Shown here: in pieces, positions 1 to 64,000 of the stretch | Position numbering within the stretch: the first letter of the stretch is position 1 | How the letters are laid out: each line of letters opens with the position of its first letter | NCBI RefSeq assembly: GCF_029626265.1 | Contig: NZ_JARUBN010000001.1 | Coordinates: forward strand, 2,666,001-2,730,000 | Length of the DNA stretch: 64,000 bases | Source: Micromonospora sp. WMMD1102 | GTDB taxonomy: Bacteria > Actinomycetota > Actinomycetes > Mycobacteriales > Micromonosporaceae | Reading direction: 5' to 3' | Position numbers and translations under genes: made by a program | The notes under the pieces: model-generated | What the model saw: only the letters and a program-made list of their open reading frames with translations | The model's database searches: none | What the model was told of the DNA's origin: nothing

Positions 1-717
1 GTCCTCGTCGGCCCGCCGTCGCCACCGGCGCAGTCCGTTGGCGGCCAGGACGATCGGGATCAGGATCAGGAAGGGTACGGCGTTCTGCGGGACGGTGGGC
101 ACCGCCGGTTCCTGGATCTGGGTGTAGAGGAACGCCGCGGCGGGCAGGCTCGCCAGCGCCGGTACCCGGTAGGGGCTGTACACGGCGGCGGTGTACGCCG
201 CGATGACGCAGGCGTAGAAGGAGACCCGCAGCGCGGCGTTGTAGTCCCTGGCCAGTGGCGCCGTGAGCAGGACGAGCCAGAGCACGGCGAGCGGGTAGCG
301 GCGGCGGATCACCAGCGGCAGTACCACCACCAGGAGCATGACGACCGTCGAGCCGATCGCGTAGTCCTCGATCGGCAGGAACGGTTCGGGCCCAGGCCAG
401 CGCGCGGGCAGGTCGGGCGCGACCGGGGCCGGTGGCGCGAGGGGCTCGGGCGGCTCCGGGTACCCGGGTGGGTCCCGATACTCGGGCGGGTCCCGGTACT
501 CGGGTGGGTGGCCGGTCGGGTTCCGGTAGTCGAACCCGTCCGACACCCGCTGTTCCCGGTCCTGGTCGTTGCCCTCCACGACGGCGGCGAGCAGCAGGCC
601 CAGCGCCACCACCACGTCGAACACCTGGCCGCGCCAGGACAGCGGCGGCAGCGAACCGGACGGCCGCAGCAGCAGCCTGAGCCGGGCCCCCAGCCCGCCG
701 GCCATCGCCCCCTGCAT
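1..717 (-). CDS. Sensor histidine kinase, N-terminal membrane part (cut by window start)
   Basis: About 239 residues of the N-terminus are visible; the gene runs off the left edge, so the kinase core is not seen. After a short cytoplasmic lead there is a first membrane helix (about residues 30-47), then a Pro/Tyr/Arg-rich outer loop with a repeated EYRDPP hexapeptide, then several more helices ending in an RRWRRR stretch. This is the usual sensor layout of actinobacterial NarL-type two-component kinases, which sit beside MacB-like exporters. It is divergent from the ABC exporter at 927-3997, which it probably controls through a response regulator outside the window. Start chosen at ATG 717; GTG 720 and ATG 705 are alternatives. 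The family call is an inference from topology and neighbours. Confidence 0.6.
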   Translation of the reverse strand, partial: MQGAMAGGLGARLRLLLRPSGSLPPLSWRGQVFDVVVALGLLLAAVVEGNDQDREQRVSDGFDYRNPTGHPPEYRDPPEYRDPPGYPEPPEPLAPPAPVAPDLPARWPGPEPFLPIEDYAIGSTVVMLLVVVLPLVIRRRYPLAVLWLVLLTAPLARDYNAALRVSFYACVIAAYTAAVYSPYRVPALASLPAAAFLYTQIQEPAVPTVPQNAVPFLILIPIVLAANGLRRWRRRADED

Positions 718-798
718 CACAGGGCCATTCTCGCCCACCGTCACCGACGACGGACATCCGCCGGCCTGACCACCCGGCTAACTCCGTCGACTACGCCG

Positions 799-828
799 CG
801 GGGATGACCCCGGACCGGTTCATCCCCG
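799..828. promoter_or_regulatory. Inverted repeat upstream of exporter operon, possible response-regulator site
   Basis: Perfect 9-bp arms CGGGGATGA (799-807) and TCATCCCCG (820-828) are separated by 12 bp, so their centres lie 21 bp apart, two helical turns. The repeat lies in the divergent gap between the sensor kinase and the ABC exporter, about 100 bp before the ATP-binding gene. A weak -10 (TAGCTT, 882-887) follows without a recognisable -35, as expected for an activated promoter. Assignment to the NarL-type partner of the kinase is inference. Confidence 0.4.
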
Positions 829-926
829 GGCGGTACCGGATCTGGCTCCGGCGACCGACGCCGGCGGCCGTCCGGCGGACCTAGCTTCGAGCGGCCAGAG
901 GTGCCCGAGGTAGGGGGAGATCCAGG

Positions 927-1619
927 ATGAGCGTTCCGTTGATCGAGTTGGCCGACGTGAGCCGCAGGTACGACGAGGGGCCGCCGGCACTCGACGCCGT
1001 GTCGCTGCGGATCGCGGCCGGGGAGGCGGTCGCGATCCTGGGGCCGTCCGGCAGCGGCAAGTCCACGCTGCTGAACCTGGTCGCCGGGCTGGACCGGCCG
1101 AGCGCCGGCACGGTGACCGTGGGCGGCGTCCGGGTCGACCAGTTGGGTGAGGCCGCTTCCGCCCGCTACCGGCGGGCGAAGATCGGCATGGTGTTCCAGT
1201 TCTTCAACCTCCTCGACGACCTGACCGTCGCCGACAACGTCATGCTGCCGGCCCAGTTGTCCGGTACGGCCCGGGGCGCCGCCCGGCGGCGGGCGATGGA
1301 ACTGCTCGGCACGCTCGGTGTGGACCGGCACGCGGACGCCTATCCGGGCCGGCTCTCCGGCGGTGAGCGGCAGCGCGTCGCGGTGGCCCGGGCCCTGGTC
1401 AACCGGCCGGCGCTGCTGCTCGCCGACGAACCGACCGGCGCGCTGGACACCGCCGCCGGCGAGGAGGTCCGGAACCTGCTGACCGAACTGCACACCGAGG
1501 GGCAGACGATCGTGCTGGTCACCCACGACCTGACCCTGGCCCGGTCGTGCGCGTCCCGCACCGTCCGGCTCGTCGACGGTCGGGTCGCCGCCGACAGCGC
1601 GATGGAGCCGGTCCGATGA
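927..1619 (+). CDS. ABC exporter ATP-binding protein, MacB/LolD type
   Basis: This 230-residue cytoplasmic ATPase energises the permease encoded next. Walker A GPSGSGKS lies at 39-46, the Q-loop glutamine at 91, the signature LSGGE at 143-147, Walker B LLLADE at about 163-168 followed by the PTGALD D-loop, and the switch histidine at 200. Length and the LADEPTGALD motif are typical of the MacB/LolD/FtsE subfamily that drives FtsX-like permeases. The ATG start at 927 is preceded by a good ribosome site (AGGGGGAG). The stop overlaps the start of the permease gene (ATGA), so the two are translationally coupled. Probable substrates are a cell-envelope stressor, antibiotic or lipid; the sequence does not decide this. 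Confidence 0.93.
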   Translation: MSVPLIELADVSRRYDEGPPALDAVSLRIAAGEAVAILGPSGSGKSTLLNLVAGLDRPSAGTVTVGGVRVDQLGEAASARYRRAKIGMVFQFFNLLDDLTVADNVMLPAQLSGTARGAARRRAMELLGTLGVDRHADAYPGRLSGGERQRVAVARALVNRPALLLADEPTGALDTAAGEEVRNLLTELHTEGQTIVLVTHDLTLARSCASRTVRLVDGRVAADSAMEPVR

Positions 1620-3997
1620 GTGCGCTGGGCGGGGTGGTCCGGTCCGGTGTGGGGCGGCGCCGGGTGCAGACGGTGGTGGTCGGGCTGGTGGTGATGATCG
1701 CGGTGACCGCCGCCGTACTCGGCGGGTCGCTGATGGTGGCCTCCATGGCTCCGTTCGACCGGGCCTTCGCCCAGCAGGACGGTGCGCACCTGGCGGTGCG
1801 GTTCGACGGGACCAAGGCCACGGCGGCGCAGCTGTCGGCGTCCGCGCGGGCCGCCGGGGTGACCGCGGCGGCCGGCCCGTTCCCGACCGCGACGATCACG
1901 CCGGCCGCCGGTCGCGGCGGAGCGGTGCGGCCGCTCACCGTGGTCGGGCGGGCCGAACCAGGTGGACCGGTCGACGCCGTCACGGTGACCGACGGGCGGT
2001 GGGTGACCGGCCCCGGCGAGATCGTCCTCCCCGCCGACCTGCGGCTGCCGCGCAGCTTCCAGCCGAAGGTCGGTGACTCGCTCGCCCTGGACGCGCCGGC
2101 CGGCAGCCCGAGCCTGACGGTGGTCGGGGTGGCCCGGTCGGTGAGCGAGACCGCCGGCGGCTGGGTGGTGCCGGAACAGGTCGCGGCGTTGACCGCACCG
2201 GGTGCCACCGCCGGCTACCAGATGCTCTACCGGCTCGCCGCGAGCGACACCGCCGCACAGGTCGACTCGGCCCGCGCCGCGATCGAGGCGAGCGTGCCGC
2301 CGGGTGCGCTGGCCGGCGCCCGCTCCTGGCTCACCACCAGGACCAACAGCGCCGGCAACACCCTGCTGTTCGTGCCGTTCCTCACCGCCTTCGGCGTGCT
2401 GGGCGTACTCATGGCGGTGCTGATCATCGGCAACGTCGTCGCCGGTGCGGTCAGTACCGGCACGCACCGGATCGGCGTGCTGAAGGCCCTCGGCTGCACT
2501 CCGGGGCAGGTGGTCCGGGCGTACACGGCACAGGCGCTGGTCCCGGCGGTGGTCGGCGCCCTGCTCGGGGTGCTGGCCGGCAACCTGCTGGTCCTGCCGA
2601 TCCAGGCGCAGACCAACGAGGTCTACGGCACCACGGACACCGGCGTCAGCGGCTGGGTCAACCTGCTGGTACTCGCCGGGGCGCTGGTCCTGGTCAGCGT
2701 GACCGCCTGGGTGGCGGCGTTCCGGGCCGGGCGGCTGCGCACGGTCGACGTGCTCGCCGTCGGGCGTACCCCGGGACGGGGCCGGGGGAGGTGGGCGGCC
2801 CGGCTGTCGGCGCGGCTTCCGCTGCCCCGGCCGGTGACCCTGGGGCTGGCCCAGCCGTTCGCCCGGGTACTCCGGTCGGCCACCATCGTCGCGGCGATCG
2901 CGTTCGGTGCCGCCGCCGCGACCTTCGCCGTCGGGCTGGGCGCCTCGCTGAACGCGGTCCAGGCCACGGAGAGCCACGGCGACGTCCTCGTCCACCCGGG
3001 TCGGCCGATCTCCGGTCCGCCGCCGGTGGGTGGCCCGGCGGCCCCGGCCGCCCCGCCGAGAGGCGGCCCGGTGCCGCCGGATCCGGTGGCGGTGGTCGGC
3101 GCGATCACCGCGCAGGCCGGAACCCGCGGGTACAGCGGTGTCGCGCAGACGGCGGTGACCACAAGCGGGCTGACCAGTTCGCTGGACACCCTCGCCTTCA
3201 CCGGCGACGGCTCCGCGTACGGCTACGAGATGATCTCCGGTAGCTGGTTCGGCGGGCCCGGGGAGATCGTGGTCGCCCGACCGTTCCTGACCGCCACCGG
3301 CACCCGGGTCGGCGACGCCGTCGTGCTGTTCGACCACGGCACCCGGATCGACGCCCGGATCGTCGGCGAGGTCTTCAACATCGAGTCCAGGGGGATGCAG
3401 ATCCTCACCAGCGTCGCGACGCTCGCGGCCTCCCAACCGGACCTGCGGCCAGAGGAGTACTACGTCACGCTCGATCCCGGTACCGACCCGGTCGAATACG
3501 TCGAGGGACTGAACGCGGCACTGGCCACGGTGGACGCCCACGCGGTGGTCGACGAGCAGGAGGCGGACGAGATCATCCTGGTGGTCAACACGTTGACCGG
3601 CCTGCTCACCCTGATGCTGGCCACCGTGGCCGCGCTGGGCGTACTCAACATGGTGGTGCTGGAGACCCGGGAACGGGTACACGATCTCGGGGTGCACAAG
3701 GCGCTGGGCATGACCCCACGGCAGACGGTCGGGATGGTGGTCGCCTCGGTGGTGGTCACCGGACTGGTCGGTGGTGCGGTCGGGGTGCCCGTCGGTGTCC
3801 TGTTGCAGCGGCTGACCGTCACCGAGATGGGCAGTGCCGTGGGGCTGTACCTGCCGGACTCGGTGCTCGACATCTACCAGCCCGGCCAGTTGCTGCTCTT
3901 CGGCCTCGGCGGCGTCCTCATCGCCGTACTCGGCTCGCTGCTGCCGGCCGGCTGGGCGGCGGGTACCCGTACCGCCACCGCGCTGCGTACCGAGTAG
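1616..3997 (+). CDS. ABC exporter permease, FtsX/MacB family
   Basis: The protein has 793 residues with two FtsX-like permease modules. The first membrane helix (about 19-41) is followed by a large extracytoplasmic domain, a three-helix block around 245-370, a further helix pair after about 420, a second outer domain containing a Pro-rich loop, and a final three-helix block at the C-terminus. The duplicated module architecture lets a single polypeptide supply both halves of the channel, usual for actinobacterial exporters of this type. It starts with ATG at 1616, four bases inside the end of the ATPase gene. Control by the neighbouring two-component system is likely. The substrate is unknown. 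Confidence 0.9.
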   Translation: MSALGGVVRSGVGRRRVQTVVVGLVVMIAVTAAVLGGSLMVASMAPFDRAFAQQDGAHLAVRFDGTKATAAQLSASARAAGVTAAAGPFPTATITPAAGRGGAVRPLTVVGRAEPGGPVDAVTVTDGRWVTGPGEIVLPADLRLPRSFQPKVGDSLALDAPAGSPSLTVVGVARSVSETAGGWVVPEQVAALTAPGATAGYQMLYRLAASDTAAQVDSARAAIEASVPPGALAGARSWLTTRTNSAGNTLLFVPFLTAFGVLGVLMAVLIIGNVVAGAVSTGTHRIGVLKALGCTPGQVVRAYTAQALVPAVVGALLGVLAGNLLVLPIQAQTNEVYGTTDTGVSGWVNLLVLAGALVLVSVTAWVAAFRAGRLRTVDVLAVGRTPGRGRGRWAARLSARLPLPRPVTLGLAQPFARVLRSATIVAAIAFGAAAATFAVGLGASLNAVQATESHGDVLVHPGRPISGPPPVGGPAAPAAPPRGGPVPPDPVAVVGAITAQAGTRGYSGVAQTAVTTSGLTSSLDTLAFTGDGSAYGYEMISGSWFGGPGEIVVARPFLTATGTRVGDAVVLFDHGTRIDARIVGEVFNIESRGMQILTSVATLAASQPDLRPEEYYVTLDPGTDPVEYVEGLNAALATVDAHAVVDEQEADEIILVVNTLTGLLTLMLATVAALGVLNMVVLETRERVHDLGVHKALGMTPRQTVGMVVASVVVTGLVGGAVGVPVGVLLQRLTVTEMGSAVGLYLPDSVLDIYQPGQLLLFGLGGVLIAVLGSLLPAGWAAGTRTATALRTE

Positions 3998-4082
3998 CCC
4001 GCCGGTCGGGGCGGCAGCCGGGCGGGTCCGGCCCGCCTGCCGGGGTGCGCGCGCCGCGACGACGGGGGGCGGCGGGTACCCC

Positions 4083-4178
4083 GGCAGGCAGGTCGGTGGC
4101 CGTCCCGGCGGTTAAATCGGTGGCTGCTCCGGCAGGCAGGTCGGTGGCTGCCCCGGCGGTTGGGTCGGCGGTCCGGGC
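4083..4178. repeat. 48-bp tandem duplication between convergent genes
   Basis: Two adjacent 48-bp copies (4083-4130 and 4131-4178) share the first 31 bases with two mismatches and diverge towards their ends; each is built of two related 24-bp halves carrying a TCGGTGG core. It fills most of the noncoding gap between the permease and the LacI gene. No coding role or clear hairpin terminator was seen. Confidence 0.6.
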
Positions 4179-4195
4179 CTGCGACGGTGGCGGCG

Positions 4196-5230
4196 TCAGC
4201 CGGGTACCGGGCCGGTCGAGTCGCGGATCACCAGCGCGTGTCCGGTGGGCCGGCGCCGTGGCCGCTTCGAGCGCGGCCGGAGGGCCAGGTCCAGGGCCAT
4301 CCGCCCCATGTCGGTCATCGGCAGCCGGACGGTGGTGAGCCCGGGCGCGAGGTCCGCGGCGACCGAGACGTCGTTGAACCCGACCACCGAGATCCGCTCG
4401 GGTACGCCGACCCGGTGCGCGCGCAGCGTGGCGAGCACCCCGATCGCCATCGAGTCGTTCAGGGCCACGATCGCGGTCGTCCCGGGATGGTCCCGCAGGA
4501 TCCGTTCGGCGGCGGCCCGGCCACCGTCCCGGGTGAAGTCGGTGTGCACGACCGGCAGGTCGTCGAGGTGCAGCCCGTGCCGGCGCAGCGCCGTCGCCAC
4601 CCCGGCGAGCCGGTCGATGACGGTGGTGAGTCCGCCGGTCGCGGCGGCGACGGCGATCCGCCGGTGTCCGAGGGCCAGCAGGTGCTCGCCGAGGGCCCGG
4701 CCGCCGGCCTCGTTGTCCGGCAGTACCGCGTCCACCCCCAGCGGATGCCGGCCGATCACCGCGACCCGGCCGCCCAGGTCCTGGTAGGCCGTCAGTTCAC
4801 GGCGCGCCTCGGCCTGCACCCGCGGGTCGTCGTAGCCGGAACCGGCGATCAGGATGATGCCGACCCGCTGGGCGATCAGGTGCCGCAGCTGCCGCAACTC
4901 GTGTTCGGGGTCGCGGCCGGAGTGGCAGATCTGCACCAGCAGGCCCTGCTCGTCGGCGACCTGGATGACGCCGCCGGCGATCTCGGAGAAGTACGGGTCG
5001 TCGACCTGGTGCACCACCAGCCCGACGGTCGAGCTGACCCCACCGGCCAGGGTCCGGGCGTACGGGTTGGCGACGTACCCGAGTTCCCGGGAGACCTGGC
5101 GGACCCGGTCGGCGACCGCCGGGCTGACGCCGTCCCGCCCGGCGAGCGCCCGGGACGCGGTCGCCAGCGAGACACCGGCCCGTTCGGCGACGTCGACGAG
5201 GCGCAGCCGCCCCCCGCCAGGCTTCGGCAT
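4196..5230 (-). CDS. LacI-family transcriptional repressor
   Basis: This 344-residue regulator has the N-terminal LacI helix-turn-helix (about 10-30, VDVAERAGVSLATASRALAG) and hinge, followed by a periplasmic-binding-protein-like ligand domain. It is divergent from the importer operon at 5356-10224, and a canonical LacI-type operator lies directly downstream of that operon's predicted promoter, so it very likely represses the importer until a ligand binds. Start chosen at ATG 5230, which has GGGAG six bases upstream; a TTG two codons earlier is less likely. LacI regulators normally sense sugars or nucleosides, which is unusual beside a branched-chain-amino-acid-type transporter. The effector is unknown. 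Confidence 0.93.
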   Translation of the reverse strand: MPKPGGGRLRLVDVAERAGVSLATASRALAGRDGVSPAVADRVRQVSRELGYVANPYARTLAGGVSSTVGLVVHQVDDPYFSEIAGGVIQVADEQGLLVQICHSGRDPEHELRQLRHLIAQRVGIILIAGSGYDDPRVQAEARRELTAYQDLGGRVAVIGRHPLGVDAVLPDNEAGGRALGEHLLALGHRRIAVAAATGGLTTVIDRLAGVATALRRHGLHLDDLPVVHTDFTRDGGRAAAERILRDHPGTTAIVALNDSMAIGVLATLRAHRVGVPERISVVGFNDVSVAADLAPGLTTVRLPMTDMGRMALDLALRPRSKRPRRRPTGHALVIRDSTGPVPG

Positions 5231-5272
5231 CGGCAACTCCCGGGAAACATCGACGACGGCAGGCGGTAACTA

Positions 5273-5302
5273 TTGCGAGTGACGCAGGCCACAGCCTATG
5301 GT
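5273..5302 (+). promoter_or_regulatory. Predicted sigma-70-type promoter of importer operon
   Basis: TTGCGA (5273-5278), 18-bp spacer, TATGGT (5297-5302). The LacI operator starts at the next base, so bound repressor would block initiation. Prediction from sequence only. Confidence 0.5.
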
Positions 5303-5330
5303 ACGAAAGCGCTTCCGTAAGCGCTTTCGT
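5303..5330. promoter_or_regulatory. LacI-family operator, perfect 12-bp inverted repeat
   Basis: Arms ACGAAAGCGCTT (5303-5314) and AAGCGCTTTCGT (5319-5330) are exact reverse complements around a 4-bp spacer. Each arm also holds the self-complementary AAGCGCTT core typical of LacI/GalR-family operators, so the site could bind two dimers. It sits 25 bp before the substrate-binding protein gene and beside the divergent LacI gene. Confidence 0.85.
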
Positions 5331-5355
5331 TACCTCTGCGAGGGGAGCGTCCGGA

Positions 5356-6579
5356 ATGGCATCCCGAGCGACACGCGGACGATGGGCGACAGCCGTCGGT
5401 GCGGCGGTGACACTCCTGCTGGCCGGCTGCGGCGACGGCGGCGGCGGATCGGGCTCCTCCGACGATCCGATCGTCGTCGGGATCTCGCTGCCGCTGACCG
5501 GCGACTTCGCCGAGCCCGGCAAGGGCGTGCAGCGCGGCTACGAGGCCTGGGCGAAGATCACCAACGACCGGGGCGGCCTGCTCGGCCGGCAGGTCGAGCT
5601 GAAGATCCTGGACGACCAGTCCAACGCCGACCGGGTGGTCGCCGACTACGAGCAGCTGATCGGCAAGGACAACGTGGACATCGTGGTGGGTCCCTTCTCG
5701 ACCCGCCTCGTCGTGCCGGCCGCCCGGGTGGCGCAGGAGTACGGCATGCTCTTCGTCGAGCCGGCCGGTGCCGCCAAGGAGGTCTTCGAGCAGGGCTTCG
5801 AGAATCTCTTCTACGCCGCACCCGCGGTCGCCGACGACCACTACAACCACCTCGCCGAATACCTGCTCGCGCTGCCGCCCGGCCAGCGGCCGGCCACCGT
5901 GGCGTACGCCGCGATGGACGACCCGTTCGCCCAGGGCACCGCGTACGGGCTGAAGGCGAAGCTGGAGGCGGCCGGGGTGCGTACCGTCGTCGACGAGGTG
6001 TACCCGCCGAACACCACCGACTTCGGCACCATCGCCGCCAAGATCGCGGCGTCGAGGGCGGACATGGTGGTCGGCGGTTCGCAGTACCAGGACGGGGTGA
6101 ATCTGATCGTCGCCCTGCAACAGCTGCGTTACCAGCCGAAACTCGCCGCCTTCTCGACCGCGCCGACCAGCCCCGAGTTCGCCGCCGCGATCGGCAACAA
6201 GACCGAGGGCATCCTGGCGCCGACCGGCTACACCCAGAAGGCGCCCTACCCGAGCAACGTCGAGTTCGTGCGGAAGTACACCGAGCAGTTCGGGTCGCCG
6301 CCGGAGGAGGACGAGGCGAACGCGTACACCACCGGTCAGGTGGTGGCCGCCGCCGTCGGCGCGGTCGGCTGCGCCGAGCAGGGCGAGTGCCAGCAGAAGC
6401 TGGTGGAGTGGATCCGCGGCAACAAGGTGGAGACCGTGGTCGGGCCGTTGACGTGGGACGACACCGGCAAGCCGCAGGGCGCGCACATGATCCAGCAGTG
6501 GGTCGGCGGGCAGATCCAGATCGTGCTGCCGGCCGAGGCGAGGGAAGTCGACCTCGTCTACCCGAAGCCGGCCTGGTGA
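5356..6579 (+). CDS. ABC importer substrate-binding lipoprotein, LivK/HAAT family
   Basis: This 407-residue protein has a lipoprotein signal peptide with lipobox LLAGC (Cys25), a short Gly/Ser linker and a Peripla_BP_6-type domain that begins VVGISLPLTGDFAEPGK. It captures the substrate outside the membrane and delivers it to the permeases encoded next. The family name covers branched-chain amino acids but also amides, urea and aromatic acids; the substrate cannot be read from the sequence. ATG 5356 has a GAGGGGAG ribosome site. It is first in a five-gene importer operon under a LacI operator, which hints at a sugar-derived or nucleoside-like ligand (inference). Confidence 0.9.
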   Translation: MASRATRGRWATAVGAAVTLLLAGCGDGGGGSGSSDDPIVVGISLPLTGDFAEPGKGVQRGYEAWAKITNDRGGLLGRQVELKILDDQSNADRVVADYEQLIGKDNVDIVVGPFSTRLVVPAARVAQEYGMLFVEPAGAAKEVFEQGFENLFYAAPAVADDHYNHLAEYLLALPPGQRPATVAYAAMDDPFAQGTAYGLKAKLEAAGVRTVVDEVYPPNTTDFGTIAAKIAASRADMVVGGSQYQDGVNLIVALQQLRYQPKLAAFSTAPTSPEFAAAIGNKTEGILAPTGYTQKAPYPSNVEFVRKYTEQFGSPPEEDEANAYTTGQVVAAAVGAVGCAEQGECQQKLVEWIRGNKVETVVGPLTWDDTGKPQGAHMIQQWVGGQIQIVLPAEAREVDLVYPKPAW

Positions 6580-6587
6580 GCTAGCCG

Positions 6588-7475
6588 ATGCCGTCCGGCG
6601 CCCTGCTCTTCCAGAGCGTTCTCCTGGGCCTGCTGCTGGGTGGGCTGTACGCCCTGCTGGCCGCCGGCCTGACGCTCTACTTCGGCATCATGCGGGTGGT
6701 GATGATCGCCCACTCGGCGTTCCTCATCCTCGCCGCCTACCTCGCCTGGTGGTCGCACGCCAGGCTGGGGGTGGACCCGCTGCTGTCGATGGTGGTCACC
6801 GTCCCGCTCTTCTTCGGCCTCGGCGTGCTGCTCCAGCGGCTGCTGCTGGCCCGGCTGCGTCCGGTGACCCTGACCATGATGTCGGTGCTGCTCACCTTCG
6901 CCATCGCGGTGCTCGTCGAAGGGCTGCTCGGGTACGCCTTCACCGGCACCCAGCGGCGGATCCAGCTCGGCTACGGCTCGGCCAGCATCGGCCTCTTCGG
7001 CGCCCGGATCGCGGTGGTCAAACTGATCGCGTTCGGGCTCGCCGCGGTCGCCCTGCTCGCGCTCTATCTGCTGCTCAAGCGGACCCGGTTCGGCTGGGCG
7101 CTGCGGGCGACGATCCAGCACGCCGACGCCGCCCGGCTGGTCGGGATCGACACCGACCGGGTGGCCGGCTTCGGCTTCGGTCTCGGGCTGGCCACCGCCG
7201 CCGTCGGTGGCACGGCGCTGGCCTTGGACACCACCATCTACCCGTCGCTGCACTGGCACTGGATCGGCCCGCTGATGGCGATCATCGTGGTCGGCGGGCT
7301 GGGCAGCGTGCCGGGGGCGGCCATCGCCGCGATGCTGCTCGGGCTGGCGCAGAGCCTGTTGCAGATCCCGCTCGGCACCACCTGGGCGCAGACGGTCTTC
7401 TATCTCGCTCTCTTCGCGACGCTGGCGTTCCGCCCGCAGGGATTCTTCGGAGGCCGCCTTGCCCAGCGCTTCTGA
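6588..7475 (+). CDS. ABC importer permease, LivH type
   Basis: A 295-residue integral membrane protein of about eight helices, opening with LLGGLYALLAAGLTLYFG, the hallmark of LivH-type permeases. It forms one half of the channel with the LivM-type protein encoded next. It starts 9 bp after the binding-protein gene, and its 3' end overlaps the TTG start of the next gene by 17 bp, so the genes are tightly coupled. Length is normal for the family. Confidence 0.92.
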   Translation: MPSGALLFQSVLLGLLLGGLYALLAAGLTLYFGIMRVVMIAHSAFLILAAYLAWWSHARLGVDPLLSMVVTVPLFFGLGVLLQRLLLARLRPVTLTMMSVLLTFAIAVLVEGLLGYAFTGTQRRIQLGYGSASIGLFGARIAVVKLIAFGLAAVALLALYLLLKRTRFGWALRATIQHADAARLVGIDTDRVAGFGFGLGLATAAVGGTALALDTTIYPSLHWHWIGPLMAIIVVGGLGSVPGAAIAAMLLGLAQSLLQIPLGTTWAQTVFYLALFATLAFRPQGFFGGRLAQRF

Positions 7476-8682
7476 AGCCCCGGCGACCGCACGCACCGCC
7501 GGTGCACTCCCGGCCACCGGACCCACCGCCGGTGCGCTCTCGGCCACCGCGCGGCGCCGGCTCGGCGGGGCGCTCCGGGCCGGCGCGATCCTGGCCCTGG
7601 CCGTCGCCGTACTCTCCTTCCCGTCCTGGGCGCCGAACCCGTACGTCCTCTCGGCCGGCGTGGTGGTGCTGAACTACGCGGTGCTCTCGACGTCGTGGAA
7701 CTTCGTCGGCGGGTTCACCGGGTACATCTCGCTCGGGCACGGTGCGCTGGCCGGGCTCGGCGGCTATGCCACCGGCCTGCTCGTGGTCCGGGCCGGGCTG
7801 CCGAGCTTCGTCGCACTGGTCGCGGCGACCCTGCTGGTGGCGGCCTTCGCCGTCCCGGTCGGGTACGCGGCCCTGCGGGTGCGCGGCGCCTCGTTCGTGA
7901 TCGTGTCGATCGCGCTGGTGCTGATCCTGCTGCTGGTCTTCCAGAGTTGGGCGTCCCTGACCGGCGGGTCGCGCGGACTGGTCGTGCCGCGCCCGTTTCC
8001 CGGCCTGCTCCGGCCCGAGCACCACCGGGTCTTCTTCTATCTCTTCGCCGCCCTGCTCGCGGTCGCGCTGCTGGTCTGGTGGCTGGTCGACCGGTCCCGT
8101 TTCGGGCTCGGCCTGAAGGCGGTCCGGGAGGACGAGGACAAGGCGGAGTCGCTGGGCACCCCGACCTTCGGGTACAAGCTGGTGGTCTTCGTGGTCTCGG
8201 CCGGCTTCACCGGGCTGGCCGGCGGCCTCTACGCGCTTTGGTTCGGCGACCTCGACCCGGTCTTCCAGTTCTCCATCCTGACCGGCTCCTACCTGGTGCT
8301 GATGGCGCTGCTCGGCGGGGTGCGCCAGCTCTTCGGCCCGCTGGTCGGCGCCGGAGTGGTCGGCATCGGACTGGAGTACTTCAAGGTGGAGTTCGGCAAC
8401 ACCCCGCTGCACCTGGTCGCCACCGGACTGCTGCTGGCCCTGGTGGTGATGTTCATGCCGGACGGGGTGCTGCCGGCGCTGGGCGCGCTGGCCGACCGGT
8501 TCATGCGGCCGGCAGGCCAGTCGATCCGCGAGGTCAGCGCGGCCGAGCTGCGCGCACGCCAGGACCGGCCGCCCGACGGTGACCGGCCGGTCGAGCCGCC
8601 CGACGGTGACGAGCCGGCCGAACCACCGGCCGGGACTCCCGTCGGCGCCCCCGAAGGACCTTCGGCGGAGGAGCGGACATGA
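7459..8682 (+). CDS. ABC importer permease, LivM type, with charged C-terminal tail
   Basis: This 407-residue permease is the second channel half. Its membrane core contains the LivM hallmark GGFTGYISLGHGALAGLGGYA near residue 80. The start is TTG 7459 with GGAGG just upstream, inside the 3' end of the LivH gene. The first 30 residues are Ala/Thr-rich with a short internal repeat (TAGALPAT / TAGALSAT). After the last helix comes a roughly 50-residue hydrophilic tail with a duplicated PPDGD motif and no known function. The stop overlaps the start of the LivG gene (ATGA). Confidence 0.9.
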   Translation: MPSASEAPATARTAGALPATGPTAGALSATARRRLGGALRAGAILALAVAVLSFPSWAPNPYVLSAGVVVLNYAVLSTSWNFVGGFTGYISLGHGALAGLGGYATGLLVVRAGLPSFVALVAATLLVAAFAVPVGYAALRVRGASFVIVSIALVLILLLVFQSWASLTGGSRGLVVPRPFPGLLRPEHHRVFFYLFAALLAVALLVWWLVDRSRFGLGLKAVREDEDKAESLGTPTFGYKLVVFVVSAGFTGLAGGLYALWFGDLDPVFQFSILTGSYLVLMALLGGVRQLFGPLVGAGVVGIGLEYFKVEFGNTPLHLVATGLLLALVVMFMPDGVLPALGALADRFMRPAGQSIREVSAAELRARQDRPPDGDRPVEPPDGDEPAEPPAGTPVGAPEGPSAEERT

Positions 8683-9467
8683 CCGGAGCGCCGGCCGAGC
8701 AGGAGACGAGTACGCCCGGCCCGCAGGCGGGCGCGCCGGGCAGCCTGGCCACGACCGGGCTGACCAAGACGTTCGGCGGGGTGACGGCGCTGGACGCGGC
8801 CACCGTGACGTTCCGGCACGGGCAGGTCAACGCGCTGATCGGGCCGAACGGCTCCGGCAAGACGACCTTCTTCAACTGCGTCACCGGGATGATCCGGCCG
8901 GACGGCGGCCGGACGACGTACCGGGACGCGGACATCACCCGGCGGAGCCCGCACGCGATCGCCCAGGCCGGGATCGGCCGGACCTTCCAGCTGTGCCGGG
9001 TCTTCCCCCGGATGTCGGCGCTGGACAACGTCCTCGTCGCGGCCCGGCCGGCCGGGTTCTGGAGCCAGCTGCGGGGCGCCCGGCGCCGGGCCGAGCTGGA
9101 CCGGGCCCGGGGCTGGCTGACCCGGCTCGGCATCGAACACCTTGCCGACGTCGAGGCCCGGAACATGTCCTGGGGGCAGCAGAAGCTGCTGGAACTCGCC
9201 GGGGTGCTGATGAGCGGCCCGGAGACGGTGCTGCTGGACGAGCCGGCCGGCGGCGTGAACCCGGCCCTGCTGGACCGGATCGGCGCGCTGGTGCGCGAGC
9301 TGAACGCCGAGGGGAGGACCTTCGTGATCGTCGAGCACAACATGGACCTGGTGATGAGCATCAGCGACCACGTCGTGGTGTTCGACCGGGGACGGCCGAT
9401 CGCCGAGGGGCCGCCGTCGGTGATCCGCTCCGACGAGCGGGTGCTGGGGGCGTACCTTGGCGTCTGA
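8679..9467 (+). CDS. ABC importer ATPase, LivG type
   Basis: This 262-residue ATPase has Walker A GPNGSGKT, the LivG-specific GIGRTFQ Q-loop segment, the signature variant MSWGQQ in place of LSGGQ, and Walker B VLLDEPAGGVNP. Such relaxed signatures are common in LivG proteins. The ATG start at 8679 has GGAG upstream and overlaps the LivM stop. It pairs with the LivF-type ATPase encoded next to power import. Confidence 0.92.
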   Translation: MTGAPAEQETSTPGPQAGAPGSLATTGLTKTFGGVTALDAATVTFRHGQVNALIGPNGSGKTTFFNCVTGMIRPDGGRTTYRDADITRRSPHAIAQAGIGRTFQLCRVFPRMSALDNVLVAARPAGFWSQLRGARRRAELDRARGWLTRLGIEHLADVEARNMSWGQQKLLELAGVLMSGPETVLLDEPAGGVNPALLDRIGALVRELNAEGRTFVIVEHNMDLVMSISDHVVVFDRGRPIAEGPPSVIRSDERVLGAYLGV

Positions 9468-10224
9468 GATCGAACTCGTCGACGTACAGGCCGGCTACGG
9501 CCGGGCGGCCCCGGTGCTGCGCGGGCTCTCCGTATCGGTCGGGGCCGGCTCGATCGTCTGCCTGGTCGGGCCGAACGGCGCCGGCAAGTCCACGGTGCTC
9601 AGGGTGGCCAGCGGGCTGCTGAAACCCCGGTCCGGCCGGATCCTCGTCGGCGGCGTCGACGTCACCGGCCAGGGACCGCAGCGGATGCTCGCCTCCGGGG
9701 TGGCGCACGTGCTCCAGGGGCACAGCGTCTTCCGGGAGATGACGGTGGCCGAGAACGTGCTGCTCGGCGGCTACACGCTGCGGGACAGGGCGGTGCTGGC
9801 CCGCAGGGCCGACTTCGTCCGGGACCTCTTCCCGGTGGTCGGGCAGCGCTGGGACACCCTCGCCGGGCTGCTCTCCGGCGGGCAGCAGAAGCAGGTCGAG
9901 TTCGCCCGGTCGCTGATGGTCGAGCCCCGGGTGGTGCTCCTCGACGAGCCGTCGATGGGGCTGGACCCGAAGGCGACCAGCACGGTCTTCGAGCAGGTGG
10001 TCCGGATGCGCGACGCCGGCACGGCGGTGCTGCTGGTCGAGCAGAACGCCCGGCGCGCGCTGGAGACCGCCGACCTCGGCTGCGTACTCGATCTAGGGCG
10101 GGTGCACATCTCCGGGCCGGCGGCCGACCTGCTCGCCGACCCGCAGCTCGCCGACCTCTACCTCGGCGGCCGGCCCGGGCGCACTGACGGAACCGGCAGG
10201 TCGAGCGCCACCACCGGTACGTGA
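9457..10224 (+). CDS. ABC importer ATPase, LivF type
   Basis: This 255-residue ATPase has Walker A GPNGAGKS, the signature LLSGGQQKQ and Walker B VVLLDEPSMGLDP. It starts at TTG 9457, preceded by GGGGG, eleven bases inside the LivG gene, so all five importer genes form one coupled operon. It ends about 60 bp before the sugar-dehydrogenase-like gene, which probably belongs to the same transcript. Confidence 0.92.
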   Translation: MASEIELVDVQAGYGRAAPVLRGLSVSVGAGSIVCLVGPNGAGKSTVLRVASGLLKPRSGRILVGGVDVTGQGPQRMLASGVAHVLQGHSVFREMTVAENVLLGGYTLRDRAVLARRADFVRDLFPVVGQRWDTLAGLLSGGQQKQVEFARSLMVEPRVVLLDEPSMGLDPKATSTVFEQVVRMRDAGTAVLLVEQNARRALETADLGCVLDLGRVHISGPAADLLADPQLADLYLGGRPGRTDGTGRSSATTGT

Positions 10225-10282
10225 CCTGGAAGCCGACCTTTCGTCCATTCCCGAGTTCCGTCCAGAGAACGGAGTGACCCGC

Positions 10283-12379
10283 GTGCGTACCTCCACCCGT
10301 CGCCTGCGCAGACCCGTCGGCACCGCGTTGCTCGGTGCCGCCGGGCTCGTCCTCTCCACCCTGGTCGCCGCGGGCCCGGCCCGGGCCGCCGACGCGATCT
10401 ACGACCCCGTGCCGGAGCAGCAGATCCAGTCGCGGCTCGGGCTGGTCCTGAGCGAGTACGCGACGTTCCCGAAGTCGGAGCCGACGCCGGCACCGACCGA
10501 CCCGAGGCTGATGCGGCAGGCCCGGATCAACACCATCATGGAGCTGCCGGACGGCTCGGGCCGGCGGGCGGTACCCGACCTGAACGGCAGCCTCCATCTG
10601 GTGCGCGACGGGGTGCCGCGGGTCTACCTGGACGTGGCCGGCACCTTCGCGCCGCGCTTCTTCTCCGGCCAGGGGCTCGGCCAGGGGTTCGGATACGTCG
10701 CCTTCCACCCTGACTTCGGCCGCAACGGCCGGTTCTACACCGTGCACACCGAGTCGGCGCCGTCCAACCCGGCGGTCCCGGACTACAGCCAACCGAACAC
10801 GGTCTTCCACGGCATCGTCACCGAGTGGACCGCCACCGACCCGGCCGCCGACACCTTTGCCGGCAGCCGCCGGGAGGTGCTGCGGATCGGGTTCGGCGGC
10901 CGGGTGCACGGCATTCAGGAGATCAACTTCAACCCGACCGCCCGCCGGGGCGACGCCGAGCACGGCCTGCTCTACGTCGCGGCCGGCGACGGCGGGGTGG
11001 GCGTGCGCAACACCGACCCGCAGAACCTGGCGATGCCGCACGGCAAGCTGCTCCGGATCGACCCGGCCGGCAGCAACGCCCCGAACGGGCGGTACGGCAT
11101 CCCGCCGTCGAACCCGTTCGTCGGCCGGCCCGGCGCGCTCGGCGAGATCTACGCGATCGGGATGCGGGACCCGCACCGGTTCAGCTGGGACCGGGCCACC
11201 GGGCGGATGTACCTCGGGCACATCGGCGAGCACGCCATCGAGGCGATCTACGAGGTGCGGGCCGGTGACAACCTCGGCTGGAGCGAGCGGGAGGGCGCCT
11301 TCGTCTTCGACAGGACGGCGACGAACCCGTGCGACCGGATCCTTCCGCTGCCGCCGGACGACGCCGACCACGGCTACACGTACCCGGTCGCGGCGTACGA
11401 CCACGAGCCGGCGCCGGGCTGGAACTGCACGGCGGACGTCGGTGTCGCGGTGGCCGGCGGTTTCGTCTACCGGGGCCGGGACGTGCCGGCACTGCGCGGC
11501 AAGTACGTCTTCGGCGACCTGGTCGACGGCCGGGTGCTCTACACCGAGGCCGACCGGATGCGCCGGGGCCGCGACCTCGCGCCGATCCACCGGCTCGCCC
11601 TCTTCGACGCCGCCGGTAACCCGGTGCGGATGCAGGACCTCTCCGGCCCGGGTGCGCCCGGTGATCCCGAACGGGTGGACCTGCGGTTCGGCACCGACGC
11701 CCGGGGCGAGCTGTACCTGCTGGCCAAGGCGAACGGGAAGATCTGGAAGGTCACCGGCACCCGGGAGTACGCCGCCGGACCGGTCGGCGGCACCCGGGTG
11801 CGGGACACCATGCGCCCGACCAACTGGCAACCGGTGACCCCGCAACTGTGGAGGTTCACCGGCGAGCAGGTGATCCTGGCCGAGCCCGGTGTCGCGCGCC
11901 CCGGCCCGCGCCGGCCGTTCGAGTACGCGGTGCTGACCGCCGGGCCGGCGTTCGGCGCCGTCCAGGTCGACGCGGAGGTACGCCTGGACACGCCGGTCGC
12001 GGAGACCAACCGGGACGTGATCATCCTCTTCGGTTGGCGCTCGGACACCGAGTTCTACTACGCACACCTGTCGACCGACAACACGATCTATCCGCACAAC
12101 GGCATCTTCAAGGTCGACAACGCCGACCGGGAACGGCTGGACCACCAGTGGAACGGGCGGTCCGAGGGAGCGGCCCCGGCGGTCACCGACGAGCGCTGGC
12201 ACCGGGTCCGCCTGGTGCACCAGCCGGCGACCGGTGAGATCGCGGTCTATCTCGACGGTTTCCGCGATCCGCTGATGACCGCCGCCGACACCACCTTCGG
12301 GTCGGGCCGGGTCGGCTTCGGCTCGTTCGACAACATCGGCCGGCTCCGCGACCTGACCGTCCGGGGCACACCGGCCTGA
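10283..12379 (+). CDS. Secreted PQQ-type sugar dehydrogenase-like protein with C-terminal LamG/DUF1080-like domain
   Basis: The protein has 698 residues. A signal peptide (to about residue 38, ending near ARAADA) precedes a glucose/sorbosone-dehydrogenase beta-propeller containing GFGYVAFHPDF, YAIGMRDPHRFSWD and GDNLGWSE, motifs of the soluble aldose dehydrogenase family. The last 180 or so residues form a concanavalin-like beta-sandwich of the LamG or DUF1080 kind (WRSDTEFYYAHLSTDN). Start chosen at GTG 10283, eight bases after GGAG; GTG 10274 overlaps that ribosome site. It lies about 60 bp after the LivF gene, so it may process the compound imported by the transporter. Cofactor and substrate are not demonstrated. 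Confidence 0.82.
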   Translation: MRTSTRRLRRPVGTALLGAAGLVLSTLVAAGPARAADAIYDPVPEQQIQSRLGLVLSEYATFPKSEPTPAPTDPRLMRQARINTIMELPDGSGRRAVPDLNGSLHLVRDGVPRVYLDVAGTFAPRFFSGQGLGQGFGYVAFHPDFGRNGRFYTVHTESAPSNPAVPDYSQPNTVFHGIVTEWTATDPAADTFAGSRREVLRIGFGGRVHGIQEINFNPTARRGDAEHGLLYVAAGDGGVGVRNTDPQNLAMPHGKLLRIDPAGSNAPNGRYGIPPSNPFVGRPGALGEIYAIGMRDPHRFSWDRATGRMYLGHIGEHAIEAIYEVRAGDNLGWSEREGAFVFDRTATNPCDRILPLPPDDADHGYTYPVAAYDHEPAPGWNCTADVGVAVAGGFVYRGRDVPALRGKYVFGDLVDGRVLYTEADRMRRGRDLAPIHRLALFDAAGNPVRMQDLSGPGAPGDPERVDLRFGTDARGELYLLAKANGKIWKVTGTREYAAGPVGGTRVRDTMRPTNWQPVTPQLWRFTGEQVILAEPGVARPGPRRPFEYAVLTAGPAFGAVQVDAEVRLDTPVAETNRDVIILFGWRSDTEFYYAHLSTDNTIYPHNGIFKVDNADRERLDHQWNGRSEGAAPAVTDERWHRVRLVHQPATGEIAVYLDGFRDPLMTAADTTFGSGRVGFGSFDNIGRLRDLTVRGTPA

Positions 12380-12402
12380 CCGACCCGGCCTAGACTGCCG
12401 GG

Positions 12403-12843
12403 ATGATCGAGAACTGGGATCCGACGGGCCCCGGTGTGCTGCGCCTGCCGTCGGGGCGGCTGGTGCGGGGCCGGGGCCTGCGCCACCCGCTGCCGCCGGG
12501 ACCGGAGCCGACGTTCGGGGTCTACCTGCTCGGTCGCGCTCCGGCGGAGCTGCCGTGGCAGAGCCAGTGGGTGCGCTGGCCCGACTTCTGGCTGCCCCGG
12601 GACAGCGCGGATTTCCGGACCGTCCTGCTGCGGGCCTGGGAACGGGCCGCGGACGAGCGGGTGGAGATCGCCTGCGGGGGCGGCAAGGGGCGGACCGGTA
12701 CCGCGCTGGCCTGCCTCGCGATCGTCGACGGCGTACCGGCCGGGCAGGCGGTCGCCTTCGTCCGCGAGCACTATGCCCGGGGCGCGGTCGAGACGCCGTG
12801 GCAGCGCCGCTACGTCGCCCGGTTCGCCCCGGTCGCGGTCTGA
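12403..12843 (+). CDS. Small protein-tyrosine-phosphatase-like protein
   Basis: This 146-residue soluble protein has a CX5R phosphatase loop, CGGGKGRTG, with Cys91 and Arg97, and an upstream WPD loop (Trp59-Pro60-Asp61) that would supply the general acid. The histidine that normally precedes the catalytic cysteine (HCX5R) is alanine here, and the loop is unusually glycine-rich. It has no signal peptide or membrane helix. It lies 23 bp after the sugar dehydrogenase gene and convergent with the CPBP protease. Target unknown; activity is inferred from the catalytic residues. Confidence 0.75.
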   Translation: MIENWDPTGPGVLRLPSGRLVRGRGLRHPLPPGPEPTFGVYLLGRAPAELPWQSQWVRWPDFWLPRDSADFRTVLLRAWERAADERVEIACGGGKGRTGTALACLAIVDGVPAGQAVAFVREHYARGAVETPWQRRYVARFAPVAV

Positions 12844-12930
12844 CCCGCCGTCGACCGGCCCAGTCCTGCCGGGCCCGCGGCCTGCCCGCCTTCAGCCGGC
12901 CCGTCCTGTCCGGCGTCGGCCTGACCGTCT

Positions 12931-13788
12931 TCAGCCGACGAGCAGTGGCAGCAGGCTGAGTGAGTTGACCGCGGTGTGCAGGGCGACGACGGCCCAGAGG
13001 TTGCGGTAGCGGGCCCAGAGGTAGCCGGCGAGCAGGCCGAATCCGCCGTTCCAGGCGAGTATCACGGCGACGACCTCCCACAGTGGACCGTCGCCGATCC
13101 GATGCGTGTGCATGGCGGCGAAGAGCAGCGAGGTGGCGACGATGGCCGGCCAGCGCCCGTACAGCGCCTCCAGCCGGGTCTGCAACACCGCCCGGTAGAA
13201 GATCTCCTCGGCGAGGCTCGCGGTGACGAAGGTCAGCAGCATGGCGGCGAGCAGATAGACCCGGTCGTACTGGCGGTAGCCGGACACGTCCTCGCTGCCG
13301 GCGAGCGGGCTGTAGTAGAGCAGGTACGCCCAGCCGAGCAGGGCGGGCAGCGGGCCGAGCCAGTACCACCGGGTCGGCAGGTCGCGCCGGTGTGCACGGC
13401 CGCCCCGCCAGTCGGTCCGGTACAGCCGGAGCAGCAGCGCGGTGCCGCCGAGGAAGAGCACGAGCTTGACCGGCCCGTACCAGATGCCGGGGTCGACGGC
13501 GAGCACCAGCGCGGACAGCAGCAGCGCGACGGCGGTCAGCCCGACGACCTGCCGGCGGAGTACGGGTCGGTGCGCCGCCTCGGCAGGCGGCATCGCCGGT
13601 AGCCGGAGCGGGACGAGCCGGACCAGCAGCAGGCCGACCAGGGTGGCGGCGACGATTCCGGCCAACGGTTTGGTCGGAGCCTCCGGATCGGCCGAGGTGC
13701 GCACCTCGAATCCGCTGAACAGCGCCAGCGCCGCCGCCGCGCTGATCAGCAGGGCCAGGCCGAGGGCGGTGAAGATCCGTCTCCGCAT
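12931..13788 (-). CDS. CPBP/CAAX-type intramembrane metalloprotease
   Basis: This 285-residue membrane protein of about eight helices carries the Abi/CPBP motifs: EEIFYR (Glu194, Glu195, Arg199), FAAMH (His227) and HTAVN (His271, Asn275). In the family these residues form an intramembrane glutamate/histidine active site; bacterial members act in protein maturation, bacteriocin self-immunity or signalling. Start chosen at ATG 13788 (MRRRIF); an upstream in-frame extension would add a non-helical segment. It is transcribed alone. No substrate can be named. Confidence 0.87.
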   Translation of the reverse strand: MRRRIFTALGLALLISAAAALALFSGFEVRTSADPEAPTKPLAGIVAATLVGLLLVRLVPLRLPAMPPAEAAHRPVLRRQVVGLTAVALLLSALVLAVDPGIWYGPVKLVLFLGGTALLLRLYRTDWRGGRAHRRDLPTRWYWLGPLPALLGWAYLLYYSPLAGSEDVSGYRQYDRVYLLAAMLLTFVTASLAEEIFYRAVLQTRLEALYGRWPAIVATSLLFAAMHTHRIGDGPLWEVVAVILAWNGGFGLLAGYLWARYRNLWAVVALHTAVNSLSLLPLLVG

Positions 13789-13862
13789 GGGGCCAGCGTG
13801 CCGGTCCGATCCGAACATCTCGTCGGCCCTGGCGACGATTCACCGGTACTCCGTTCGGCCCA

Positions 13863-13957
13863 TGGCGCTACCGTGGCGACCCGCTTGCGCCGTCTCGACG
13901 TCAAGATGGCGGCACGCCGACTTGCAATGGCGCCAATATGGCGCCATGATGGTGCCA
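13863..13957. promoter_or_regulatory. Phased operator array overlapping the start codon of the RHH gene
   Basis: The octamer TGGCGCCA occurs at 13928 and 13939, with TGGTGCCA at 13950, exactly 11 bp apart; the last copy ends on the first base of the ATG at 13957. Further upstream, TGGCGGCA (13907) and TGGCGCTA (13863) match 7 of 8, with weaker 6-of-8 copies at 13874 and 13885 in the same 11-bp phase. An array of this kind fits cooperative binding by a ribbon-helix-helix protein, here probably the product of the gene it overlaps (autorepression, inference). Confidence 0.65.
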
Positions 13958-14502
13958 TGGACATCACGCAGTACGTCGAGAACCTGCGCCGGCAGCTTGC
14001 CGTCGCCGCCGAGGCCGGCGGGGAGGAGGCCCGGGTCCTGGCCGACCGACTCACGGCGCCACTCGAGTCGGCCGTCCGGCTCACCCTGCTGGACGCGCTG
14101 TCGGCGGCGGCGGACGAGATCACCCGCGACCTCGCGCCCGGCTCGGTCGACCTGCGGTTACGCGGCGGCGAGCCGGGCTTCGTGGTGACGCCGCCGCCGG
14201 TCGACCAGCCTTCCGCCGACCCGGAGCAGGCGGCGGACCTCCGACCACCGGCACCGGGCGGCGCGGCCGGTCGGCCGGCAGTGCAGCCGGAGGTCGACGA
14301 GGGCGCCGTGGCCCGGATCAACTTCCGGTTGCCCGAGCAGCTCAAGGCCAGGATCGAGGAGGCCGCCGGCCGCGAGCGGCTCTCGGTCAACGCCTGGTTG
14401 GTCCGGGTCGCCGCCGCCGCCCTGGAACAGGAGGACCCGGCCCGCCGTCCCGGCCGGCGCGGCGGCGTGCTCGGGCAGTCCTACACCGGATGGGCCCGCT
14501 GA
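13957..14502 (+). CDS. Ribbon-helix-helix (CopG/HicB-like) regulator with TTA codon
   Basis: This 181-residue protein has a helical N-terminal part (1-60), a Pro/Ala-rich linker and a C-terminal ribbon-helix-helix domain (about 118-155, INFRLPEQLKARIEEAA then LSVNAWLVRVAAAALE). The ATG start is fixed by the alignment of the reading frame and lies at the end of an operator array it probably binds. Codon 68 is TTA, very rare in such genomes and a possible bldA-type control point. It heads a run of same-strand genes (DUF4097 protein, ABC exporter). No HicA-like toxin gene lies beside it, so a toxin-antitoxin role is not supported. Confidence 0.85.
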   Translation: MDITQYVENLRRQLAVAAEAGGEEARVLADRLTAPLESAVRLTLLDALSAAADEITRDLAPGSVDLRLRGGEPGFVVTPPPVDQPSADPEQAADLRPPAPGGAAGRPAVQPEVDEGAVARINFRLPEQLKARIEEAAGRERLSVNAWLVRVAAAALEQEDPARRPGRRGGVLGQSYTGWAR

Positions 14503-14603
14503 CCGTGCACCCGCCCGCCGCCCCACACCCCGACCAGGCCGGCCCCGGCCGCCACCCCGAATCTCCGCTGCCGGTCTCCGGCCAGTCCCAGAAGGGCGAT
14601 CCC

Positions 14604-15464
14604 ATGCCAACCTTCGACACCCCGGCACCGATCTCCGCCACCGTCGACCTGACCCTCGGGCACGTCCGGATCGACGCCGACGAGCGCACCGAGACCACCG
14701 TCGAGGTTCGCCCGAGCGATCCGACCCGGGAACTCGACGTCCGGGCCGCCGAGCAGACCCGGATCAGCTACGCCGACGGCAAACTCCTGATCCGGACGCC
14801 GAAACTGCGGCCGATGTTCAGCAGCAAGGTCGGCTCGATCGACGTGTCCGTCACGCTGCCCAGCGGCTCCCAGTTGCACGGGGACGCGGCATCGGGCGAC
14901 TTCTCCGTCGAGGGACGGCTGGGCGAGACCCGGCTCAAGACCCACCTGGGCCACATCCAGCTCGACCGGACCGGCCCGGCGCAGCTGCACACCAGCAGCG
15001 GCAAGGTCACCGTTGGCGCGATCACCGGCCGGGCCGAGGTCACCACCCACTCCGGTGCCGTCCGGGTCGGCGGGATCGACGGTCCGGCCGTGATCAAGAA
15101 CTCCAACGGCGACTCGGTCCTCGGCGAGGTCACCGGCGACCTGCGGCTGCACGTGGCCAACGGCGACATCGAGGTGCGACGGGCACTCGCCGGGGTCACC
15201 GCCAAGACCGCCAACGGCAACATCCGGATCCACGAGGTGGTACGCGGTTCCGTCGTCCTCGACGCGGTCGCCGGCGAACTGGAACTCGGCATCCGGACCG
15301 GCACCGCCGCCTGGCTGGACCTGAACTCCACGGCCGGTCGGGTGCACAACGCGCTGGACGTCGCAGAGGGACCCGCCGAGTCCGACGAGACGATCCGGAT
15401 ACGCGCCCGCACGGTCACCGGCGACATCGTGGTCCGACGCGCCACGCCCGCCCCGCAGCAGTGA
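14604..15464 (+). CDS. DUF4097-type beta-helical adhesin-like protein
   Basis: This 286-residue protein consists almost entirely of short beta repeats (patterns such as THLGHIQLDRTG, SSGKVTVGAITG, HSGAVRVGGIDG, ANGDIEVRRALAG), the signature of the DUF4097 family. It has no signal peptide or membrane helix, so it is probably cytoplasmic despite the adhesin label. Start chosen at ATG 14604, with GAAGGG upstream. It lies between the RHH regulator and a DrrAB-type exporter, an arrangement that suggests an accessory or sensing role for the exporter (inference). Its function is unknown. Confidence 0.82.
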   Translation: MPTFDTPAPISATVDLTLGHVRIDADERTETTVEVRPSDPTRELDVRAAEQTRISYADGKLLIRTPKLRPMFSSKVGSIDVSVTLPSGSQLHGDAASGDFSVEGRLGETRLKTHLGHIQLDRTGPAQLHTSSGKVTVGAITGRAEVTTHSGAVRVGGIDGPAVIKNSNGDSVLGEVTGDLRLHVANGDIEVRRALAGVTAKTANGNIRIHEVVRGSVVLDAVAGELELGIRTGTAAWLDLNSTAGRVHNALDVAEGPAESDETIRIRARTVTGDIVVRRATPAPQQ

Positions 15465-15498
15465 ACCCCCATCCCAGCCGCAGAGGAGACGACCGGAC

Positions 15499-16452
15499 AT
15501 GAGTACGGCAACTTCGGCGATCACGGTCAGCGGACTGCGCAAGTCGTTCGGCGCGCACGTCGTACTGGACGGCGTCGACCTCGACGTCGCGGAGGGCAGC
15601 ATCTTCGCCCTGCTCGGCCCGAACGGTGCCGGCAAGACCACCACCGTACAGATCCTCTCCACCCTGCTCGCCGCCGACGCCGGTGAGCTGCGTGTCGCCG
15701 GACACGACCCGGCCCGGCACCCGGACCGGGTACGCGCGGCGATCGGGGTGACCGGCCAGTTCTCGGCCGTGGACAACCTGCTCACCGGGGAGGAGAACCT
15801 GCGGCTGATGGCGGACCTGCGGCACCTCGGCCGCCGGGAGGGCCGCGAGCGGACCACCGAACTGCTCGACCGGTTCGACCTGGTCGACGCCGCCGGCAAG
15901 CTCGCCTCGACGTACTCCGGCGGGATGCGGCGCCGGCTCGACCTGGCGATGACCCTGGTCGGCCAGCCCCGGATCATCTTCCTCGACGAGCCGACCACCG
16001 GGCTGGACCCGCGCAGCCGGCGCACCATGTGGCGGATCGTCCGCGACCTGGTGGCCGACGGGGTCACCATCTTCCTCACCACGCAGTACCTGGAGGAGGC
16101 GGACCAGCTCGCCGGGCGGATCGCGGTGCTCGACTCCGGCAGGCTCGTCGCGCAGGGCACCCCGGACCAGCTCAAGCGGATGGTCCCCGGCGGGCACGTC
16201 CGGCTGCGCTTCGCCGACGCCTTCGCGCTCGACGCGGCGGCCCGCCGGCTGGACGACTCCGTTCGGGACGACGACGCGCTCGTGCTCCAGGTGCCGACCG
16301 ACGGCAGCGTACGTGACCTGCGCACCCTGCTCGACCGGCTCGACGGCCAATCGATCGAGGTGGACACCCTCTCCGTGCACACCCCCGATCTCGACGACGT
16401 CTTCCTGGCCCTCACCGGCCAGGCCAATCAGAAGCAGGAGACCTCCCGATGA
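15499..16452 (+). CDS. ABC exporter ATPase, DrrA family
   Basis: This 317-residue ATPase has Walker A GPNGAGKTTT, the signature YSGGMRRRLD, Walker B IIFLDEPTTGLDPRSR and the C-terminal DrrA extension that ends in a VHTPDLDDVFLALTG motif, characteristic of daunorubicin-resistance-type ATPases. AGAGGAG precedes the ATG. It overlaps the permease gene by 4 bp. It probably exports a hydrophobic compound; the natural substrate is unknown. Confidence 0.93.
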   Translation: MSTATSAITVSGLRKSFGAHVVLDGVDLDVAEGSIFALLGPNGAGKTTTVQILSTLLAADAGELRVAGHDPARHPDRVRAAIGVTGQFSAVDNLLTGEENLRLMADLRHLGRREGRERTTELLDRFDLVDAAGKLASTYSGGMRRRLDLAMTLVGQPRIIFLDEPTTGLDPRSRRTMWRIVRDLVADGVTIFLTTQYLEEADQLAGRIAVLDSGRLVAQGTPDQLKRMVPGGHVRLRFADAFALDAAARRLDDSVRDDDALVLQVPTDGSVRDLRTLLDRLDGQSIEVDTLSVHTPDLDDVFLALTGQANQKQETSR

Positions 16453-17240
16453 CCACCCTCTCCTACGCCGCCAGCGACTCGTGGACCATGTTGCGGCGCA
16501 ATCTGCTGCACATGCTCCGCTATCCGTCGGTGACCGTGATCCTCGCCGGGATGCCGGTGATCTTCCTGCTGCTCTTCGTCTACGTGTTCGGCGGCACCCT
16601 CGGCGCCGGCCTCGGCGGAGAGTCCGGCGGCCGGGCCGAGTACGTCGAGTACGTCACCCCCGGCATCATCCTGATGGCGGTGGCCACCGCCGCCCAGGCT
16701 GCGGCGCTCTCGGTCGCGATGGACATGACCGAGGGGATCGTGGCCCGGTTCCGGACGATGGCGATCTCCCGCGCCGCGGTGCTGACCGGGCACGTCGTCG
16801 GCACCGTCGCGCAGACCCTCGTCGCGGTCGGGATCGTGCTCGGCGTCGCGGTGCTGGTCGGGTTCCGGCCGACGGCCAGCCCGCTCGGCTGGCTCGGCAC
16901 GGTCGGCATGGTCGCGCTGGTCGGCGTGGCGCTCACCTGGCTCTGCATCGCGCTCGGGATGGCGGCCGGAAGTGTCGAGAACGCCAGCAACGTGCCGATG
17001 CCGCTGATGCTGCTGCCCTTCTTCGGCAGCGGGTTCGTGCCGACCGAGTCGCTGCCGGGCGGACTGCGCTGGTTCGCCGAGCACCAGCCTTTCACCCCGA
17101 TCATCGAGACGCTGCGCGCGCTGCTCACCGGCACCCCGGTCGGCGACAGCGGACCCGTCGCCGTGCTCTGGTGCGTCGGCATCGCCGCGGTCGGCTATTT
17201 CTGGGCCCGGGTCGCGTACCAGCGCGCGTCCGTGCGCTGA
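16449..17240 (+). CDS. ABC-2 type exporter permease, DrrB family
   Basis: This 263-residue membrane protein with six predicted helices is an ABC2_membrane permease, partner of the preceding ATPase. The segment LPFFGSGFVPTESLPGGLRWFAEHQPFTPIIE is the conserved DrrB-like C-terminal motif (abridged: FVPTESLPGG then HQPFTPIIE). The start overlaps the ATPase stop (ATGA). It is the last gene of the RHH/DUF4097/ABC operon and is followed by a heptamer repeat tract. Confidence 0.92.
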   Translation: MTTLSYAASDSWTMLRRNLLHMLRYPSVTVILAGMPVIFLLLFVYVFGGTLGAGLGGESGGRAEYVEYVTPGIILMAVATAAQAAALSVAMDMTEGIVARFRTMAISRAAVLTGHVVGTVAQTLVAVGIVLGVAVLVGFRPTASPLGWLGTVGMVALVGVALTWLCIALGMAAGSVENASNVPMPLMLLPFFGSGFVPTESLPGGLRWFAEHQPFTPIIETLRALLTGTPVGDSGPVAVLWCVGIAAVGYFWARVAYQRASVR

Positions 17241-17280
17241 CCGGCGCTCGTCGCCTCGGCCGGGTGCCCCCGGCGCCCGA

Positions 17281-17371
17281 CCCCCGACCCCCGACCCCCG
17301 ACCCCCGACCCCCGACCCCCGACCGCCGACCCCCGACCCCCGACCCCCGACCGCCGACCGCCGACCGGCGA
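17281..17371. repeat. Heptanucleotide minisatellite (CCCCCGA), 13 units
   Basis: Thirteen uninterrupted 7-bp units run from 17281 to 17371: nine are CCCCCGA, three CCGCCGA and the last CCGGCGA; a partial unit (CCCGA) precedes them. It lies in the noncoding gap between the DrrB-like permease and the MFS gene. The pattern suggests replication-slippage expansion; the strong C/G strand bias could allow unusual secondary structure. It is not a CRISPR: the units are too short and have no spacers. Confidence 0.9.
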
Positions 17372-17546
17372 TGGTGCGCAGGGCCGGGTGACGGGTGACA
17401 GCAAAATGTCACAGGCGCCGACGAGAATGACGCGGAAGCCGATCCCGGTGCGGTGCTGCGGTTGCGAGGTCGGCCGTCGACAGGCCCGCCGGTTACCGGC
17501 CGACCGACATCATCGAGCAGACGTGGACGACGAGGGGGAGCGGGCA

Positions 17547-18956
17547 ATGGACGGCGTCACGGGGGAGAGCCGGTCGGGCTGGCTGCGCGGGCCACTGCGC
17601 CCGCTCCGCCACCGGCAGTACCAACTCCTCGCCGGTGCCCTGACGATGTCGCTGCTCGCGGCCGGGGTGTGGCTCATCGCCGTGGTCTGGCAGGTGATCG
17701 CGCTCGGCGGCGGGCCCGGCCAGCTCTCCTTCGTCTCCGCCGCCATGGCGGCAGGCATGCTTGCCACCACACTCCTCGGCGGGGTGCTGGCGGACCGGAT
17801 CCCGCAGTGCCGCATCCTGCTGGCGGTGGCGGGAGCCCGGACGGTCGCCGTCGGCCTGGTCGCGGTGCTGGCGCTGGCCGACCAGCTGCGTTTGTGGCAG
17901 CTCGCGGCGGTGGCGCTGCTGATCGGCGTCGGCAACGGCTTTCACTATCCGGCGTACTCCGCACTGCTGCCGTCGATCCTGCCGCCCGACGATCTCATGG
18001 CGGCAAACGGTGTCGAGGGGATGCTCCGGCCGATGATCATGCAGGCTGCCGGTCCGGCGCTGGCCAGCCTCCTGATCGCCGCCTGGTCGCCAGGCGCCGC
18101 GCTGCTGGTGGTGACCGTGCTGGAGTTGGCCGGTCTGCTGTTCCTGCTGGCGCTGCGCCCGGTGCCGCTGCGGCACGAGCAGACGGCGCCGGGGGCGCAT
18201 CCGATCCGGTCGACGCTCACCGACCTGCGCGACGGCTTCGTCTACATGGGACGTACGCCCTGGCTGCTCGCCACGCTCCTCTACGCCTCGGTCCTGATTC
18301 TGCTGATCATGGGACCGATCGAGGTGCTCGTGCCCTTCGTGATCAAAGATCAGGCCGGTGGTGGGCCCGGCGACCACGCGCTGGTGATGGCGGCGTTCGG
18401 CATCGGCGGCGCGATCGGCTCGCTGGGGATGGCCGCCTTCCGGATGCCCCGGCGATACCTGACCATCATGAACCTCTTCTGGGGGCTGGGCTGCCTGCCG
18501 CTGGCCGTGGTCGGCGTCGCCGGCCGGGTCTGGCCGATCGCGGTGGCGGTCTTCGTCGTCGGGATCTGCTTCTCCGCACCGATGGTCATCTGGGGCACCC
18601 TGTTGCAACGCCGGGTTCCGCCGCACATGCTCGGTCGGGTCTCCAGCCTCGACTTCTTCGTCTCGCTGGTCTTCATGCCGCTGTCGATGGCGATCGCCGG
18701 GCCGGTCAGCGCCGGCATCGGGCTCGGCCCCACGTTCGCGCTCGCCGGCCTGCTGCCGGCCGCGCTTGCCGTACTGGCGATCGTGCTGGCCCGGATGCCG
18801 CAGGACGAGTTGGCACACCCGCTCGACGTACCGCCGGAGACCGCCGGTCCGGCGGAACCAGCCGGTCCGGCGGGACCGACGGAACGGGCGGGACCAGCCG
18901 GGCCGACGGACGAGAACGCCGCGACCGTCGGCCCGGAGGCGCCGGTCCGGGTCTGA
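17547..18956 (+). CDS. MFS transporter, EntS/MefA-like exporter
   Basis: This 469-residue protein has about twelve membrane helices in the MFS_3 pattern. The A-motif-like loop GGVLADRIPQCR follows helix 2, and GNGFHYPAYSALLPSILPPDDLMAANGVEGM is the typical EntS/MefA-type loop (abridged here: PAYSALLPSIL, NGVEGM). Start chosen at ATG 17547 with GAGGGGGAG upstream; the longer in-frame extension lacks support. The C-terminus is a Pro/Gly-rich tail of repeated AGPAGPTE-type units. The end of the gene is duplicated in the sequence that follows. It probably exports a siderophore, macrolide or similar compound. Confidence 0.88.
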   Translation: MDGVTGESRSGWLRGPLRPLRHRQYQLLAGALTMSLLAAGVWLIAVVWQVIALGGGPGQLSFVSAAMAAGMLATTLLGGVLADRIPQCRILLAVAGARTVAVGLVAVLALADQLRLWQLAAVALLIGVGNGFHYPAYSALLPSILPPDDLMAANGVEGMLRPMIMQAAGPALASLLIAAWSPGAALLVVTVLELAGLLFLLALRPVPLRHEQTAPGAHPIRSTLTDLRDGFVYMGRTPWLLATLLYASVLILLIMGPIEVLVPFVIKDQAGGGPGDHALVMAAFGIGGAIGSLGMAAFRMPRRYLTIMNLFWGLGCLPLAVVGVAGRVWPIAVAVFVVGICFSAPMVIWGTLLQRRVPPHMLGRVSSLDFFVSLVFMPLSMAIAGPVSAGIGLGPTFALAGLLPAALAVLAIVLARMPQDELAHPLDVPPETAGPAEPAGPAGPTERAGPAGPTDENAATVGPEAPVRV

Positions 18957-19063
18957 GCCGGTGCCGGCCGGCGGACGAGGTCGCGGACCGTCGGCCCGGA
19001 AGCGGACGAGGTCGGTGCGACCGTCGGCCCGGAAGCGCCCGTCCGGGTCTGCGTCCGGTGCCG
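18921..19063. repeat. Duplicated 3' end of the MFS gene
   Basis: The last 38 coding bases of the MFS gene and its stop region (18921-18966) recur at 19017-19063 with a few changes, and a shorter copy of the same ACCGTCGGCCCGGA core lies at about 18986-19000. The stop codon TGA of the first copy is TGC in the second. This looks like a local tandem duplication that left the older gene end as noncoding DNA. Confidence 0.6.
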
Positions 19064-19072
19064 CCCCGGTCG

Positions 19073-19513
19073 TCAGTCGCCGCCGCTTTGGTCGTCGAAG
19101 GGGTCGTGGCCGAGCAGGTCGACGAATGCCGCCCGGACGTCGATCTGGATCGACTCGCCGCGCGCGGCATGCTCCCGGATGTGCCGGAACAGGGGTGTCA
19201 GCCGGCGGATCTCGGTGGCGGAGACGACGGCCACCAGCGGGCCGAGGTCGTCGCCTCGATCGATCTCGATGCCGACGATGCCGGTCGCGGGAAGGGCCGA
19301 GAACCGGAACGGGCCGAGCCGGTCCACCGTCACGGCCGGAGTGCCGGTGCGGCTGCCGTCCCGGGCTGCCCGGAGCGCGGCGATCCGTTCGAGCTGGTAC
19401 TGCGCCAGCTCCCGGAGTGTCGTCGACTTCTCCGGGTCGTCCCGGATCGCCCGCAGCCGCCGCTCGATGTCGTCGAGGTCGGCCAAACCGTCGTCATCCC
19501 GCGAGCCTCGCAT
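19073..19513 (-). CDS. Hypothetical protein
   Basis: This 146-residue soluble protein is not recognised. The N-terminal half is helical and charged (DLDDIERRLRAIRDDPEKS, then a probable helix around RELAQYQLERIAALRAA). The C-terminal half is mixed alpha/beta and ends in FVDLLGHDPFDDQSGGD. No signal peptide, membrane helix or known motif is seen. Base and codon composition match neighbouring genes, which supports it as real. Start chosen at ATG 19513; the preceding GTG 19516 is an alternative. It lies alone between the MFS gene (convergent) and the WYL regulator (same strand, 119 bp upstream). Confidence 0.65.
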   Translation of the reverse strand: MRGSRDDDGLADLDDIERRLRAIRDDPEKSTTLRELAQYQLERIAALRAARDGSRTGTPAVTVDRLGPFRFSALPATGIVGIEIDRGDDLGPLVAVVSATEIRRLTPLFRHIREHAARGESIQIDVRAAFVDLLGHDPFDDQSGGD

Positions 19514-19635
19514 CACCGAAGGCTATCGATCGAGCCCGCCCGACCGTCGCACACGAGGTGCGAAGGGGCGTCGTCGGGGAAAGGGGTTGCCCTCGGCCTT
19601 CCGCCGACCGCACCGACGCCGCCGGGCGAGCCGGC

Positions 19636-20595
19636 TCAGCCGCCGGTGGCCCGGCGGAACCGGTCGCTCCACTCGCGGAGCTGTTCGAGCAGCTCCGGCG
19701 GGGAGAGCACCTCGAACTCCGCGCCGAGCGTGCCGAGCGCCATGACCGGCCAGTCCAGCGTGTCGGTGGTCATCACCATCCGGCAGCGCCGCTCGTCGAC
19801 GTACTCGACGCTGGCCCAGCGGGACAGCCGCTCCTCGACCGTGGCCGCGGGAGCCTGCACCAGCACCTCCACCCGGTACGGCGCCGGCAGGTTCTCGAAC
19901 CCGGCCCGGACGAAGGCCGCGGCGTCCTCGGCGGGCAGTTGCCGGGGATTGAACCGGGCTCCGGTGCCGCGCGGGTCGCTCAGCCGGTCGAGCCGGAAGC
20001 TGCGCCAGTCGTGCCGGGTCAGGTCGTAGCCGACCAGATACCACCGCCGGCCGAGCGAGACCAGCCGGTACGGCTCGACGTGCCGTTCGGTCCGCTGCCC
20101 GTCCCGGGCGGTGTAGCCGAACCGCACCCGCTCGGTGTCCCGGCAGGCTTGCGCGACGGTGGTCAGGATCGCCGCCTCGACGGTCGGCCCGCCGTCACCC
20201 CAGGGCGCCGGTACGGTCATCGCGCGCAGCGCGTCCACCCGCCGCCGCAGCCGGGCCGGCATCACCTGGACGACCTTGGTGAAGGCGCGGATCGACGACT
20301 CCTGGATGCCGGCGACCGCTCCGTGCGCGGCGGCCTGTAGACCGACGGCGAGCGCCACCGCCTCCTCGTCGTCGACGACCAGCGGTGGCAGGGCGGCGCC
20401 CGGGGCGAGCTGGTAGCCGCCGTCGACGCCCCGGTGCGCGTCGACCGGATAGCCGAGCTCGCGCAGCCGGTCGACGTCGCGGCGGAGGGTGCGGACCGAG
20501 ACGCCGAGCCGGTCGGCGAGTTCCCCGCCGGGCCAGTAGCGGTGGGTCTGCAACAGGGAGAGCAGGCGGAGGGTTCGGGAGCTGGTGTTCGCCAT
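19636..20595 (-). CDS. WYL-domain transcriptional regulator (YafY/DeoR-like)
   Basis: This 319-residue regulator has an N-terminal winged HTH (about 5-60, LLSLLQTHRYWPGGELADRL then VSVRTLRRDVDRL), a central WYL domain with the conserved RRWYLVGYD and RSFRLDRLS stretches, and a C-terminal WCX-type region. WYL regulators sense nucleic acid or small-molecule ligands. It is divergent from the DrrAB-type exporter at 20694-22552, which it probably controls; the gap contains AGAAC and GTTCT arms (20625-20629, 20642-20646) that could be part of its site. ATG 20595 starts the HTH in the right register. Confidence 0.9.
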   Translation of the reverse strand: MANTSSRTLRLLSLLQTHRYWPGGELADRLGVSVRTLRRDVDRLRELGYPVDAHRGVDGGYQLAPGAALPPLVVDDEEAVALAVGLQAAAHGAVAGIQESSIRAFTKVVQVMPARLRRRVDALRAMTVPAPWGDGGPTVEAAILTTVAQACRDTERVRFGYTARDGQRTERHVEPYRLVSLGRRWYLVGYDLTRHDWRSFRLDRLSDPRGTGARFNPRQLPAEDAAAFVRAGFENLPAPYRVEVLVQAPAATVEERLSRWASVEYVDERRCRMVMTTDTLDWPVMALGTLGAEFEVLSPPELLEQLREWSDRFRRATGG

Positions 20596-20693
20596 GCCGA
20601 CGAGTCTGCTCGAGATTCAGGACAAGAACTGGCCGCTATCGGTTCTAACGTTTCCGGCATGAGACGACCGACCCTCCGACCGGGGAGCCCCGA

Positions 20694-21707
20694 ATGATCG
20701 ACGCCCGCTCGCTCACCCGGGACTTCGTGGTGAGCCGCAGCCAGACCGTGCATGCCGTCCGGGGCATCAGCCTGCGGATCGAGCCCGGTGAACTGGTCGC
20801 CCTGCTCGGCCCGAACGGCGCCGGCAAGACGACCACGATGCGGATGCTCACCACGCTTATCGCGCCGACCTCCGGCACCGCCACCGTCGCCGGGCACGAC
20901 GTCGTCCGGGAACCCGGCCAGGTCCGCCGGCACATCGGGTACGTCGGCCAGGGCAACGGGGCCGGGCACACCCAGCGGGTCCACGACGAGCTGCGTACCC
21001 AGGGCGCGATCTACGGCCTGGACCGCCGGACCGCCCGGCGGCGGGCGGACGAGCTGTTGGCCGCCCTGGACCTCACCGAGCTGGCCGGCCGGAAGGTCTC
21101 GGCGCTCTCCGGCGGCCAGCGTCGCCGGCTGGACGTGGCGATGGGCCTGGTGCACGCGCCGTCCCTGCTCTTCCTCGACGAGCCCTCCACCGGCCTCGAC
21201 CCGCAGAACCGGGCGAACCTCCGGGACCACATCCTACGGATGCGCGCCGAGGCGGCCATGACGGTGGTGTTCAGCACGCACTACCTGGACGAGGCGGACT
21301 CGATGGCGGAGCGGGTCGTGATCGTCGACCACGGTGAGGTCATCGCCGACGACTCGGCGGCGGCCCTGAAGGCGAAACTCGCCGGCGACCGGATCGTGCT
21401 CACCGCTGCGGAGCCGGACGTCCGGCAACTGGCCCGGCTCGTCGACCGGCTGCCCGGCGCCCGGGAGGTGACCCGCACCGGTTCCCGGGTCGAGGCACAC
21501 GTCGCCGACGGGCCGGCGGCGCTGCCCGAACTGCTCCGGGCCGCGGTCGAGGCCGGCGTACGGGTCGGCACGGCCCAGGTGCACCAGCCCACGTTGGACG
21601 ACGTCTTCCTCAGCCTCACCGGCCGCAGCCTGCGCGAGGCCGAGCACGAGGAACCGACCGCGCAGGGCAGCCCGCAGGACCCGCAGACCCGGAAGGACGT
21701 CCCGTGA
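20694..21707 (+). CDS. ABC exporter ATPase, DrrA family (second system)
   Basis: This 337-residue ATPase has Walker A GPNGAGKTTT, the signature LSGGQRRRLD, Walker B LLFLDEPSTGLDPQNR, and the DrrA C-terminal domain ending VHQPTLDDVFLSLTG. ATG 20694 is preceded by GGGGAG. It is divergent from the WYL regulator and overlaps the permease start by 4 bp (GTGA). The two DrrAB-type systems in this window have different regulators and probably different substrates. Confidence 0.93.
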   Translation: MIDARSLTRDFVVSRSQTVHAVRGISLRIEPGELVALLGPNGAGKTTTMRMLTTLIAPTSGTATVAGHDVVREPGQVRRHIGYVGQGNGAGHTQRVHDELRTQGAIYGLDRRTARRRADELLAALDLTELAGRKVSALSGGQRRRLDVAMGLVHAPSLLFLDEPSTGLDPQNRANLRDHILRMRAEAAMTVVFSTHYLDEADSMAERVVIVDHGEVIADDSAAALKAKLAGDRIVLTAAEPDVRQLARLVDRLPGAREVTRTGSRVEAHVADGPAALPELLRAAVEAGVRVGTAQVHQPTLDDVFLSLTGRSLREAEHEEPTAQGSPQDPQTRKDVP

Positions 21708-22552
21708 CCACCATCGGCGCCACCGCTCCCGCACCGCACCCCGCCCCGGCCGGCACCCGCGGCCGCCCTTCCGGTCCGCTCGGCCTGCTCCGGGACACCG
21801 GTATCGTGCTGGCCCGCGAGCTGCGTCCGCTGCGGCACGACCCGTTCTCGGTCGTCTTCGGCATGGTGCAGCCGCTGGTCTTCCTGGGCCTGTTCGGGCC
21901 GTTGCTGGTCGGCTCGCTCGGCAGTCAGGCCGGCAGCACCCTCGGCTCCGGTGGCGTCTGGCAGTGGTTCGTGCCGGCGATCCTGGTGATGACCGCCCTG
22001 TTCGGCACCTCTACCACCGGGGCGAACCTGCTGTTCGAGTTCCAGACCGGTGCGCACGAGCGGATGCTTGTCACCCCGCTGTCGCGGCCCTCGCTGCTGG
22101 TCGGCCGCGCGCTGAAGGAGATGGTGCCGCTGGCCGGCCAGGCGGCGATCATCGTCGCGGTGATGATCCCGTTCGGCTTCCGGCTCTATCCGGTCGGCGC
22201 GCTGGTCGGGCTGGCACTGCTCGCGGTCTTCGGGGTCGGGCTCGGTGCGCTGAGCTACGCGCTCGCGATCGCCGTACGCAAGCAGGACTGGATGTTCTGG
22301 GCGGTGCAGCAGACCCTGATCTTCCCGCTGATGCTGCTCTCCGGGATCCTGCTGCCGCTGGAGACCGGTCCGGGCTGGATGCGGGCGGCTGCCCAGGTCA
22401 ACCCGCTGGCCCATCTGGTCGAGGCGGAGCGCGCACTCTTCGCCGGTGACCTCGGCGCCAGAAGCGTGCTCTGGGGCTTGGTCGCGGCGCTGGTCACCGC
22501 CGCCGTCGGCCTGGCCGTCGGGGTACGCGCGATGGCCCGCAGCGCCGACTGA
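21704..22552 (+). CDS. ABC-2 type exporter permease (second system)
   Basis: This 282-residue membrane protein has six predicted helices preceded by a Pro/Ala-rich N-terminus of about 30 residues. The segment FPLMLLSGILLPLETGPGWM is the conserved late loop of ABC2 permeases of the DrrB kind. GTG 21704 follows GGAAGGAC and overlaps the ATPase stop. It forms the channel for the preceding ATPase. Confidence 0.92.
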   Translation: MTTIGATAPAPHPAPAGTRGRPSGPLGLLRDTGIVLARELRPLRHDPFSVVFGMVQPLVFLGLFGPLLVGSLGSQAGSTLGSGGVWQWFVPAILVMTALFGTSTTGANLLFEFQTGAHERMLVTPLSRPSLLVGRALKEMVPLAGQAAIIVAVMIPFGFRLYPVGALVGLALLAVFGVGLGALSYALAIAVRKQDWMFWAVQQTLIFPLMLLSGILLPLETGPGWMRAAAQVNPLAHLVEAERALFAGDLGARSVLWGLVAALVTAAVGLAVGVRAMARSAD

Positions 22553-22860
22553 ACACCCCGGCGGGGCGGGGCGGTACGCGTGCCGCCCCGCCCCGCCGGC
22601 GTCGCCACGCCGGGCGCTCCCCCCGCCGTGCCGGCGGCTGACCTCGACGTCCGTCGAGACCCCAGCGCCCGGTGCGGAAAATGTCGCCGCGCCGGTCTAT
22701 CTTCTCGGGGCACCGGACGAGAGAACGTCTCGAAGCACCGTTCGAGAAGGCTCTCCCGGAGCACCGTCGAGAAGGCTTCCCGGAACTTCGGTCGAGGGCC
22801 TTCGCGACACATCGGTCGAGAGAAGGCTTCGCGGAACAGCGGTCGGGAAGGGCGGGGGTC
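22553..22860. repeat. Noncoding gap with degenerate 24-27 bp tandem repeats
   Basis: Between the exporter and the SWIM gene lie about 308 bp. From roughly 22710 to 22850 the sequence is made of five or six imperfect units with the core CGGTCGAGAAGGCTTC or a close variant (for example at about 22740, 22762, 22787, 22815 and 22840). In the frame of the SWIM gene they read as 8-9 residue repeats (such as HRREGFPE, LRSRAFAT, HRSREGFAE), so they could be an N-terminal extension, but a good ribosome site lies after them. No promoter stands out. Confidence 0.5.
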
Positions 22861-23364
22861 GTGGGAACGGTCGAGGTCGGATGGGAGCGGCGCAGCGCCG
22901 CCCGGGTGCTGCCGGCGGTGCAGCCCCGCAAGCTGGCGAAGGTCCCGTTCGTCGAGTTGGCGAACGGACGGTTGCAGGGTGTGGTGTCGAGCGGGTCGGA
23001 CGTCGAACGGGTCTACGTCTCGTCGATCGCCGCCGGCAGCCACGCCTACCACTGCAGCACCAACAACAACCGCCCGTGCGGCGGGCTGCGCGGTGCGCCC
23101 TGCAAGCACCTGCACGCCCTGCTGGACGAGGCCACCGTGCAGTACGGCGTCGAGCGGGTCGCCCGCTACCTGCGGATCGACCTGGCCGACGGCGCCTGCT
23201 CCGGTGCCGACCTGGCGACCCGGCTGACCGGCGGCCCCGAGCCGACCCCGGCGGCGGTGGTCTTCAGCCGCTTCCTGCGACACCTGGGTTACCTCGAACT
23301 GCCGGGCAGCACCGAGCCACTGCCCGAGCTGCACTGGTTTCCGGCGACGGGGGCGGCCGCCTGA
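22861..23364 (+). CDS. SWIM-type zinc-finger protein (YehQ-like N-terminal part)
   Basis: This 167-residue protein carries a SWIM zinc-binding signature with Cys65, Cys73, Cys81 and His83 (CGGLRGAPCKHL), preceded by beta-rich sequence and followed by a helical tail. SWIM domains bind nucleic acid or protein partners. Start chosen at GTG 22861, just behind a GGAAGGGCGGGGG ribosome site; an in-frame extension through upstream repeats is possible. It overlaps the next gene by one base and heads the operon SWIM, unknown, VWA, MoxR ATPase, DUF5682. Together with the next gene it approaches the size of E. coli YehQ (recalled, not checked), suggesting a split gene. Confidence 0.82.
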   Translation: MGTVEVGWERRSAARVLPAVQPRKLAKVPFVELANGRLQGVVSSGSDVERVYVSSIAAGSHAYHCSTNNNRPCGGLRGAPCKHLHALLDEATVQYGVERVARYLRIDLADGACSGADLATRLTGGPEPTPAAVVFSRFLRHLGYLELPGSTEPLPELHWFPATGAAA

Positions 23365-24776
23365 TGCTTCCCACCCAACTGGCCGGGCTCGGCCCGGCCG
23401 GTACCGGGATCGACGAGGCGCTCGACCTGGTCGGCGGCTTCGACGACGGTTTCACCCACGGCTTCGCCCGGCTGGGCGAACAGCCCCGGGCGGCGCTGAC
23501 CGCGCTGGCCGACGCCCTCGCGGCGACACCGCTGGCCGACCGGGTGCGCGAGGCCGTGGAGAAGGTGGTCGCGGGTTCGCTCGCCGACGAGCACCTGACC
23601 GCGCTGGCCGGCGGGCGGGCCGCGCTGCTCGGAGCCGTGCACGACGCGCTGCTGGCCCGGCTGGACGCCGCGCTCGGCCGCTCCCGCGCGGACTGGCCGG
23701 CGCCCGCACCGGCCGGTTCCGCGCCGCCGGCTCCGGAGAACGTGCTGGCCGGTTGCCGGTCCTGGCTGCGCGAGCTGGCCATCGCGGGCTGGCGCGGCGT
23801 CGACCACGACCTCGTCGCCTCCTCCGCGCAGACCCTCGACGCGGCGCTGGCGGTCCCGTCGCTGCGCCGGCTGGCGGTACTCCTCGACGGCATGGCGGCC
23901 GAGCTGCGCGGATCCGTGCCGGTGGCGACGATGGACCGGCTCCCGGCCCGGCGCTGGGCCGACCTGTGGAGCCGCGCCCTGCTGCTCGCCCAGCCCGGTG
24001 GCTGGCCGGCCGGACCGGCTGCCGACACCGTCTCCGGGCGGCTGCTGCCGCTCGGTGCCGACGTGCACGAGCACGGCACGGCGGTCCAGGTGCAGGTGCA
24101 CGCCGTGCTCGAACCGGCCGGCAGCGCGCCGCCCCGGCTGGTCCGGGCCAGCGTCTCGGCGGCGAAGGTGGAGACGATCGTCGGCCCGGCGGTCTGGCAG
24201 CTGCTGGCCGGTCACCCGGTGCTGCTCGGTGCGCTCGCCCGGCGGCAGGCCGTGGTGGTCACCGACCTTCCGCTGCTGCCCGGCGGTGACCTGCTGTGGC
24301 GGGACGACCAGGCCCGGCCGGGCGAGCCGGCCGACCCGTTCGCCACCGCCCGGCTCCGGCTGCCCGAGGCGGTCGCGCCGGCCGTCCCGCCCCTGGACCG
24401 CCATCCGGTACGCATCGCCGAGCCGGTTCTCGTCGAGGGCTACTCGACGGCGACCGCCGAGGACGGCGGGCTGACCCTGGAACTCGACGGGCAGTCCCTG
24501 CCGGTCGACGTGTCCCGGCTGCCCGGCTGCGCACCGCTGACCCCGCAGCTGGTGGCCAGGTCGACGGCCTGTCTCGGACTGCTGCGCTGGGACGCCGGTC
24601 GCTGGCGGCTGCAGCCACTCGCCGTGCGCTACACCGTGAAGCGCGCGGCGGCCGAGGCGCACACCGGCGACTGGGCGCTCGGCCCCACCGATCCCAAGGT
24701 GGTCAAGGCGGAGGCCAGGTCCGGTGACGCGGTGGGAGTGCTGCGGGAGCGGGCGGGACGGTTGCTGCGCCGATGA
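23364..24776 (+). CDS. Unknown protein of the SWIM/VWA/MoxR operon
   Basis: This 470-residue soluble protein is not recognised. The first 220 residues are predicted helical and Ala/Leu-rich; the middle (about 235-330) is beta-rich; the C-terminus contains VEGYSTATAEDGGLTLELDG and a conserved-looking WDAGRWRLQPLAVRYTVKR stretch. It has no signal peptide or membrane helix. ATG 23364 overlaps the SWIM stop by one base, and its own stop overlaps the VWA start (ATGA), so it is an integral part of the operon. It may correspond to the C-terminal part of a YehQ-like protein (inference). Confidence 0.75.
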   Translation: MLPTQLAGLGPAGTGIDEALDLVGGFDDGFTHGFARLGEQPRAALTALADALAATPLADRVREAVEKVVAGSLADEHLTALAGGRAALLGAVHDALLARLDAALGRSRADWPAPAPAGSAPPAPENVLAGCRSWLRELAIAGWRGVDHDLVASSAQTLDAALAVPSLRRLAVLLDGMAAELRGSVPVATMDRLPARRWADLWSRALLLAQPGGWPAGPAADTVSGRLLPLGADVHEHGTAVQVQVHAVLEPAGSAPPRLVRASVSAAKVETIVGPAVWQLLAGHPVLLGALARRQAVVVTDLPLLPGGDLLWRDDQARPGEPADPFATARLRLPEAVAPAVPPLDRHPVRIAEPVLVEGYSTATAEDGGLTLELDGQSLPVDVSRLPGCAPLTPQLVARSTACLGLLRWDAGRWRLQPLAVRYTVKRAAAEAHTGDWALGPTDPKVVKAEARSGDAVGVLRERAGRLLRR

Positions 24777-26284
24777 ACGAGCGAAGTGGACAGTCGGACG
24801 ACGCGCTCCGGGCCGCCGAGAACCGCCGCCGGGTGCTCTACTGGCGCCTGCTGGCCCGCCTCTTCGACCCGGACGAGCAGCCGGCGCTGGAGTCGGCGAG
24901 CGTCGCGGTCGTCGACGACCTCGGTTTGCCGGCGGCCCTGCTCGATCCGACCGTCTCGGTGGACACCGTCGTGCAGCGCTTCCCCGAACTCGCCGACGAG
25001 TTGCGGAACCTGATGGCGCCGCCGTCCGAGGACGCGCTGCCGGGCGGCGACGCGCTGCCGGGCGGCGACGGCGAGCAGCCCGACTCGGCGGTGCGGCGGG
25101 TCGGCGCCGCCGAGGTGCGCCGGGCGGCCCTGGTCTCGAAGCTGCTGCTGAACGTCTTTGCGACCGGCTCGGGCAACGTCACCGCCGGCCAGTTGGCCCG
25201 CTGGCAGTCCGACGCCGGCTGGTTCGAGCAGGCGCTCGGGCTGGCGCCGGGGCAGCTGCGGCACGGCCGGGCCGGTGCCGGGAGCGGGTCCGGCGTGCCG
25301 GGGCACGGCCAGCCCGGTGCCGGCAACCAGCCCGGGGCCGGCGGCGGGTCCGGGGTGGGGACCCGGCCCGGCGACGGGTTCGACGTCGGCAGCGGTGAGC
25401 TGGCCGGCGTACTGGCCGGGTTGGAGGGGGACCTGGTGCGCCGGATGCAGTTGCGCGAGGTGCTCGGCAACAGCGCACTGGCCCGCCAGCTGACCCCGAG
25501 CATGTCGCTGATCGAGCAACTGCTGCGGGACAAGCACAACCTCTCCGGGGTGGCGCTGGCCAACGCCAAGGCACTGATCCGGCGGTTCGTCGACGAGGTC
25601 GCCGAGGTGCTGCGTACCCAGGTGCAGCAGACGAGTGTGGGCACCATCGACCGGTCGGTGCCGCCGAAGCGGGTCTTCCGCAACCTCGACCTGGAACGGA
25701 CCATCTGGAAGAACCTCACCAACTGGAGTCCGGAGGACCAGCGGCTCTACGTCGACCGGCTCTACTACCGGCAGACCGCCCGGCGCACCACCCCGGCCCG
25801 GCTGATCGTGGTGGTGGACCAGTCGGGGTCCATGGTGGACGCGATGGTGAACTGCACCATCCTGGCCTCGATCTTCGCCGGGCTGCCCAAGGTCGACGTG
25901 CACCTGGTGGCGTACGACACCCGGGCGCTGGACCTGACGCCGTGGGTGCACGACCCCTTCGAGGTGCTGCTGCGCACCAGGCTCGGCGGCGGTACGGACG
26001 GCACGGCGGCGCTCACCCTGGTCCGGCCGAAGATCGCCGAGCCGCGCAACACGGTCGTCGTCTGGATCTCCGACTACTACGAGTCGAATCCGCAGGGCGT
26101 CTTCGAGGGCCTCGCGACGGCGCACCGCAGCGGGGTACGCGTGATCCCGGTCGGCTCGGTCAGCAGCGGCGGCCAGCAGAGCGTCAACCCGTGGTTCCGG
26201 CAGCGTTTCAAGGACCTCGGCACCCCGGTCCTCTCCGGTCACATCCGCAAGCTCGTCTTCGAACTCAAGAACTTCCTCAGCTAG
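24773..26284 (+). CDS. VWA-domain protein (YehP-like)
   Basis: This 503-residue protein has a helical N-terminal region, a disordered Gly/Pro-rich linker (about 165-207), a second helical region and a C-terminal von Willebrand factor A domain from about 340. A complete MIDAS metal site is visible: DQSGS (Asp349, Ser351, Ser353) and Thr408 in GGGTDG. In MoxR systems the VWA partner binds substrate proteins or metal-dependent ligands and works with the AAA+ ATPase, here encoded 12 bp downstream. No signal peptide, so it acts in the cytoplasm. The layout matches E. coli YehP in context. Confidence 0.88.
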   Translation: MNERSGQSDDALRAAENRRRVLYWRLLARLFDPDEQPALESASVAVVDDLGLPAALLDPTVSVDTVVQRFPELADELRNLMAPPSEDALPGGDALPGGDGEQPDSAVRRVGAAEVRRAALVSKLLLNVFATGSGNVTAGQLARWQSDAGWFEQALGLAPGQLRHGRAGAGSGSGVPGHGQPGAGNQPGAGGGSGVGTRPGDGFDVGSGELAGVLAGLEGDLVRRMQLREVLGNSALARQLTPSMSLIEQLLRDKHNLSGVALANAKALIRRFVDEVAEVLRTQVQQTSVGTIDRSVPPKRVFRNLDLERTIWKNLTNWSPEDQRLYVDRLYYRQTARRTTPARLIVVVDQSGSMVDAMVNCTILASIFAGLPKVDVHLVAYDTRALDLTPWVHDPFEVLLRTRLGGGTDGTAALTLVRPKIAEPRNTVVVWISDYYESNPQGVFEGLATAHRSGVRVIPVGSVSSGGQQSVNPWFRQRFKDLGTPVLSGHIRKLVFELKNFLS

Positions 26285-26296
26285 GAGACCCACCGA

Positions 26297-27409
26297 ATGA
26301 CCGACATGTTGCGTGCCCCCGCCGAGGTGAAGTACGCCGAGGAACTCGACTGGCTGGAGTCGGTCGACGACGGCCCCAGGCCGTTCTCCTGGCGGCTCAG
26401 CCCGCGAATGGTCCGGATCTTCGTGCTCGGCTCCGAGCGGGCCGACGGACTGGACCGGGAGATCCCGCAGAAGTGGTTCGGTGACCGGAGTTTCGTCGAG
26501 CGCAGCATCGTGACCCTGGCCTCGGACCGGGGCCTGCTGCTGATCGGTGACCCCGGCACCGGCAAGAGCTGGCTCGCCGAGCTGCTCGCCGCCGCGACCT
26601 GCCGCAACTCGACGCTGGTGGTGCAGGGCACCGCCGGCACCACCGAGGACCACATCAAATACTCCTGGAACGTCTCGATGGTGATCGCCCGGGGTCAGTC
26701 CCGGGAGTCGATGATCCCGTCGCCGATCATGACCGCGATGGAGCAGGGTGTGGTCGGCCGGTTCGAGGAGCTGACCCGGGCGACGAGCGACGTACAGGAC
26801 GCACTGATCTCGATCCTCTCCGAGAAGTACGTCTCCATCCCGGAGCTGGACGACGACAACATCGTCTTCGCCCAGCCCGGATTCTCGATCATCGCCACCG
26901 CCAACAGCCGGGACCGGGGCGTGAACGACCTCTCCTCGGCACTCAAGCGGCGGTTCAACTTCGTCCGCATCCCGGTGGTGACGAACAAGCGCAGCGAGGC
27001 GGAGATCGTCCGGTTCCGCACCACCGAGTTGCTGCGCCGGCACCGGATCGAGCTGGACGTGCCGCCGACGTTGCTCGACATCCTGTTGCAGAGCTTCGCC
27101 GACCTGCGCGCGGCGGCGGCCTCGGCCGGCAGCGACGACGAGAAGCTGGAGTCGGCGCTCTCCACCGCCGAACAGATCGGTGTGCTGGAGGACGCGATCC
27201 TGCACAGCCACTTCTTCGGCGACCGCACCCTGCGGGCCGGCACGCTGGCCGGTTCACTTGTCGGCTCGCTGGCCCGGCGGGCGCCCGAGGACCTGGCGAT
27301 CCTCAACAAATACCTGCACGGCGTGGTCGAGCCGCGCAGCAAGTCCGACGGCGGCTCGTGGCCGGAGTTCCTCGAGGGCGGTCGTGAGGCGATCGCCACG
27401 CTGTCATGA
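26297..27409 (+). CDS. MoxR-like AAA+ ATPase (YehL-like)
   Basis: This 370-residue ATPase has Walker A GDPGTGKS (84-91), sensor-1 ATAN (Asn203) and an RRF arginine pair (218-220). The Walker B position reads FEELTR (156-161), so the usual Asp-Glu pair is Glu-Glu. MoxR-type ATPases act as chaperones or remodelers with VWA partners, often for metal insertion or complex assembly. AGGAG precedes ATG 26297, and the stop overlaps the next start (ATGA). Neighbours upstream (VWA) and downstream (DUF5682) support a YehL-type subfamily. Client protein unknown. Confidence 0.88.
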   Translation: MTDMLRAPAEVKYAEELDWLESVDDGPRPFSWRLSPRMVRIFVLGSERADGLDREIPQKWFGDRSFVERSIVTLASDRGLLLIGDPGTGKSWLAELLAAATCRNSTLVVQGTAGTTEDHIKYSWNVSMVIARGQSRESMIPSPIMTAMEQGVVGRFEELTRATSDVQDALISILSEKYVSIPELDDDNIVFAQPGFSIIATANSRDRGVNDLSSALKRRFNFVRIPVVTNKRSEAEIVRFRTTELLRRHRIELDVPPTLLDILLQSFADLRAAAASAGSDDEKLESALSTAEQIGVLEDAILHSHFFGDRTLRAGTLAGSLVGSLARRAPEDLAILNKYLHGVVEPRSKSDGGSWPEFLEGGREAIATLS

Positions 27410-30330
27410 GTACCGGAGCAGAGGTCACCCCGGTCCGGCCGGCGAACACCTTCGCCCCGCTGCGCGAGCAGCTGCGGTCGGCGGCGAGTGAGTTCGCCGG
27501 CGGTCCCGACGCGCTCGCCGACATCCTCGGCGGAATCGTCGACGACGTCGACCGGGCGCTGGGGGAGGAGTTGGAGATCTTCCCGGTCTGCCACCACTCG
27601 CCCGCCTCGGCCCTCGCGATGGCGCGCAGGCTGCGGGAGAAGCAGCCCAGCGTCATCTACCTGGAGTTGTGCGAGGACCTGCGTCCACTGCTGGAGGAGC
27701 TGCGCAACTGCCGGCTGCCGGTGGCGTTGCAGGCGTTCGCCTCCGACCTCGACGGGTTCCCGCCGGCCTGGGCACCGCTGAACATCGTCGCCCCGATCAG
27801 CGAGGCGTCGGCGGAATACCAGGCCATCGCGTACGCGCTGGAGACCCCGGGCGTCGAACTGGTCCTGGTGGACCGCTCGGCGGACCACGTCTTCCAGTGG
27901 CAACCGACCGAGGCATCTGATCCGGCCGCCGACGCCGGGCCGTCCTCCGGCGGCACCGACGACTCCCCGGACGACGCCGGAGCGCAGCCGGTGGAGGAGG
28001 AGGCGGCGCTGCACGGCGAGGCGGTCGGGATCGGCATCGGCGACCTGCGTCCCCGGTTCGCCGAACTCCGCGCCCACCTGCTGCACCACGGTAGGGTCCG
28101 GCACTGGTCGGAGTGGTGGGACCAGTACGTCGAGCAGCCGCTCGCCGACGCCGACTACGACACGTACCGGCAGGTCATGGTGCTGGTCGGCAGCCTGTTC
28201 CGGCGGCTGCGTCCACCGGCCGGAGCCGGCGACGACGACCGGGACGAAGACCGGGAGCGCTACATGTGGACCCGGATGCGGCAGCACCTGGCCGCCTCCG
28301 GCGTCGACAGGTCCCGCTGCCTGTACGTCTGCGGTGCCTTTCACGCCGCCAGCCCGGTCGCCGAGTTCGGTACCGCCCCCGGCACACCCGACTGGGAGAT
28401 CAGTCCGCGCACCGGCACCCGCTGGCTCTACGGGCTCATCCCGTCCAGCCACTCGGCGATCGAGCGGCAGTTCGACCTGGCTCCCGGCTCGGTGTCGATC
28501 GCCCAGGCCGGCTGGGCGAAGGCGGTCGGCAGGGGCGGTGTCCGGCCGTACCGGCTGACCGGGGAGGCGGCCGGCGGTCGCAAGCGGAGCAGGCCGAAGA
28601 AACAGCCGGCCCCGGTGCCCGTCCCGGCACCGACGCCGGCCGCCGACCGGCTCACCGGGTTCCTGTCCCGGCCACCGGTGCTGAACGAGGTCGACGAGGC
28701 CGAACTGCTCGGCTGGTGCGTCGACATCGTGCGGCTGGCCCGGCGCAACGGCTACCTGGCCAGCACCGCCGACGCGATCGCGGTCTTCGAGACCTCGATC
28801 CTGCTGGCCGGCATCCGCAACCGGGCCCGGCCCACTCCGTACGACTTCGCCGACGCGGCCGTCACCTGCATCGAGAAGGACGTCGTACCCGGTCGCCGGG
28901 ACGTACGCCGGCTCTGCGACATCCTGCTCGGCGGCGACCGGATCGGCCAGGTCGGCTACGACGCCCTGCCGCCGCTGGCCCGGGACGTCTTCGACCGGCT
29001 CGCGCCGCTGGGGCTCGCCCTGGACGCGCGCACCGTCCAGCGGGCCCTGCTGGACCTGACCGCCCAGCCGGAGCTGGTGCCCTGCTCGGACCTGCTCTGG
29101 GTGCTGCACCGCCTGCTGCCGGACGGTATCGTCCGGCCGATCATGGGGGAGCGGCGGCTCGGCGAGCGCTCCATCCAGGAGAGCTGGGATCTCGGCCTGG
29201 GTCGGCACCAGCGTGCGGTGATCGAGTTGGGCTACCAGGGCATCACCGTCGAACAGGTGCTGGAGAAGCGGCTGCGCCAGGCTGTCTGGGCGCCGGACGC
29301 CACCGCCGCGGTCGCGCTGGCGGCGGTGGAGGACGCCATCAAGTTCCTGCCCAGCCGGCGGTTCGTCGACGAACTCGGCGGGCGGGCGGTCGAACTGCTC
29401 TCCGCCGAGCGCACCGTGGACGACGCGCCCGAGGTGCTGCGCCGGATCCGCCGGCTGCTGACGCACTACCGCAACAGCGAGCCGGAGCTGCCGGCCTGGT
29501 GCGAGTCCTTCGTCACCACCGGGTACGCGCACTACTGCACCCTGCTGCCGACAGCGTTCGTCGAGGAGGAGACCGGCGTACGCCAGGTCGCCGCGATGCT
29601 CGGCTTCCTCTTCTCGATGGAGAGTCTCGCGCTCTCCCTCGGCTGCGACCGTGCCCAACTGGAGCTGGCGGTGCGCCAGTCGCACCCGGAGGACCCGGCG
29701 AAGGTGGCGCTGCTCTGGGCCGCCCAGTCGCACCTGGGACTGCTCGCCCTGGCACAGCTGCGGGCACGCTGTGCCGAGCTGCTGACGAATCCGCTGGTCC
29801 TGCCAGCGTTTCCGCAGTACCTGAGTGGTTTCGTGCAGGCTCTGGAGGCGGTGCCGTCGCTGGCCCCGTTCGTCGTGGAGGTGATCTCGGAGGCGTTCGC
29901 CCGCCTGCCGGACCCGGTGCTGCTGCCCTGGCTGCCGAAGCTGATCACGACGCTGCGCGCGCAGGCGCCGGATCTGGTCCCGTTGCTGGTCCGGGAGGCG
30001 GGCCGGACGTTCCCGGCCGGCCTGGCCGCGCTGGACAGCTGGACACCGCCCTGGTCGGCCGACGCGTCCGCGCCCGTCCCGGCGGTGCCGGGCACCGGGC
30101 CTGCCGATCCTCCGGTGTCGTCGTCCGGGCCCGTGGCCGGTCTGCTGCGGGAGTATCCGGTCGGCTGCGACGCGGTCGCCGAGCTGCTCGGCTGCGATTC
30201 CGGCTGGCAACCGGCGGGTCCACCGGCAGCCGGGAACCGGTCGGCCGGGGCGGCGTCACTGCTCGGCGCGCATCCGACGACCGCCTCCGCCGTCGTCGAC
30301 CTGCTCGCCGGGACGGCCCGCCCTGGCTGA
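27406..30330 (+). CDS. DUF5682-family protein (YehM-like)
   Basis: This 974-residue cytoplasmic protein has an N-terminal domain with CHHSP (62-66), a following LELCEDL strand-helix (Glu87, Glu90) and a GxxH motif (Gly310 to His313 in VCGAFH). These features recall the TIKI/TraB/EreA-ChaN metal-dependent hydrolase fold, but that link is my inference. The loop at about 165-205 is acidic and low-complexity, and about 385-415 is basic and Pro-rich. The remaining 550 residues are predicted helical. It is the last gene of the coupled SWIM/unknown/VWA/MoxR operon, and the E. coli counterpart YehM occupies the same context. Confidence 0.82.
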   Translation: MSTGAEVTPVRPANTFAPLREQLRSAASEFAGGPDALADILGGIVDDVDRALGEELEIFPVCHHSPASALAMARRLREKQPSVIYLELCEDLRPLLEELRNCRLPVALQAFASDLDGFPPAWAPLNIVAPISEASAEYQAIAYALETPGVELVLVDRSADHVFQWQPTEASDPAADAGPSSGGTDDSPDDAGAQPVEEEAALHGEAVGIGIGDLRPRFAELRAHLLHHGRVRHWSEWWDQYVEQPLADADYDTYRQVMVLVGSLFRRLRPPAGAGDDDRDEDRERYMWTRMRQHLAASGVDRSRCLYVCGAFHAASPVAEFGTAPGTPDWEISPRTGTRWLYGLIPSSHSAIERQFDLAPGSVSIAQAGWAKAVGRGGVRPYRLTGEAAGGRKRSRPKKQPAPVPVPAPTPAADRLTGFLSRPPVLNEVDEAELLGWCVDIVRLARRNGYLASTADAIAVFETSILLAGIRNRARPTPYDFADAAVTCIEKDVVPGRRDVRRLCDILLGGDRIGQVGYDALPPLARDVFDRLAPLGLALDARTVQRALLDLTAQPELVPCSDLLWVLHRLLPDGIVRPIMGERRLGERSIQESWDLGLGRHQRAVIELGYQGITVEQVLEKRLRQAVWAPDATAAVALAAVEDAIKFLPSRRFVDELGGRAVELLSAERTVDDAPEVLRRIRRLLTHYRNSEPELPAWCESFVTTGYAHYCTLLPTAFVEEETGVRQVAAMLGFLFSMESLALSLGCDRAQLELAVRQSHPEDPAKVALLWAAQSHLGLLALAQLRARCAELLTNPLVLPAFPQYLSGFVQALEAVPSLAPFVVEVISEAFARLPDPVLLPWLPKLITTLRAQAPDLVPLLVREAGRTFPAGLAALDSWTPPWSADASAPVPAVPGTGPADPPVSSSGPVAGLLREYPVGCDAVAELLGCDSGWQPAGPPAAGNRSAGAASLLGAHPTTASAVVDLLAGTARPG

Positions 30331-30421
30331 ACCGGGCACGTCCGGCTGGCTCGACGGCGGTCGGCGACCGAGCCCGCAGTTGCCGGCGAGGAGCGGCTCC
30401 GGCGGCCCGAGGTGACGGCCC

Positions 30422-31183
30422 TCAGTACAGGCCGAGGCGGAAGACCTCGAAACCGGCGGCGTGCCTGACACCCAGGCGGCTGCCGGTCTGCCGGGAGATG
30501 CCCTCCAGGAACTCCTCGGGGTCGAAGTTCCCGGCGCCGAGGCCGCGCAGGTAGGCGGCGTGCGCCTCCAGCGACCGGACGCCGAGGTCGAACGTCTCGG
30601 TGGTGTCGACGCCGTGCTTCGACTGCGGAGAGCCGGCCGCCCACACCTCCCGTACGCCGCCCCACCTCTCCAGTCCGGCGTCGAGCTGCTCGCGGAACAC
30701 CCAGCGGTTGCCGGCGTCCCGGGCGGCGTCGAGGGTGGCCCGACCGGTGACGATGTGGTCGGACATGTTCAGCGCGTTGCCCTCCGCGTCCCAGCTGTCC
30801 CGGAAGTTGTTGGTGATCACGATCTCCGGCCGGTACGTCCGGATCACCCGGCTGAGTTCACGACGCAGCGCGACACCGTATTCCAGGATGCCGTCGGGCA
30901 GGCCGAGGAAGTCGACCTGGGACACGCCGACGATTGCCGCCGACGCGCGCTGCTCCTCCTCGCGGGCCGGCCCGGCCAGGGCCGGCTCCATCCCGTCGAT
31001 CCCGGCCTCGCCGCTGGTGAGCAGCACGTAGGTGATCTCCTTGCCCTGGCGCGTCCAGCGGGCGACGGCTGCGGCGGCGCCGAACTCCAGGTCGTCGGGA
31101 TGGGCGACGATGGCGAGCCCGCGCTGCCAGCTCTCGTCGAGCGGCTGGAGCGGGTTGGAAACGGCGGGTGCGTCTGCGGTCAT
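30422..31183 (-). CDS. PIG-L family N-acetylglucosaminyl deacetylase-like enzyme
   Basis: This 253-residue enzyme has the PIG-L/LmbE zinc motif AHPDDLEFG (His28, Asp30, Asp31) and a downstream MSDH histidine. The family includes MshB and Mca, which act on GlcNAc-inositol and mycothiol conjugates; this one cannot be assigned more closely. Start chosen at ATG 31183. It is transcribed against the operon before it and divergent from the helical-repeat gene, so it separates two possibly related parts of the system and may be an insertion or a functional partner. Confidence 0.88.
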   Translation of the reverse strand: MTADAPAVSNPLQPLDESWQRGLAIVAHPDDLEFGAAAAVARWTRQGKEITYVLLTSGEAGIDGMEPALAGPAREEEQRASAAIVGVSQVDFLGLPDGILEYGVALRRELSRVIRTYRPEIVITNNFRDSWDAEGNALNMSDHIVTGRATLDAARDAGNRWVFREQLDAGLERWGGVREVWAAGSPQSKHGVDTTETFDLGVRSLEAHAAYLRGLGAGNFDPEEFLEGISRQTGSRLGVRHAAGFEVFRLGLY

Positions 31184-31320
31184 CGGACCATCTTCGCCGA
31201 CAACCGCCGCCGCGCACCGTCGGCGGGCCGCCAGCGGCAGCGGCGTGCACGGTCGGCGTTCCGCCCGGGGCAGCCGGCGGGGGCGATATTGGATCTCGTC
31301 CGGGTGAACCGGCCGGCACA

Positions 31321-34300
31321 ATGATCGCTGTGCTCGCCGCCACCCGTACCCTGCTGACGTCGCTGGAACCGCTGTCCTACCGGGAGCGGATGGTCCGCCT
31401 CGCCCGGTGGGCGCGCAGCGCGCCCGACCGTGTCCAGATCTGTGCCGACCTGCGTGCCCAGGGCCGCTACGAGCGAGGTCTGGCTCTGGTCGCCGCGCTG
31501 GTGACCCGGGACGGCGACGGCATCGTCGCCGCCACCGCCGACCCGGAGCCGTCGATCCGGGGCGCCGCGCTCACCGGGGCGCTCCGCGCCGGCCTACCGG
31601 TCGGCGATGTCGTCGACCGGCCGGTGGTGGAGCGGCGCCGGGTCTACCGCGCCCTGCGCCGCAGGCACACGCCGGCTCTCGCCGACCCGCTCGTCACCGA
31701 GGTCCGTGCCCGGTTCGGCGACGAGGAGGCCGCCGCGCTGCTGCCGGCCTGCGGTGCCGACACGGTACGGGCGTTGCTGCCCGACCTCGAGCACGCGATC
31801 GACCTCGAACGCCTGGTGCGGTGGCACCAGGGTCCGCTGGTGGACCGGGTACGCGAGCGGCTGGCCTCCGCCCGGCCCGAACGTCGGGGCAGGATCTGGG
31901 GCACCGCCGCCGAGGCGGTGCTGCGCTGTGCTCCGGAACAGGCCCTCGACCTGCTCGAACGGTACGCACCCGAGGAGTCGCTGCCCGGCTCGCTGGGCGG
32001 GTACGCCGCGCTCGCGGCCCACGACGCTCCTCGGGTCGCCCGGCTGCTCGGCACGCCCGGCCGCGCGGCCTGGCTGCGGGCGAACGTGCTGCCGCCGGCC
32101 CTGCTGCGCCGCCTCGCGACGCTGCCCACCGACGAGCTGGTTCCGCTCGCCAGGCGGTTCCGGGAACACAGCCGGGCGCTGGCGGCGCTGCTCGACGCGG
32201 TGTCGCCGGCCCGGCGCGGCGAACTGTACGACCGGGCGCTGGCCGAGACGGACCCGGCGGTGCTGGTGCCGGCCGGTGAGATCATGGAGGTGCTGCCGGT
32301 CGCGGTCCGGATCCGGGAGGCGACCCGGGTGCTGGGGCTGGCCCGGATCCGCGAGCGGGAGGCCGAGGTGCGCACCTGGAGTGCGTACCTGGCCTGGCCG
32401 GAGGCGTCCGCGGCGCTGGAGGTCGCGCTGCGTTCGGGCGACGCCGACGAGCGGGCGCACGGGTACACCCTGCTGGTGCAGGCCGCCCGCCGTTCCCGGG
32501 AGCCACGGGCGGTGGCCGAGGTGGTCGCCCGGCTCGACCGGCTGCACAACGAACAGGATCCGGTACGTGCCGCCGCGCTCACCGCGCTGGCGAAGGCGGC
32601 ACCCCTGCTCACCGCGGAGTCGGCGGCCGGGCTCACCCGGCTGACCACCGACGCGGTCGACGCCCGGGACGCCTCCGCCGCCACCACGAGCGCACTGAGC
32701 ACCCTCGCCACCGAGGTACTCGCGCACCAGCACAGCGTGCCGCAACTGCGCGACTGGGCACTGCTCACGATCGACCTGGCCAGCGGCGGCGCGAACGTGC
32801 CGGTCCTGCGCCGCTTCGACACGGTGCTGCGCCGTGGGCAGGAGACGCTTGTCTTCGAGCGGCTGCGCGGCTGGGTCGAGGCCGGGATGGCGCGCGGCCG
32901 GTACGGTCCGCTCTTCGCGCTCACCCACGCGCTGGGCAGGCGGGCCTGGCGGCTGCCGCGGTTGCAGGAGTTGCTGCGTCGGGCCACCGGGCCGGACACG
33001 CTGCCGTCGGTGGCCCGGACGGCGGTCGTGCTCTGGCTCGCCGACCCGCGTACCCGCGCGGACCGGGTCGGCGCGGTGCTCGACGGGGACTCGTCGGCGG
33101 TGACGATCCACCTGGTCTGGTCGACGATCTGCACCTCCCGTACCGACCTGCTGGACCGGGTGCTGGACCGCCGTCCGAGCGGCCGGTTCGTCGAGCCGGG
33201 GAAGCGCTGGGTGCCCGGCCGGGCGTTGCGGGTCGACCGCTGGCTGCCCCGTCAGCAGGCCCGCTTCGGGCAGCTTCAGGAGCTGATCGTCGCCGACCCC
33301 GACGCGGGAATCTGGCAGCGCGCGGCGGCGATCCGGGCCGCCGCCGTGGTCCCCGGCTTCGGCCATGAACTGGTGCTGCGGCACGTCGACGCGGCCGAGG
33401 TGGTGATCGCGGAGGCGGCGCTGGGCGCGCTGGTCTGGACCGACCGGCCGGCCGAGGCACTGCCGGTGCTGCTCCGGTACGCCGACGGCGACCGGGCGCG
33501 GGTAGCGCTCTACGCGGCGGGCCGGGCGGCCCGGCACGTCCCGCCGTCCCGGCTTGTCGACCCGCTCGGCGAGGTGCTGACCGGTCCCGCGAAGGTCACG
33601 AGTCGGAAGGAGGCGGCCCGGCTGCTGGGGCGGTACGGGCCGCCGCAGGTGATGGCGACGCTGCTCGACGCGTACACCGATCCGGACGCGCACCGGGACG
33701 TGCGGGCGGCGATCGTCTCCGCCGCCCGGCAGCGGTTGCACACCGAGCCGAGCTGGACCATCCTGCGCGCGGCGGTCGACGGCAGCCGGGAGGAGCGGCG
33801 TGCGGTCCTGGGCGGGTACCCGTACACGATGTCGGAGCGGCACCGGCCGCGCTACGCCGCGCTGGTCGTCGACGCCTGCCGGGCCGCCGACCGGGAGGTC
33901 CGACGGGCCGCCTTCGGCCAGCTCGGCGAGTGGGCGCCCTGGCTGTCCGGGGTGGCCGACCTGGTGGTGGACCGGCTCACCGACCCCGGCGAGACGATTG
34001 TGCACATCGAGGTCGCCAACCTGCTCAGGGCCGGCGGCGACGACGTGTTCGGCCCCGCGCTGGCCCGGCTCGTGGACCGCGACACCGGCGACGACCGTCC
34101 GGGCGACCCGGGCGCGGACCGGCCGGCCCGACGCCGCATCGAGCTGCTCGCCCGCGGCGCCGCCGTGCGGTCCGGGAGCCGACCGGCCGGTGCGGATCGG
34201 ACCGCGCTCGTCGAATCCGCGAGGTGGCTCGCCGGTCGACCGTCGTTCACCGGTACGGCCGGCAGGTTGCTGGTCGACCTCGGCCGGCTGGACAACCTGG

Positions 34301-34593
34301 ACGAGGTCGCCGACCTGTGCACCGGCCGGCCGGTGCTGGCGATCCGCACCGCCGAACGTGTCGGCGCGCGTCTGCGGAACCTCCGCGAGCTGCCCGACCC
34401 GACGACCCTCACCGGCACGATCGCGCGACTGACGGAGCGGGGCGACCTCGCTGGCGGGCTGTTCGCGGTGGCGCTGGTCCGGCACGGTGCCGGCTTCGGC
34501 TGGTCGGCGCCGTGGCGGGATCTGCTGGTCGGCCTGCGCCGGCACCCGGACGTGGACGTGCGCGAGGAGGCGTACGGGGTGGAGATGAGCTGA
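31321..34593 (+). CDS. Large HEAT-repeat-like alpha-solenoid protein
   Basis: This 1,090-residue cytoplasmic protein is almost wholly alpha-helical, with many 30-40 residue helical pairs of the HEAT kind (for example PAEALPVLLRYADGDRARVALYAAGRAARHV and AREVRRAAFGQLGEWAPWL, abridged). It has no catalytic motif, signal peptide or membrane helix. Such solenoids are scaffolds. Start chosen at ATG 31321; GTG 31330 is an alternative and no strong ribosome site is visible. It follows the DUF5682 operon on the same strand after the oppositely oriented PIG-L gene, so a link to the MoxR/VWA system is possible but unproven. Confidence 0.75.
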   Translation: MIAVLAATRTLLTSLEPLSYRERMVRLARWARSAPDRVQICADLRAQGRYERGLALVAALVTRDGDGIVAATADPEPSIRGAALTGALRAGLPVGDVVDRPVVERRRVYRALRRRHTPALADPLVTEVRARFGDEEAAALLPACGADTVRALLPDLEHAIDLERLVRWHQGPLVDRVRERLASARPERRGRIWGTAAEAVLRCAPEQALDLLERYAPEESLPGSLGGYAALAAHDAPRVARLLGTPGRAAWLRANVLPPALLRRLATLPTDELVPLARRFREHSRALAALLDAVSPARRGELYDRALAETDPAVLVPAGEIMEVLPVAVRIREATRVLGLARIREREAEVRTWSAYLAWPEASAALEVALRSGDADERAHGYTLLVQAARRSREPRAVAEVVARLDRLHNEQDPVRAAALTALAKAAPLLTAESAAGLTRLTTDAVDARDASAATTSALSTLATEVLAHQHSVPQLRDWALLTIDLASGGANVPVLRRFDTVLRRGQETLVFERLRGWVEAGMARGRYGPLFALTHALGRRAWRLPRLQELLRRATGPDTLPSVARTAVVLWLADPRTRADRVGAVLDGDSSAVTIHLVWSTICTSRTDLLDRVLDRRPSGRFVEPGKRWVPGRALRVDRWLPRQQARFGQLQELIVADPDAGIWQRAAAIRAAAVVPGFGHELVLRHVDAAEVVIAEAALGALVWTDRPAEALPVLLRYADGDRARVALYAAGRAARHVPPSRLVDPLGEVLTGPAKVTSRKEAARLLGRYGPPQVMATLLDAYTDPDAHRDVRAAIVSAARQRLHTEPSWTILRAAVDGSREERRAVLGGYPYTMSERHRPRYAALVVDACRAADREVRRAAFGQLGEWAPWLSGVADLVVDRLTDPGETIVHIEVANLLRAGGDDVFGPALARLVDRDTGDDRPGDPGADRPARRRIELLARGAAVRSGSRPAGADRTALVESARWLAGRPSFTGTAGRLLVDLGRLDNLDEVADLCTGRPVLAIRTAERVGARLRNLRELPDPTTLTGTIARLTERGDLAGGLFAVALVRHGAGFGWSAPWRDLLVGLRRHPDVDVREEAYGVEMS

Positions 34594-34631
34594 CCGGCGC
34601 GAGCCGGCAGCCGGGAACAGCCGGGAACAGC

Positions 34632-34669
34632 CGGCTGGGGTGGAGCCCGGCTCGACTCCACCCCAGCCG
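34632..34669. terminator. Strong hairpin between convergent genes
   Basis: A perfect 14-bp stem, CGGCTGGGGTGGAG (34632-34645) with CTCCACCCCAGCCG (34656-34669), closes a 10-base loop. It lies 38 bp after the helical-repeat gene and 10 bp after the end of the esterase gene on the other strand, so it could terminate both. There is no T tract, as is usual in actinobacteria. Confidence 0.8.
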
Positions 34670-34679
34670 CTCGCCGGAA

Positions 34680-36017
34680 TCAGGCGAGGGTGCAGGCTGC
34701 GCCGTTCAGGGTGAACGAACTCGGCCTGGCGGTGTTACCGGTGTGGGTGGCCTGGAATCCGATGCTCACCGAGGCGTTCGGCGCGATGGCGGCGTTGTAG
34801 GAGGCGTTCCTCGCCGTCACCTGCCCGGAGGCCGGCGAGTAGCTGGCGTTCCAGCCCGAGGTGATGGTCTGGCCGCCCGGCAGGGTGAAGACCAGGGACC
34901 AGCCGTTGACCGCGCTCGTACCGGTGTTGGTGATGGTGATGCTCTCGGTCAGGCCGGTGTTCCACGCGTTCACGGTGCTGGTGACCCGGCACGCGCCGGA
35001 GGACGGCGGCGGCGTGGTCGGTCCCGGCGTGGTCGGTCCCGGCGTCGGGGTGGTGGGGCCCGGCGTCGGGTTGGTCGGGCCGGGTGTCGGGTTGCTCTGG
35101 AACTGCGTGAAGAACTCCCAGGTCTCCTGCGGGAGCCAGTACGCGTTGGTGCCGGAGTCCTGCGGGGTGGGGGTGTGGCCGCCGTCGAAGGCGTACCAGG
35201 CGACCGGGTATCCCGCCGCGCAGCCCGAGTAGTGGAACTCGGTGTGCCTGCCGCTGCCCTGGGCCGGCTCGGGCGGGCTCGCCGAGTTGCAGCGGTTGTT
35301 CGCGACGAACCTGTCGCGCATCGACCGCGCACCGGAGATGCCGAGTACGTTGTCACCGAGGCCGTGCGCCTGGAGGTACGCGATGGGCTGGGTGCCGCCG
35401 TTGCAGCCGCTGATCACGCCACCGGAGTAGATGGCGACCGCCCGGAAGACGGTCGAGCGGGCACAGGCCAGCGCGTAGCTCATGCCGCCGCCGTAGCTGA
35501 ACCCCAGCGAGTACAGCTGCTGGGTGTCGACGCAGAGGGCGTTGGTGATCGTCTGGATCATGTTGTCGGTGAAGGTGACGTCCTCGCCGCCGGAGTTGGC
35601 CCAGCCGGCGTTGAGGCCCTCGGGCGCGACGAAGATCGTGCTGTTGTTCGACAGCGGCAGCAGCCCGTAGTAGTTCCCGCTGACCACCGAGTGGGCGTTG
35701 CCGTTGAGCCAGTGGAACCCGAAGACCAGCCGGTAGGGGCGGTTGTTGTCGTAGTTGTCGGGACGCCTCAGCACGAAGGTGCGGGTCCTCCCGCCACTCT
35801 GGATCGAGTGTGTGCCGTTGGCCAGCGTCGGCGCCTTACCGCATCCCGCGCTCGCGGCCAGCACGCCGACGCCGGCCCCCGAGGCGGCTGTCCCCGCGGC
35901 TGGCGACGGGGCCGCGCCGGACGGCAGCGCGGTCGCCACCAGCATCGCGCCCATGGCGGTCGCGGCGCCGGTCAGCACCAGGATCGTCGGGCGACGTCTG
36001 TGACCTGCTCTCCTCAT
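34680..36017 (-). CDS. Secreted CE1-type esterase with C-terminal cellulose-binding module (CBM2)
   Basis: This 445-residue exported protein has a signal peptide (to about residue 36), an alpha/beta-hydrolase domain of the PHB-depolymerase/feruloyl-esterase (CE1, LpqC-like) family with nucleophile elbow GFSYGG (Ser174) and catalytic His281 in FDGGH, a Pro/Thr linker (about 310-340, repeated TPGPT), and a CBM2 (343-445, Trp-containing strands NAWNTGLTESITITN and NGWSLVF). It probably cleaves feruloyl or acetyl esters on plant cell-wall polysaccharide. ATG 36017 has GAGGTG upstream. It is divergent from another secreted hydrolase. Confidence 0.9.
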   Translation of the reverse strand: MRRAGHRRRPTILVLTGAATAMGAMLVATALPSGAAPSPAAGTAASGAGVGVLAASAGCGKAPTLANGTHSIQSGGRTRTFVLRRPDNYDNNRPYRLVFGFHWLNGNAHSVVSGNYYGLLPLSNNSTIFVAPEGLNAGWANSGGEDVTFTDNMIQTITNALCVDTQQLYSLGFSYGGGMSYALACARSTVFRAVAIYSGGVISGCNGGTQPIAYLQAHGLGDNVLGISGARSMRDRFVANNRCNSASPPEPAQGSGRHTEFHYSGCAAGYPVAWYAFDGGHTPTPQDSGTNAYWLPQETWEFFTQFQSNPTPGPTNPTPGPTTPTPGPTTPGPTTPPPSSGACRVTSTVNAWNTGLTESITITNTGTSAVNGWSLVFTLPGGQTITSGWNASYSPASGQVTARNASYNAAIAPNASVSIGFQATHTGNTARPSSFTLNGAACTLA

Positions 36018-36053
36018 CACAAGCACCTCAATAGATCGATGGTAGTCACTGCA

Positions 36054-36082
36054 AATGTAGAAGGATTCGTGACGACCGTCAA
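36054..36082 (-). promoter_or_regulatory. Predicted promoter of the CE1-CBM2 esterase gene
   Basis: Read on the minus strand: TTGACG (36077-36082), 17-bp spacer, TACATT (36054-36059), about 37 bp before the start codon. The gap to the divergent gene (36018-36222) is clearly AT-richer than its surroundings and probably holds both promoters. No LacI/CebR-type operator was recognised. Confidence 0.5.
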
Positions 36083-36222
36083 TGGAATGTCTAACAACTG
36101 GGTCGCACCGCGGCCTGACCTGGAGCCGTACCGCGACCTGATCTCGACAAGTGAGCGACCCTCGTGACATCGTCGATGCTCGGCACCGGCCGGGGCTGGT
36201 GCGGGAGAAGACGGAGCGACCG

Positions 36223-38478
36223 ATGTCTCTGCGCAGGTTCCTCGCCCGCCGTACGCGTACCACCGGTCTCGCCCTGGGCGTCGTGCTCGTCCTCGGTCCG
36301 GCGACACCGGCGACGGCCGGGACCGGCGCGACCGGGCAGCGGCTCGGCATCGAGGTGCTCTCCAGCCGGGCCGACCAGGTCAGCGGCGGGGACGCGCTGG
36401 TCCGGGTGGCACTCACCGGCCGGATCGACCCGCGCTCGGTCCGGGTCACCCGCGACGGCACCGACGTCACCCGGGCGTTCCGGGTCGACGGCCGGTCGCT
36501 GCGGGGCGTGGTCGACGGGCTCCAGGTCGGGGACAACCTGCTCCGGGCGAGTGCCCGGCGGGCCCGTACCGCGACCCTCGTCGTCCGCGACCACGGCTCG
36601 GGCCCGATCTTCTCCGGGCCGCGACAGTACCCGTTCCTCTGCCGTACCCAGCAGAACGGCCTCGGCGTCCCGCTGGTGGACAACCGGGACGGGCAGGGGA
36701 TGCGGGTGCCCGGCCCGGACGGCGCGGTCGTCGGCTGGAGCCGGGACTGTGCCGCCCCGACCGTCACCGACCGGCTCTACCGGGCCGCCGACGGGACCTT
36801 CAAGCCGATGCCCGCCGACGGCACCCGACCGGCCGACCTGACCACCACCCGCACCCTGGACGGCCGGACCGTCGACTACGTGGTACGCCGGGAACGCGGC
36901 ACCATCAACCGCTTCGTCTACTCCGTCGCCGTCCTGGACGGGCACTGGAACCGGCGGGCCGTCTACCGCTTCGACGGCGGGGTGGCGATCGGCCACGACC
37001 AGGGGCGGCTGCCCGGCGGGCACCTCTACCACGAGGCGCTCTCGCTCGGCTACGCCGTGCTCTACTCCACCGGCACCCGGACCGCCACCCACTACAACCT
37101 GGTCCTCGGCGGCGAGACCGCGCTGATGCTCAGGGAACACTTCGTCGAGGAGTACGGCGTCCCGCTCTACACCGTCGGGGTCGGCGGCTCCGGCGGCGGC
37201 ATCCAGCAGTACGTCTACGGCCAGAACCACGGCAACCGGGTGATCGACGCCGCCATCCCGCAGTACTCCTACCCGGACATGGCCACCCAGACGATCCACG
37301 TCGGCGACTGCGAGTTGCTGGAGTACTACATGGACGTCACCGACCGGGCGAACCCGAAGTGGCGCGACTGGGAGAACCGGACCTGGCTGATCGGCATGAA
37401 CGCCAGCGCGACGGTGCCGAACCCGTACCTCGGCGGTGCGCCCGGCTCCACCGAGTGCGTCGAGGGCTGGCGCGGTCTGACCCCGCTGGCGCTCAACCCG
37501 CGCTGGTTCCCCGGCGACCCGCTCTGGGCGCAGATGGACCCGCCGGGCGTGACGGAGACGGTGCAGTGGTCGCACTGGGGTGACCTGGTAAACGTCTACG
37601 GCACCGGTCCGGACGGGTACGCCCGGTCCACCTGGGACAACGTCGGCGTGCAGTACGGGCTCTCGGCGGTGACCTCGGGTCGGATCACCCCGGCCGAGTT
37701 CCTCGACCTGAACGCCCGGGTCGGCTCGTGGAAGCCGCAGCCGGAGATGGTGCAGGAGGGCTGCCCGTTCACCCAGGCGGCCTGTGCCGACCCGGCGCAG
37801 TTCGACCCCTGGTCGTCCCGGAACATGCGACTCTCCCCGGACGGCGGGCGGACACCCGCGCCGCGTACCACGGGTGACCGGCAGGCGATCCGGGCCGCGT
37901 ACGCCGCCGGAATCGTCTTCACCGGCGACATCGACATCCCGATCGTCGACTGGCGGCACTACCTCGAAGAGCAACTGGACATGCACAACGCGCACCAGTC
38001 GTTCGCGTCCCGGCAGCGGATGCGCGACCACGACCGGGACGCCGGCAACCAGGTCATCTGGTTCACCGACGCGCGGCCGGCGGAGGCGTTCGACCAGACA
38101 CCCGAGGCGCTGGCGGTGATCGACGACTGGATGGCCAACCTCCGGGCCCGCCCGTGGAAGGGCGTGCCGGGCAACAAGCCGGCACTGGCCGTGGACCGCT
38201 GCTTCAGCACCGCCGGCACCGAGATCGCTCGGGGTGAGCACGTCTGGGACGGCATCCTCGACAACCGGCCGGCCGGCGCCTGCACCCGGCAGTTCCCGCT
38301 CTACGGCACCTCCCGGACCGTCGCCGGCGGACCGATCGAGGGCGGCGTCTACGCCTGTGCCCGGCAGCCGGTCCGGTCGGCGATCGCCCGGGGGCTCTAC
38401 GGCTCGTGGCGCCCGACCGACGCCGAGCGGCGCCGCCTCGAACAGATCTTCCCCACCGGGGTCTGCGACTACCGCTGA
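36223..38478 (+). CDS. Secreted DUF6351-type protein, tannase/esterase-like alpha/beta hydrolase
   Basis: This 751-residue exported protein has an Arg-rich signal peptide (to about residue 33, ending TPATAG), a small beta domain with VRVTRDGTDVTRAFRVDG, and a large domain with a nucleophile elbow VGGSGGG (Ser323) preceded by a helix and followed by IQQYVYGQNHG. The layout recalls the tannase/feruloyl esterase group. Cysteine-rich segments late in the chain suggest disulphides, and HNAHQSFASRQRM is a possible catalytic His region. ATG 36223 has GGAG upstream. It is divergent from the CE1-CBM2 esterase, hence probably co-regulated for polymer breakdown. Substrate unknown. Confidence 0.75.
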   Translation: MSLRRFLARRTRTTGLALGVVLVLGPATPATAGTGATGQRLGIEVLSSRADQVSGGDALVRVALTGRIDPRSVRVTRDGTDVTRAFRVDGRSLRGVVDGLQVGDNLLRASARRARTATLVVRDHGSGPIFSGPRQYPFLCRTQQNGLGVPLVDNRDGQGMRVPGPDGAVVGWSRDCAAPTVTDRLYRAADGTFKPMPADGTRPADLTTTRTLDGRTVDYVVRRERGTINRFVYSVAVLDGHWNRRAVYRFDGGVAIGHDQGRLPGGHLYHEALSLGYAVLYSTGTRTATHYNLVLGGETALMLREHFVEEYGVPLYTVGVGGSGGGIQQYVYGQNHGNRVIDAAIPQYSYPDMATQTIHVGDCELLEYYMDVTDRANPKWRDWENRTWLIGMNASATVPNPYLGGAPGSTECVEGWRGLTPLALNPRWFPGDPLWAQMDPPGVTETVQWSHWGDLVNVYGTGPDGYARSTWDNVGVQYGLSAVTSGRITPAEFLDLNARVGSWKPQPEMVQEGCPFTQAACADPAQFDPWSSRNMRLSPDGGRTPAPRTTGDRQAIRAAYAAGIVFTGDIDIPIVDWRHYLEEQLDMHNAHQSFASRQRMRDHDRDAGNQVIWFTDARPAEAFDQTPEALAVIDDWMANLRARPWKGVPGNKPALAVDRCFSTAGTEIARGEHVWDGILDNRPAGACTRQFPLYGTSRTVAGGPIEGGVYACARQPVRSAIARGLYGSWRPTDAERRRLEQIFPTGVCDYR

Positions 38479-38787
38479 CCCGCGGCTGCCGCTCGCCGAC
38501 GACGCGGCGGCCTGCGCCGACCGCGGTCCGCCGCCGTCCGACCGGCCGTGCCGGGTGACCGGCACGCGATTGTGTCCGCGGAGCGGAATTCACATAACAG
38601 GGCGCTGACCCGACCGGAATGCAAGCGTTCAGTCGGTAATCCTACCGATTGACTTCGCCGTCTTGTGCTGCCGCAACCCGGACCGCATTCACCGGTTGGA
38701 CCTACTGACATCCCACACTCCAGGACCTGGTCGACGGCTGCGGTCGACCAGGTGGAACGGGCAGAGCCCCGGAAGGAGCGATGACAG
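38479..38787. other. Intergenic region before aminotransferase/Pls operon
   Basis: About 309 bp without a gene. From about 38570 it is less GC-rich than its surroundings and probably contains the promoter of the aminotransferase-synthetase pair. A TTGACT hexamer lies at 38649-38654 but no convincing -10 is at the right distance. An inverted repeat at 38630-38651 is listed separately. The ribosome site GGAAGGAG (38771-38778) precedes the aminotransferase start. Confidence 0.5.
38630..38651. promoter_or_regulatory. Inverted repeat, possible operator of the Pls-type cluster
   Basis: Arms CAGTCGGTA (38630-38638) and TACCGATTG (38643-38651) pair at eight of nine positions around a 4-base loop, and overlap a TTGACT hexamer that could be a -35 element. 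The position, about 140 bp before the aminotransferase start, fits an operator for a dimeric regulator. No regulator gene is adjacent. Confidence 0.4.
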
Positions 38788-40116
38788 GTGCGCGGAGCGG
38801 CGGGCGCGGACGAGAGTCGTATTTTCGAACGTAGGGAATCGGCGGTACGGAGCTACTGCCGTCGATTCGACTGTGTATTCGAAACGGCGGAAGGAAGCGT
38901 GGTCCGGGACGTCACCGGTCGCGAGTACCTCGATTTCGTCGCCGGTGCGGGATCGCTGAACTACGGGCACAACGACCCCGACATGCGGGCGGCGCTGATC
39001 GCCCATCTGGAACAGTGCGGACTCGCGCACAGCCTCGACCTGTCCAGCTCGGCCAAGAGCGAGTTCCTCGCCGCGTTCGAGTCGCTGGTGCTGCTGCCCC
39101 GCCGGCTCGACTACCGGGTGCAGTTCACCGGGCCGACCGGGGCGAACGCCGTCGAGGCGGCCCTCAAGCTGGCCCGCAAGGTGACCGGTCGGAGCAACGT
39201 CGTCGCCTTCACCAACGGCTTCCACGGCGTCTCGCTGGGCGCGCTCGCGGCGACCGGGAACCGGCACCACCGGGTCGGTCCGCAGCTGCCGCTGTCCGGG
39301 GTGACCCGGATGCCGTACGACGGATACCAGGGAGCCGGTGTCGACACCGCCGACCTGCTGGAGCGGATGCTGCGGGATCCGTCCAGCGGACTGGACGCGC
39401 CCGCCGCGATCATGCTGGAGACCGTGCAGGGCGAGGGCGGCCTCAACGTCGCCTCGGCCGCCTGGCTGCGGCGGATCGCCGAGCTGGCCCGGGACAGCGG
39501 CGCACTGCTGATCGTCGACGACGTGCAGGCGGGCTGCGGGCGTACCGGCACGTTCTTCAGCTTCGAGCCGTACGGGATCGTTCCGGACCTGGTCGTACTC
39601 TCGAAGTCGATCTCCGGGTACGGCCTGCCGATGGCGCTGCTGCTGATCCGCCCCGAGTACGACGTCTGGCAGCCAGGCGAGCACAACGGCACGTTCCGGG
39701 GCAACGTGCACGCCTTCGTCACCGCCGGGGTGGCGCTGACGAAGTTCTGGGCCGACGCCGACTTCACCGCCGACGTAGCCCGCCGGGCCGACCTGCTCGC
39801 ACGCGGGCTGGCCGAGGTGGCCGACTCGGTGCCGGGCGCGGTGCCGAAGGGACGCGGGATGATGCGCGGCGTCGACGTCGGCTCCGGGGAGCTGGCCGCC
39901 ACCATCACCCGGCGCTGTTTCGCCGAGGGTCTGATGCTGGAGACCGCCGGTCCGTACGACCAGGTGGTGAAGGTGCTGGCGCCGTTGACCACCGAGGACG
40001 AGCAGCTCCGGCACGGTCTCGACATCCTGCTGGCGGCGGCCCGGGGTGTCGACCGGCGGCCGGACGTCGGACCGGAGCGGGACCTGCGCGGCTCTTCCGG
40101 CCTGGTGCCCGCGTGA
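38788..40116 (+). CDS. Class III PLP aminotransferase, diaminobutyrate-2-oxoglutarate type
   Basis: This 442-residue enzyme of the ornithine/diaminobutyrate aminotransferase family has the internal PLP lysine in VLSKSISGYG (Lys273), FTGPTGANAVEAALKLAR for phosphate binding, and IVDDVQAGCGRTG containing the cofactor-binding Asp. The match to EctB/Dat-type enzymes predicts conversion of aspartate semialdehyde and glutamate to L-2,4-diaminobutyrate. GTG 38788 follows GGAAGGAG by nine bases; an ATG at 38781 is in another frame and closes after 17 codons. It overlaps the Pls-like gene by 4 bp, so it almost certainly makes that enzyme's monomer. Confidence 0.9.
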   Translation: MRGAAGADESRIFERRESAVRSYCRRFDCVFETAEGSVVRDVTGREYLDFVAGAGSLNYGHNDPDMRAALIAHLEQCGLAHSLDLSSSAKSEFLAAFESLVLLPRRLDYRVQFTGPTGANAVEAALKLARKVTGRSNVVAFTNGFHGVSLGALAATGNRHHRVGPQLPLSGVTRMPYDGYQGAGVDTADLLERMLRDPSSGLDAPAAIMLETVQGEGGLNVASAAWLRRIAELARDSGALLIVDDVQAGCGRTGTFFSFEPYGIVPDLVVLSKSISGYGLPMALLLIRPEYDVWQPGEHNGTFRGNVHAFVTAGVALTKFWADADFTADVARRADLLARGLAEVADSVPGAVPKGRGMMRGVDVGSGELAATITRRCFAEGLMLETAGPYDQVVKVLAPLTTEDEQLRHGLDILLAAARGVDRRPDVGPERDLRGSSGLVPA

Positions 40117-43100
40117 CGGGGCCGGCCCCGGTGACACCCCGGGAGGCGGCCACGGTCGCGCCCCGTACCCCGACCCCGGACATCCGCCCCGACCGCCCCG
40201 GTCCGGTGCTGACGGCACAGGGCGCGGACAACCGGGTTCGCTGGCGGCCGGGTGAGCGCCTGCACCATCTCTTCGAGCAGCGGTGCGACCGGTTCGCCGC
40301 CGAGGGCGACCCGGGGCACCTGGCCGTGGACGACGGCGAGCGCAGGCTGACCTTCGCCGAACTGGACGCCCGGGCCAACCAGTTCGCCCGGCTGCTCCGG
40401 GCCCGTGGCGTACGCCCGGGGGACCGGGTCGGGCTGCTGCTCGACCGGTCGGCCTCCGCCTATCTGGCCATGCTCGCGGTTTCCAAGATCCATGCCGTGT
40501 ACGTCCCCGTGGACGCCGGTTTCCCGGCGGATCGGATCGGCTTCGTACTCTCCGACGCAGGTGTCGAAACCGTCGTCACGCTCGGCAGCCTGGCCGACCG
40601 GCTCGACGGCCTCCCCGGCACGGTGATCCTGCTCGACACCTCCCCGGACCTCGACCACTACCCGTGCCACCGCATCGGGCCGCACGAACTCCGGCGGGGC
40701 GAGGTCGGGCGGGACGAACTCGATCCGGACGATCCGGGGCCCGGCGGGCGCGACCTGGCCTACCTGATCTACACCTCCGGCAGTACCGGCCGGCCCAAGG
40801 GCGTCGCCATCGACCAGGCGAACATCTGCAACTTCGTCCGGGTGGCCGTGGAGTGTTACGGGCTGCGTCCGGAGGACCGCGTCTACCAGGGGATGACGAT
40901 CGCCTTCGACTTCTCGGTCGAGGAGATCTGGGTGCCGCTGGTCGCCGGCGCGACGCTGGTGCCCAGCACCGCCCCCGGGGCGCTGGTCGGCAGCGACCTG
41001 GCCGACTTCCTCGCCCGCAACCGGGTCACCGCGCTCTGTTGCGTGCCGACGCTGCTGGCCACGATCGAGGAGGAGCTGCCGCAGCTGCGGTTCGTGCTGG
41101 TCTCCGGCGAGGCGTGCCCGGCACGGTTGGTGGACCGGTGGCACCGGCCGGGACGTACGCTGCTGAACGTCTACGGACCGACCGAGACCTCGGTCACCGC
41201 CACCTGGAGCCGGCTGGAGCCGGGCCGGCCGGTGACGATCGGGGTGCCGCTGCCGACGTACTCGGTGGTGATCCTGGATTCCGCGCAGCGGCTGCTGCCG
41301 GTCGGCGCGACCGGCGAGATCGGGGTCGCCGGGATCGGCCTCTCCCCGGGGTACGTCAACCGGCCCGACCTGACCGCCCGGGCGTTCGTCCCGGACACCG
41401 TCGGCATCCCGGACAACCCGTCGGGACGGATCTACCGGACCGGGGACCTGGGCCGGATCACCCCGGACGGACAGCTCGAATACCTGGGCCGGATCGACAG
41501 CCAGGTGAAGGTGCGGGGCTACCGGATCGAGCTGACCGAGATCGAGTCGGTGCTGCTGCGGCTGCCGGAGGTGGCCCAGGCGGCGGTGACGACGTACCAG
41601 CCGGAGCCCGGTGTGGTCGAGCTCGCCGCCTTCTACACCCGCCGGGGTGGCGCGGACGCGCTGGATCCGGCGGCGGCACTGGCCGCGCTGCGCGGCCGGC
41701 TGCCCGGCTACATGGTGCCGGCATACCTGGAGGAGTTGCCGGAGCTGCCGACGCTGCCCAGCGACAAGGTGGACCGCAAGCGGCTGCCGGCGCCGTCCGG
41801 GCCACGCACGCTGCCGACCACGCCGCTGGTCGCACCGGTCGGCAAGACCGAGTCGGCGCTGGCGGACCTCCTCGCCGACCTGCTGCGGGTGGACCGGGTT
41901 TCGGTCCGGGACGACTTCTTCACCGACCTCGGCGCCGACTCGCTGGTGATGTCCCGGTACTGCGCCCGGCTGCGCGAACGGCTGCGCGTCGACGTGTCGA
42001 TAAAGGACGTGTACCTGCATCCGACCGTGCGTGCCCTCGCGGTCGTCGTCGCGGCGGAAGTCCCGCCGGCACCGCCCGAACCGGCGCGTCCGGCCCACCG
42101 CGTCCCGAGCGATCTCGAATGGTACGGCTGCGCGGTGTTCCAGACCCTCTTCGGCCTGGGGTACGTCGTGCTGCTCGCCGCGGTGGTACTCACCGGCTAC
42201 AACTGGATCACCGACGGCAGCGGTGCGGCCGGATTCGCGCTGCGCTCGCTGGGCTTCGGGGTGGCCTGGTTCGTGGCCCTGGCGGTGCTGCCGGTGGCGC
42301 TGAAGTGGCTGCTCGTCGGGCGGTGGCGGGCCGGCACCTTTCCGATCTGGGGGTTGCGCTACCTCCGGTTCTGGGTGGTGAAGCGGATGATCCGGGCCAA
42401 TCCGCTGGTCCTCTTCGCCGGATCGCCGGTCTACAACCTCTACCTGCGGGCGCTGGGCGCGAAGGTCGGCCCGGGTGCGCTGGTGCTGTCCCGCTCGGTG
42501 CCGGTCTGCACCGACCTGGTCGAGATCGGTGCCGGGACCGTCGTCGGCAAGGGGGTGAGCTTCTCCGGTTACCGGGCCGAGGCCGGCTGGATCACCACCG
42601 GCCCGGTCCGGCTGGGCCGGAACGCGAACGTGGGCGAGGGCTGCGTGCTCGACCTCGACACCGTACTCGGCGACGGCGCGCACCTCGGGCACGCCTCGTC
42701 GCCGCGCGCCGGGCAGGTCGTACCGGCCGGAGCGCGCTTCCACGGCTCACCGGCGGTACCCGGCGGCAGCGGCAATCCGGCCCCGGAGCCCCGACGCTGC
42801 TCGGCAGCCCGCCGGGGTGCCTACGGCGTCGTCCAGCTCGCCGGCCGGGTCGTGCTGGACACCCAGCTACTCGTCGTACTCGCCGCGCTCGCCTTCGCGC
42901 TGGACGTCAGCACGGTCCCCGGGTCGACGCTGATGTATCTCGGCGGATTCCTGCTCGCTGCCCTGTTGGTGCTGGCGGTGCCCCGGCTGGCGAACCTCTT
43001 CCTCACCGCCGACCGGGTCTACCCGCTCTACGGCTGGCGGTGGATCTGCTACCAGACCGTCTCCCGGTTCAGTAACGTGCCGTTCTTCAACCTCCTCTTC

Positions 43101-44198
43101 GGAGACAGCTCGTACGTGGTCGGCTATCTCCGGGCGGTCGGCTGGCGATTCCGGCAGGTACGGCAGACCGGCTCGAACTTCGGCTGCGGGCAGAAGCACG
43201 ACACGCCCTTTCTCTGCGAGGTACGCGGCGGGGTGCTGGTCTCCGACGGGCTGTCGATGGGCAACGCCCGCTACTCGCCCAGCTCGTTTGCGCTGTCCCA
43301 GGTCACCATCAACGCGGAGAACTTCCTCGGCAACCGGATCATCTTCCCGGCCGGCGCCCGGGTGGGCGACGACTGCCTGCTGGCGACGAAGGTGATGGTG
43401 CCGATCGACGGCCCGGTCCGCTCCGGCGTCGGGTTGCTGGGGTCGCCGCCGTTCGAGATCCCCCGCTCGGTACGCCGGGACACCGCCTTCGACGCGTACC
43501 GGAGCGGGGACGAGTTCCGCCGCCGGCTGGCCCGGAAGAACCGATCGAACGTCTGCACCATGGGCTGGTACCTGCTCAGCGGCTGGCTGCTCTTCCACCT
43601 CGCCATCCAGATCGTGGTACGGGTGGAGGGCATCCACGACGGTGCCCGGCCGAACCTCTGGACGTTCAGTGCCGGAATCGTCCTCGCCGTGCTGACGATC
43701 GTCGGCTACTCGGTGCTGGTGGACTGGCTCTGCCTCGGTTTCCGCCGGCTGCGCCCGCTGCACTGCTCGATCTACGACCCCCGGTACTGGCGGCACGAGC
43801 GGTACTGGAAGCTCACCGGGGTCGGGCATCTCGGCCTGTTCAACGGCACCCCGCTCAAGCCGATGTTGCTGCGCCTGCACGGTGTACGGGTCGGCCGGCG
43901 GGTCTTCGACGACGGCTGCGGGATGCCGGAGCGGACCCTGGTGGAGATCGGCGACCACTGCACCCTGAGCGAGGGGTCGACGCTGCACTCCCACTCGCTG
44001 GAGGACGGGTCGTTCAAGACGGATCGGATCCGGCTCGGTAGCGGCTGCTCGGTCGGCACGGGTGCCCTGGTGCACTACGGCGTGGAGCTGGCCGACGGGG
44101 TGCTGGTGGCGCCGGACTCGTTCGTGATGAAGGGCAGCAGCCTGCCGTCCGGCACCGTCTGGCGGGGCAACCCGGCCCGCCAGGTGCCGGCGGGATAG
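40113..44198 (+). CDS. Membrane-bound NRPS of the Pls (epsilon-poly-lysine synthetase) family
   Basis: This 1,361-residue synthetase has an adenylation domain (about 35-560) with YTSGSTGRPKG (219-229), substrate-anchoring Asp266 in AFDFSVEE, NVYGPTE (352-358), VKVRGYRIE (465-473) and A10 Lys552; a carrier domain with phosphopantetheine Ser610 in LGADSL; then three membrane-helix pairs (about 670-733, 912-958, 1150-1211), each followed by a soluble left-handed beta-helix-like domain with hexapeptide repeats. This A-T-(TM2-C)x3 design is that of Pls, in which the C domains ligate free amino acids to the carrier-bound monomer and the chain leaves through the membrane. No thioesterase is present. 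GTG 40113 overlaps the aminotransferase stop, pointing to poly-diaminobutyrate as product (inference). Confidence 0.92.
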   Translation: MTGPAPVTPREAATVAPRTPTPDIRPDRPGPVLTAQGADNRVRWRPGERLHHLFEQRCDRFAAEGDPGHLAVDDGERRLTFAELDARANQFARLLRARGVRPGDRVGLLLDRSASAYLAMLAVSKIHAVYVPVDAGFPADRIGFVLSDAGVETVVTLGSLADRLDGLPGTVILLDTSPDLDHYPCHRIGPHELRRGEVGRDELDPDDPGPGGRDLAYLIYTSGSTGRPKGVAIDQANICNFVRVAVECYGLRPEDRVYQGMTIAFDFSVEEIWVPLVAGATLVPSTAPGALVGSDLADFLARNRVTALCCVPTLLATIEEELPQLRFVLVSGEACPARLVDRWHRPGRTLLNVYGPTETSVTATWSRLEPGRPVTIGVPLPTYSVVILDSAQRLLPVGATGEIGVAGIGLSPGYVNRPDLTARAFVPDTVGIPDNPSGRIYRTGDLGRITPDGQLEYLGRIDSQVKVRGYRIELTEIESVLLRLPEVAQAAVTTYQPEPGVVELAAFYTRRGGADALDPAAALAALRGRLPGYMVPAYLEELPELPTLPSDKVDRKRLPAPSGPRTLPTTPLVAPVGKTESALADLLADLLRVDRVSVRDDFFTDLGADSLVMSRYCARLRERLRVDVSIKDVYLHPTVRALAVVVAAEVPPAPPEPARPAHRVPSDLEWYGCAVFQTLFGLGYVVLLAAVVLTGYNWITDGSGAAGFALRSLGFGVAWFVALAVLPVALKWLLVGRWRAGTFPIWGLRYLRFWVVKRMIRANPLVLFAGSPVYNLYLRALGAKVGPGALVLSRSVPVCTDLVEIGAGTVVGKGVSFSGYRAEAGWITTGPVRLGRNANVGEGCVLDLDTVLGDGAHLGHASSPRAGQVVPAGARFHGSPAVPGGSGNPAPEPRRCSAARRGAYGVVQLAGRVVLDTQLLVVLAALAFALDVSTVPGSTLMYLGGFLLAALLVLAVPRLANLFLTADRVYPLYGWRWICYQTVSRFSNVPFFNLLFGDSSYVVGYLRAVGWRFRQVRQTGSNFGCGQKHDTPFLCEVRGGVLVSDGLSMGNARYSPSSFALSQVTINAENFLGNRIIFPAGARVGDDCLLATKVMVPIDGPVRSGVGLLGSPPFEIPRSVRRDTAFDAYRSGDEFRRRLARKNRSNVCTMGWYLLSGWLLFHLAIQIVVRVEGIHDGARPNLWTFSAGIVLAVLTIVGYSVLVDWLCLGFRRLRPLHCSIYDPRYWRHERYWKLTGVGHLGLFNGTPLKPMLLRLHGVRVGRRVFDDGCGMPERTLVEIGDHCTLSEGSTLHSHSLEDGSFKTDRIRLGSGCSVGTGALVHYGVELADGVLVAPDSFVMKGSSLPSGTVWRGNPARQVPAG

Positions 44199-44307
44199 CC
44201 GCGCGACCCGGCCCGCCAGGTGTCGGCGGGATCGTCGCGGGACTCGCGCCGTGCAGTTCGGACGGTGCCGGCCCGGCCACTGCTCGCGGGACTGCTCGCG
44301 GAGAGCG

Positions 44308-44335
44308 TTGACAGCCGATGCCTAACGGTTAAGCT
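44308..44335 (+). promoter_or_regulatory. Predicted promoter of the GT39 gene
   Basis: Consensus TTGACA (44308-44313), 16-bp spacer, TAAGCT (44330-44335), about 75 bp before the ATG at 44412. The entire spacer and -10 lie inside a perfect palindrome, so a bound regulator would block it. Confidence 0.6.
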
Positions 44336-44354
44336 CTAACCGTTAGGCATCGGC
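44314..44354. promoter_or_regulatory. Perfect 18-bp inverted repeat over the GT39 promoter
   Basis: The left arm 44314-44331 (GCCGATGCCTAACGGTTA) and right arm 44337-44354 are exact reverse complements around AGCTC. The core CTAACGGTTA / TAACCGTTAG looks like a TetR- or MarR-type operator. It is only about half GC in a very GC-rich setting and has no T tract, so an operator is more likely than a terminator, though it might also end Pls-operon transcripts. The cognate regulator is not in the window. Confidence 0.8.
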
Positions 44355-44411
44355 GAGAGGCCCCGGGTTACGGACGGCCGGTGCCGTCGCCGTCAGGGGG
44401 AGGGCCATTCC

Positions 44412-46091
44412 ATGACCGAGCACGCCGTCGGACCCGCCGCGACCGTCGGGTCGCCGGACCCGAACGCCACGGACGTACCCGGAGCGGCTCCGCACGGAGC
44501 GAACGCGCCCGGCCCGGACTCGGGTGGCACGGACTCGGGTGGCACGGACTCGCCCGGCACGGACTCGGCTGGCACGAGTGCGACGGGGGCGGGCGGGACC
44601 GGCGGCGGTGGGCGGGTCGCCCTCGCCCCGGTCGCGTGGCGTCCGCTCGGCGTCGTCGCCGGCCTGGTCGCCGCCGTGCTGCTGGCCACCAACGGCGGTT
44701 ACGGCTACCACCGCGACGAGCTGTACTTCCTGATGCTCCAACCCGACTGGGGCTACCGGGACCAGCCGCCGCTGACCCCGGCGATCGCCCGGCTGGCCGA
44801 CACTCTCTCCGGCGGCTCGCTCTGGGGGCTGCGGGTGCCGGCCACCCTCGGGGTACTGGCCGCGCTGCTGCTGGCGGCCCTGCTCGCCCGGGAACTCGGC
44901 GGCGGCGCGCTCGCGCAGACCCTGGCCGCGGCCGGTCTGGGCACCGGCGGGGCCACGCTGATCTTCGGACACGTACTGCTGACCGCCGGTTTCGACATGG
45001 TGGTCTGGCTCGGCATCGTCCTCTGTGTCAGCCGGGCGCTGCTGCGGCACCAGCCGCGCTGGTGGCTGCTGGCCGGGGCGGTGCTCGGGATCGGCCTCTA
45101 CAACAAACTGCTCGTGGTGCTGCTGCTGGTCGGGCTCGGCGCCGGGTTGCTGGCTGTCGGCCCGCGCCGGGTACTGCTCGACCGCTGGCTCTGGGCGGGC
45201 GTCGGGCTGGCCCTGCTGGTCGGTGCACCGAACCTCGTCTACCAGCTCAGCCACGAACTGCCGCAGGCGGATATGGCGGCGGCGATTGCCGAGGACAAGG
45301 GCGCCGAATCGCGGAGCACCTTCGTGCCGTTCCAGTTCCTGCTGATCGGCCCCCCGCTGGCGGCTGTCTGGCTGGCCGGGCTGGTCGGACTGCTGCGCCG
45401 CCCACCGTGGCGACCGGTACGCGCAGTCGCCGTGGCCTACCTGGTGGTCTGCGTACTGGTGCTGGTGTCGGGCGGCCAGCCGTACTACCCGTACGGGCTG
45501 CTCGGCGCGCTCTTCGCCGCCGGGTGTGTGGTGCTGGCCGACTGGCTGGGCCGGGGACGGCAGCGGACCCGCAAGCTCGTGGTCGGTACGGCGTACCTGC
45601 TCAACGCGGTGTCGAGCGCGGTGATCGCGCTGCCGCTGCTGCCGGTGGGGGCGCTCGGTGCCACCCCGGTGCCTGGGATCAACATCACCGCCGCCGACTC
45701 GGTCGGCTGGCCCCGCTACGTCGACCAGGTGGTCCGGGCGTACGACGCCCTGCCGCCCGCCGACCGGGCCGTGGCGGTCGTGTTGACCGCCAACTACGGC
45801 GAGGCGGGTGCGCTCACCCGGCTCGGCGCCGACCGGCTCCCCGCCATCTACAGTGGACACAACGAGCTCGGCTACTACGGCCCGCCACCGGAGTCGGCGA
45901 CCGTGCTGGTCGGAGTCGGGGTGGGCGAGGAGGGTGAACTCCGGCGGTACTTCGGCACCTGCCGGCTCGCCGGACGGCTGGACAACGGGGTCGGGGTCGA
46001 CAACGAGGAACAGGGCGTGCCGATCGTGGTCTGCCGTGACCGCCGGCTGACCTGGGCCGAGCTGTGGCCGAAGGTCCGGCACTTCGACTGA
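44412..46091 (+). CDS. Membrane glycosyltransferase, GT39/ArnT-like
   Basis: This 559-residue integral membrane protein has a roughly 65-residue hydrophilic N-terminus of repeated GGTDS units, then an acidic first loop GYHRDELYFL typical of GT-C glycosyltransferases (PMT/ArnT group), about ten helices, and a C-terminal extracytoplasmic domain. Such enzymes transfer a sugar from a polyprenyl-phosphate donor to protein or lipid outside the membrane. ATG 44412 follows AGGGGGAGGG. It is monocistronic behind the palindromic promoter. Acceptor and donor are unknown. Confidence 0.85.
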   Translation: MTEHAVGPAATVGSPDPNATDVPGAAPHGANAPGPDSGGTDSGGTDSPGTDSAGTSATGAGGTGGGGRVALAPVAWRPLGVVAGLVAAVLLATNGGYGYHRDELYFLMLQPDWGYRDQPPLTPAIARLADTLSGGSLWGLRVPATLGVLAALLLAALLARELGGGALAQTLAAAGLGTGGATLIFGHVLLTAGFDMVVWLGIVLCVSRALLRHQPRWWLLAGAVLGIGLYNKLLVVLLLVGLGAGLLAVGPRRVLLDRWLWAGVGLALLVGAPNLVYQLSHELPQADMAAAIAEDKGAESRSTFVPFQFLLIGPPLAAVWLAGLVGLLRRPPWRPVRAVAVAYLVVCVLVLVSGGQPYYPYGLLGALFAAGCVVLADWLGRGRQRTRKLVVGTAYLLNAVSSAVIALPLLPVGALGATPVPGINITAADSVGWPRYVDQVVRAYDALPPADRAVAVVLTANYGEAGALTRLGADRLPAIYSGHNELGYYGPPPESATVLVGVGVGEEGELRRYFGTCRLAGRLDNGVGVDNEEQGVPIVVCRDRRLTWAELWPKVRHFD

Positions 46092-46412
46092 ACGTCCGCC
46101 CGGCGCCGAATCCGCCCGGACCGGCAGCGCGGAGCTTGCCGGCGGGTCGGACCGGTTCGGGCCGGCAGCGCGGGTTTGCCGACCGGCCTCCGATCCCGGT
46201 GCACCGACTCCCCGGTTGTGGGGCCGTTCCCGGTCGGGACGGGACAATGCCGGTGAGTTCGTTCTGGTTTGATACGGCGGTAGCGGTGCGCAGGACGACC
46301 GTACCGCCGCCCGCTGCCGGCGCTCGTCGCGACAACTTCCCGTTCGTACGCAACCGACGACCGGCAAACCGCGTCTTGTCAGATGTCGTCCAGATCTGCG
46401 TGAGGGGTGCCG
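46092..46412. other. Intergenic region, no gene seen
   Basis: About 320 bp between the GT39 gene and the efflux adaptor. It contains a short direct repeat (CCGGCAGCGCGG at about 46121 and 46163, each followed by TTGCCG) and an AT-richer patch around 46255-46275, but no open reading frame with convincing codon use and no confident promoter. The ribosome site for the adaptor (GAGGGG) is at 46403-46407. Confidence 0.4.
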
Positions 46413-47420
46413 GTGCGAAGGCGATTACTGCTGCGTTCGGGTGTGCTCGTGTTGCTCGTCGGTGCGGCCACCGCGTGCACGGCGTCCGAGCCGGAGGCCG
46501 AGACTCCCGGCCTCGCGGCCCGGGGCACCACCCTGACCACCGCCAAGCCGGCTCGGCAGAACCTCGACAATCGGGTCAGCCTCTCCGGCAAGGTCACCAT
46601 CAATCCCGTCTTCGGAGTGGTCGCCCCGGTCACCGGCCAGATCCGTTATCGCGACGTCGAGCAGCCGAGGAGCACGCCGACCAAGCCGACCCGGGTGGCG
46701 AGCATCTGGGCCAAGGGCAGGTCGCACCGGGTCGACGTCCCGGCCGGAGCCGTCTTCGCCGGTCGACTCCTGGACGACCGGTCCAACGTCGCGGTGGGGA
46801 TGCCGGTGGTGTCGGCGAAACGAATCGGCTACGGACTGGTCGCGGAGATCGACGGCGCTCAGGCGTACCAGATCTCCGACTCGGTGGCCACCGTGCAGGC
46901 CCAGATCAAGAACGGGCCCGGTCCGTTCGCCTGCAAGGTTCTCGGCACCATCGCCGCGCTGCCGGCCGGCACGATCCCGGACCCGCCGGCCCCGGAGCCG
47001 TCGACCGACCCGTCCGCCGGCCCGGGGGCACCACCTGCCCCACCGCGACCGGACCCGGGGCGGCCGGTCGAACCGTCCGAGCCGACCGGCATGCGACTGG
47101 TCTGCGCGGCGCCGTCGAACGTCAAACTGATCAACGGTGCCGTCGCCACCCTGGAGGTGGTGACCGCCCGGGCGAAGAACGCGCTGGTGCTCCCGGTCGA
47201 GGCCGTCGCCGGCGGGCAGGGCAGCGGCAAGGTGGACGTGGTCGGCCCGGACGGCACCCGGGAGACCCGGGACGTGGTGCTCGGGCTCAGCGACGGCAAG
47301 GTCGTGCAGATCAAGTCAGGACTGACCGGGGACGAGACGGTCGCCGTCCCCGGCCCCAACCTGCCGCCGGCCAAGCCGGCACAGCCCGGCGGCCCCGCCG
47401 ACCCGATGGGCGGGAAATGA
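46413..47420 (+). CDS. Efflux adaptor lipoprotein, MacA/HlyD-like, with early TTA codon
   Basis: This 335-residue exported protein has a lipoprotein-like signal (VGAATAC, Cys about 22), a membrane-fusion-type beta-barrel and hairpin, a Pro-rich insert (about 192-222) and a C-terminal domain with VLPVEAVAG and GDETVAV strands, as in MacA-like adaptors of Gram-positive bacteria. Start chosen at GTG 46413, five bases after GAGGGG; GTG 46407 overlaps that site. Codon 5 is TTA (46425-46427). It overlaps the ATPase start by 4 bp, forming a three-gene MacAB-like exporter. Confidence 0.85.
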   Translation: MRRRLLLRSGVLVLLVGAATACTASEPEAETPGLAARGTTLTTAKPARQNLDNRVSLSGKVTINPVFGVVAPVTGQIRYRDVEQPRSTPTKPTRVASIWAKGRSHRVDVPAGAVFAGRLLDDRSNVAVGMPVVSAKRIGYGLVAEIDGAQAYQISDSVATVQAQIKNGPGPFACKVLGTIAALPAGTIPDPPAPEPSTDPSAGPGAPPAPPRPDPGRPVEPSEPTGMRLVCAAPSNVKLINGAVATLEVVTARAKNALVLPVEAVAGGQGSGKVDVVGPDGTRETRDVVLGLSDGKVVQIKSGLTGDETVAVPGPNLPPAKPAQPGGPADPMGGK

Positions 47421-48250
47421 CGGCGCTGCTGGAACTGGACGGCATCACCAAGACGCTGAAGGGCCAGCGCGCGCCACGGACGATCCTCGACGGCGTCGAC
47501 CTGACCGTCGACGGTGGAGAGAGTGTGGCGATCGTCGGTCGGTCCGGCTCGGGCAAGAGCACCCTGCTCAGCCTGATCGGCCTCTTCGACCGGCCGGACG
47601 GCGGTCGCTATCTGCTCGGCGGCCGGGACATCAGCCGGCTGCCCGAGCGCCGGGCGGCGGCCCTGCGCAGCGCCGAGTTCGGCTTCGTGTTCCAGCGGTT
47701 CTTCCTGCTGGGGCATCTCACGGCCGCGCAGAACGTGGCGATGGCGCTGGTCAACGGGCAGGGCTGGCTGCCGCGCCGCAAGCGCCGGGCCCGCACCATG
47801 GCCGCCCTCGACCAGGTCGGCATCGCGCACCTGGCGAAGCACCGTCCGGCCCGGCTCTCCGGCGGTGAACAGCAGCGGGTGGCCGTCGCCCGCGCCCTGG
47901 TCCGGGAACCCCGCCTGCTGCTCGCCGACGAGCCGACCGGCGCGCTGGACACCGAGACCGGCAACCTGGTGATCGAGGTGATGCGCTCGGCCACCGACCG
48001 GGGCTGTGGGCTGATCCTGGTCACCCACGACTGGGACCATGCCAACAAGATGAGCCGGGTGCTGCGGCTCAGCGACGGATTGCTGCGGCCCGCCGCCACG
48101 ACCGATCCGGACGAGGCGTGGACGCCGGAGGCCGCCCCGACCGGCTCCTCCGCACCGGTGCCGGCCGGGGCTGCCGGGCCGGTGGACGTGCCGGCCGGGA
48201 GCGGGTCGGTCAGTGCGCCGTACGCCGGCCAGGAAGGGAAGGTCCGGTGA
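47417..48250 (+). CDS. ABC exporter ATPase, MacB type
   Basis: This 277-residue ATPase has Walker A GRSGSGKS, the signature LSGGEQQR, Walker B LLLADEPTGALD and switch THD. A disordered Ala/Pro/Gly tail of about 50 residues follows the domain. ATG 47417 overlaps the adaptor stop, and its own stop overlaps the permease GTG. It powers the FtsX-type permease of this exporter. Confidence 0.93.
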   Translation: MTALLELDGITKTLKGQRAPRTILDGVDLTVDGGESVAIVGRSGSGKSTLLSLIGLFDRPDGGRYLLGGRDISRLPERRAAALRSAEFGFVFQRFFLLGHLTAAQNVAMALVNGQGWLPRRKRRARTMAALDQVGIAHLAKHRPARLSGGEQQRVAVARALVREPRLLLADEPTGALDTETGNLVIEVMRSATDRGCGLILVTHDWDHANKMSRVLRLSDGLLRPAATTDPDEAWTPEAAPTGSSAPVPAGAAGPVDVPAGSGSVSAPYAGQEGKVR

Positions 48251-49566
48251 TCCGGCTCTCCGGCAGGTTCCGGTCCGCGACGATCATCGGCCTGCAGGGC
48301 ATCCGGGCCCGGAAGATGCGTACCTTCCTGTCGATGGTGAGCCTCTTCCTCGGCGTACTGGCCGTGGTGGTGGTGCAGGCCGGCGCCGAGACCCTCGAAC
48401 GGGCCCAGTTGGAGAACCTCGCGCTACAGGTGGGCAAGGACGGCACCCGCCAGGCGTACCTGCCGGGAACCGCGCAGAGCGTCCAGACCAGCATCGACAC
48501 CCTGGCCAACCGGCCGGACGCGGTCGCGATCGCCACCCGGCAGGCGATCGTCGGCGAGCCGGGAGTCGCCCCGGTCAACCCCGGCGGAGCACCGTTCGAC
48601 CAGCCTGGCGGCTACGGCGGTCCCGGCGGCCCGATGTACTGCGACCAGTACGGCTGCCGGCCCACGTCACCCGGCGGCGACACGGCCGCCCCGGTTTCCG
48701 GCCAGGCGATCGAGCTGATCCTGAACACGTTGACCGGCGACATCCGCCAGTTCAAGCCGTTCCGGCCGGTCTCCGGGCGGTGGCTGGACTTCGCCTCGGC
48801 GCCGTCCCTGGCACCCGGGCTGGTGCTCAACGAGGAGGCGGCGAAGGGCTTCAGCCGGCACCAGGTACCGGCCGAGATGCGCATCGACGGCGCGACCGCC
48901 AACCCGACGCCCCGGATCATCGGCGTGGTCGACGACGGCAACCCGCAGCCGGTCGCCTACGCCCGCGCCGACGAACTGGCCACCTGGCTGCCACCGGCCA
49001 CCGGCACCGGCGAGTTCGGTCCGGGACTCCAGGTGATGATGGCTCCGGGCAGCGGCGAGCTGGAACGGCTGCTGGTGCTCCGGCTCACCGCGACCGGGGT
49101 ACCGGCCGACCAGATCCACTTCGAGACGATCCAGGCCCGCAAGGAGATCGCCCGCGACCTCGCGCTGATCCGCTGGATCTTCCTCGGCATGGCGAGCCTG
49201 GTGCTGCTGATCGGGGTGGCGGGCATCCTCAACGTCGGGCTGGCGACCGTGGGGGAGCGGGTCGAGGAGTTCGCGCTGCGCCGGGCGGTCGGCACCTCGC
49301 GACTGCTGCTGGCCGGCATCGTCCTGGCCGAGACCCTGCTCACCGGTCTGCTCACCGCCGCGGCCGCCATCGGGGCGTCCGCGCTGGCCCTGAGCGCGGC
49401 CGGCACACTCCTCGCCGGCCGGGCGCCGTTCCTGGCGGACATGGTGTTCCCGTGGCAGGCGGGTGTCGCGGGCGTCGTCGCCGGCCTGGTGGCCGGGCTG
49501 CTCGGCGGACTCATCCCGGCCGTCCGGGCCGCCCGCATCCCGATCGCCACCGTCATGCGGGCCTGA
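48247..49566 (+). CDS. ABC exporter permease, MacB/FtsX type
   Basis: This 439-residue permease has one helix near the N-terminus (about 27-45), a large extracytoplasmic MacB-type core domain with a Gly/Pro-rich, cysteine-containing loop (PMYCDQYGCRP), and three C-terminal helices with the FtsX signature GERVEEFALRRAVGTSR. It functions as a homodimer with the preceding ATPase and adaptor. GTG 48247 overlaps the ATPase stop. The paired cysteines suggest a disulphide in the outer domain. Substrate unknown. Confidence 0.92.
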   Translation: MIRLSGRFRSATIIGLQGIRARKMRTFLSMVSLFLGVLAVVVVQAGAETLERAQLENLALQVGKDGTRQAYLPGTAQSVQTSIDTLANRPDAVAIATRQAIVGEPGVAPVNPGGAPFDQPGGYGGPGGPMYCDQYGCRPTSPGGDTAAPVSGQAIELILNTLTGDIRQFKPFRPVSGRWLDFASAPSLAPGLVLNEEAAKGFSRHQVPAEMRIDGATANPTPRIIGVVDDGNPQPVAYARADELATWLPPATGTGEFGPGLQVMMAPGSGELERLLVLRLTATGVPADQIHFETIQARKEIARDLALIRWIFLGMASLVLLIGVAGILNVGLATVGERVEEFALRRAVGTSRLLLAGIVLAETLLTGLLTAAAAIGASALALSAAGTLLAGRAPFLADMVFPWQAGVAGVVAGLVAGLLGGLIPAVRAARIPIATVMRA

Positions 49567-49819
49567 CCGGAGACCCTTCGTCCGACCCTGCCGGGCGGCT
49601 ACGAAGCGATCGGACGCTGTCGGGCCGCCCACGGCGACGCTCGGGCGCGGAACACCGTGCCATCGCGCCTGGCCGGGACGCTGGAAGATCCACTCCCGGT
49701 CGGCGGAGATCTTTGCCCGGCTGGTCGCATGTCTCCGGGTGAGCGGGGAACGCATCCGCGCCGGAATCGGGCCCGGCCGGAAGGTCGGTCGGGGGGACTC
49801 GTCAGCGAGGGCGGTGGCT

Positions 49820-50281
49820 ATGGGCGCGAAGAGGCGACCGGTGGACCAGGACCCGGAGGGTCAGGTCGGCGCGGTCGACGGGGGCGGCGACCGGGTGGTA
49901 CCGGACGGGTCGGACCGTGGTCCGCAGTCGGTCCAGCCGTGGGGCACCACCGGCGGCACCGAGGATCGGGACGCGCCGTGGGGCGCGGCCGGGGACTCGC
50001 CGCTGGACGAGGGAAGCGAGGAGGCTGGCCTGCCGCCCGCGCGGCGCGGCGAGCGCCGGGCCGACGCCGAGCCGCCCGGGCCGTGGGCGCAGGGCAGCGG
50101 CAAGCACGGGTTCGGGTCGGTCGAACCGACCCGGACCCTGGAGGCGGGGCCGGGGGCACCGCCCGATCCGGGGTCGGGACGCCGGTACTTCCCCGACGAC
50201 ACCGCGCTCGACGACCTTCGCAACAACCCGTTGCAGGAGGAGACCGGCATGCACTCCGAGGGAGTCAGCCGGCACGAGTAG
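49820..50281 (+). CDS. Small hydrophilic, probably disordered protein
   Basis: This 153-residue protein has no recognised domain. It is rich in Gly, Asp, Pro and Arg, lacks hydrophobic segments and is probably disordered; the end carries an ordered-looking RRYFPDDTALDDLRNNPLQ motif. Codon use matches real genes of the window. Start chosen at ATG 49820, with GAGGGCGG upstream. It overlaps the convergent oxidoreductase gene by 17 bp at its 3' end, which is unusual but possible. It could be a regulatory or cell-envelope-associated peptide; no function is proposed. Confidence 0.6.
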   Translation: MGAKRRPVDQDPEGQVGAVDGGGDRVVPDGSDRGPQSVQPWGTTGGTEDRDAPWGAAGDSPLDEGSEEAGLPPARRGERRADAEPPGPWAQGSGKHGFGSVEPTRTLEAGPGAPPDPGSGRRYFPDDTALDDLRNNPLQEETGMHSEGVSRHE

Positions 50282-51260
50282 TGTCGGTGCCGGCTCCGGT
50301 CATGGTGACCACGATGTTGCCGTACTTGCCGCGGTCGAGATGCTGGTGCGCCTCGGTGATCCGCTCCAGGGGATAGCGGGCGGCGATGACCGGCCGGAGC
50401 GTGCCGGCCTGCGCCAACTCCCGGGTGAACAACAGGTCCCGGGTCTTCTCCGCCGCCTTCCGCAGCCCGGTGAACGCCACTATCGCCCTGCGCCGGCCGA
50501 ACGCCGTCGTCCAGGGCATCTGGACCAGCAGGCCCGGTGACGGGACCGGACTGAGATAGCGGCCGGTCGGGGTGAGCACCCGGCGGGACCGCCCGAACGA
50601 ACTCGTGCCGGCCACGTCGAAGACGACGTCGTAGCGCCGGCCGGAACGGGTGAAGTCCACAGTGGTGTAGTCGAGCACCTCCTCGGCGCCGAGTTCGCGT
50701 ACCAGTTCGAGGTGGGCGGTGCTGCACACTCCGGTGACCCGGGCACCGAAGTGCCGGCCGAGTTGCACCGCGGCGCTTCCGACGGCTCCGGAGGCGCCGT
50801 TGACCAGGAGCGACTCGCCCGGACGCAGCCGGGCCCGGTCGCGCAGGAACGCCAGCGCGGTCGCGTCGGCCAGGGCGACCGCCTCGGCGAAGTCGAGGTT
50901 CGCCGGCTTGGGGGCGAGCGCGCCGTCCTGGTGGATCCGGACGTACTCGGCGTGCGCGCCGAAGTCCGGCCCGGTGACCCCGACGACCTCGTCGCCGACC
51001 CGGACCCGGGTCACGGCGGAGCCGACCGCCTCGACCACTCCGGCGAAGTCGGAGCCCAGCACCGTCCACTTCGGCCGGCGCAGCCCGAAGAAGAGCCGCG
51101 AGTAGCCCGGTGAACCGCACCGGGCGGTGGCGTCGGTGACGTCCAAGGTCGCGGCGTGCACCCGGACCACGATCTCCTGGCCGCCGGGGACCGGCGTCGG
51201 AACCTCCTCGATCCGGACGACGTCGGGTGGACCGTAGCTTCGGTAGACGGCTGCTCTCAC
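50265..51260 (-). CDS. Zinc-free MDR-family alcohol dehydrogenase/quinone reductase
   Basis: This 331-residue enzyme of the medium-chain reductase family has a GroES-like N-terminal domain ([13 protein letters not shown]) and a Rossmann domain with [19 protein letters not shown] for NAD(P)H. The residues that bind catalytic zinc in alcohol dehydrogenases are absent, as in quinone oxidoreductases. GTG 51260 overlaps the XRE stop (GTGA) and has GGAGG upstream. It is the last gene of a three-gene operon with an XRE regulator and a membrane protein. Confidence 0.9.
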
Positions 51261-51490
51261 GACTGCTCACCTCCGGGGGCGGGATAGTGGAACACTTCGT
51301 CGATCGGTACGGCGAAGACGTGGGCGATCTGGAACGCCATCTCCAGGGACGGCGAGTAGCGGCCCTGCTCGATCGCGATGATGGTCTGGCGGGTCACCCC
51401 GATCCGCTCGGCGAGCTGGGCCTGCGTCATCTCGCCGGCCGCGAACCTGAGGGCGCGGATCGAGTTCGTCACCCGGGTCGGCTTGACCAC
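51257..51490 (-). CDS. Small XRE-family HTH regulator
   Basis: This 77-residue protein is a single helix-turn-helix domain ([20 protein letters not shown]) of the Cro/CI kind without a ligand domain, like the short regulators linked to DUF2178-type membrane proteins. GTG 51490 has AGGGGAA upstream. It lies between the membrane protein gene (start-stop gap 2 bp) and the oxidoreductase. It probably binds the twin repeats at 51923-51963 and controls its own operon. Confidence 0.92.
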
Positions 51491-51492
51491 GA

Positions 51493-51912
51493 CTACATTC
51501 CCCTGCGATAGGCGCGGAGCTTGACCACGGAACCGAGCACCGAGGCGGCGACGAATCCGAGATAGAGCACGTTCGCGATCCAGAAGTACGCGGCCTCGAA
51601 GAGCGCCAGGCCGAGCGCGGCGAGCGCGGCGGTCATCAGCATTCGCTGCCCGATCCGGTCACCGAGCCAGTGGATCTCCCTGTCCCGCACGTCGCCGGAG
51701 TGGCTGTCGCTGGGGCGGGCGATCTCGACCGCGATCCGGGCCACGATCGACGCGACGATCGAGACGCCGATGGCGAGCAGCAGCGCCGGCACGTAGCTCA
51801 CCGCGGCGGCGGGTGTGCCGGCCAGCCGACCGAGGACGACCGCGAGATAGCCGAGGTAGACGGTGACGCCGACCACCAGGGCGACCCAGGTGCCCTTCTC
51901 TTCGTACGACAT
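51493..51912 (-). CDS. Small membrane protein, DUF2178-like
   Basis: This 139-residue protein has four predicted helices: two at the N-terminus (about 10-55), a charged loop with [23 protein letters not shown], then two more. Short four-helix proteins of this kind are regularly encoded with small XRE regulators and may sense the membrane or bind the regulator. ATG 51912 has GAAGGCGG upstream. It is the first gene of the operon and is preceded by a strong predicted promoter. Function unknown. Confidence 0.8.
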
Positions 51913-51922
51913 GTCGCCGCCT

Positions 51923-51963
51923 TCGAGGAGTAAAGAATTTTTGACATCTCGAAGAGTAAAGAA
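51923..51963. promoter_or_regulatory. Twin direct repeats, probable XRE operator
   Basis: TCGAGGAGTAAAGAA (51923-51937) and TCGAAGAGTAAAGAA (51949-51963) differ at one of 15 positions and are spaced 26 bp start to start. One lies over the predicted -10, the other between it and the start codon, in the only strongly AT-rich patch of this area. Binding by the operon's own XRE regulator is the simplest reading. Confidence 0.7.
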
Positions 51964-51981
51964 GCCCAGACATCATGTCAA
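51953..51981 (-). promoter_or_regulatory. Predicted promoter of the DUF2178-like/XRE/oxidoreductase operon
   Basis: Read on the minus strand: consensus TTGACA (51976-51981), 17-bp spacer, TACTCT (51953-51958), about 40 bp before the start codon at 51912. Confidence 0.65.
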
Positions 51982-52068
51982 GTTTTCTAGACATGGGCGA
52001 GGTCTGTGGGATGGCCTGCGGCGGCGCCGCCGGTGGTTCGGGAACGCCGGTCCGGTGACGCCGACGTG

Positions 52069-52707
52069 TCAGCGCGGCAGCGGCTGGTTGGTGTAGAGCG
52101 TGATGCCGTACCCGGTGCCGTGCCGGATCCAGCCCACCGCGTCGTAGAAGTCGGTGGTACCGGCGACCTGCGGGACGGTCAGCAGCCATGCCGGCCGCTC
52201 GCCGGTCAGCGCGGCCAACAGCCGTCGACCGAGTCCCGACCGTCGGGCAGCCGGACGTACCGCCAGTTCGGCCACCTCCAGCCAGCCGGGGAGCGTCTCG
52301 GCCGCCGGTCCGAGCAGGCGGCGCACCTGCCCGTAGGCGCGGTCGGTGGGGAACGGGGCCGGCGTGGTCAACCCGAGCGCGAATCCACGAACCGCCCCAC
52401 CGTAACCCCCGGATCCGGTGGCCCCGCCGGCTTCGGCCATCCCACCGACTGCGGCCATCCCACCGACTTCCGAGGCTCCACCGACTTCGGCGGTCCCGTC
52501 GGCTTCGGCCAGTACGGCGACGAAGCCGGGCATCCGGGCCCAGCCGGACAGCAGTTCACCGAACCGGGCGGCCCGCTCGGGCGGATCGTTCCACGGCGGC
52601 GCACAGAACACCGCCGCGTACGTCTCGACCAGCCGGTCGCGCAGCGCCAGCGCGTCCGTCCCGGTCAATCGGCGCAGCACGGGTACACCGGACCGCTCGT
52701 GGGTCAC
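52069..52707 (-). CDS. GNAT-family acetyltransferase with repeat insertion
   Basis: This 212-residue GNAT-fold protein has the acyl-CoA-binding stretch LAVRPAARRSGLGRRLLAAL and a C-terminal FYDAVGWIRHGTGYGITLYTN typical of N-acetyltransferases. A Gly-rich insertion near residues 64-90 carries pentapeptide repeats (VGGMA, VGGAS). Start chosen at GTG 52707; the longer in-frame region upstream (to 52953) is low-complexity Arg/Gly/Pro and not convincing as coding. Substrate unknown. Confidence 0.8.
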   Translation of the reverse strand: MTHERSGVPVLRRLTGTDALALRDRLVETYAAVFCAPPWNDPPERAARFGELLSGWARMPGFVAVLAEADGTAEVGGASEVGGMAAVGGMAEAGGATGSGGYGGAVRGFALGLTTPAPFPTDRAYGQVRRLLGPAAETLPGWLEVAELAVRPAARRSGLGRRLLAALTGERPAWLLTVPQVAGTTDFYDAVGWIRHGTGYGITLYTNQPLPR

Positions 52708-52959
52708 GCGGTCGGGCGGTGGGCTCGGACCGGCGCGTCGACCGTCTCGCGGCTGCCGTCCGTCTCGCGACCGTCGACCGCCTCGCGGCTGGCGTCCGCG
52801 CCGGGCCGGCGTCCGGCGGTCCAGAACAGCTCCGCCGCCCTGTGCCGGCGCTCCCGGTCCGAGGCTTCCACGACTCGGTAGCCTACCCGCCGGAGCCGAC
52901 GGGCCGGGGTCTGCTGCTCCGGCTGCGGTGGTGCCACCGGCGATCGGTGCCACCGCCGA

Positions 52960-53760
52960 TCAGTGCGGCGGGCGCCGGTCCCGGTCGACCCGGGCCAGCT
53001 GGACCGGTGTCCGGGGCAGTCGGGCGTAGACGTCACCGGAGCGGCCCAGCGGGCGGAACCGTTCGAGTAGTCGTACCAGGTCGGGGGCGTCCAGCCAACG
53101 TGGGCTGGCGAACCGCATGGTCTCGATCGGCGAGTAGTTGTAGCGGTATCCGCCGGCCGTCGTGCCGAGGCGGTCCACGATGTCGAGTGCGGTGAGTGCG
53201 GCGTCGTGTGCCGACGGAAGGTACTCGAACGACAGCGCGGCCACCGGCTGGCTGAGCCCGGCCAGGACATCCACCTCGAAGCCCTCGACATCGATCTTGC
53301 AGAACGCCGGCGTGCCGTGCAGCGCGATGAGGTCGTTGAGGGTGGCCACCTCCACCTCGACCGCACGATCCCACCTCACCTGCGCGAAGCTGCGATCCTG
53401 TGCCACCGAGCGGATCCACTCGGCCGACATGCTGGACACCGTCGGGGTGGCGGTGGAGAGCGCCATCGTGGCCCGCCCAGCTCGGGCGCCGAGCGCCGCC
53501 GGCACGACCGTGACGTTCCGGTCCCGCCGGAACGCCCAGCGCAGCACGCGCAGGCAGTCCGGTTGCGGTTCGACGGCGACGACCCGGGCGCCGAGCCGGC
53601 GCCAGATGCGTACCCGGCCGCCCACGTGCGCGCCGATGTCGAATCCGATGTCTCCCGGGTGCAGGAACTGTCCGTAGAGCCGTGCGGCCCGGCGCTGGGT
53701 GGCCGGTCGGCAGTGGTAGAGCAACAGGGACCGGAAGATACCTCTGGTCCGGGTGAACAT
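52960..53760 (-). CDS. FkbM-family SAM-dependent methyltransferase
   Basis: This 266-residue protein has GDIGFDIGAHVGG (SAM-binding motif I), VVAVEPQPDC (motif with acidic ribose-binding residue) and FCKIDVEGFEVDVLAGL, the hallmark of the FkbM family. Members methylate hydroxyls of sugars, polyketides or lipids. Start chosen at ATG 53760; the ribosome site is weak. It is transcribed alone in the same direction as the gene before it. Substrate cannot be named. Confidence 0.87.
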   Translation of the reverse strand: MFTRTRGIFRSLLLYHCRPATQRRAARLYGQFLHPGDIGFDIGAHVGGRVRIWRRLGARVVAVEPQPDCLRVLRWAFRRDRNVTVVPAALGARAGRATMALSTATPTVSSMSAEWIRSVAQDRSFAQVRWDRAVEVEVATLNDLIALHGTPAFCKIDVEGFEVDVLAGLSQPVAALSFEYLPSAHDAALTALDIVDRLGTTAGGYRYNYSPIETMRFASPRWLDAPDLVRLLERFRPLGRSGDVYARLPRTPVQLARVDRDRRPPH

Positions 53761-53876
53761 CTTTTCAACGTAACAGCGCCAATTGTTCCCCACCCGTCGA
53801 ACGACGACGGCGGCAAGCGAGCGGGTGGAACCGGGCCGGTCGGCACCCGGCACCGGTCGGGCCGGCCGTAACCGGG

Positions 53877-55070
53877 TCAGGTCCAGTTGAGGCGCTGGCG
53901 CAGCAACGACTGCTCGGCGGGATTGCCGGCCAGCGCCAGCGCACGCCCGTCGGCGGCGTGCGCCTCGTCCGGCCGTCCCAGGTCGCGCAGCAGTTCGGCC
54001 CGGGTGGCGTGCAGCAGGTGGTAGCCGTCCAGTTCCCCCGCAAGGGCGTCGACCTCGGCGAGCGCGGCGGCGGCGCCGCCGACGTAGCGGTTGGCGACGG
54101 CCCGGTGCAGGCGGATCACCGGTGACGGGGCCAGCCGCAGCAGCATGTCGTAGAGGACGAGGATCTGCGGCCAGTCGGTCTCCGCCCAGCAGGCGGCCTC
54201 GGCGTGACAGCCGACGATCGCGGCCTGCAACTGGTAGGGCCCGGGCCGGCGCCGGGCGGCGGCGCCGGCGAGCAGCCGGGTCGCGTCCGCGATCGCCGCC
54301 CGGTCCCAGCGGCTCCGGTCCTGGTCGGGTAGCCGGACGATGCCGCCGTGCGCGTCGAACCGGGCGGCGGTCCGGGCCCGGTGCAGTCGGACCAGCGCGA
54401 GCAGCCCGGCCACCTCCGGCTCGCCGGGCATCAGCGCGTGCAGGGTGGCGACGAGGAACTCGGCGTCGTCGGCCAGGTCGCGGTCCGGCGCCGGACCGGC
54501 GGTGCTCGGCAGGTACGCCTCGTTGAACAGCAGGTAGATCACGGCAAGTACCTCGGCGAGCCGGCCGCCGAGTTCGTCGTCGGCGGGAATCCGGTACGGA
54601 ATCCTGGCATCGGCGATCTTGCGTTTCGCCCGGGTGATCCGCTGGCCGACCGTGCTCTCCGGCACGAGGAAGGCCCGGGCGATCTGTGCGGTGGTCAGCC
54701 CGCAGACCACCCGCAGGGTCAGCGCGACCTGTGCGGTACGGGGCAGGGCCGGATGGCAGCAGGTGAAGATCAGCCGGAGCCGGTCGCCGGGGTCCGGCCG
54801 CGTCGGCCAGACGATCAGCGCGAGTTTGTCCCGGTGCCGGGCGTCCCGACGCAGTACGTCGAGGCCCCTGCGCCGGGCGACGGTGTAGAGCCAGGCGTCC
54901 GGCCGGTCCGGGATCCCCTCGGCCGGCCAGTGCCGCAGCGCCGCCTCGACCGCGTCCTGGACCAGGTCCTCGGCCGTGCTGAAGTCGCCGGTCAGGTGCA
55001 CCAGCGACGCGGCGAGCTGGCCTGCGTGGGCGCGTACCACCCGGGCCAGCTCGCCGTGGGTAACCGTCAT
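53877..55070 (-). CDS. ECF sigma factor with C-terminal TPR-like domain (ECF42 type)
   Basis: This 397-residue sigma factor has region 2 (about 22-60, GDFSTAEDLVQDAVEAAL), region 4 (about 115-150, LTTAQIARAFLVPESTVGQR) and a long helical C-terminal domain (about 165-397) with FNEAYLPS and TPR-like helices at the end. This size and its coupling to a DGPF/YCII protein match the ECF42 group, which has no classical anti-sigma factor; the C-terminal domain is needed for activity in studied members. ATG 55070 overlaps the DGPF stop (ATGA). Confidence 0.92.
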   Translation of the reverse strand: MTVTHGELARVVRAHAGQLAASLVHLTGDFSTAEDLVQDAVEAALRHWPAEGIPDRPDAWLYTVARRRGLDVLRRDARHRDKLALIVWPTRPDPGDRLRLIFTCCHPALPRTAQVALTLRVVCGLTTAQIARAFLVPESTVGQRITRAKRKIADARIPYRIPADDELGGRLAEVLAVIYLLFNEAYLPSTAGPAPDRDLADDAEFLVATLHALMPGEPEVAGLLALVRLHRARTAARFDAHGGIVRLPDQDRSRWDRAAIADATRLLAGAAARRRPGPYQLQAAIVGCHAEAACWAETDWPQILVLYDMLLRLAPSPVIRLHRAVANRYVGGAAAALAEVDALAGELDGYHLLHATRAELLRDLGRPDEAHAADGRALALAGNPAEQSLLRQRLNWT

Positions 55071-55408
55071 GCCGCGATCGGCCTGATCTCCACCACCGGA
55101 CAGGCCGGCCAGCTCCGGACCATGCCCACCGCCTCGTCCAGATCCGCGACCTCGATCTCGACGTAGCCGCTGATGATCTCCTTGCCCTCCACGAACGGGC
55201 CGTCGGAGACCAGCGGTTCGCCGCCCTCCAGCCGTACGGTGGTCGCGGTGTCCGCCGGCATCAGGTGAGTGTGGTGGAGGATCTTGTCGCTGTGGTCCTC
55301 GAACCACTGCTGGACCCGCCCGAACGCGCGCGCCCGTTCGGCCTCGTCCATCCCGGCCAGCTCAGCCGCGAACTGCTCGGTGTCGACGAACATCAGCACG
55401 TACTTCAC
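55067..55408 (-). CDS. DGPF/YCII-domain protein, ECF42 partner
   Basis: This 113-residue protein of the YCII-related fold carries the DGPF signature in [11 protein letters not shown]. The N-terminus starts [12 protein letters not shown]. Proteins of this kind are the conserved neighbours of ECF42 sigma factors, and probably regulon members or sensors; their biochemical role is not settled. GTG 55408 follows AAGGGGACGG. It is co-transcribed with the sigma factor and divergent from nhaA. Confidence 0.9.
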
Positions 55409-55686
55409 TTTCCGTCCCCTTCCATGTCGTAGGGCAGTGGCCCGCCTCCGGGGCGGTGGCCCGTCACCTGGTAGACGATCGGCACGGGTCCGGATCCGAC
55501 ATCCGACCCGGATTCTCTTCGACCGCGCTTCCGACCGGGGTTCCGGTAGAGGGATTCCGGCAACCGGTGGCACCGCCAGCCGGGCTTACCTGTTGGGGTG
55601 GTGATCGTGGGTTCGATAGGGTGGGATCGGGTGTGCCGGGAAGTCTGGTCGGCGCTGCATTCGTCGACCCCACCGGAGGCTCCCTG

Positions 55687-57003
55687 ATGGCAACTCCCGG
55701 CAGCCGCACGCCGAGCCTGTTCTCCCGGGGCAGCTGGCCCGAGGCCCGCCGGATCGCGGACATCCTGCGTGCCGAGACCGTCGGTGGGGTGCTGCTGCTG
55801 ATCGCTGCGGTGATCGCCCTGGTCTGGGCGAATTCGCCGTGGTCGGAGGCATACCGGTCGCTCGGCGATCTCACGATCGGGCCGGCCGCGCTGCACCTCG
55901 AACTGTCGCTGGGCAGCTGGGCGGCCGACGGCCTGCTGGCGATCTTCTTCTTCGTCGCCGGGTTGGAACTCAAGCGCGAGTTCGTCGCCGGGGACCTTCG
56001 GCAACCCCGCCGGGCGATGCTGCCGGTCGCGGCCGCCGTCGGCGGGATGGTGGTACCAGCCCTGATCTACACGGCGGTCAACCTGAACGCCGGGAACGGG
56101 GCGCTGGCCGGGTGGGCGATCCCGACCGCCACCGACATCGCCTTCGCGCTGGCCGTACTCGGGGTGATCAACACGCACCTGCCGGCGGCGATGCGCACCT
56201 TCCTGCTCACCCTGGCGGTGGTCGACGACCTGCTGGCCATCGTGATCATCGCCATCTTCTACACCAGCGCACTGCACCTCGGCTGGCTGCTCCTGGCGCT
56301 GCTGCCGCTGGCCCTGTTCGGCCTGCTGGTCCAGCGTCGGGTCCGGTCCTGGTGGCTGCTGCTGCCGCTGGCCGCGGTGACCTGGACGCTGGTGCACGCC
56401 TCCGGGGTGCACGCCACCGTCGCCGGGGTCGCGCTCGCGTTCACCGTGCCGGTGCTGCGCCGGAAGCCGGGACCCGGCCCGGGTCTGGCCGAGCACTTCG
56501 AACACCGGTTCCGGCCGATCTCCGCCGGGGTCGCGGTGCCGATCTTCGCGTTCTTCGCCGCCGGGGTGTCGGTGGTCGGCGCGGGCGGCCTCGGCGCCTC
56601 GCTGCGCGACTCGGTCGCCATCGGGGTGGTGATCGGGCTGGTCGTGGGCAAGGTCGTCGGGGTCTTCGGCGCGACCTGGCTGGTGCAGCGGTTCACCCGG
56701 GCCCGACTCGCCGAAGGGCTCGGCTGGTGGGACGTGTTCGGCCTCGCCCTGCTGGCCGGCATCGGGTTCACCGTCTCCCTGCTGATCGGCGAGCTGGCGT
56801 TCGGCGCCGGCAGCGACCGCGACGACCACACCAAGATCGGCGTACTGCTCGGCTCGCTGGTCGCGGCGCTGCTGGCCGCGGTCGTACTGCGCGCCCGCAA
56901 CCGGCACTACCAGCGGATCTGCCTGTTGGAGGAGCGCGACTCCGACGCCGACGGAGTGCCGGACGTCTACGAGCAGGACGAGGAGGACCAGCGGGCCCGG
57001 TGA
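55687..57003 (+). CDS. nhaA: Na+/H+ antiporter NhaA with EF-hand-like tail
   Basis: This 438-residue transporter with about twelve helices has NhaA motifs [33 protein letters not shown] and the ion-binding VVDDLLAI Asp pair. It exchanges cytoplasmic Na+ for outside H+ in pH and salt homeostasis. ATG 55687 has GGAGG upstream. The C-terminal cytoplasmic tail contains [12 protein letters not shown] (418-429), which matches the DxDxDGxxDxxE calcium-loop pattern. The gene is monocistronic and divergent from the ECF42 operon. Confidence 0.95.
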
Positions 57004-57019
57004 CGCCGGGATGTCCCGA

Positions 57020-58039
57020 CTAGCCCAGCAGGCCCGCCGACAGCGCGGCGGCCAGCCGGTCGAGCCAGGGCGCCGGGTCGGTCCCGGCCGGCGGATGCCC
57101 GCTGGGCAGGGCCGACCAGTCGACCGTCCAGCCCCGGACCGCCGACGGTCGCAGCAGATCCGGGTCGGGGATCCGGTGCAGCAGCGTACGGAGCAGCCGG
57201 GGCGACAGCCGTACGCCGGGCAGTTCGGCGAGGAGTACGGCGTCGTAGAGGTCCTTTCCGGCCGACAGTCCCTCGACGGCCTGGTCGACGCAGAGCCACT
57301 GGAGTTTCCAGCCGAGTGAGAGTTCCGGCGTCGCCGCCCACACCACCGTCGGCGGGCCGGCACCGTCCCGCCGGGGCACCGCGAGCAGTCGGGGCGGCTC
57401 GGGCAGCCGCTCGTCGTACGCGAAATCGAGCCGGACCGTGCCGGCCAGCGCGTCGCCGGCCCGCCACGGCACGACGAGCCGGCTTCCGCCGCCGCCCGAC
57501 CCGTCGACGTCCCGATATCCGGAGTCGTACGAGTAGCCCCAGGTGTGCTCCTCGACGATCCCGTCCGGCTCGACCCGCACGTCGGCACCGGCCGAGGGGT
57601 GCCGGCGCAGCAACTCGGCGACGTCCTCGTGCGGGCGGGGCAGCGCGGCGGTCTCGGCGGCCTCGACCCAGTGCAGCCCCTCCGGAGGCAGCCGCGCCGG
57701 CAGCCCGCCGGTGTCGAAGTCCTCGAACATCCAGGGCTCGTCCCGAGGCACCCCGTGCACCGCCTCCGGCCAGAGCCGGACCGGGTCGAGACAGTCGACA
57801 TAGGGGTGCGGATGCAGGTCGTCGAGGGGGACCGGAACGCGCGGCCGGACCACCCAGTCGAGGTCGCCCGGCTCCCGTGCCCGGTCACCGACCCAGGACC
57901 GCATCGTCATGCTGCCCCGCAGCACCAGGGCGTCGCCGCAGGGTGCCGTGCCGACCAGCGCGAGCACGTGGTCGAGTACGGCACGCCGGGCCGCGAATTC
58001 GTCGGTCAGCCCGACTCCGGCCCCCGCTGGGCTGTTCAC
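57020..58039 (-). CDS. AbiEii/AbiGii-like nucleotidyltransferase
   Basis: This 339-residue protein has the minimal nucleotidyltransferase pattern: RGSMTMRSW (41-49) followed by DLD (Asp59, Asp61), and a later helical pair around GWKLQWLCVD and KDLYDAVLLAE that is the conserved Lys/Asp region of AbiEii-type toxins. Members modify tRNA or other targets and often pair with an AbiEi antitoxin, but no AbiEi-like gene is beside it. It could equally be a non-toxic antibiotic-modifying or housekeeping relative. GTG 58039 is the start; no strong ribosome site. Confidence 0.7.
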   Translation of the reverse strand: MNSPAGAGVGLTDEFAARRAVLDHVLALVGTAPCGDALVLRGSMTMRSWVGDRAREPGDLDWVVRPRVPVPLDDLHPHPYVDCLDPVRLWPEAVHGVPRDEPWMFEDFDTGGLPARLPPEGLHWVEAAETAALPRPHEDVAELLRRHPSAGADVRVEPDGIVEEHTWGYSYDSGYRDVDGSGGGGSRLVVPWRAGDALAGTVRLDFAYDERLPEPPRLLAVPRRDGAGPPTVVWAATPELSLGWKLQWLCVDQAVEGLSAGKDLYDAVLLAELPGVRLSPRLLRTLLHRIPDPDLLRPSAVRGWTVDWSALPSGHPPAGTDPAPWLDRLAAALSAGLLG

Positions 58040-58186
58040 GGCGGGCAGGCTACCGGCCCGGTACGACGGGCGGTGCCCCGGCTTGGGACGCTCAGGTGTT
58101 GCGGGCGTCGAGCGGCACGGGCGTCGAGCGGCAGGCGTGTGGCCGAGAATTGCGGCAGGAACGCGCGGCGGGTGGACCGGAACCCG

Positions 58187-58571
58187 TCAGGCCAGACGGG
58201 CGCCCGGCCGGTCGGCCAGAGCGCGGAGTCGGTCGTCGAGGGCGTCGAGATCCGGCACGAACCAGATCTGGTCGGCCCGGTTCGACTCGTCCACCAGGGC
58301 GCGCAGCGCCGAACTCGTCGCCAGATGTCCGGAGATGTCGCCGACCACCACCAGCCGCAGCCGGTAGTTGACGAACTTCTGCATCACCTCGCCGGCGAAA
58401 CGGGTACCGAGGGAGAAGAAGCTCGGGTCCAACCGGCTCGCCGGCACCGCGACCACCGCGGCGCCGAGGAATGCGGCGCCGATCAGGTCCAGCGCGTCGC
58501 GTTCGGTGGTGATCGGCGGCCCGGCCGGGTCGCAGACCAGCACCGGCATCCCGGCCCGGTCCTGGATCTCG

Positions 58572-58579
<8 letters not shown>
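58187..58579 (-). CDS. DUF4180-like protein
   Basis: This 130-residue soluble alpha/beta protein has an N-terminal LVCDPAGPPITTERDALDLIGAAF and a later NYRLRLVVVGDISGHLATSSALRALVDESNRA, the pattern of the DUF4180 family. The GTG start at 58579 lies eight bases inside the HTH gene, so the two are translationally coupled. A regulator/DUF4180 pair suggests a small sensing unit. Function unknown. Confidence 0.78.
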
Positions 58580-59027
<448 letters not shown>

Positions 59028-59042
59028 CAGCAGCTAACCTAA

Positions 59043-59057
59043 CACTAAAAGGTAGTG
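59043..59057. promoter_or_regulatory. Short inverted repeat before the HTH/DUF4180 operon
   Basis: CACTA (59043-59047) and TAGTG (59053-59057) flank AAAGG in an AT-rich patch 16 bp before the HTH start. It could be the operator of the HTH protein. Weak evidence, based on position and composition. Confidence 0.35.
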
Positions 59058-59179
59058 ATAGGGAATTTTGCGGACTGCCTGCGGCAGGTGCGGAGTGAGT
59101 CGTCCGGGGAAATCACGTTTGTCGGAACTGCCGCGTGGGCAGTGCGGTGCCGAGGAGCCGACCACCACCGGGAGTGCCA

Positions 59180-59908
59180 ATGCGCCGTTCGCGTCCAACC
59201 GCCCTGTCCGCCACCGCAGTGGCGCTCGCCCTGATGGTCGGCTGCTCCGCCGACGGCGGCGCCGGGCCCTCTCCCACCGGCACCTCGTCGTCCGCCCCGT
59301 CCACGGCCGAGCCGAACTCGCCACCCGGCTCGCCCTCCGCGTCCGGCTCGCCGTCGCCCGGGGCGTCGGACGTGATCCCCTCGTCGGCGCTGCTGCGACC
59401 GGAGGATCTCGGCGGGGCGAAGCTCGAACCGTTGCCGGCAGGCGACAACGCCCACCTGCGACCGGCGCGGCCGTGCGGTACACCGTATCCGGGCGACGCG
59501 ACCCGGGTCGCGGCCGTCGCCATGCGGGCGTACGTCAGCCCGGCCGCGAACGAGACCCCACGGGTGGTCCTGCAGTACGTGGGGCTGCACCCGGGGCACG
59601 CGGATTCGGCCTTCGCCGAGATCGTGGCCGCGGTACGGCGCTGTCCGGGCAGCCTGGATCCGGGCAAGCACCGCTGGGAAGCCGCCGGGACCGGTCCGGC
59701 CGGGGACGAGTCGTTGCTGCTCCGGGTCTCCGCCCGGTTCGACTACGGTGGCGACGAAGCGGTGACCACCACTCCGGCCGTGGTCGCCCGGGTCGGTGAC
59801 CACGTCACGGTGGTGGCCGATCTGGGCTGGGAGAACGCCAGCGGTGACGAGTCCTTCGTCCGGAACCTGACGGCAAAGGCCGTGGAACGCCTGCGCTCGG
59901 CGGCGTAA
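59180..59908 (+). CDS. Lipoprotein with PknH-like sensor domain
   Basis: This 242-residue exported protein has a lipoprotein signal with lipobox LMVGC (Cys22), a Ser/Pro/Gly-rich linker (about 25-63) and a C-terminal extracytoplasmic domain with conserved cysteines (PCGTPY, RRCPG), resembling the PknH-like sensor fold found on mycobacterial kinases and lipoproteins. Start chosen at ATG 59180 with GGGAG upstream. It is monocistronic and divergent from the HTH/DUF4180 operon. Ligand unknown. Confidence 0.8.
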   Translation: MRRSRPTALSATAVALALMVGCSADGGAGPSPTGTSSSAPSTAEPNSPPGSPSASGSPSPGASDVIPSSALLRPEDLGGAKLEPLPAGDNAHLRPARPCGTPYPGDATRVAAVAMRAYVSPAANETPRVVLQYVGLHPGHADSAFAEIVAAVRRCPGSLDPGKHRWEAAGTGPAGDESLLLRVSARFDYGGDEAVTTTPAVVARVGDHVTVVADLGWENASGDESFVRNLTAKAVERLRSAA

Positions 59909-59942
59909 CCACGCCCTCGGGCGGTCAGCTCGGGTCGGGCGG

Positions 59943-61049
59943 TCAGCTCGGGTCGGGCGGGTCTGCCGCCGAGGTCGTGGCCGGCAGGTCGAAGGCGGCG
60001 ACGACACCGCCGTGCAGGCTGCCCAGCCAGAGGGTGTCGCCGTGGCGGCGTACGCCGGTCACCGTGGCGAAGCCGGGGACGGTCGCCTGGAAGTCGTACC
60101 GGACCCGGCCGTCGGTGTCGAGCGCCTGCACCCAGGCGGTGTTCGCCGGCTTCGGTTGCAACGCCTCCGGCAGCGCCCAGACCGCCCGCCGGATCGCCGG
60201 GTGCCAGGGCGCGACCCGGTCCAGCAGCGCGTTGCGGGGCGAGCCCATCGCGATCCAGAGCAGCCCGTCGCCGTCCCGGGCGAGGTTGTCGGGAAAGGCC
60301 GGCAGGTTGTCGGCCAGCCGGTCCACCTCTCCGGTACGCGGCCCGGACAGCCACACCCGAGTCAGCCGGTACGCCCCGGTCTCGGCCACCACCACGTACG
60401 ACTCGTCGGCCGCCAGGGCCACTCCGTTGGCGAACTGGAGCCCGGTCAGCACCTCCTCGGTACGCCCGTCCGGATGCCACCGCAGCAGTCGCCCCGTGCC
60501 GGAGTGTTCGAGCAGGTCCGCCTTCCAGTGCACCAGCTCGAAACGCTGGGACGAGTCGCTGAACCAGATCGAGCCGTCCTCGGCGACCGCCGCGTTGTTG
60601 CACAGCCGCAGTGGCGCCGATCCGACCTGAGTGCCGGTGGCGACCAGGGTGCTCACCCCGGAGGTGGCCGGATCGACCCGGAGAAGTCCGCGCACGGCGT
60701 CGCAGACCACCAGCCGGTCGTCGTGGTCCACCTCGATGCCGAGCGGCCGACCCCCGGTCTCGGCGACCGGTCGAAGGACGGCATCGCGATCGGCGTCGCC
60801 ATCGCCATCGGCGTCGACCCGACCGACCTGCCGACCGGCGTCGGCGGTTGCCGGGAGTCGCACCAGGTGGCCGTTGGTGAGTCCGGTGTAGACCCGCCCG
60901 GCGGAGTCGACAGCGATGTCCTCGGGTCCCTGGCCGGGGACCGCGTGCAGGCGTACCGGTGGCATCGGGTTTGCCCCGCGACCGTGGCGGGCTCGGGCCG
61001 GTGCCCGCTCCGGTCGCCAGGTGACCGGGTCGATCCTGGGTCTGGCCAT
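59943..61049 (-). CDS. SMP-30/strictosidine-synthase-like beta-propeller hydrolase
   Basis: This 368-residue protein of the SMP-30/gluconolactonase superfamily has propeller motifs GPEDIAVDSAGRVYTG, GRPLGIEVDHDDRLVVCD, LCNNAAVAEDGSIWFSDSS (metal-site Asn region), LQFANGVALAADESYVVVAETG and FPDNLARDGDGLLWIAMGS. The last motif set is typical of the strictosidine-synthase-like branch. A short Asp-rich insert DADGDGDADRDA lies around residue 77. No signal peptide is visible. Probable lactonase or esterase; substrate unknown. It is divergent from the ArsR operon. Confidence 0.87.
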   Translation of the reverse strand: MARPRIDPVTWRPERAPARARHGRGANPMPPVRLHAVPGQGPEDIAVDSAGRVYTGLTNGHLVRLPATADAGRQVGRVDADGDGDADRDAVLRPVAETGGRPLGIEVDHDDRLVVCDAVRGLLRVDPATSGVSTLVATGTQVGSAPLRLCNNAAVAEDGSIWFSDSSQRFELVHWKADLLEHSGTGRLLRWHPDGRTEEVLTGLQFANGVALAADESYVVVAETGAYRLTRVWLSGPRTGEVDRLADNLPAFPDNLARDGDGLLWIAMGSPRNALLDRVAPWHPAIRRAVWALPEALQPKPANTAWVQALDTDGRVRYDFQATVPGFATVTGVRRHGDTLWLGSLHGGVVAAFDLPATTSAADPPDPS

Positions 61050-61128
61050 GGCCGATGGTATCCAGCGACCTCGCTGTCCGCACCGGTCGGAGCCGGTCCA
61101 GCCCCGGGCGGTGCCCAACGAAGAGGGC

Positions 61129-61158
61129 TTGACGGCCCCGACCGGGCGAGGATATAAA
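61129..61158 (+). promoter_or_regulatory. Predicted promoter of the ArsR/SRPBCC/VOC operon
   Basis: TTGACG (61129-61134), 18-bp spacer, TATAAA (61153-61158), about 33 bp before the ArsR start. Confidence 0.65.
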
Positions 61159-61163
61159 CCATG

Positions 61164-61190
61164 TAGTTATAGAACCGAAAGGTTACGAAC
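61164..61190. promoter_or_regulatory. Imperfect palindrome, probable ArsR operator
   Basis: AACC-GAAA-GGTT lies at the centre of a longer imperfect dyad (GTTATAG-AACC on the left, GGTTACGAAC on the right), between the predicted -10 and the ATG at 61191. The position fits autorepression by the ArsR protein. Confidence 0.55.
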
Positions 61191-61643
61191 ATGAGTCCGA
61201 GGTTGCTCGACGCGACCTTCGCGGCGTTGGCCGACCCGACCCGGCGGGCGATCCTCGCCCGGCTGGCCGCCGGAGAGGCGAGCGTCGCCGAGTTGGCCGC
61301 CCCGTTCGCGATGAGCCAGCCCGCCGTCTCCAAGCATCTCAAGGTGCTGGAACGGGCCGGGCTGATCTCCCGGGGGCGGGACGCGCAACGCCGGCCCTGC
61401 CGGTTGGAGGCGCAGCCGCTCAAGGCGGCCGTGGACTGGCTGGAGAACTACCGCGACTACTGGGCGGAGAGCTATCAGCGACTCGACGGCCTGCTCGCCG
61501 AACTCCAGGCCGCCGAGACGCACGCCGCCGGGACGCCGGCACACGCCGCCGGGACGACGCCGCAGGCCGCCGAGGCCGCCGGCAACAGCGCCGGATCCGT
61601 TGCGGAGCAGGGTTCCGAGAGCGGCCCGGGGCGGGCCCGGTGA
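61191..61643 (+). CDS. ArsR-family HTH regulator
   Basis: This 150-residue regulator has a winged HTH (about 10-85; ALADPTRRAILARLAAGEASV, then AMSQPAVSKHLKVLERAGLI). It lacks the usual cysteine metal-binding motif of ArsR/SmtB sensors, and belongs to the metal-independent branch coupled to SRPBCC genes. The C-terminal tail is Ala/Thr-rich with an AAGT repeat. The stop overlaps the SRPBCC start (GTGA). Confidence 0.93.
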   Translation: MSPRLLDATFAALADPTRRAILARLAAGEASVAELAAPFAMSQPAVSKHLKVLERAGLISRGRDAQRRPCRLEAQPLKAAVDWLENYRDYWAESYQRLDGLLAELQAAETHAAGTPAHAAGTTPQAAEAAGNSAGSVAEQGSESGPGRAR

Positions 61644-62194
61644 GCGGCGGCGGTCGGGAGCTGACCGTGACCACGCCGACCGACCTGGAGATCGTGCTGA
61701 CCCGGGCCTTCGACGCGCCGGCCGCGTTGCTCTTCGACGCGCTGACCCGCCCCGACCTGCTCCGCCGCTGGTTCGGCGCGCACGGTTGGCAGCTCGTCGA
61801 CTGCCAGCTGGACCTGCGGGTCGGCGGCGCGTGGCGGTTCGTCTCCCGGGGCCCCGGCGGCGCGGAGATGGCGCACGGCGGGCTCTACCAGTTGATCGAG
61901 CCCTCCCGCCGGCTGGTCTACACCGAGCGGTACGACGACCAGTCGTACCCGGGCGACACCCTGATCGCCCACCGGCTCGTCGAACGGGCCGGACTGACCA
62001 CCCTGACCACCACGATCCGGTACGCCACCCCGGAGGGCCGGGACCGGGTGCTCCGCTATCCGATGCGACGAGGTGTCGCCGAGGGCTACGGCCGGCTCGA
62101 CGACCTGCTGGCGGAGCTGACCGGAGACCTGCCGACCACCCGACGACACGCAGCCGAACGCCCGCACAGACACGCAGCCGAACGCCCGCGCTGA
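61640..62194 (+). CDS. SRPBCC (AHSA1-like) protein
   Basis: This 184-residue protein of the START/Bet v1-like superfamily has the AHSA1 start motif VLTRAFDAPAALLFDALT, LLRRWFGAHGW and a conserved GGAWRFVSRG strand. The family binds hydrophobic ligands or assists protein folding. It overlaps the ArsR gene by 4 bp. The C-terminus carries a duplicated RHAAERP unit (two copies of a 21-bp repeat). It is followed 12 bp later by a VOC gene. Confidence 0.9.
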   Translation: MSGGGRELTVTTPTDLEIVLTRAFDAPAALLFDALTRPDLLRRWFGAHGWQLVDCQLDLRVGGAWRFVSRGPGGAEMAHGGLYQLIEPSRRLVYTERYDDQSYPGDTLIAHRLVERAGLTTLTTTIRYATPEGRDRVLRYPMRRGVAEGYGRLDDLLAELTGDLPTTRRHAAERPHRHAAERPR

Positions 62195-62206
62195 GAGGAA
62201 GTCATC

Positions 62207-62614
62207 GTGAACTGGACCCTGGAAGTGGTGGTTGTTCCCGTCTCCGACGTGGACCGGGCCAAGAGCTTCTACGCCGACCAACTCGGCTTCCACGTCGACC
62301 ACGACACCCGGATCGGCGACGGGGTGCGCATCGTCCAGCTCACCCCGCCCGGCTCCGGCTGCTCGGTCGTGATCGGCACCGGCGCCGTACCGGAGATGCC
62401 GCCCGGCTCGCTGCGTGGTTTGCAACTGGTCGTCCCCGACCTGGCCGAGGCGCGCGCCCAACTCGTCGAGCGGGGCGTCCAGGTGAGCGAGATCCAGGTG
62501 CTCGGCGAGAACCCGAGGCCGGTCGACGACCCGCTGGACAACGTCGGGTTCGTCTTCTTCAGCGATCCGGACGGCAACGGCTGGGCGGTACAGCAGATCT
62601 CCTCCCGGGGATAG
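62207..62614 (+). CDS. VOC-family (glyoxalase-like) protein
   Basis: This 135-residue protein is a vicinal-oxygen-chelate fold dimer unit: VSDVDRAKSFYADQLGF opens the first module, and FFSDPDGNGWAVQQI closes the second with the usual Asp-Pro-Asp-Gly-Asn motif and metal ligand region. VOC members are lyases, dioxygenases or resistance proteins. GTG 62207 follows AGAGGAAG. It is the third gene of the ArsR operon. Substrate unknown. Confidence 0.9.
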   Translation: MNWTLEVVVVPVSDVDRAKSFYADQLGFHVDHDTRIGDGVRIVQLTPPGSGCSVVIGTGAVPEMPPGSLRGLQLVVPDLAEARAQLVERGVQVSEIQVLGENPRPVDDPLDNVGFVFFSDPDGNGWAVQQISSRG

Positions 62615-62646
62615 CCGCCCACGCCGCGTCGGGGCGAGGCGACGGG

Positions 62647-64000
62647 CTACCGTCCGTCCACGACGGGCAGTCCGGCGGTGGCGGCGTGCAGCTGCGCCTC
62701 GGAGAGTTCGTGGTCGGCCAGGTCACCGGCGAGGTATGCGCCGTAGGCGGCGAGGTCCAGGTGCCCGTGTCCGCACAGTGCGGTCAGGATCACCTTTTCC
62801 TCGCCGGTCTCCCTGCACCGCAGCGCCTCCTCGATGCAGGCGGCCAGCGCGTGGGTGGGCTCGGGAGCCGGCACGATTCCTTCGGTACGCGCAAACCGCA
62901 CGCCCGCCTCGAAGCACTCCCGCTGGTTCTTCGCCACCGCCTCGATCAGCCCCAGCTCGTAGACGTGCGAGATCAGCGGTGACATCCCGTGGTAGCGCAG
63001 CCCGCCGGCATGGATCGGGTCAGGAATGAAGTCGTGTCCGAGGGTGTGCATCTTCATCAGCGGCGTCATCCCGGCGGTGTCGCCGAAGTCGTACGCGTAG
63101 ACGCCCCGGGTCAGCGACGGGCAGCTCGCCGGTTCGACGGCCCGGATCGTCACCTCCATCCGGCCGGCCAGCTTCTCCCGGAGGAATGGGAACGCCAGCC
63201 CGCCGAAGTTGGAGCCGCCGCCGGTGCACCCGACGATCACGTCCGGGGTCAGCCCGACCTTGCCGAACTGGGTGATCGCCTCCTCGCCGATCACCGTCTG
63301 GTGCAGCAGTACGTGGTTGAGCACGCTGCCCAGCGCGTAGTTGGTGTCCGGGCTGCCGGCGGCCACCTCGACCGCCTCGGAGATCGCGATGCCGAGCGAG
63401 CCGGGGGAGTCCGGGTGGCTCGCCAGCACCGCCCGGCCGGCCGCGGTCAGCTCGGACGGCGAGGGGTGGATCACGCCACCGAACATCTCGATCATGATCT
63501 TCCGGTACGGCTTCTGGTCGTACGAGGCGCGCACCTGCCACACCTCGCAGTCCAGGCCGTACTGCGAGCAGGCGAAGGCGAGCGCGGTGCCCCACTGGCC
63601 GGCCCCGGTCTCGGTGGTCAGCCGCCGGACTCCCGCCGCCGCGTTGTAGTACGCCTGCGGCACCGCCGTGTTCGGCTTGTGCGACCCGGCCGGCGACACC
63701 CCCTCGTACTTGTAGAAGATCTTGGCCGGTGTGCCGAGCGCCCGTTCCAGCCGGTGCGCCCGATACAGCGGGGACGGTCGCCAGAGCCGGTAGACGTCGA
63801 GTACCTCCTCCGGGATGTCCACGTAGCGCTCGGCGGTCACCTCCTGCTCGATCAGGCTCGTCGGGAACAGCGGTGCCAGGTCGTCCGGCCCGACCGGGGC
63901 CAGTGTGCCGGGATGCAGCACCGGCGGCGGCGCGGCGGGCAGGTCGGCCACGACGTTGTACCAGCGGCGCGGCATCTCCGACTCGTCCAGCAGAATCTTG
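62647..64000 (-). CDS. TrpB2-like PLP-dependent tryptophan synthase beta chain (cut by window end)
   Basis: About 450 residues are visible and the frame stays open to the window edge ([15 protein letters not shown]), so the true start is just outside; the internal ATG at 63975 is not the start. PLP lysine lies in GSHKPNTA, phosphate-binding [11 protein letters not shown] follows, and the length and [20 protein letters not shown] pattern match TrpB2, the TrpA-independent form. It makes tryptophan from indole and serine or a related beta-replacement product. It is convergent with the VOC gene. Confidence 0.93.

Follow-up and report, generated by a model that had tools for sequence, protein, structure and literature searches.

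A coupled ectB and Pls-type synthetase gene pair in Micromonospora sp. WMMD1102, predicted to make γ-poly-L-2,4-diaminobutyrate

Natural polycations of the Pls type are few; they find use, or are under study, as food preservatives, antivirals and cell-penetrating carriers. Pls-type enzymes polymerise iteratively and release their product without a thioesterase. EctB, an enzyme type familiar from salt-stress metabolism, transfers the amino group of glutamate to aspartate semialdehyde, yielding L-2,4-diaminobutyrate (Dab).

Synthetases for poly-Dab that are accompanied by a Dab transaminase of the pathway have been published before (PMC8117764, PMC8225329). The enzyme described for γ-poly-L-Dab of Streptomyces celluloflavus, encoded by pldA, is of the Pls type; the Fig. 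1C legend of PMC8117764 places dat (diaminobutyrate-2-oxoglutarate transaminase) and ask (aspartate kinase) among Dab synthetase gene contexts, without assigning them to pldA itself. For γ-poly-D-Dab of Streptoalloteichus hindustanus, PMC8225329 describes PddA-PddD, comprising a membrane single-module synthetase, the pathway transaminase PddC, the aspartokinase PddD and a racemase whose gene, pddB, is translationally coupled to that of the synthetase. Pls (ε-poly-L-lysine) and PosA (δ-poly-L-ornithine) share one architecture and are reported to have Asp and Glu at adenylation pocket positions 1 and 3, and Ala (Pls) or Met (PosA) at position 2 (PMC10522769). This architecture recurs in the β-poly-L-Dap synthetase of Streptomyces albulus PD-1, where precursors are ascribed to NjxA (β-replacement) and NjxB (ornithine cyclisation) (PMC4668381).

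We analysed a 64-kb window (64,000 nucleotides) of the WMMD1102 genome, in which a transaminase gene overlaps the gene of a synthetase with this same architecture (Table 1). As in S. hindustanus, a precursor-enzyme gene is thus translationally coupled to the synthetase gene; there the coupled gene encodes a racemase and an aspartokinase is present (PMC8225329), whereas the WMMD1102 pair has neither. No description of ectB coupled to a Pls-type gene was found in the open-licence literature searched.

Table 1. Features of the ectB-synthetase locus (positions in the window)
Feature	Position	Strand	Remarks
Stretch missing in its entirety from congener G032 (L138)	38480..44298	+	Comparison of flanks
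AAGGAG, ribosome-binding-like	38773..38778	+	9 nt before GTG 38788; aligned with six relatives
EctB-type L-2,4-diaminobutyrate--2-oxoglutarate transaminase	38788..40116	+	442 aa, GTG start; TIGR02407
GTGA stop/start overlap	40113..40116	+	Kept in 6/6 loci compared
Pls/PosA-family homopolymer synthetase	40113..44198	+	1361 aa; TIGR02353
Adenylation domain	40296..41786	+	About residues 62-558; Pfam AMP-binding 62-414, AMP-binding_C 476-552
Pocket D266 F267 E270 C309 L329 S331 V353 V361 T362 K552	40908..41768	+	Reads DFECLSVVTK
Carrier domain	41856..42041	+	Pfam PP-binding 582-643; carrier serine Ser610
Helix pair 1	42111..42314	+	About residues 667-734; model, hydropathy
Soluble domain C1, left-handed β-helix	42333..42755 (approximate)	+	Model, fold search
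Helix pair 2	42804..42995	+	About residues 898-961; hydropathy, model
Soluble domain C2, left-handed β-helix	43017..43460 (approximate)	+	Model
Helix pair 3	43509..43733	+	About residues 1133-1207; hydropathy, model
Soluble domain C3, left-handed β-helix	43761..44186 (approximate)	+	Pfam Hexapep; model

Both reading frames are open, and both products scored above the cut-offs of their profiles: the NCBIfam EctB profile TIGR02407 gave the transaminase 593.6 bits (curated equivalog cut-off 552.2), and the Pls/PosA profile TIGR02353 gave the synthetase 629 bits (cut-off 423.1). The three best PDB sequence matches of the transaminase (9s1q, 9s1p and 6rl5) are all diaminobutyrate transaminases, and its Lys273, within SKSISG, lies close to the position of the PLP lysine, which is given as Lys274 for P. 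lautus EctB (PMC6915088). In the synthetase, a Pfam search found AMP-binding, AMP-binding_C, PP-binding and Hexapep domains, that is, a single adenylation domain with a carrier domain, and neither a condensation nor a thioesterase domain. In a confident structure model of residues 570-1361 (mean pLDDT 89.4, pTM 0.90), a left-handed β-helix domain follows each of three helix pairs, in agreement with the TIGR02353 score, and a fold search with this model returned hexapeptide acetyltransferases. The polymerising region retains 57 of 58 near-invariant columns. The junction string CGCGTGAC is identical in all six loci compared (WMMD1102 and L041-L045). The first-pass annotation had described a two-gene cluster of a class III diaminobutyrate aminotransferase and a synthetase of A-T-3x(helix pair + soluble domain) architecture, with carrier Ser610 and a GTGA overlap; our results bear this out, and refine the transaminase to the EctB type.

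We read the pair as a self-contained two-gene operon predicted to make γ-poly-L-Dab, with a probability of roughly 0.8; the poly-Dab reading is well supported and not new in kind. EctB would pass the glutamate amino group to aspartate semialdehyde, giving L-Dab; the adenylation domain, judging by its pocket and by gene neighbours in other genomes, would activate L-Dab and load Ser610; the three membrane-anchored β-helix domains would join Dab units iteratively via the γ-amino group; and a short polycation would be released without a thioesterase. The identity, length and antimicrobial activity of the polymer are what we infer here.

The pair appears to make up the entire unit, as a congener (L138) lacks exactly these two genes at the same site: about 157 bp separate its matches to the same two flanking genes. 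The pair, its gene order and the overlap are kept in congeners and in a second genus. A larger cluster that includes the neighbours was considered and rejected, because these are patchy beside the pair and present where it is absent. The upstream DUF6351 and downstream PMT-like genes were matched in 4/4 congeners compared (L041-L044); they do not adjoin the pair in L045 or L066, and they remain in L138. The HlyD-like/ABC/MacB genes further downstream were matched in two of those four (L042 and L043), and also in L138. In G092 (L139), the other congener in which no synthetase was matched, the PMT-like gene was matched and the DUF6351 gene was not, so that the site there is not a clean empty one. 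As bounded, the unit has no export, degradation or immunity gene, and the role of such polymers has been called unclear (PMC9606270), as might be expected if the enzyme made very short Dab oligomers, or loaded Dab onto another molecule, in a role that is not antimicrobial. We consider this unlikely, as the synthetase has the full A-T-3x(helix pair + C domain) arrangement, with near-invariant residues kept, as in homopolymer makers.

The monomer was assessed from the adenylation pocket. Eight of its residues (all but S331 and K552) are spaced like PosA 217, 218, 221, 260, 280, 304, 312 and 313, as numbered in PMC10522769. D266 and E270 fall at PosA positions 217 and 221, providing the Asp and Glu for the α- and side-chain amines. 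Position 2 is Phe, as in pldA-type enzymes, in contrast to Ala in Pls and Met in PosA. The comparison with Pls-family enzymes proposed in the first-pass annotation thus finds Asp, Phe and Glu at PosA-defined positions. Among 77 loci with a readable pocket (WMMD1102 included, plasmid loci outside the count), a Dab transaminase lies within 3 kb in 28 of 33 with a DFEC or DFEA pocket, and in none of the 44 whose pocket is of another kind (Fisher p 3e-16, computed without correction for relatedness). The five DFEC/DFEA loci without a counted transaminase are L085, L117, L118, L125 and L123, the last on a cut contig. The Paenarthrobacter plasmid locus L141 has the exact WMMD1102 pocket, yet no annotated transaminase within 5 kb; the plasmid loci of Shinella (L142) and Aureimonas (L143) carry a related pocket, DFEALGTVTK, likewise with no annotated transaminase within 5 kb.

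The pocket alone does not settle the product, because a poly-Dap adenylation domain was reported also to activate Dab weakly, with no Dab polymer detected (PMC4668381). That a related domain is not limited to one diamino acid, and that poly-Dap synthetases, like WMMD1102, carry Phe at position 2 (PMC10522769), would suit a synthetase using Dap, Orn, Lys or a mixture, with EctB serving another need. This is improbable, however, given that the pocket differs from both the Lys class (DAESIGTVVK) and the DFEY class, and that none of the 44 loci with another pocket has a Dab transaminase nearby. The Dab transaminase also sets WMMD1102 apart from S. albulus PD-1, whose precursor enzymes are NjxA and NjxB (PMC4668381). 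An assignment of the DFEY pocket to poly-Dap was dropped: an SbnA-like query from L088 matched 0 of 12 DFEY loci, a search with one query that leaves room for other Dap genes there, and DFEY is therefore kept as a pocket name only.

An ectoine locus was also rejected. EctB is present, but a profile search for the ectoine synthase EctC found no match in any of seven genomes of the family with ectB beside pls (WMMD1102 and six others), whereas 6 of 7 controls, genomes from another family, were matched by this model. EctB is thus left without an obvious other use in WMMD1102, where Dab, destined for ectoine in ectoine makers, would go to the polymer. The poly-Dab product first suggested from the letters of the locus is supported by this lack of a match together with the tracking of Dab transaminases by the pocket.

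Actinobacterial poly-D-Dab synthetases exist (PMC8225329), and the same monomer class could give γ-poly-D-Dab as in S. hindustanus, with a racemase encoded elsewhere. The WMMD1102 genome has a single DapF-family match, outside the window, and no DapF-type racemase beyond this usual one was found; no DapF-like racemase is coupled to the synthetase, unlike the published pddB arrangement (PMC8225329). We regard poly-D-Dab as very improbable, although the search was confined to DapF-family racemases, to which PddB bears only a weak similarity. Of 85 matching G438-family genomes, 67 were searched for DapF-like genes, and none of these genes lay near a synthetase (coordinates compared by eye). Extra DapF-like genes occur in G657, G702, G713 and G838; in G702 the gene is about 1.9 Mb from the synthetase on the same contig, and in the other three it is on a different contig, where distance cannot be judged.

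The genome has one aspartate kinase over the cut-off, far from the window. Whereas the figure legend of PMC8117764 lists both dat and ask among Dab synthetase contexts, the WMMD1102 synthetase adjoins a Dab transaminase and no dedicated aspartate kinase. The lack of a dedicated aspartokinase, unlike PddD of the published poly-D-Dab pathway, speaks against the operon reading.

The start of ectB differs from that of its relatives. Of the possible starts, GTG 38788 lies closest to the ribosome-binding-like AAGGAG, and there is an in-frame stop just upstream. Five relatives have an in-frame ATG two codons upstream of the equivalent position, and L045 has an in-frame GTG there instead. WMMD1102 has one extra base relative to all six, just after the upstream ATG, which is therefore out of frame. 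That this one-base difference lowers or abolishes translation in a decaying cluster is hardly credible, since WMMD1102 still has an in-frame GTG, preceded by a plausible ribosome-binding sequence and aligned with codon 3 of the relatives' ectB, and both genes are otherwise open.

The arrangement recurs in Skermanella rosea pSR-1 (NZ_CP086112.1) and S. mucosa pSM-2 (NZ_CP086108.1), where ectB is directly followed by pls, with EctB 69-70% and synthetases about 54% identical to those of WMMD1102; the S. rosea pocket is that of WMMD1102. The Skermanella genes are separated by about 130-145 bp rather than overlapping, and downstream of them lie genes for a hypothetical protein, an S41 peptidase and a porin. 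These pairs are annotated, but no description of them was found in the open-licence literature searched.

In the tree, the polymerising module of WMMD1102 branches apart from 25 of 26 Lys-pocket relatives. Of four Lys-pocket relatives compared over the polymerising region, three are 31-33% identical to WMMD1102, and the fourth, L105, is 51% identical. The WMMD1102 branch is 27-32% identical to six Lys-pocket proteins, and the other branch 31-36%; published identities of characterised enzymes to a coryneform Pls are 32, 33 and 31%. Judged only by these published values, which fit the other branch slightly better, the characterised poly-Dab enzymes might lie outside the WMMD1102 branch, a weak placement. 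The adenylation and polymerising parts gave conflicting trees (p-AU 1e-51), so the Pls/PosA family is a mosaic, in which adenylation domains have been exchanged between branches. Two EctB recruitments were considered, but the transaminase tree requires only a single change of label (support 99%; the sample comprised six ectoine EctBs, all from one family). A single EctB recruitment, with the sampled ectoine EctBs nested inside, would be compatible with this tree, which lessens the odds of the plug-in reading given next.

Tentatively, and at somewhat less than even odds, WMMD1102 may represent a second branch of isopeptide polymerases, so far uncharacterised, whose members act as plug-ins. Its module would occur with Dab-, DFEY- or Lys-type adenylation domains or none, and more than one transaminase lineage would supply the Dab (the EctB type here, a distinct Dat type elsewhere, EctB perhaps acquired more than once); the unit would be present or absent as a whole at a fixed chromosomal site, with the ectoine enzyme EctB diverted to polymer.

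The link between pocket and transaminase offers a simple genome-mining rule for poly-Dab, and a poly-Dab source of two genes, one of them for the precursor enzyme, would lend itself readily to transfer and testing. That the adenylation and polymerising parts differ in their histories suggests that nature can separate the choice of monomer from its polymerisation, a point relevant to how chain length is set in Pls-type enzymes.

The two genes of the cassette, in window coordinates
Feature	Coordinates	Strand	Model score
EctB-type transaminase gene	38788-40116	+	EctB equivalog model, 593.6 bits (cut-off 552.2)
Pls/PosA synthetase gene	40113-44198	+	Pls/PosA model, 629 bits (cut-off 423.1)

The 8.9-Mb host genome, in which the window spans C1:2666001-2730000, holds a single Pls/PosA match above cut-off and a single EctB-grade transaminase; the runner-up scores 118.9 bits, with 37% identity. 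The synthetase matched AMP-binding, AMP-binding_C, PP-binding and Hexapep; a domain scan of the protein found no condensation or thioesterase domain. The overlap read in the first-pass annotation was confirmed: GTGA is common to both genes, and the junction string CGCGTGAC is identical in 6/6 loci compared (the window and L041-L045). At 38781-38788 the window has one surplus base relative to six relatives, placing an upstream transaminase ATG out of frame; this is either a strain difference or a sequencing error.

Adenylation domains are read by a standard scheme of ten pocket positions, which motif alignment places here at D266, F267, E270, C309, L329, S331, V353, V361, T362 and K552. The available portion of the PosA study (PMC10522769) numbers pocket residues 217, 218, 221, 260, 280, 304, 312 and 313. 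Eight of the ten window residues have a numbered PosA counterpart there, all at equal offsets from the Asp (0, 1, 4, 43, 63, 87, 95 and 96).

We asked how pocket and neighbouring 2,4-diaminobutyrate (Dab) transaminase (a match of at least 150 bits, at most 3 kb from the synthetase) associate across 77 loci, the window included, whose pocket could be read. Score, length and family spread guided their choice out of longer hit lists, neighbours not yet being known. Excluded were L067 and L068, which duplicate L042 and L043, L066 for its broken frame, L128 for want of a C-region hit, and eight loci that lack an adenylation domain. The transaminase was present at 28/33 loci whose pocket begins DFEC or DFEA, in contrast to 0/44 with other pockets (Fisher p 3e-16, an optimistic value because related sequences are not independent). 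At L123, one of the five DFEC/DFEA loci without a counted transaminase, the contig breaks off, and an aspartate kinase and a fragment of a transaminase are seen. Among plasmid loci, added later and outside this count, that of Skermanella rosea has the window's pocket and ectB; that of Paenarthrobacter has this pocket too, and no annotated transaminase in its neighbourhood. The Shinella (L142) and Aureimonas (L143) loci, with pocket DFEALGTVTK and no annotated transaminase nearby, would count against the link under four-letter grouping; in both, a phosphopantetheinyl transferase gene lies shortly downstream of the Pls-type gene.

In the transaminase tree, the window EctB and six family relatives form a 98%-supported group, beside which stand two Skermanella EctBs (69-70% identical to the window's) at an unresolved fork. 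In L122 and L126 the EctB gene comes after that of the synthetase, and these two EctBs group with six from the ectoine pathway (95%). Twelve other transaminases, including that of L096, are a separate lineage, whose two scanned members fall below the EctB cut-off (356 and 368.5 versus 552.2 bits). Synthetases with a Dab pocket are shown to have either of two distinct transaminase types beside them, the two TRANSAMINASE lineages. Two recruitments of EctB are no more than possible, because this tree has no root, all its ectoine EctBs were drawn from a single family and it requires just one change of label (99%).

Ectoine synthase was matched in 0/7 family genomes where ectB adjoins pls, G091 with its broken synthetase among them, as against 6/7 control genomes. 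The host has one DapF-family match and one aspartate kinase above cut-off, both outside the window. Judged from these searches, the cassette would be neither an ectoine locus nor a D-Dab route by known means.

In a congener (G032, locus L138), the DUF6351 and PMT-like flanking genes adjoin each other. Matches to the window skip from 38479 to 44299, with about 157 bp between them in L138, and therefore the pair is missing as a whole. Among the same-genus genomes listed, five have a synthetase match and two (G032 and G092) do not; G092 gave no clean empty site for the pair. Downstream, HlyD-like (by eye), ABC ATPase and FtsX/MacB-like genes (46407-49566) are matched in L042, L043 and the pair-less L138. 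L066, the EctB-pls pair of G091 in which the synthetase frame is broken, belongs to another genus, and G091 has two more Pls-type matches.

Pls/PosA matches occur in 95/200 sampled family genomes (E 1e-60) and, at E 1e-100, in 105/394 genomes of the class and 85/297 of the family of G438. On plasmids, 510 records match the synthetase somewhere, many, on our reading, surely through the adenylation domain alone; in 16 the match spans 80% or more of the protein.

The three helix pairs with soluble domains, predicted from sequence alone, were borne out by a structure model of residues 570-1361 (mean pLDDT 89.4, pTM 0.90), built on an alignment of 36 sequences (the window's plus 35 chosen from 78 available relatives), in which each pair is followed by a left-handed beta-helix domain. 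A fold search with the model returned 35 matches at E <= 0.001, including maltose and serine acetyltransferases, each spanning only part of it. Of the 58 columns of this region with conservation of 93% or more across 63 other aligned sequences, the window retains 57.

Two quick trees, built without bootstrap and with several long rows (20 further loci lie outside both), conflict. The tree of carrier plus polymerising region (67 rows) separates two branches at a 100%-supported split. The first (31 rows) comprises the window and same-family relatives with DFEC or DFEA pockets, eight adenylation-less proteins from two other actinobacterial families, and the singletons L085 (DFEC, another family), L105 (Lys-type pocket, DAESIGTVVK) and L063 (DFEY). 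The second (36 rows) holds 25/26 Lys-pocket and 8/9 DFEY proteins, one DGES, one DSEC, and L096, with pocket DFECLSAVTK and gene order synthetase-transaminase-aspartate kinase. The adenylation-domain tree (46 rows, omitting the eight domain-less proteins, a broken row and 12 near-copies) clusters instead by pocket, and rejects the first branch, a group fixed beforehand from the other tree, as one clade (p-AU 1e-51). The polymerising region of L105 is 51% identical to the window's, that of Dab-type-pocket relatives beyond the window's close group 47-51%, and that of the Lys-pocket relatives L071, L058 and L084 31-33%. By sequence, the synthetase family is apparently a mosaic of adenylation domains and polymerising modules. 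L105 has a second adenylation hit directly downstream.

Other relatives vary in their accessory parts. Synthetases of L046-L056 carry about 300 extra C-terminal residues (for example L046:11291-12238 (+) and L047:11668-12705 (+)), which in the two members scanned matched Pfam ACPS (7.7e-5 and 1.6e-5) and, under its cut-off, NCBIfam HetI (1.7e-12 and 2.6e-9). The extension looks like a fused 4'-phosphopantetheinyl transferase, and these synthetases may load their own carrier domain. Seven Pls-type proteins without an adenylation domain (L076, L077, L080, L082, L083, L088 and L103) have, in 7/7 cases, a separate downstream adenylation gene (pocket DIWQSTADDK) and an SbnA-like gene, and their polymerising module may work with the separate adenylation protein; L076 and L088 have a TauD-like gene, by eye. 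The Pls-type gene of L144 (Pseudonocardia autotrophica plasmid NZ_AP018921.1), with the unusual pocket DLERVSTVTV and the usual final Lys absent in the alignment, adjoins a TauD/TfdA-family gene. Near the DFEY-pocket synthetase of L092 lies a gene for an M1-family peptidase; that locus gave no match to an SbnA-like gene.

The accessible parts of two reports (PMC8117764, PMC8225329) already describe poly-Dab synthetases whose pathway includes a Dab transaminase, so the window cassette is ordinary in kind. Compared with the poly-D-Dab pathway, as set out in the accessible part of PMC8225329, it certainly differs in having neither a coupled racemase nor a dedicated aspartate kinase in the window. 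Its EctB-type transaminase together with its polymerising branch may possibly set it apart from both systems, as those parts present them (PMC8117764, PMC8225329).
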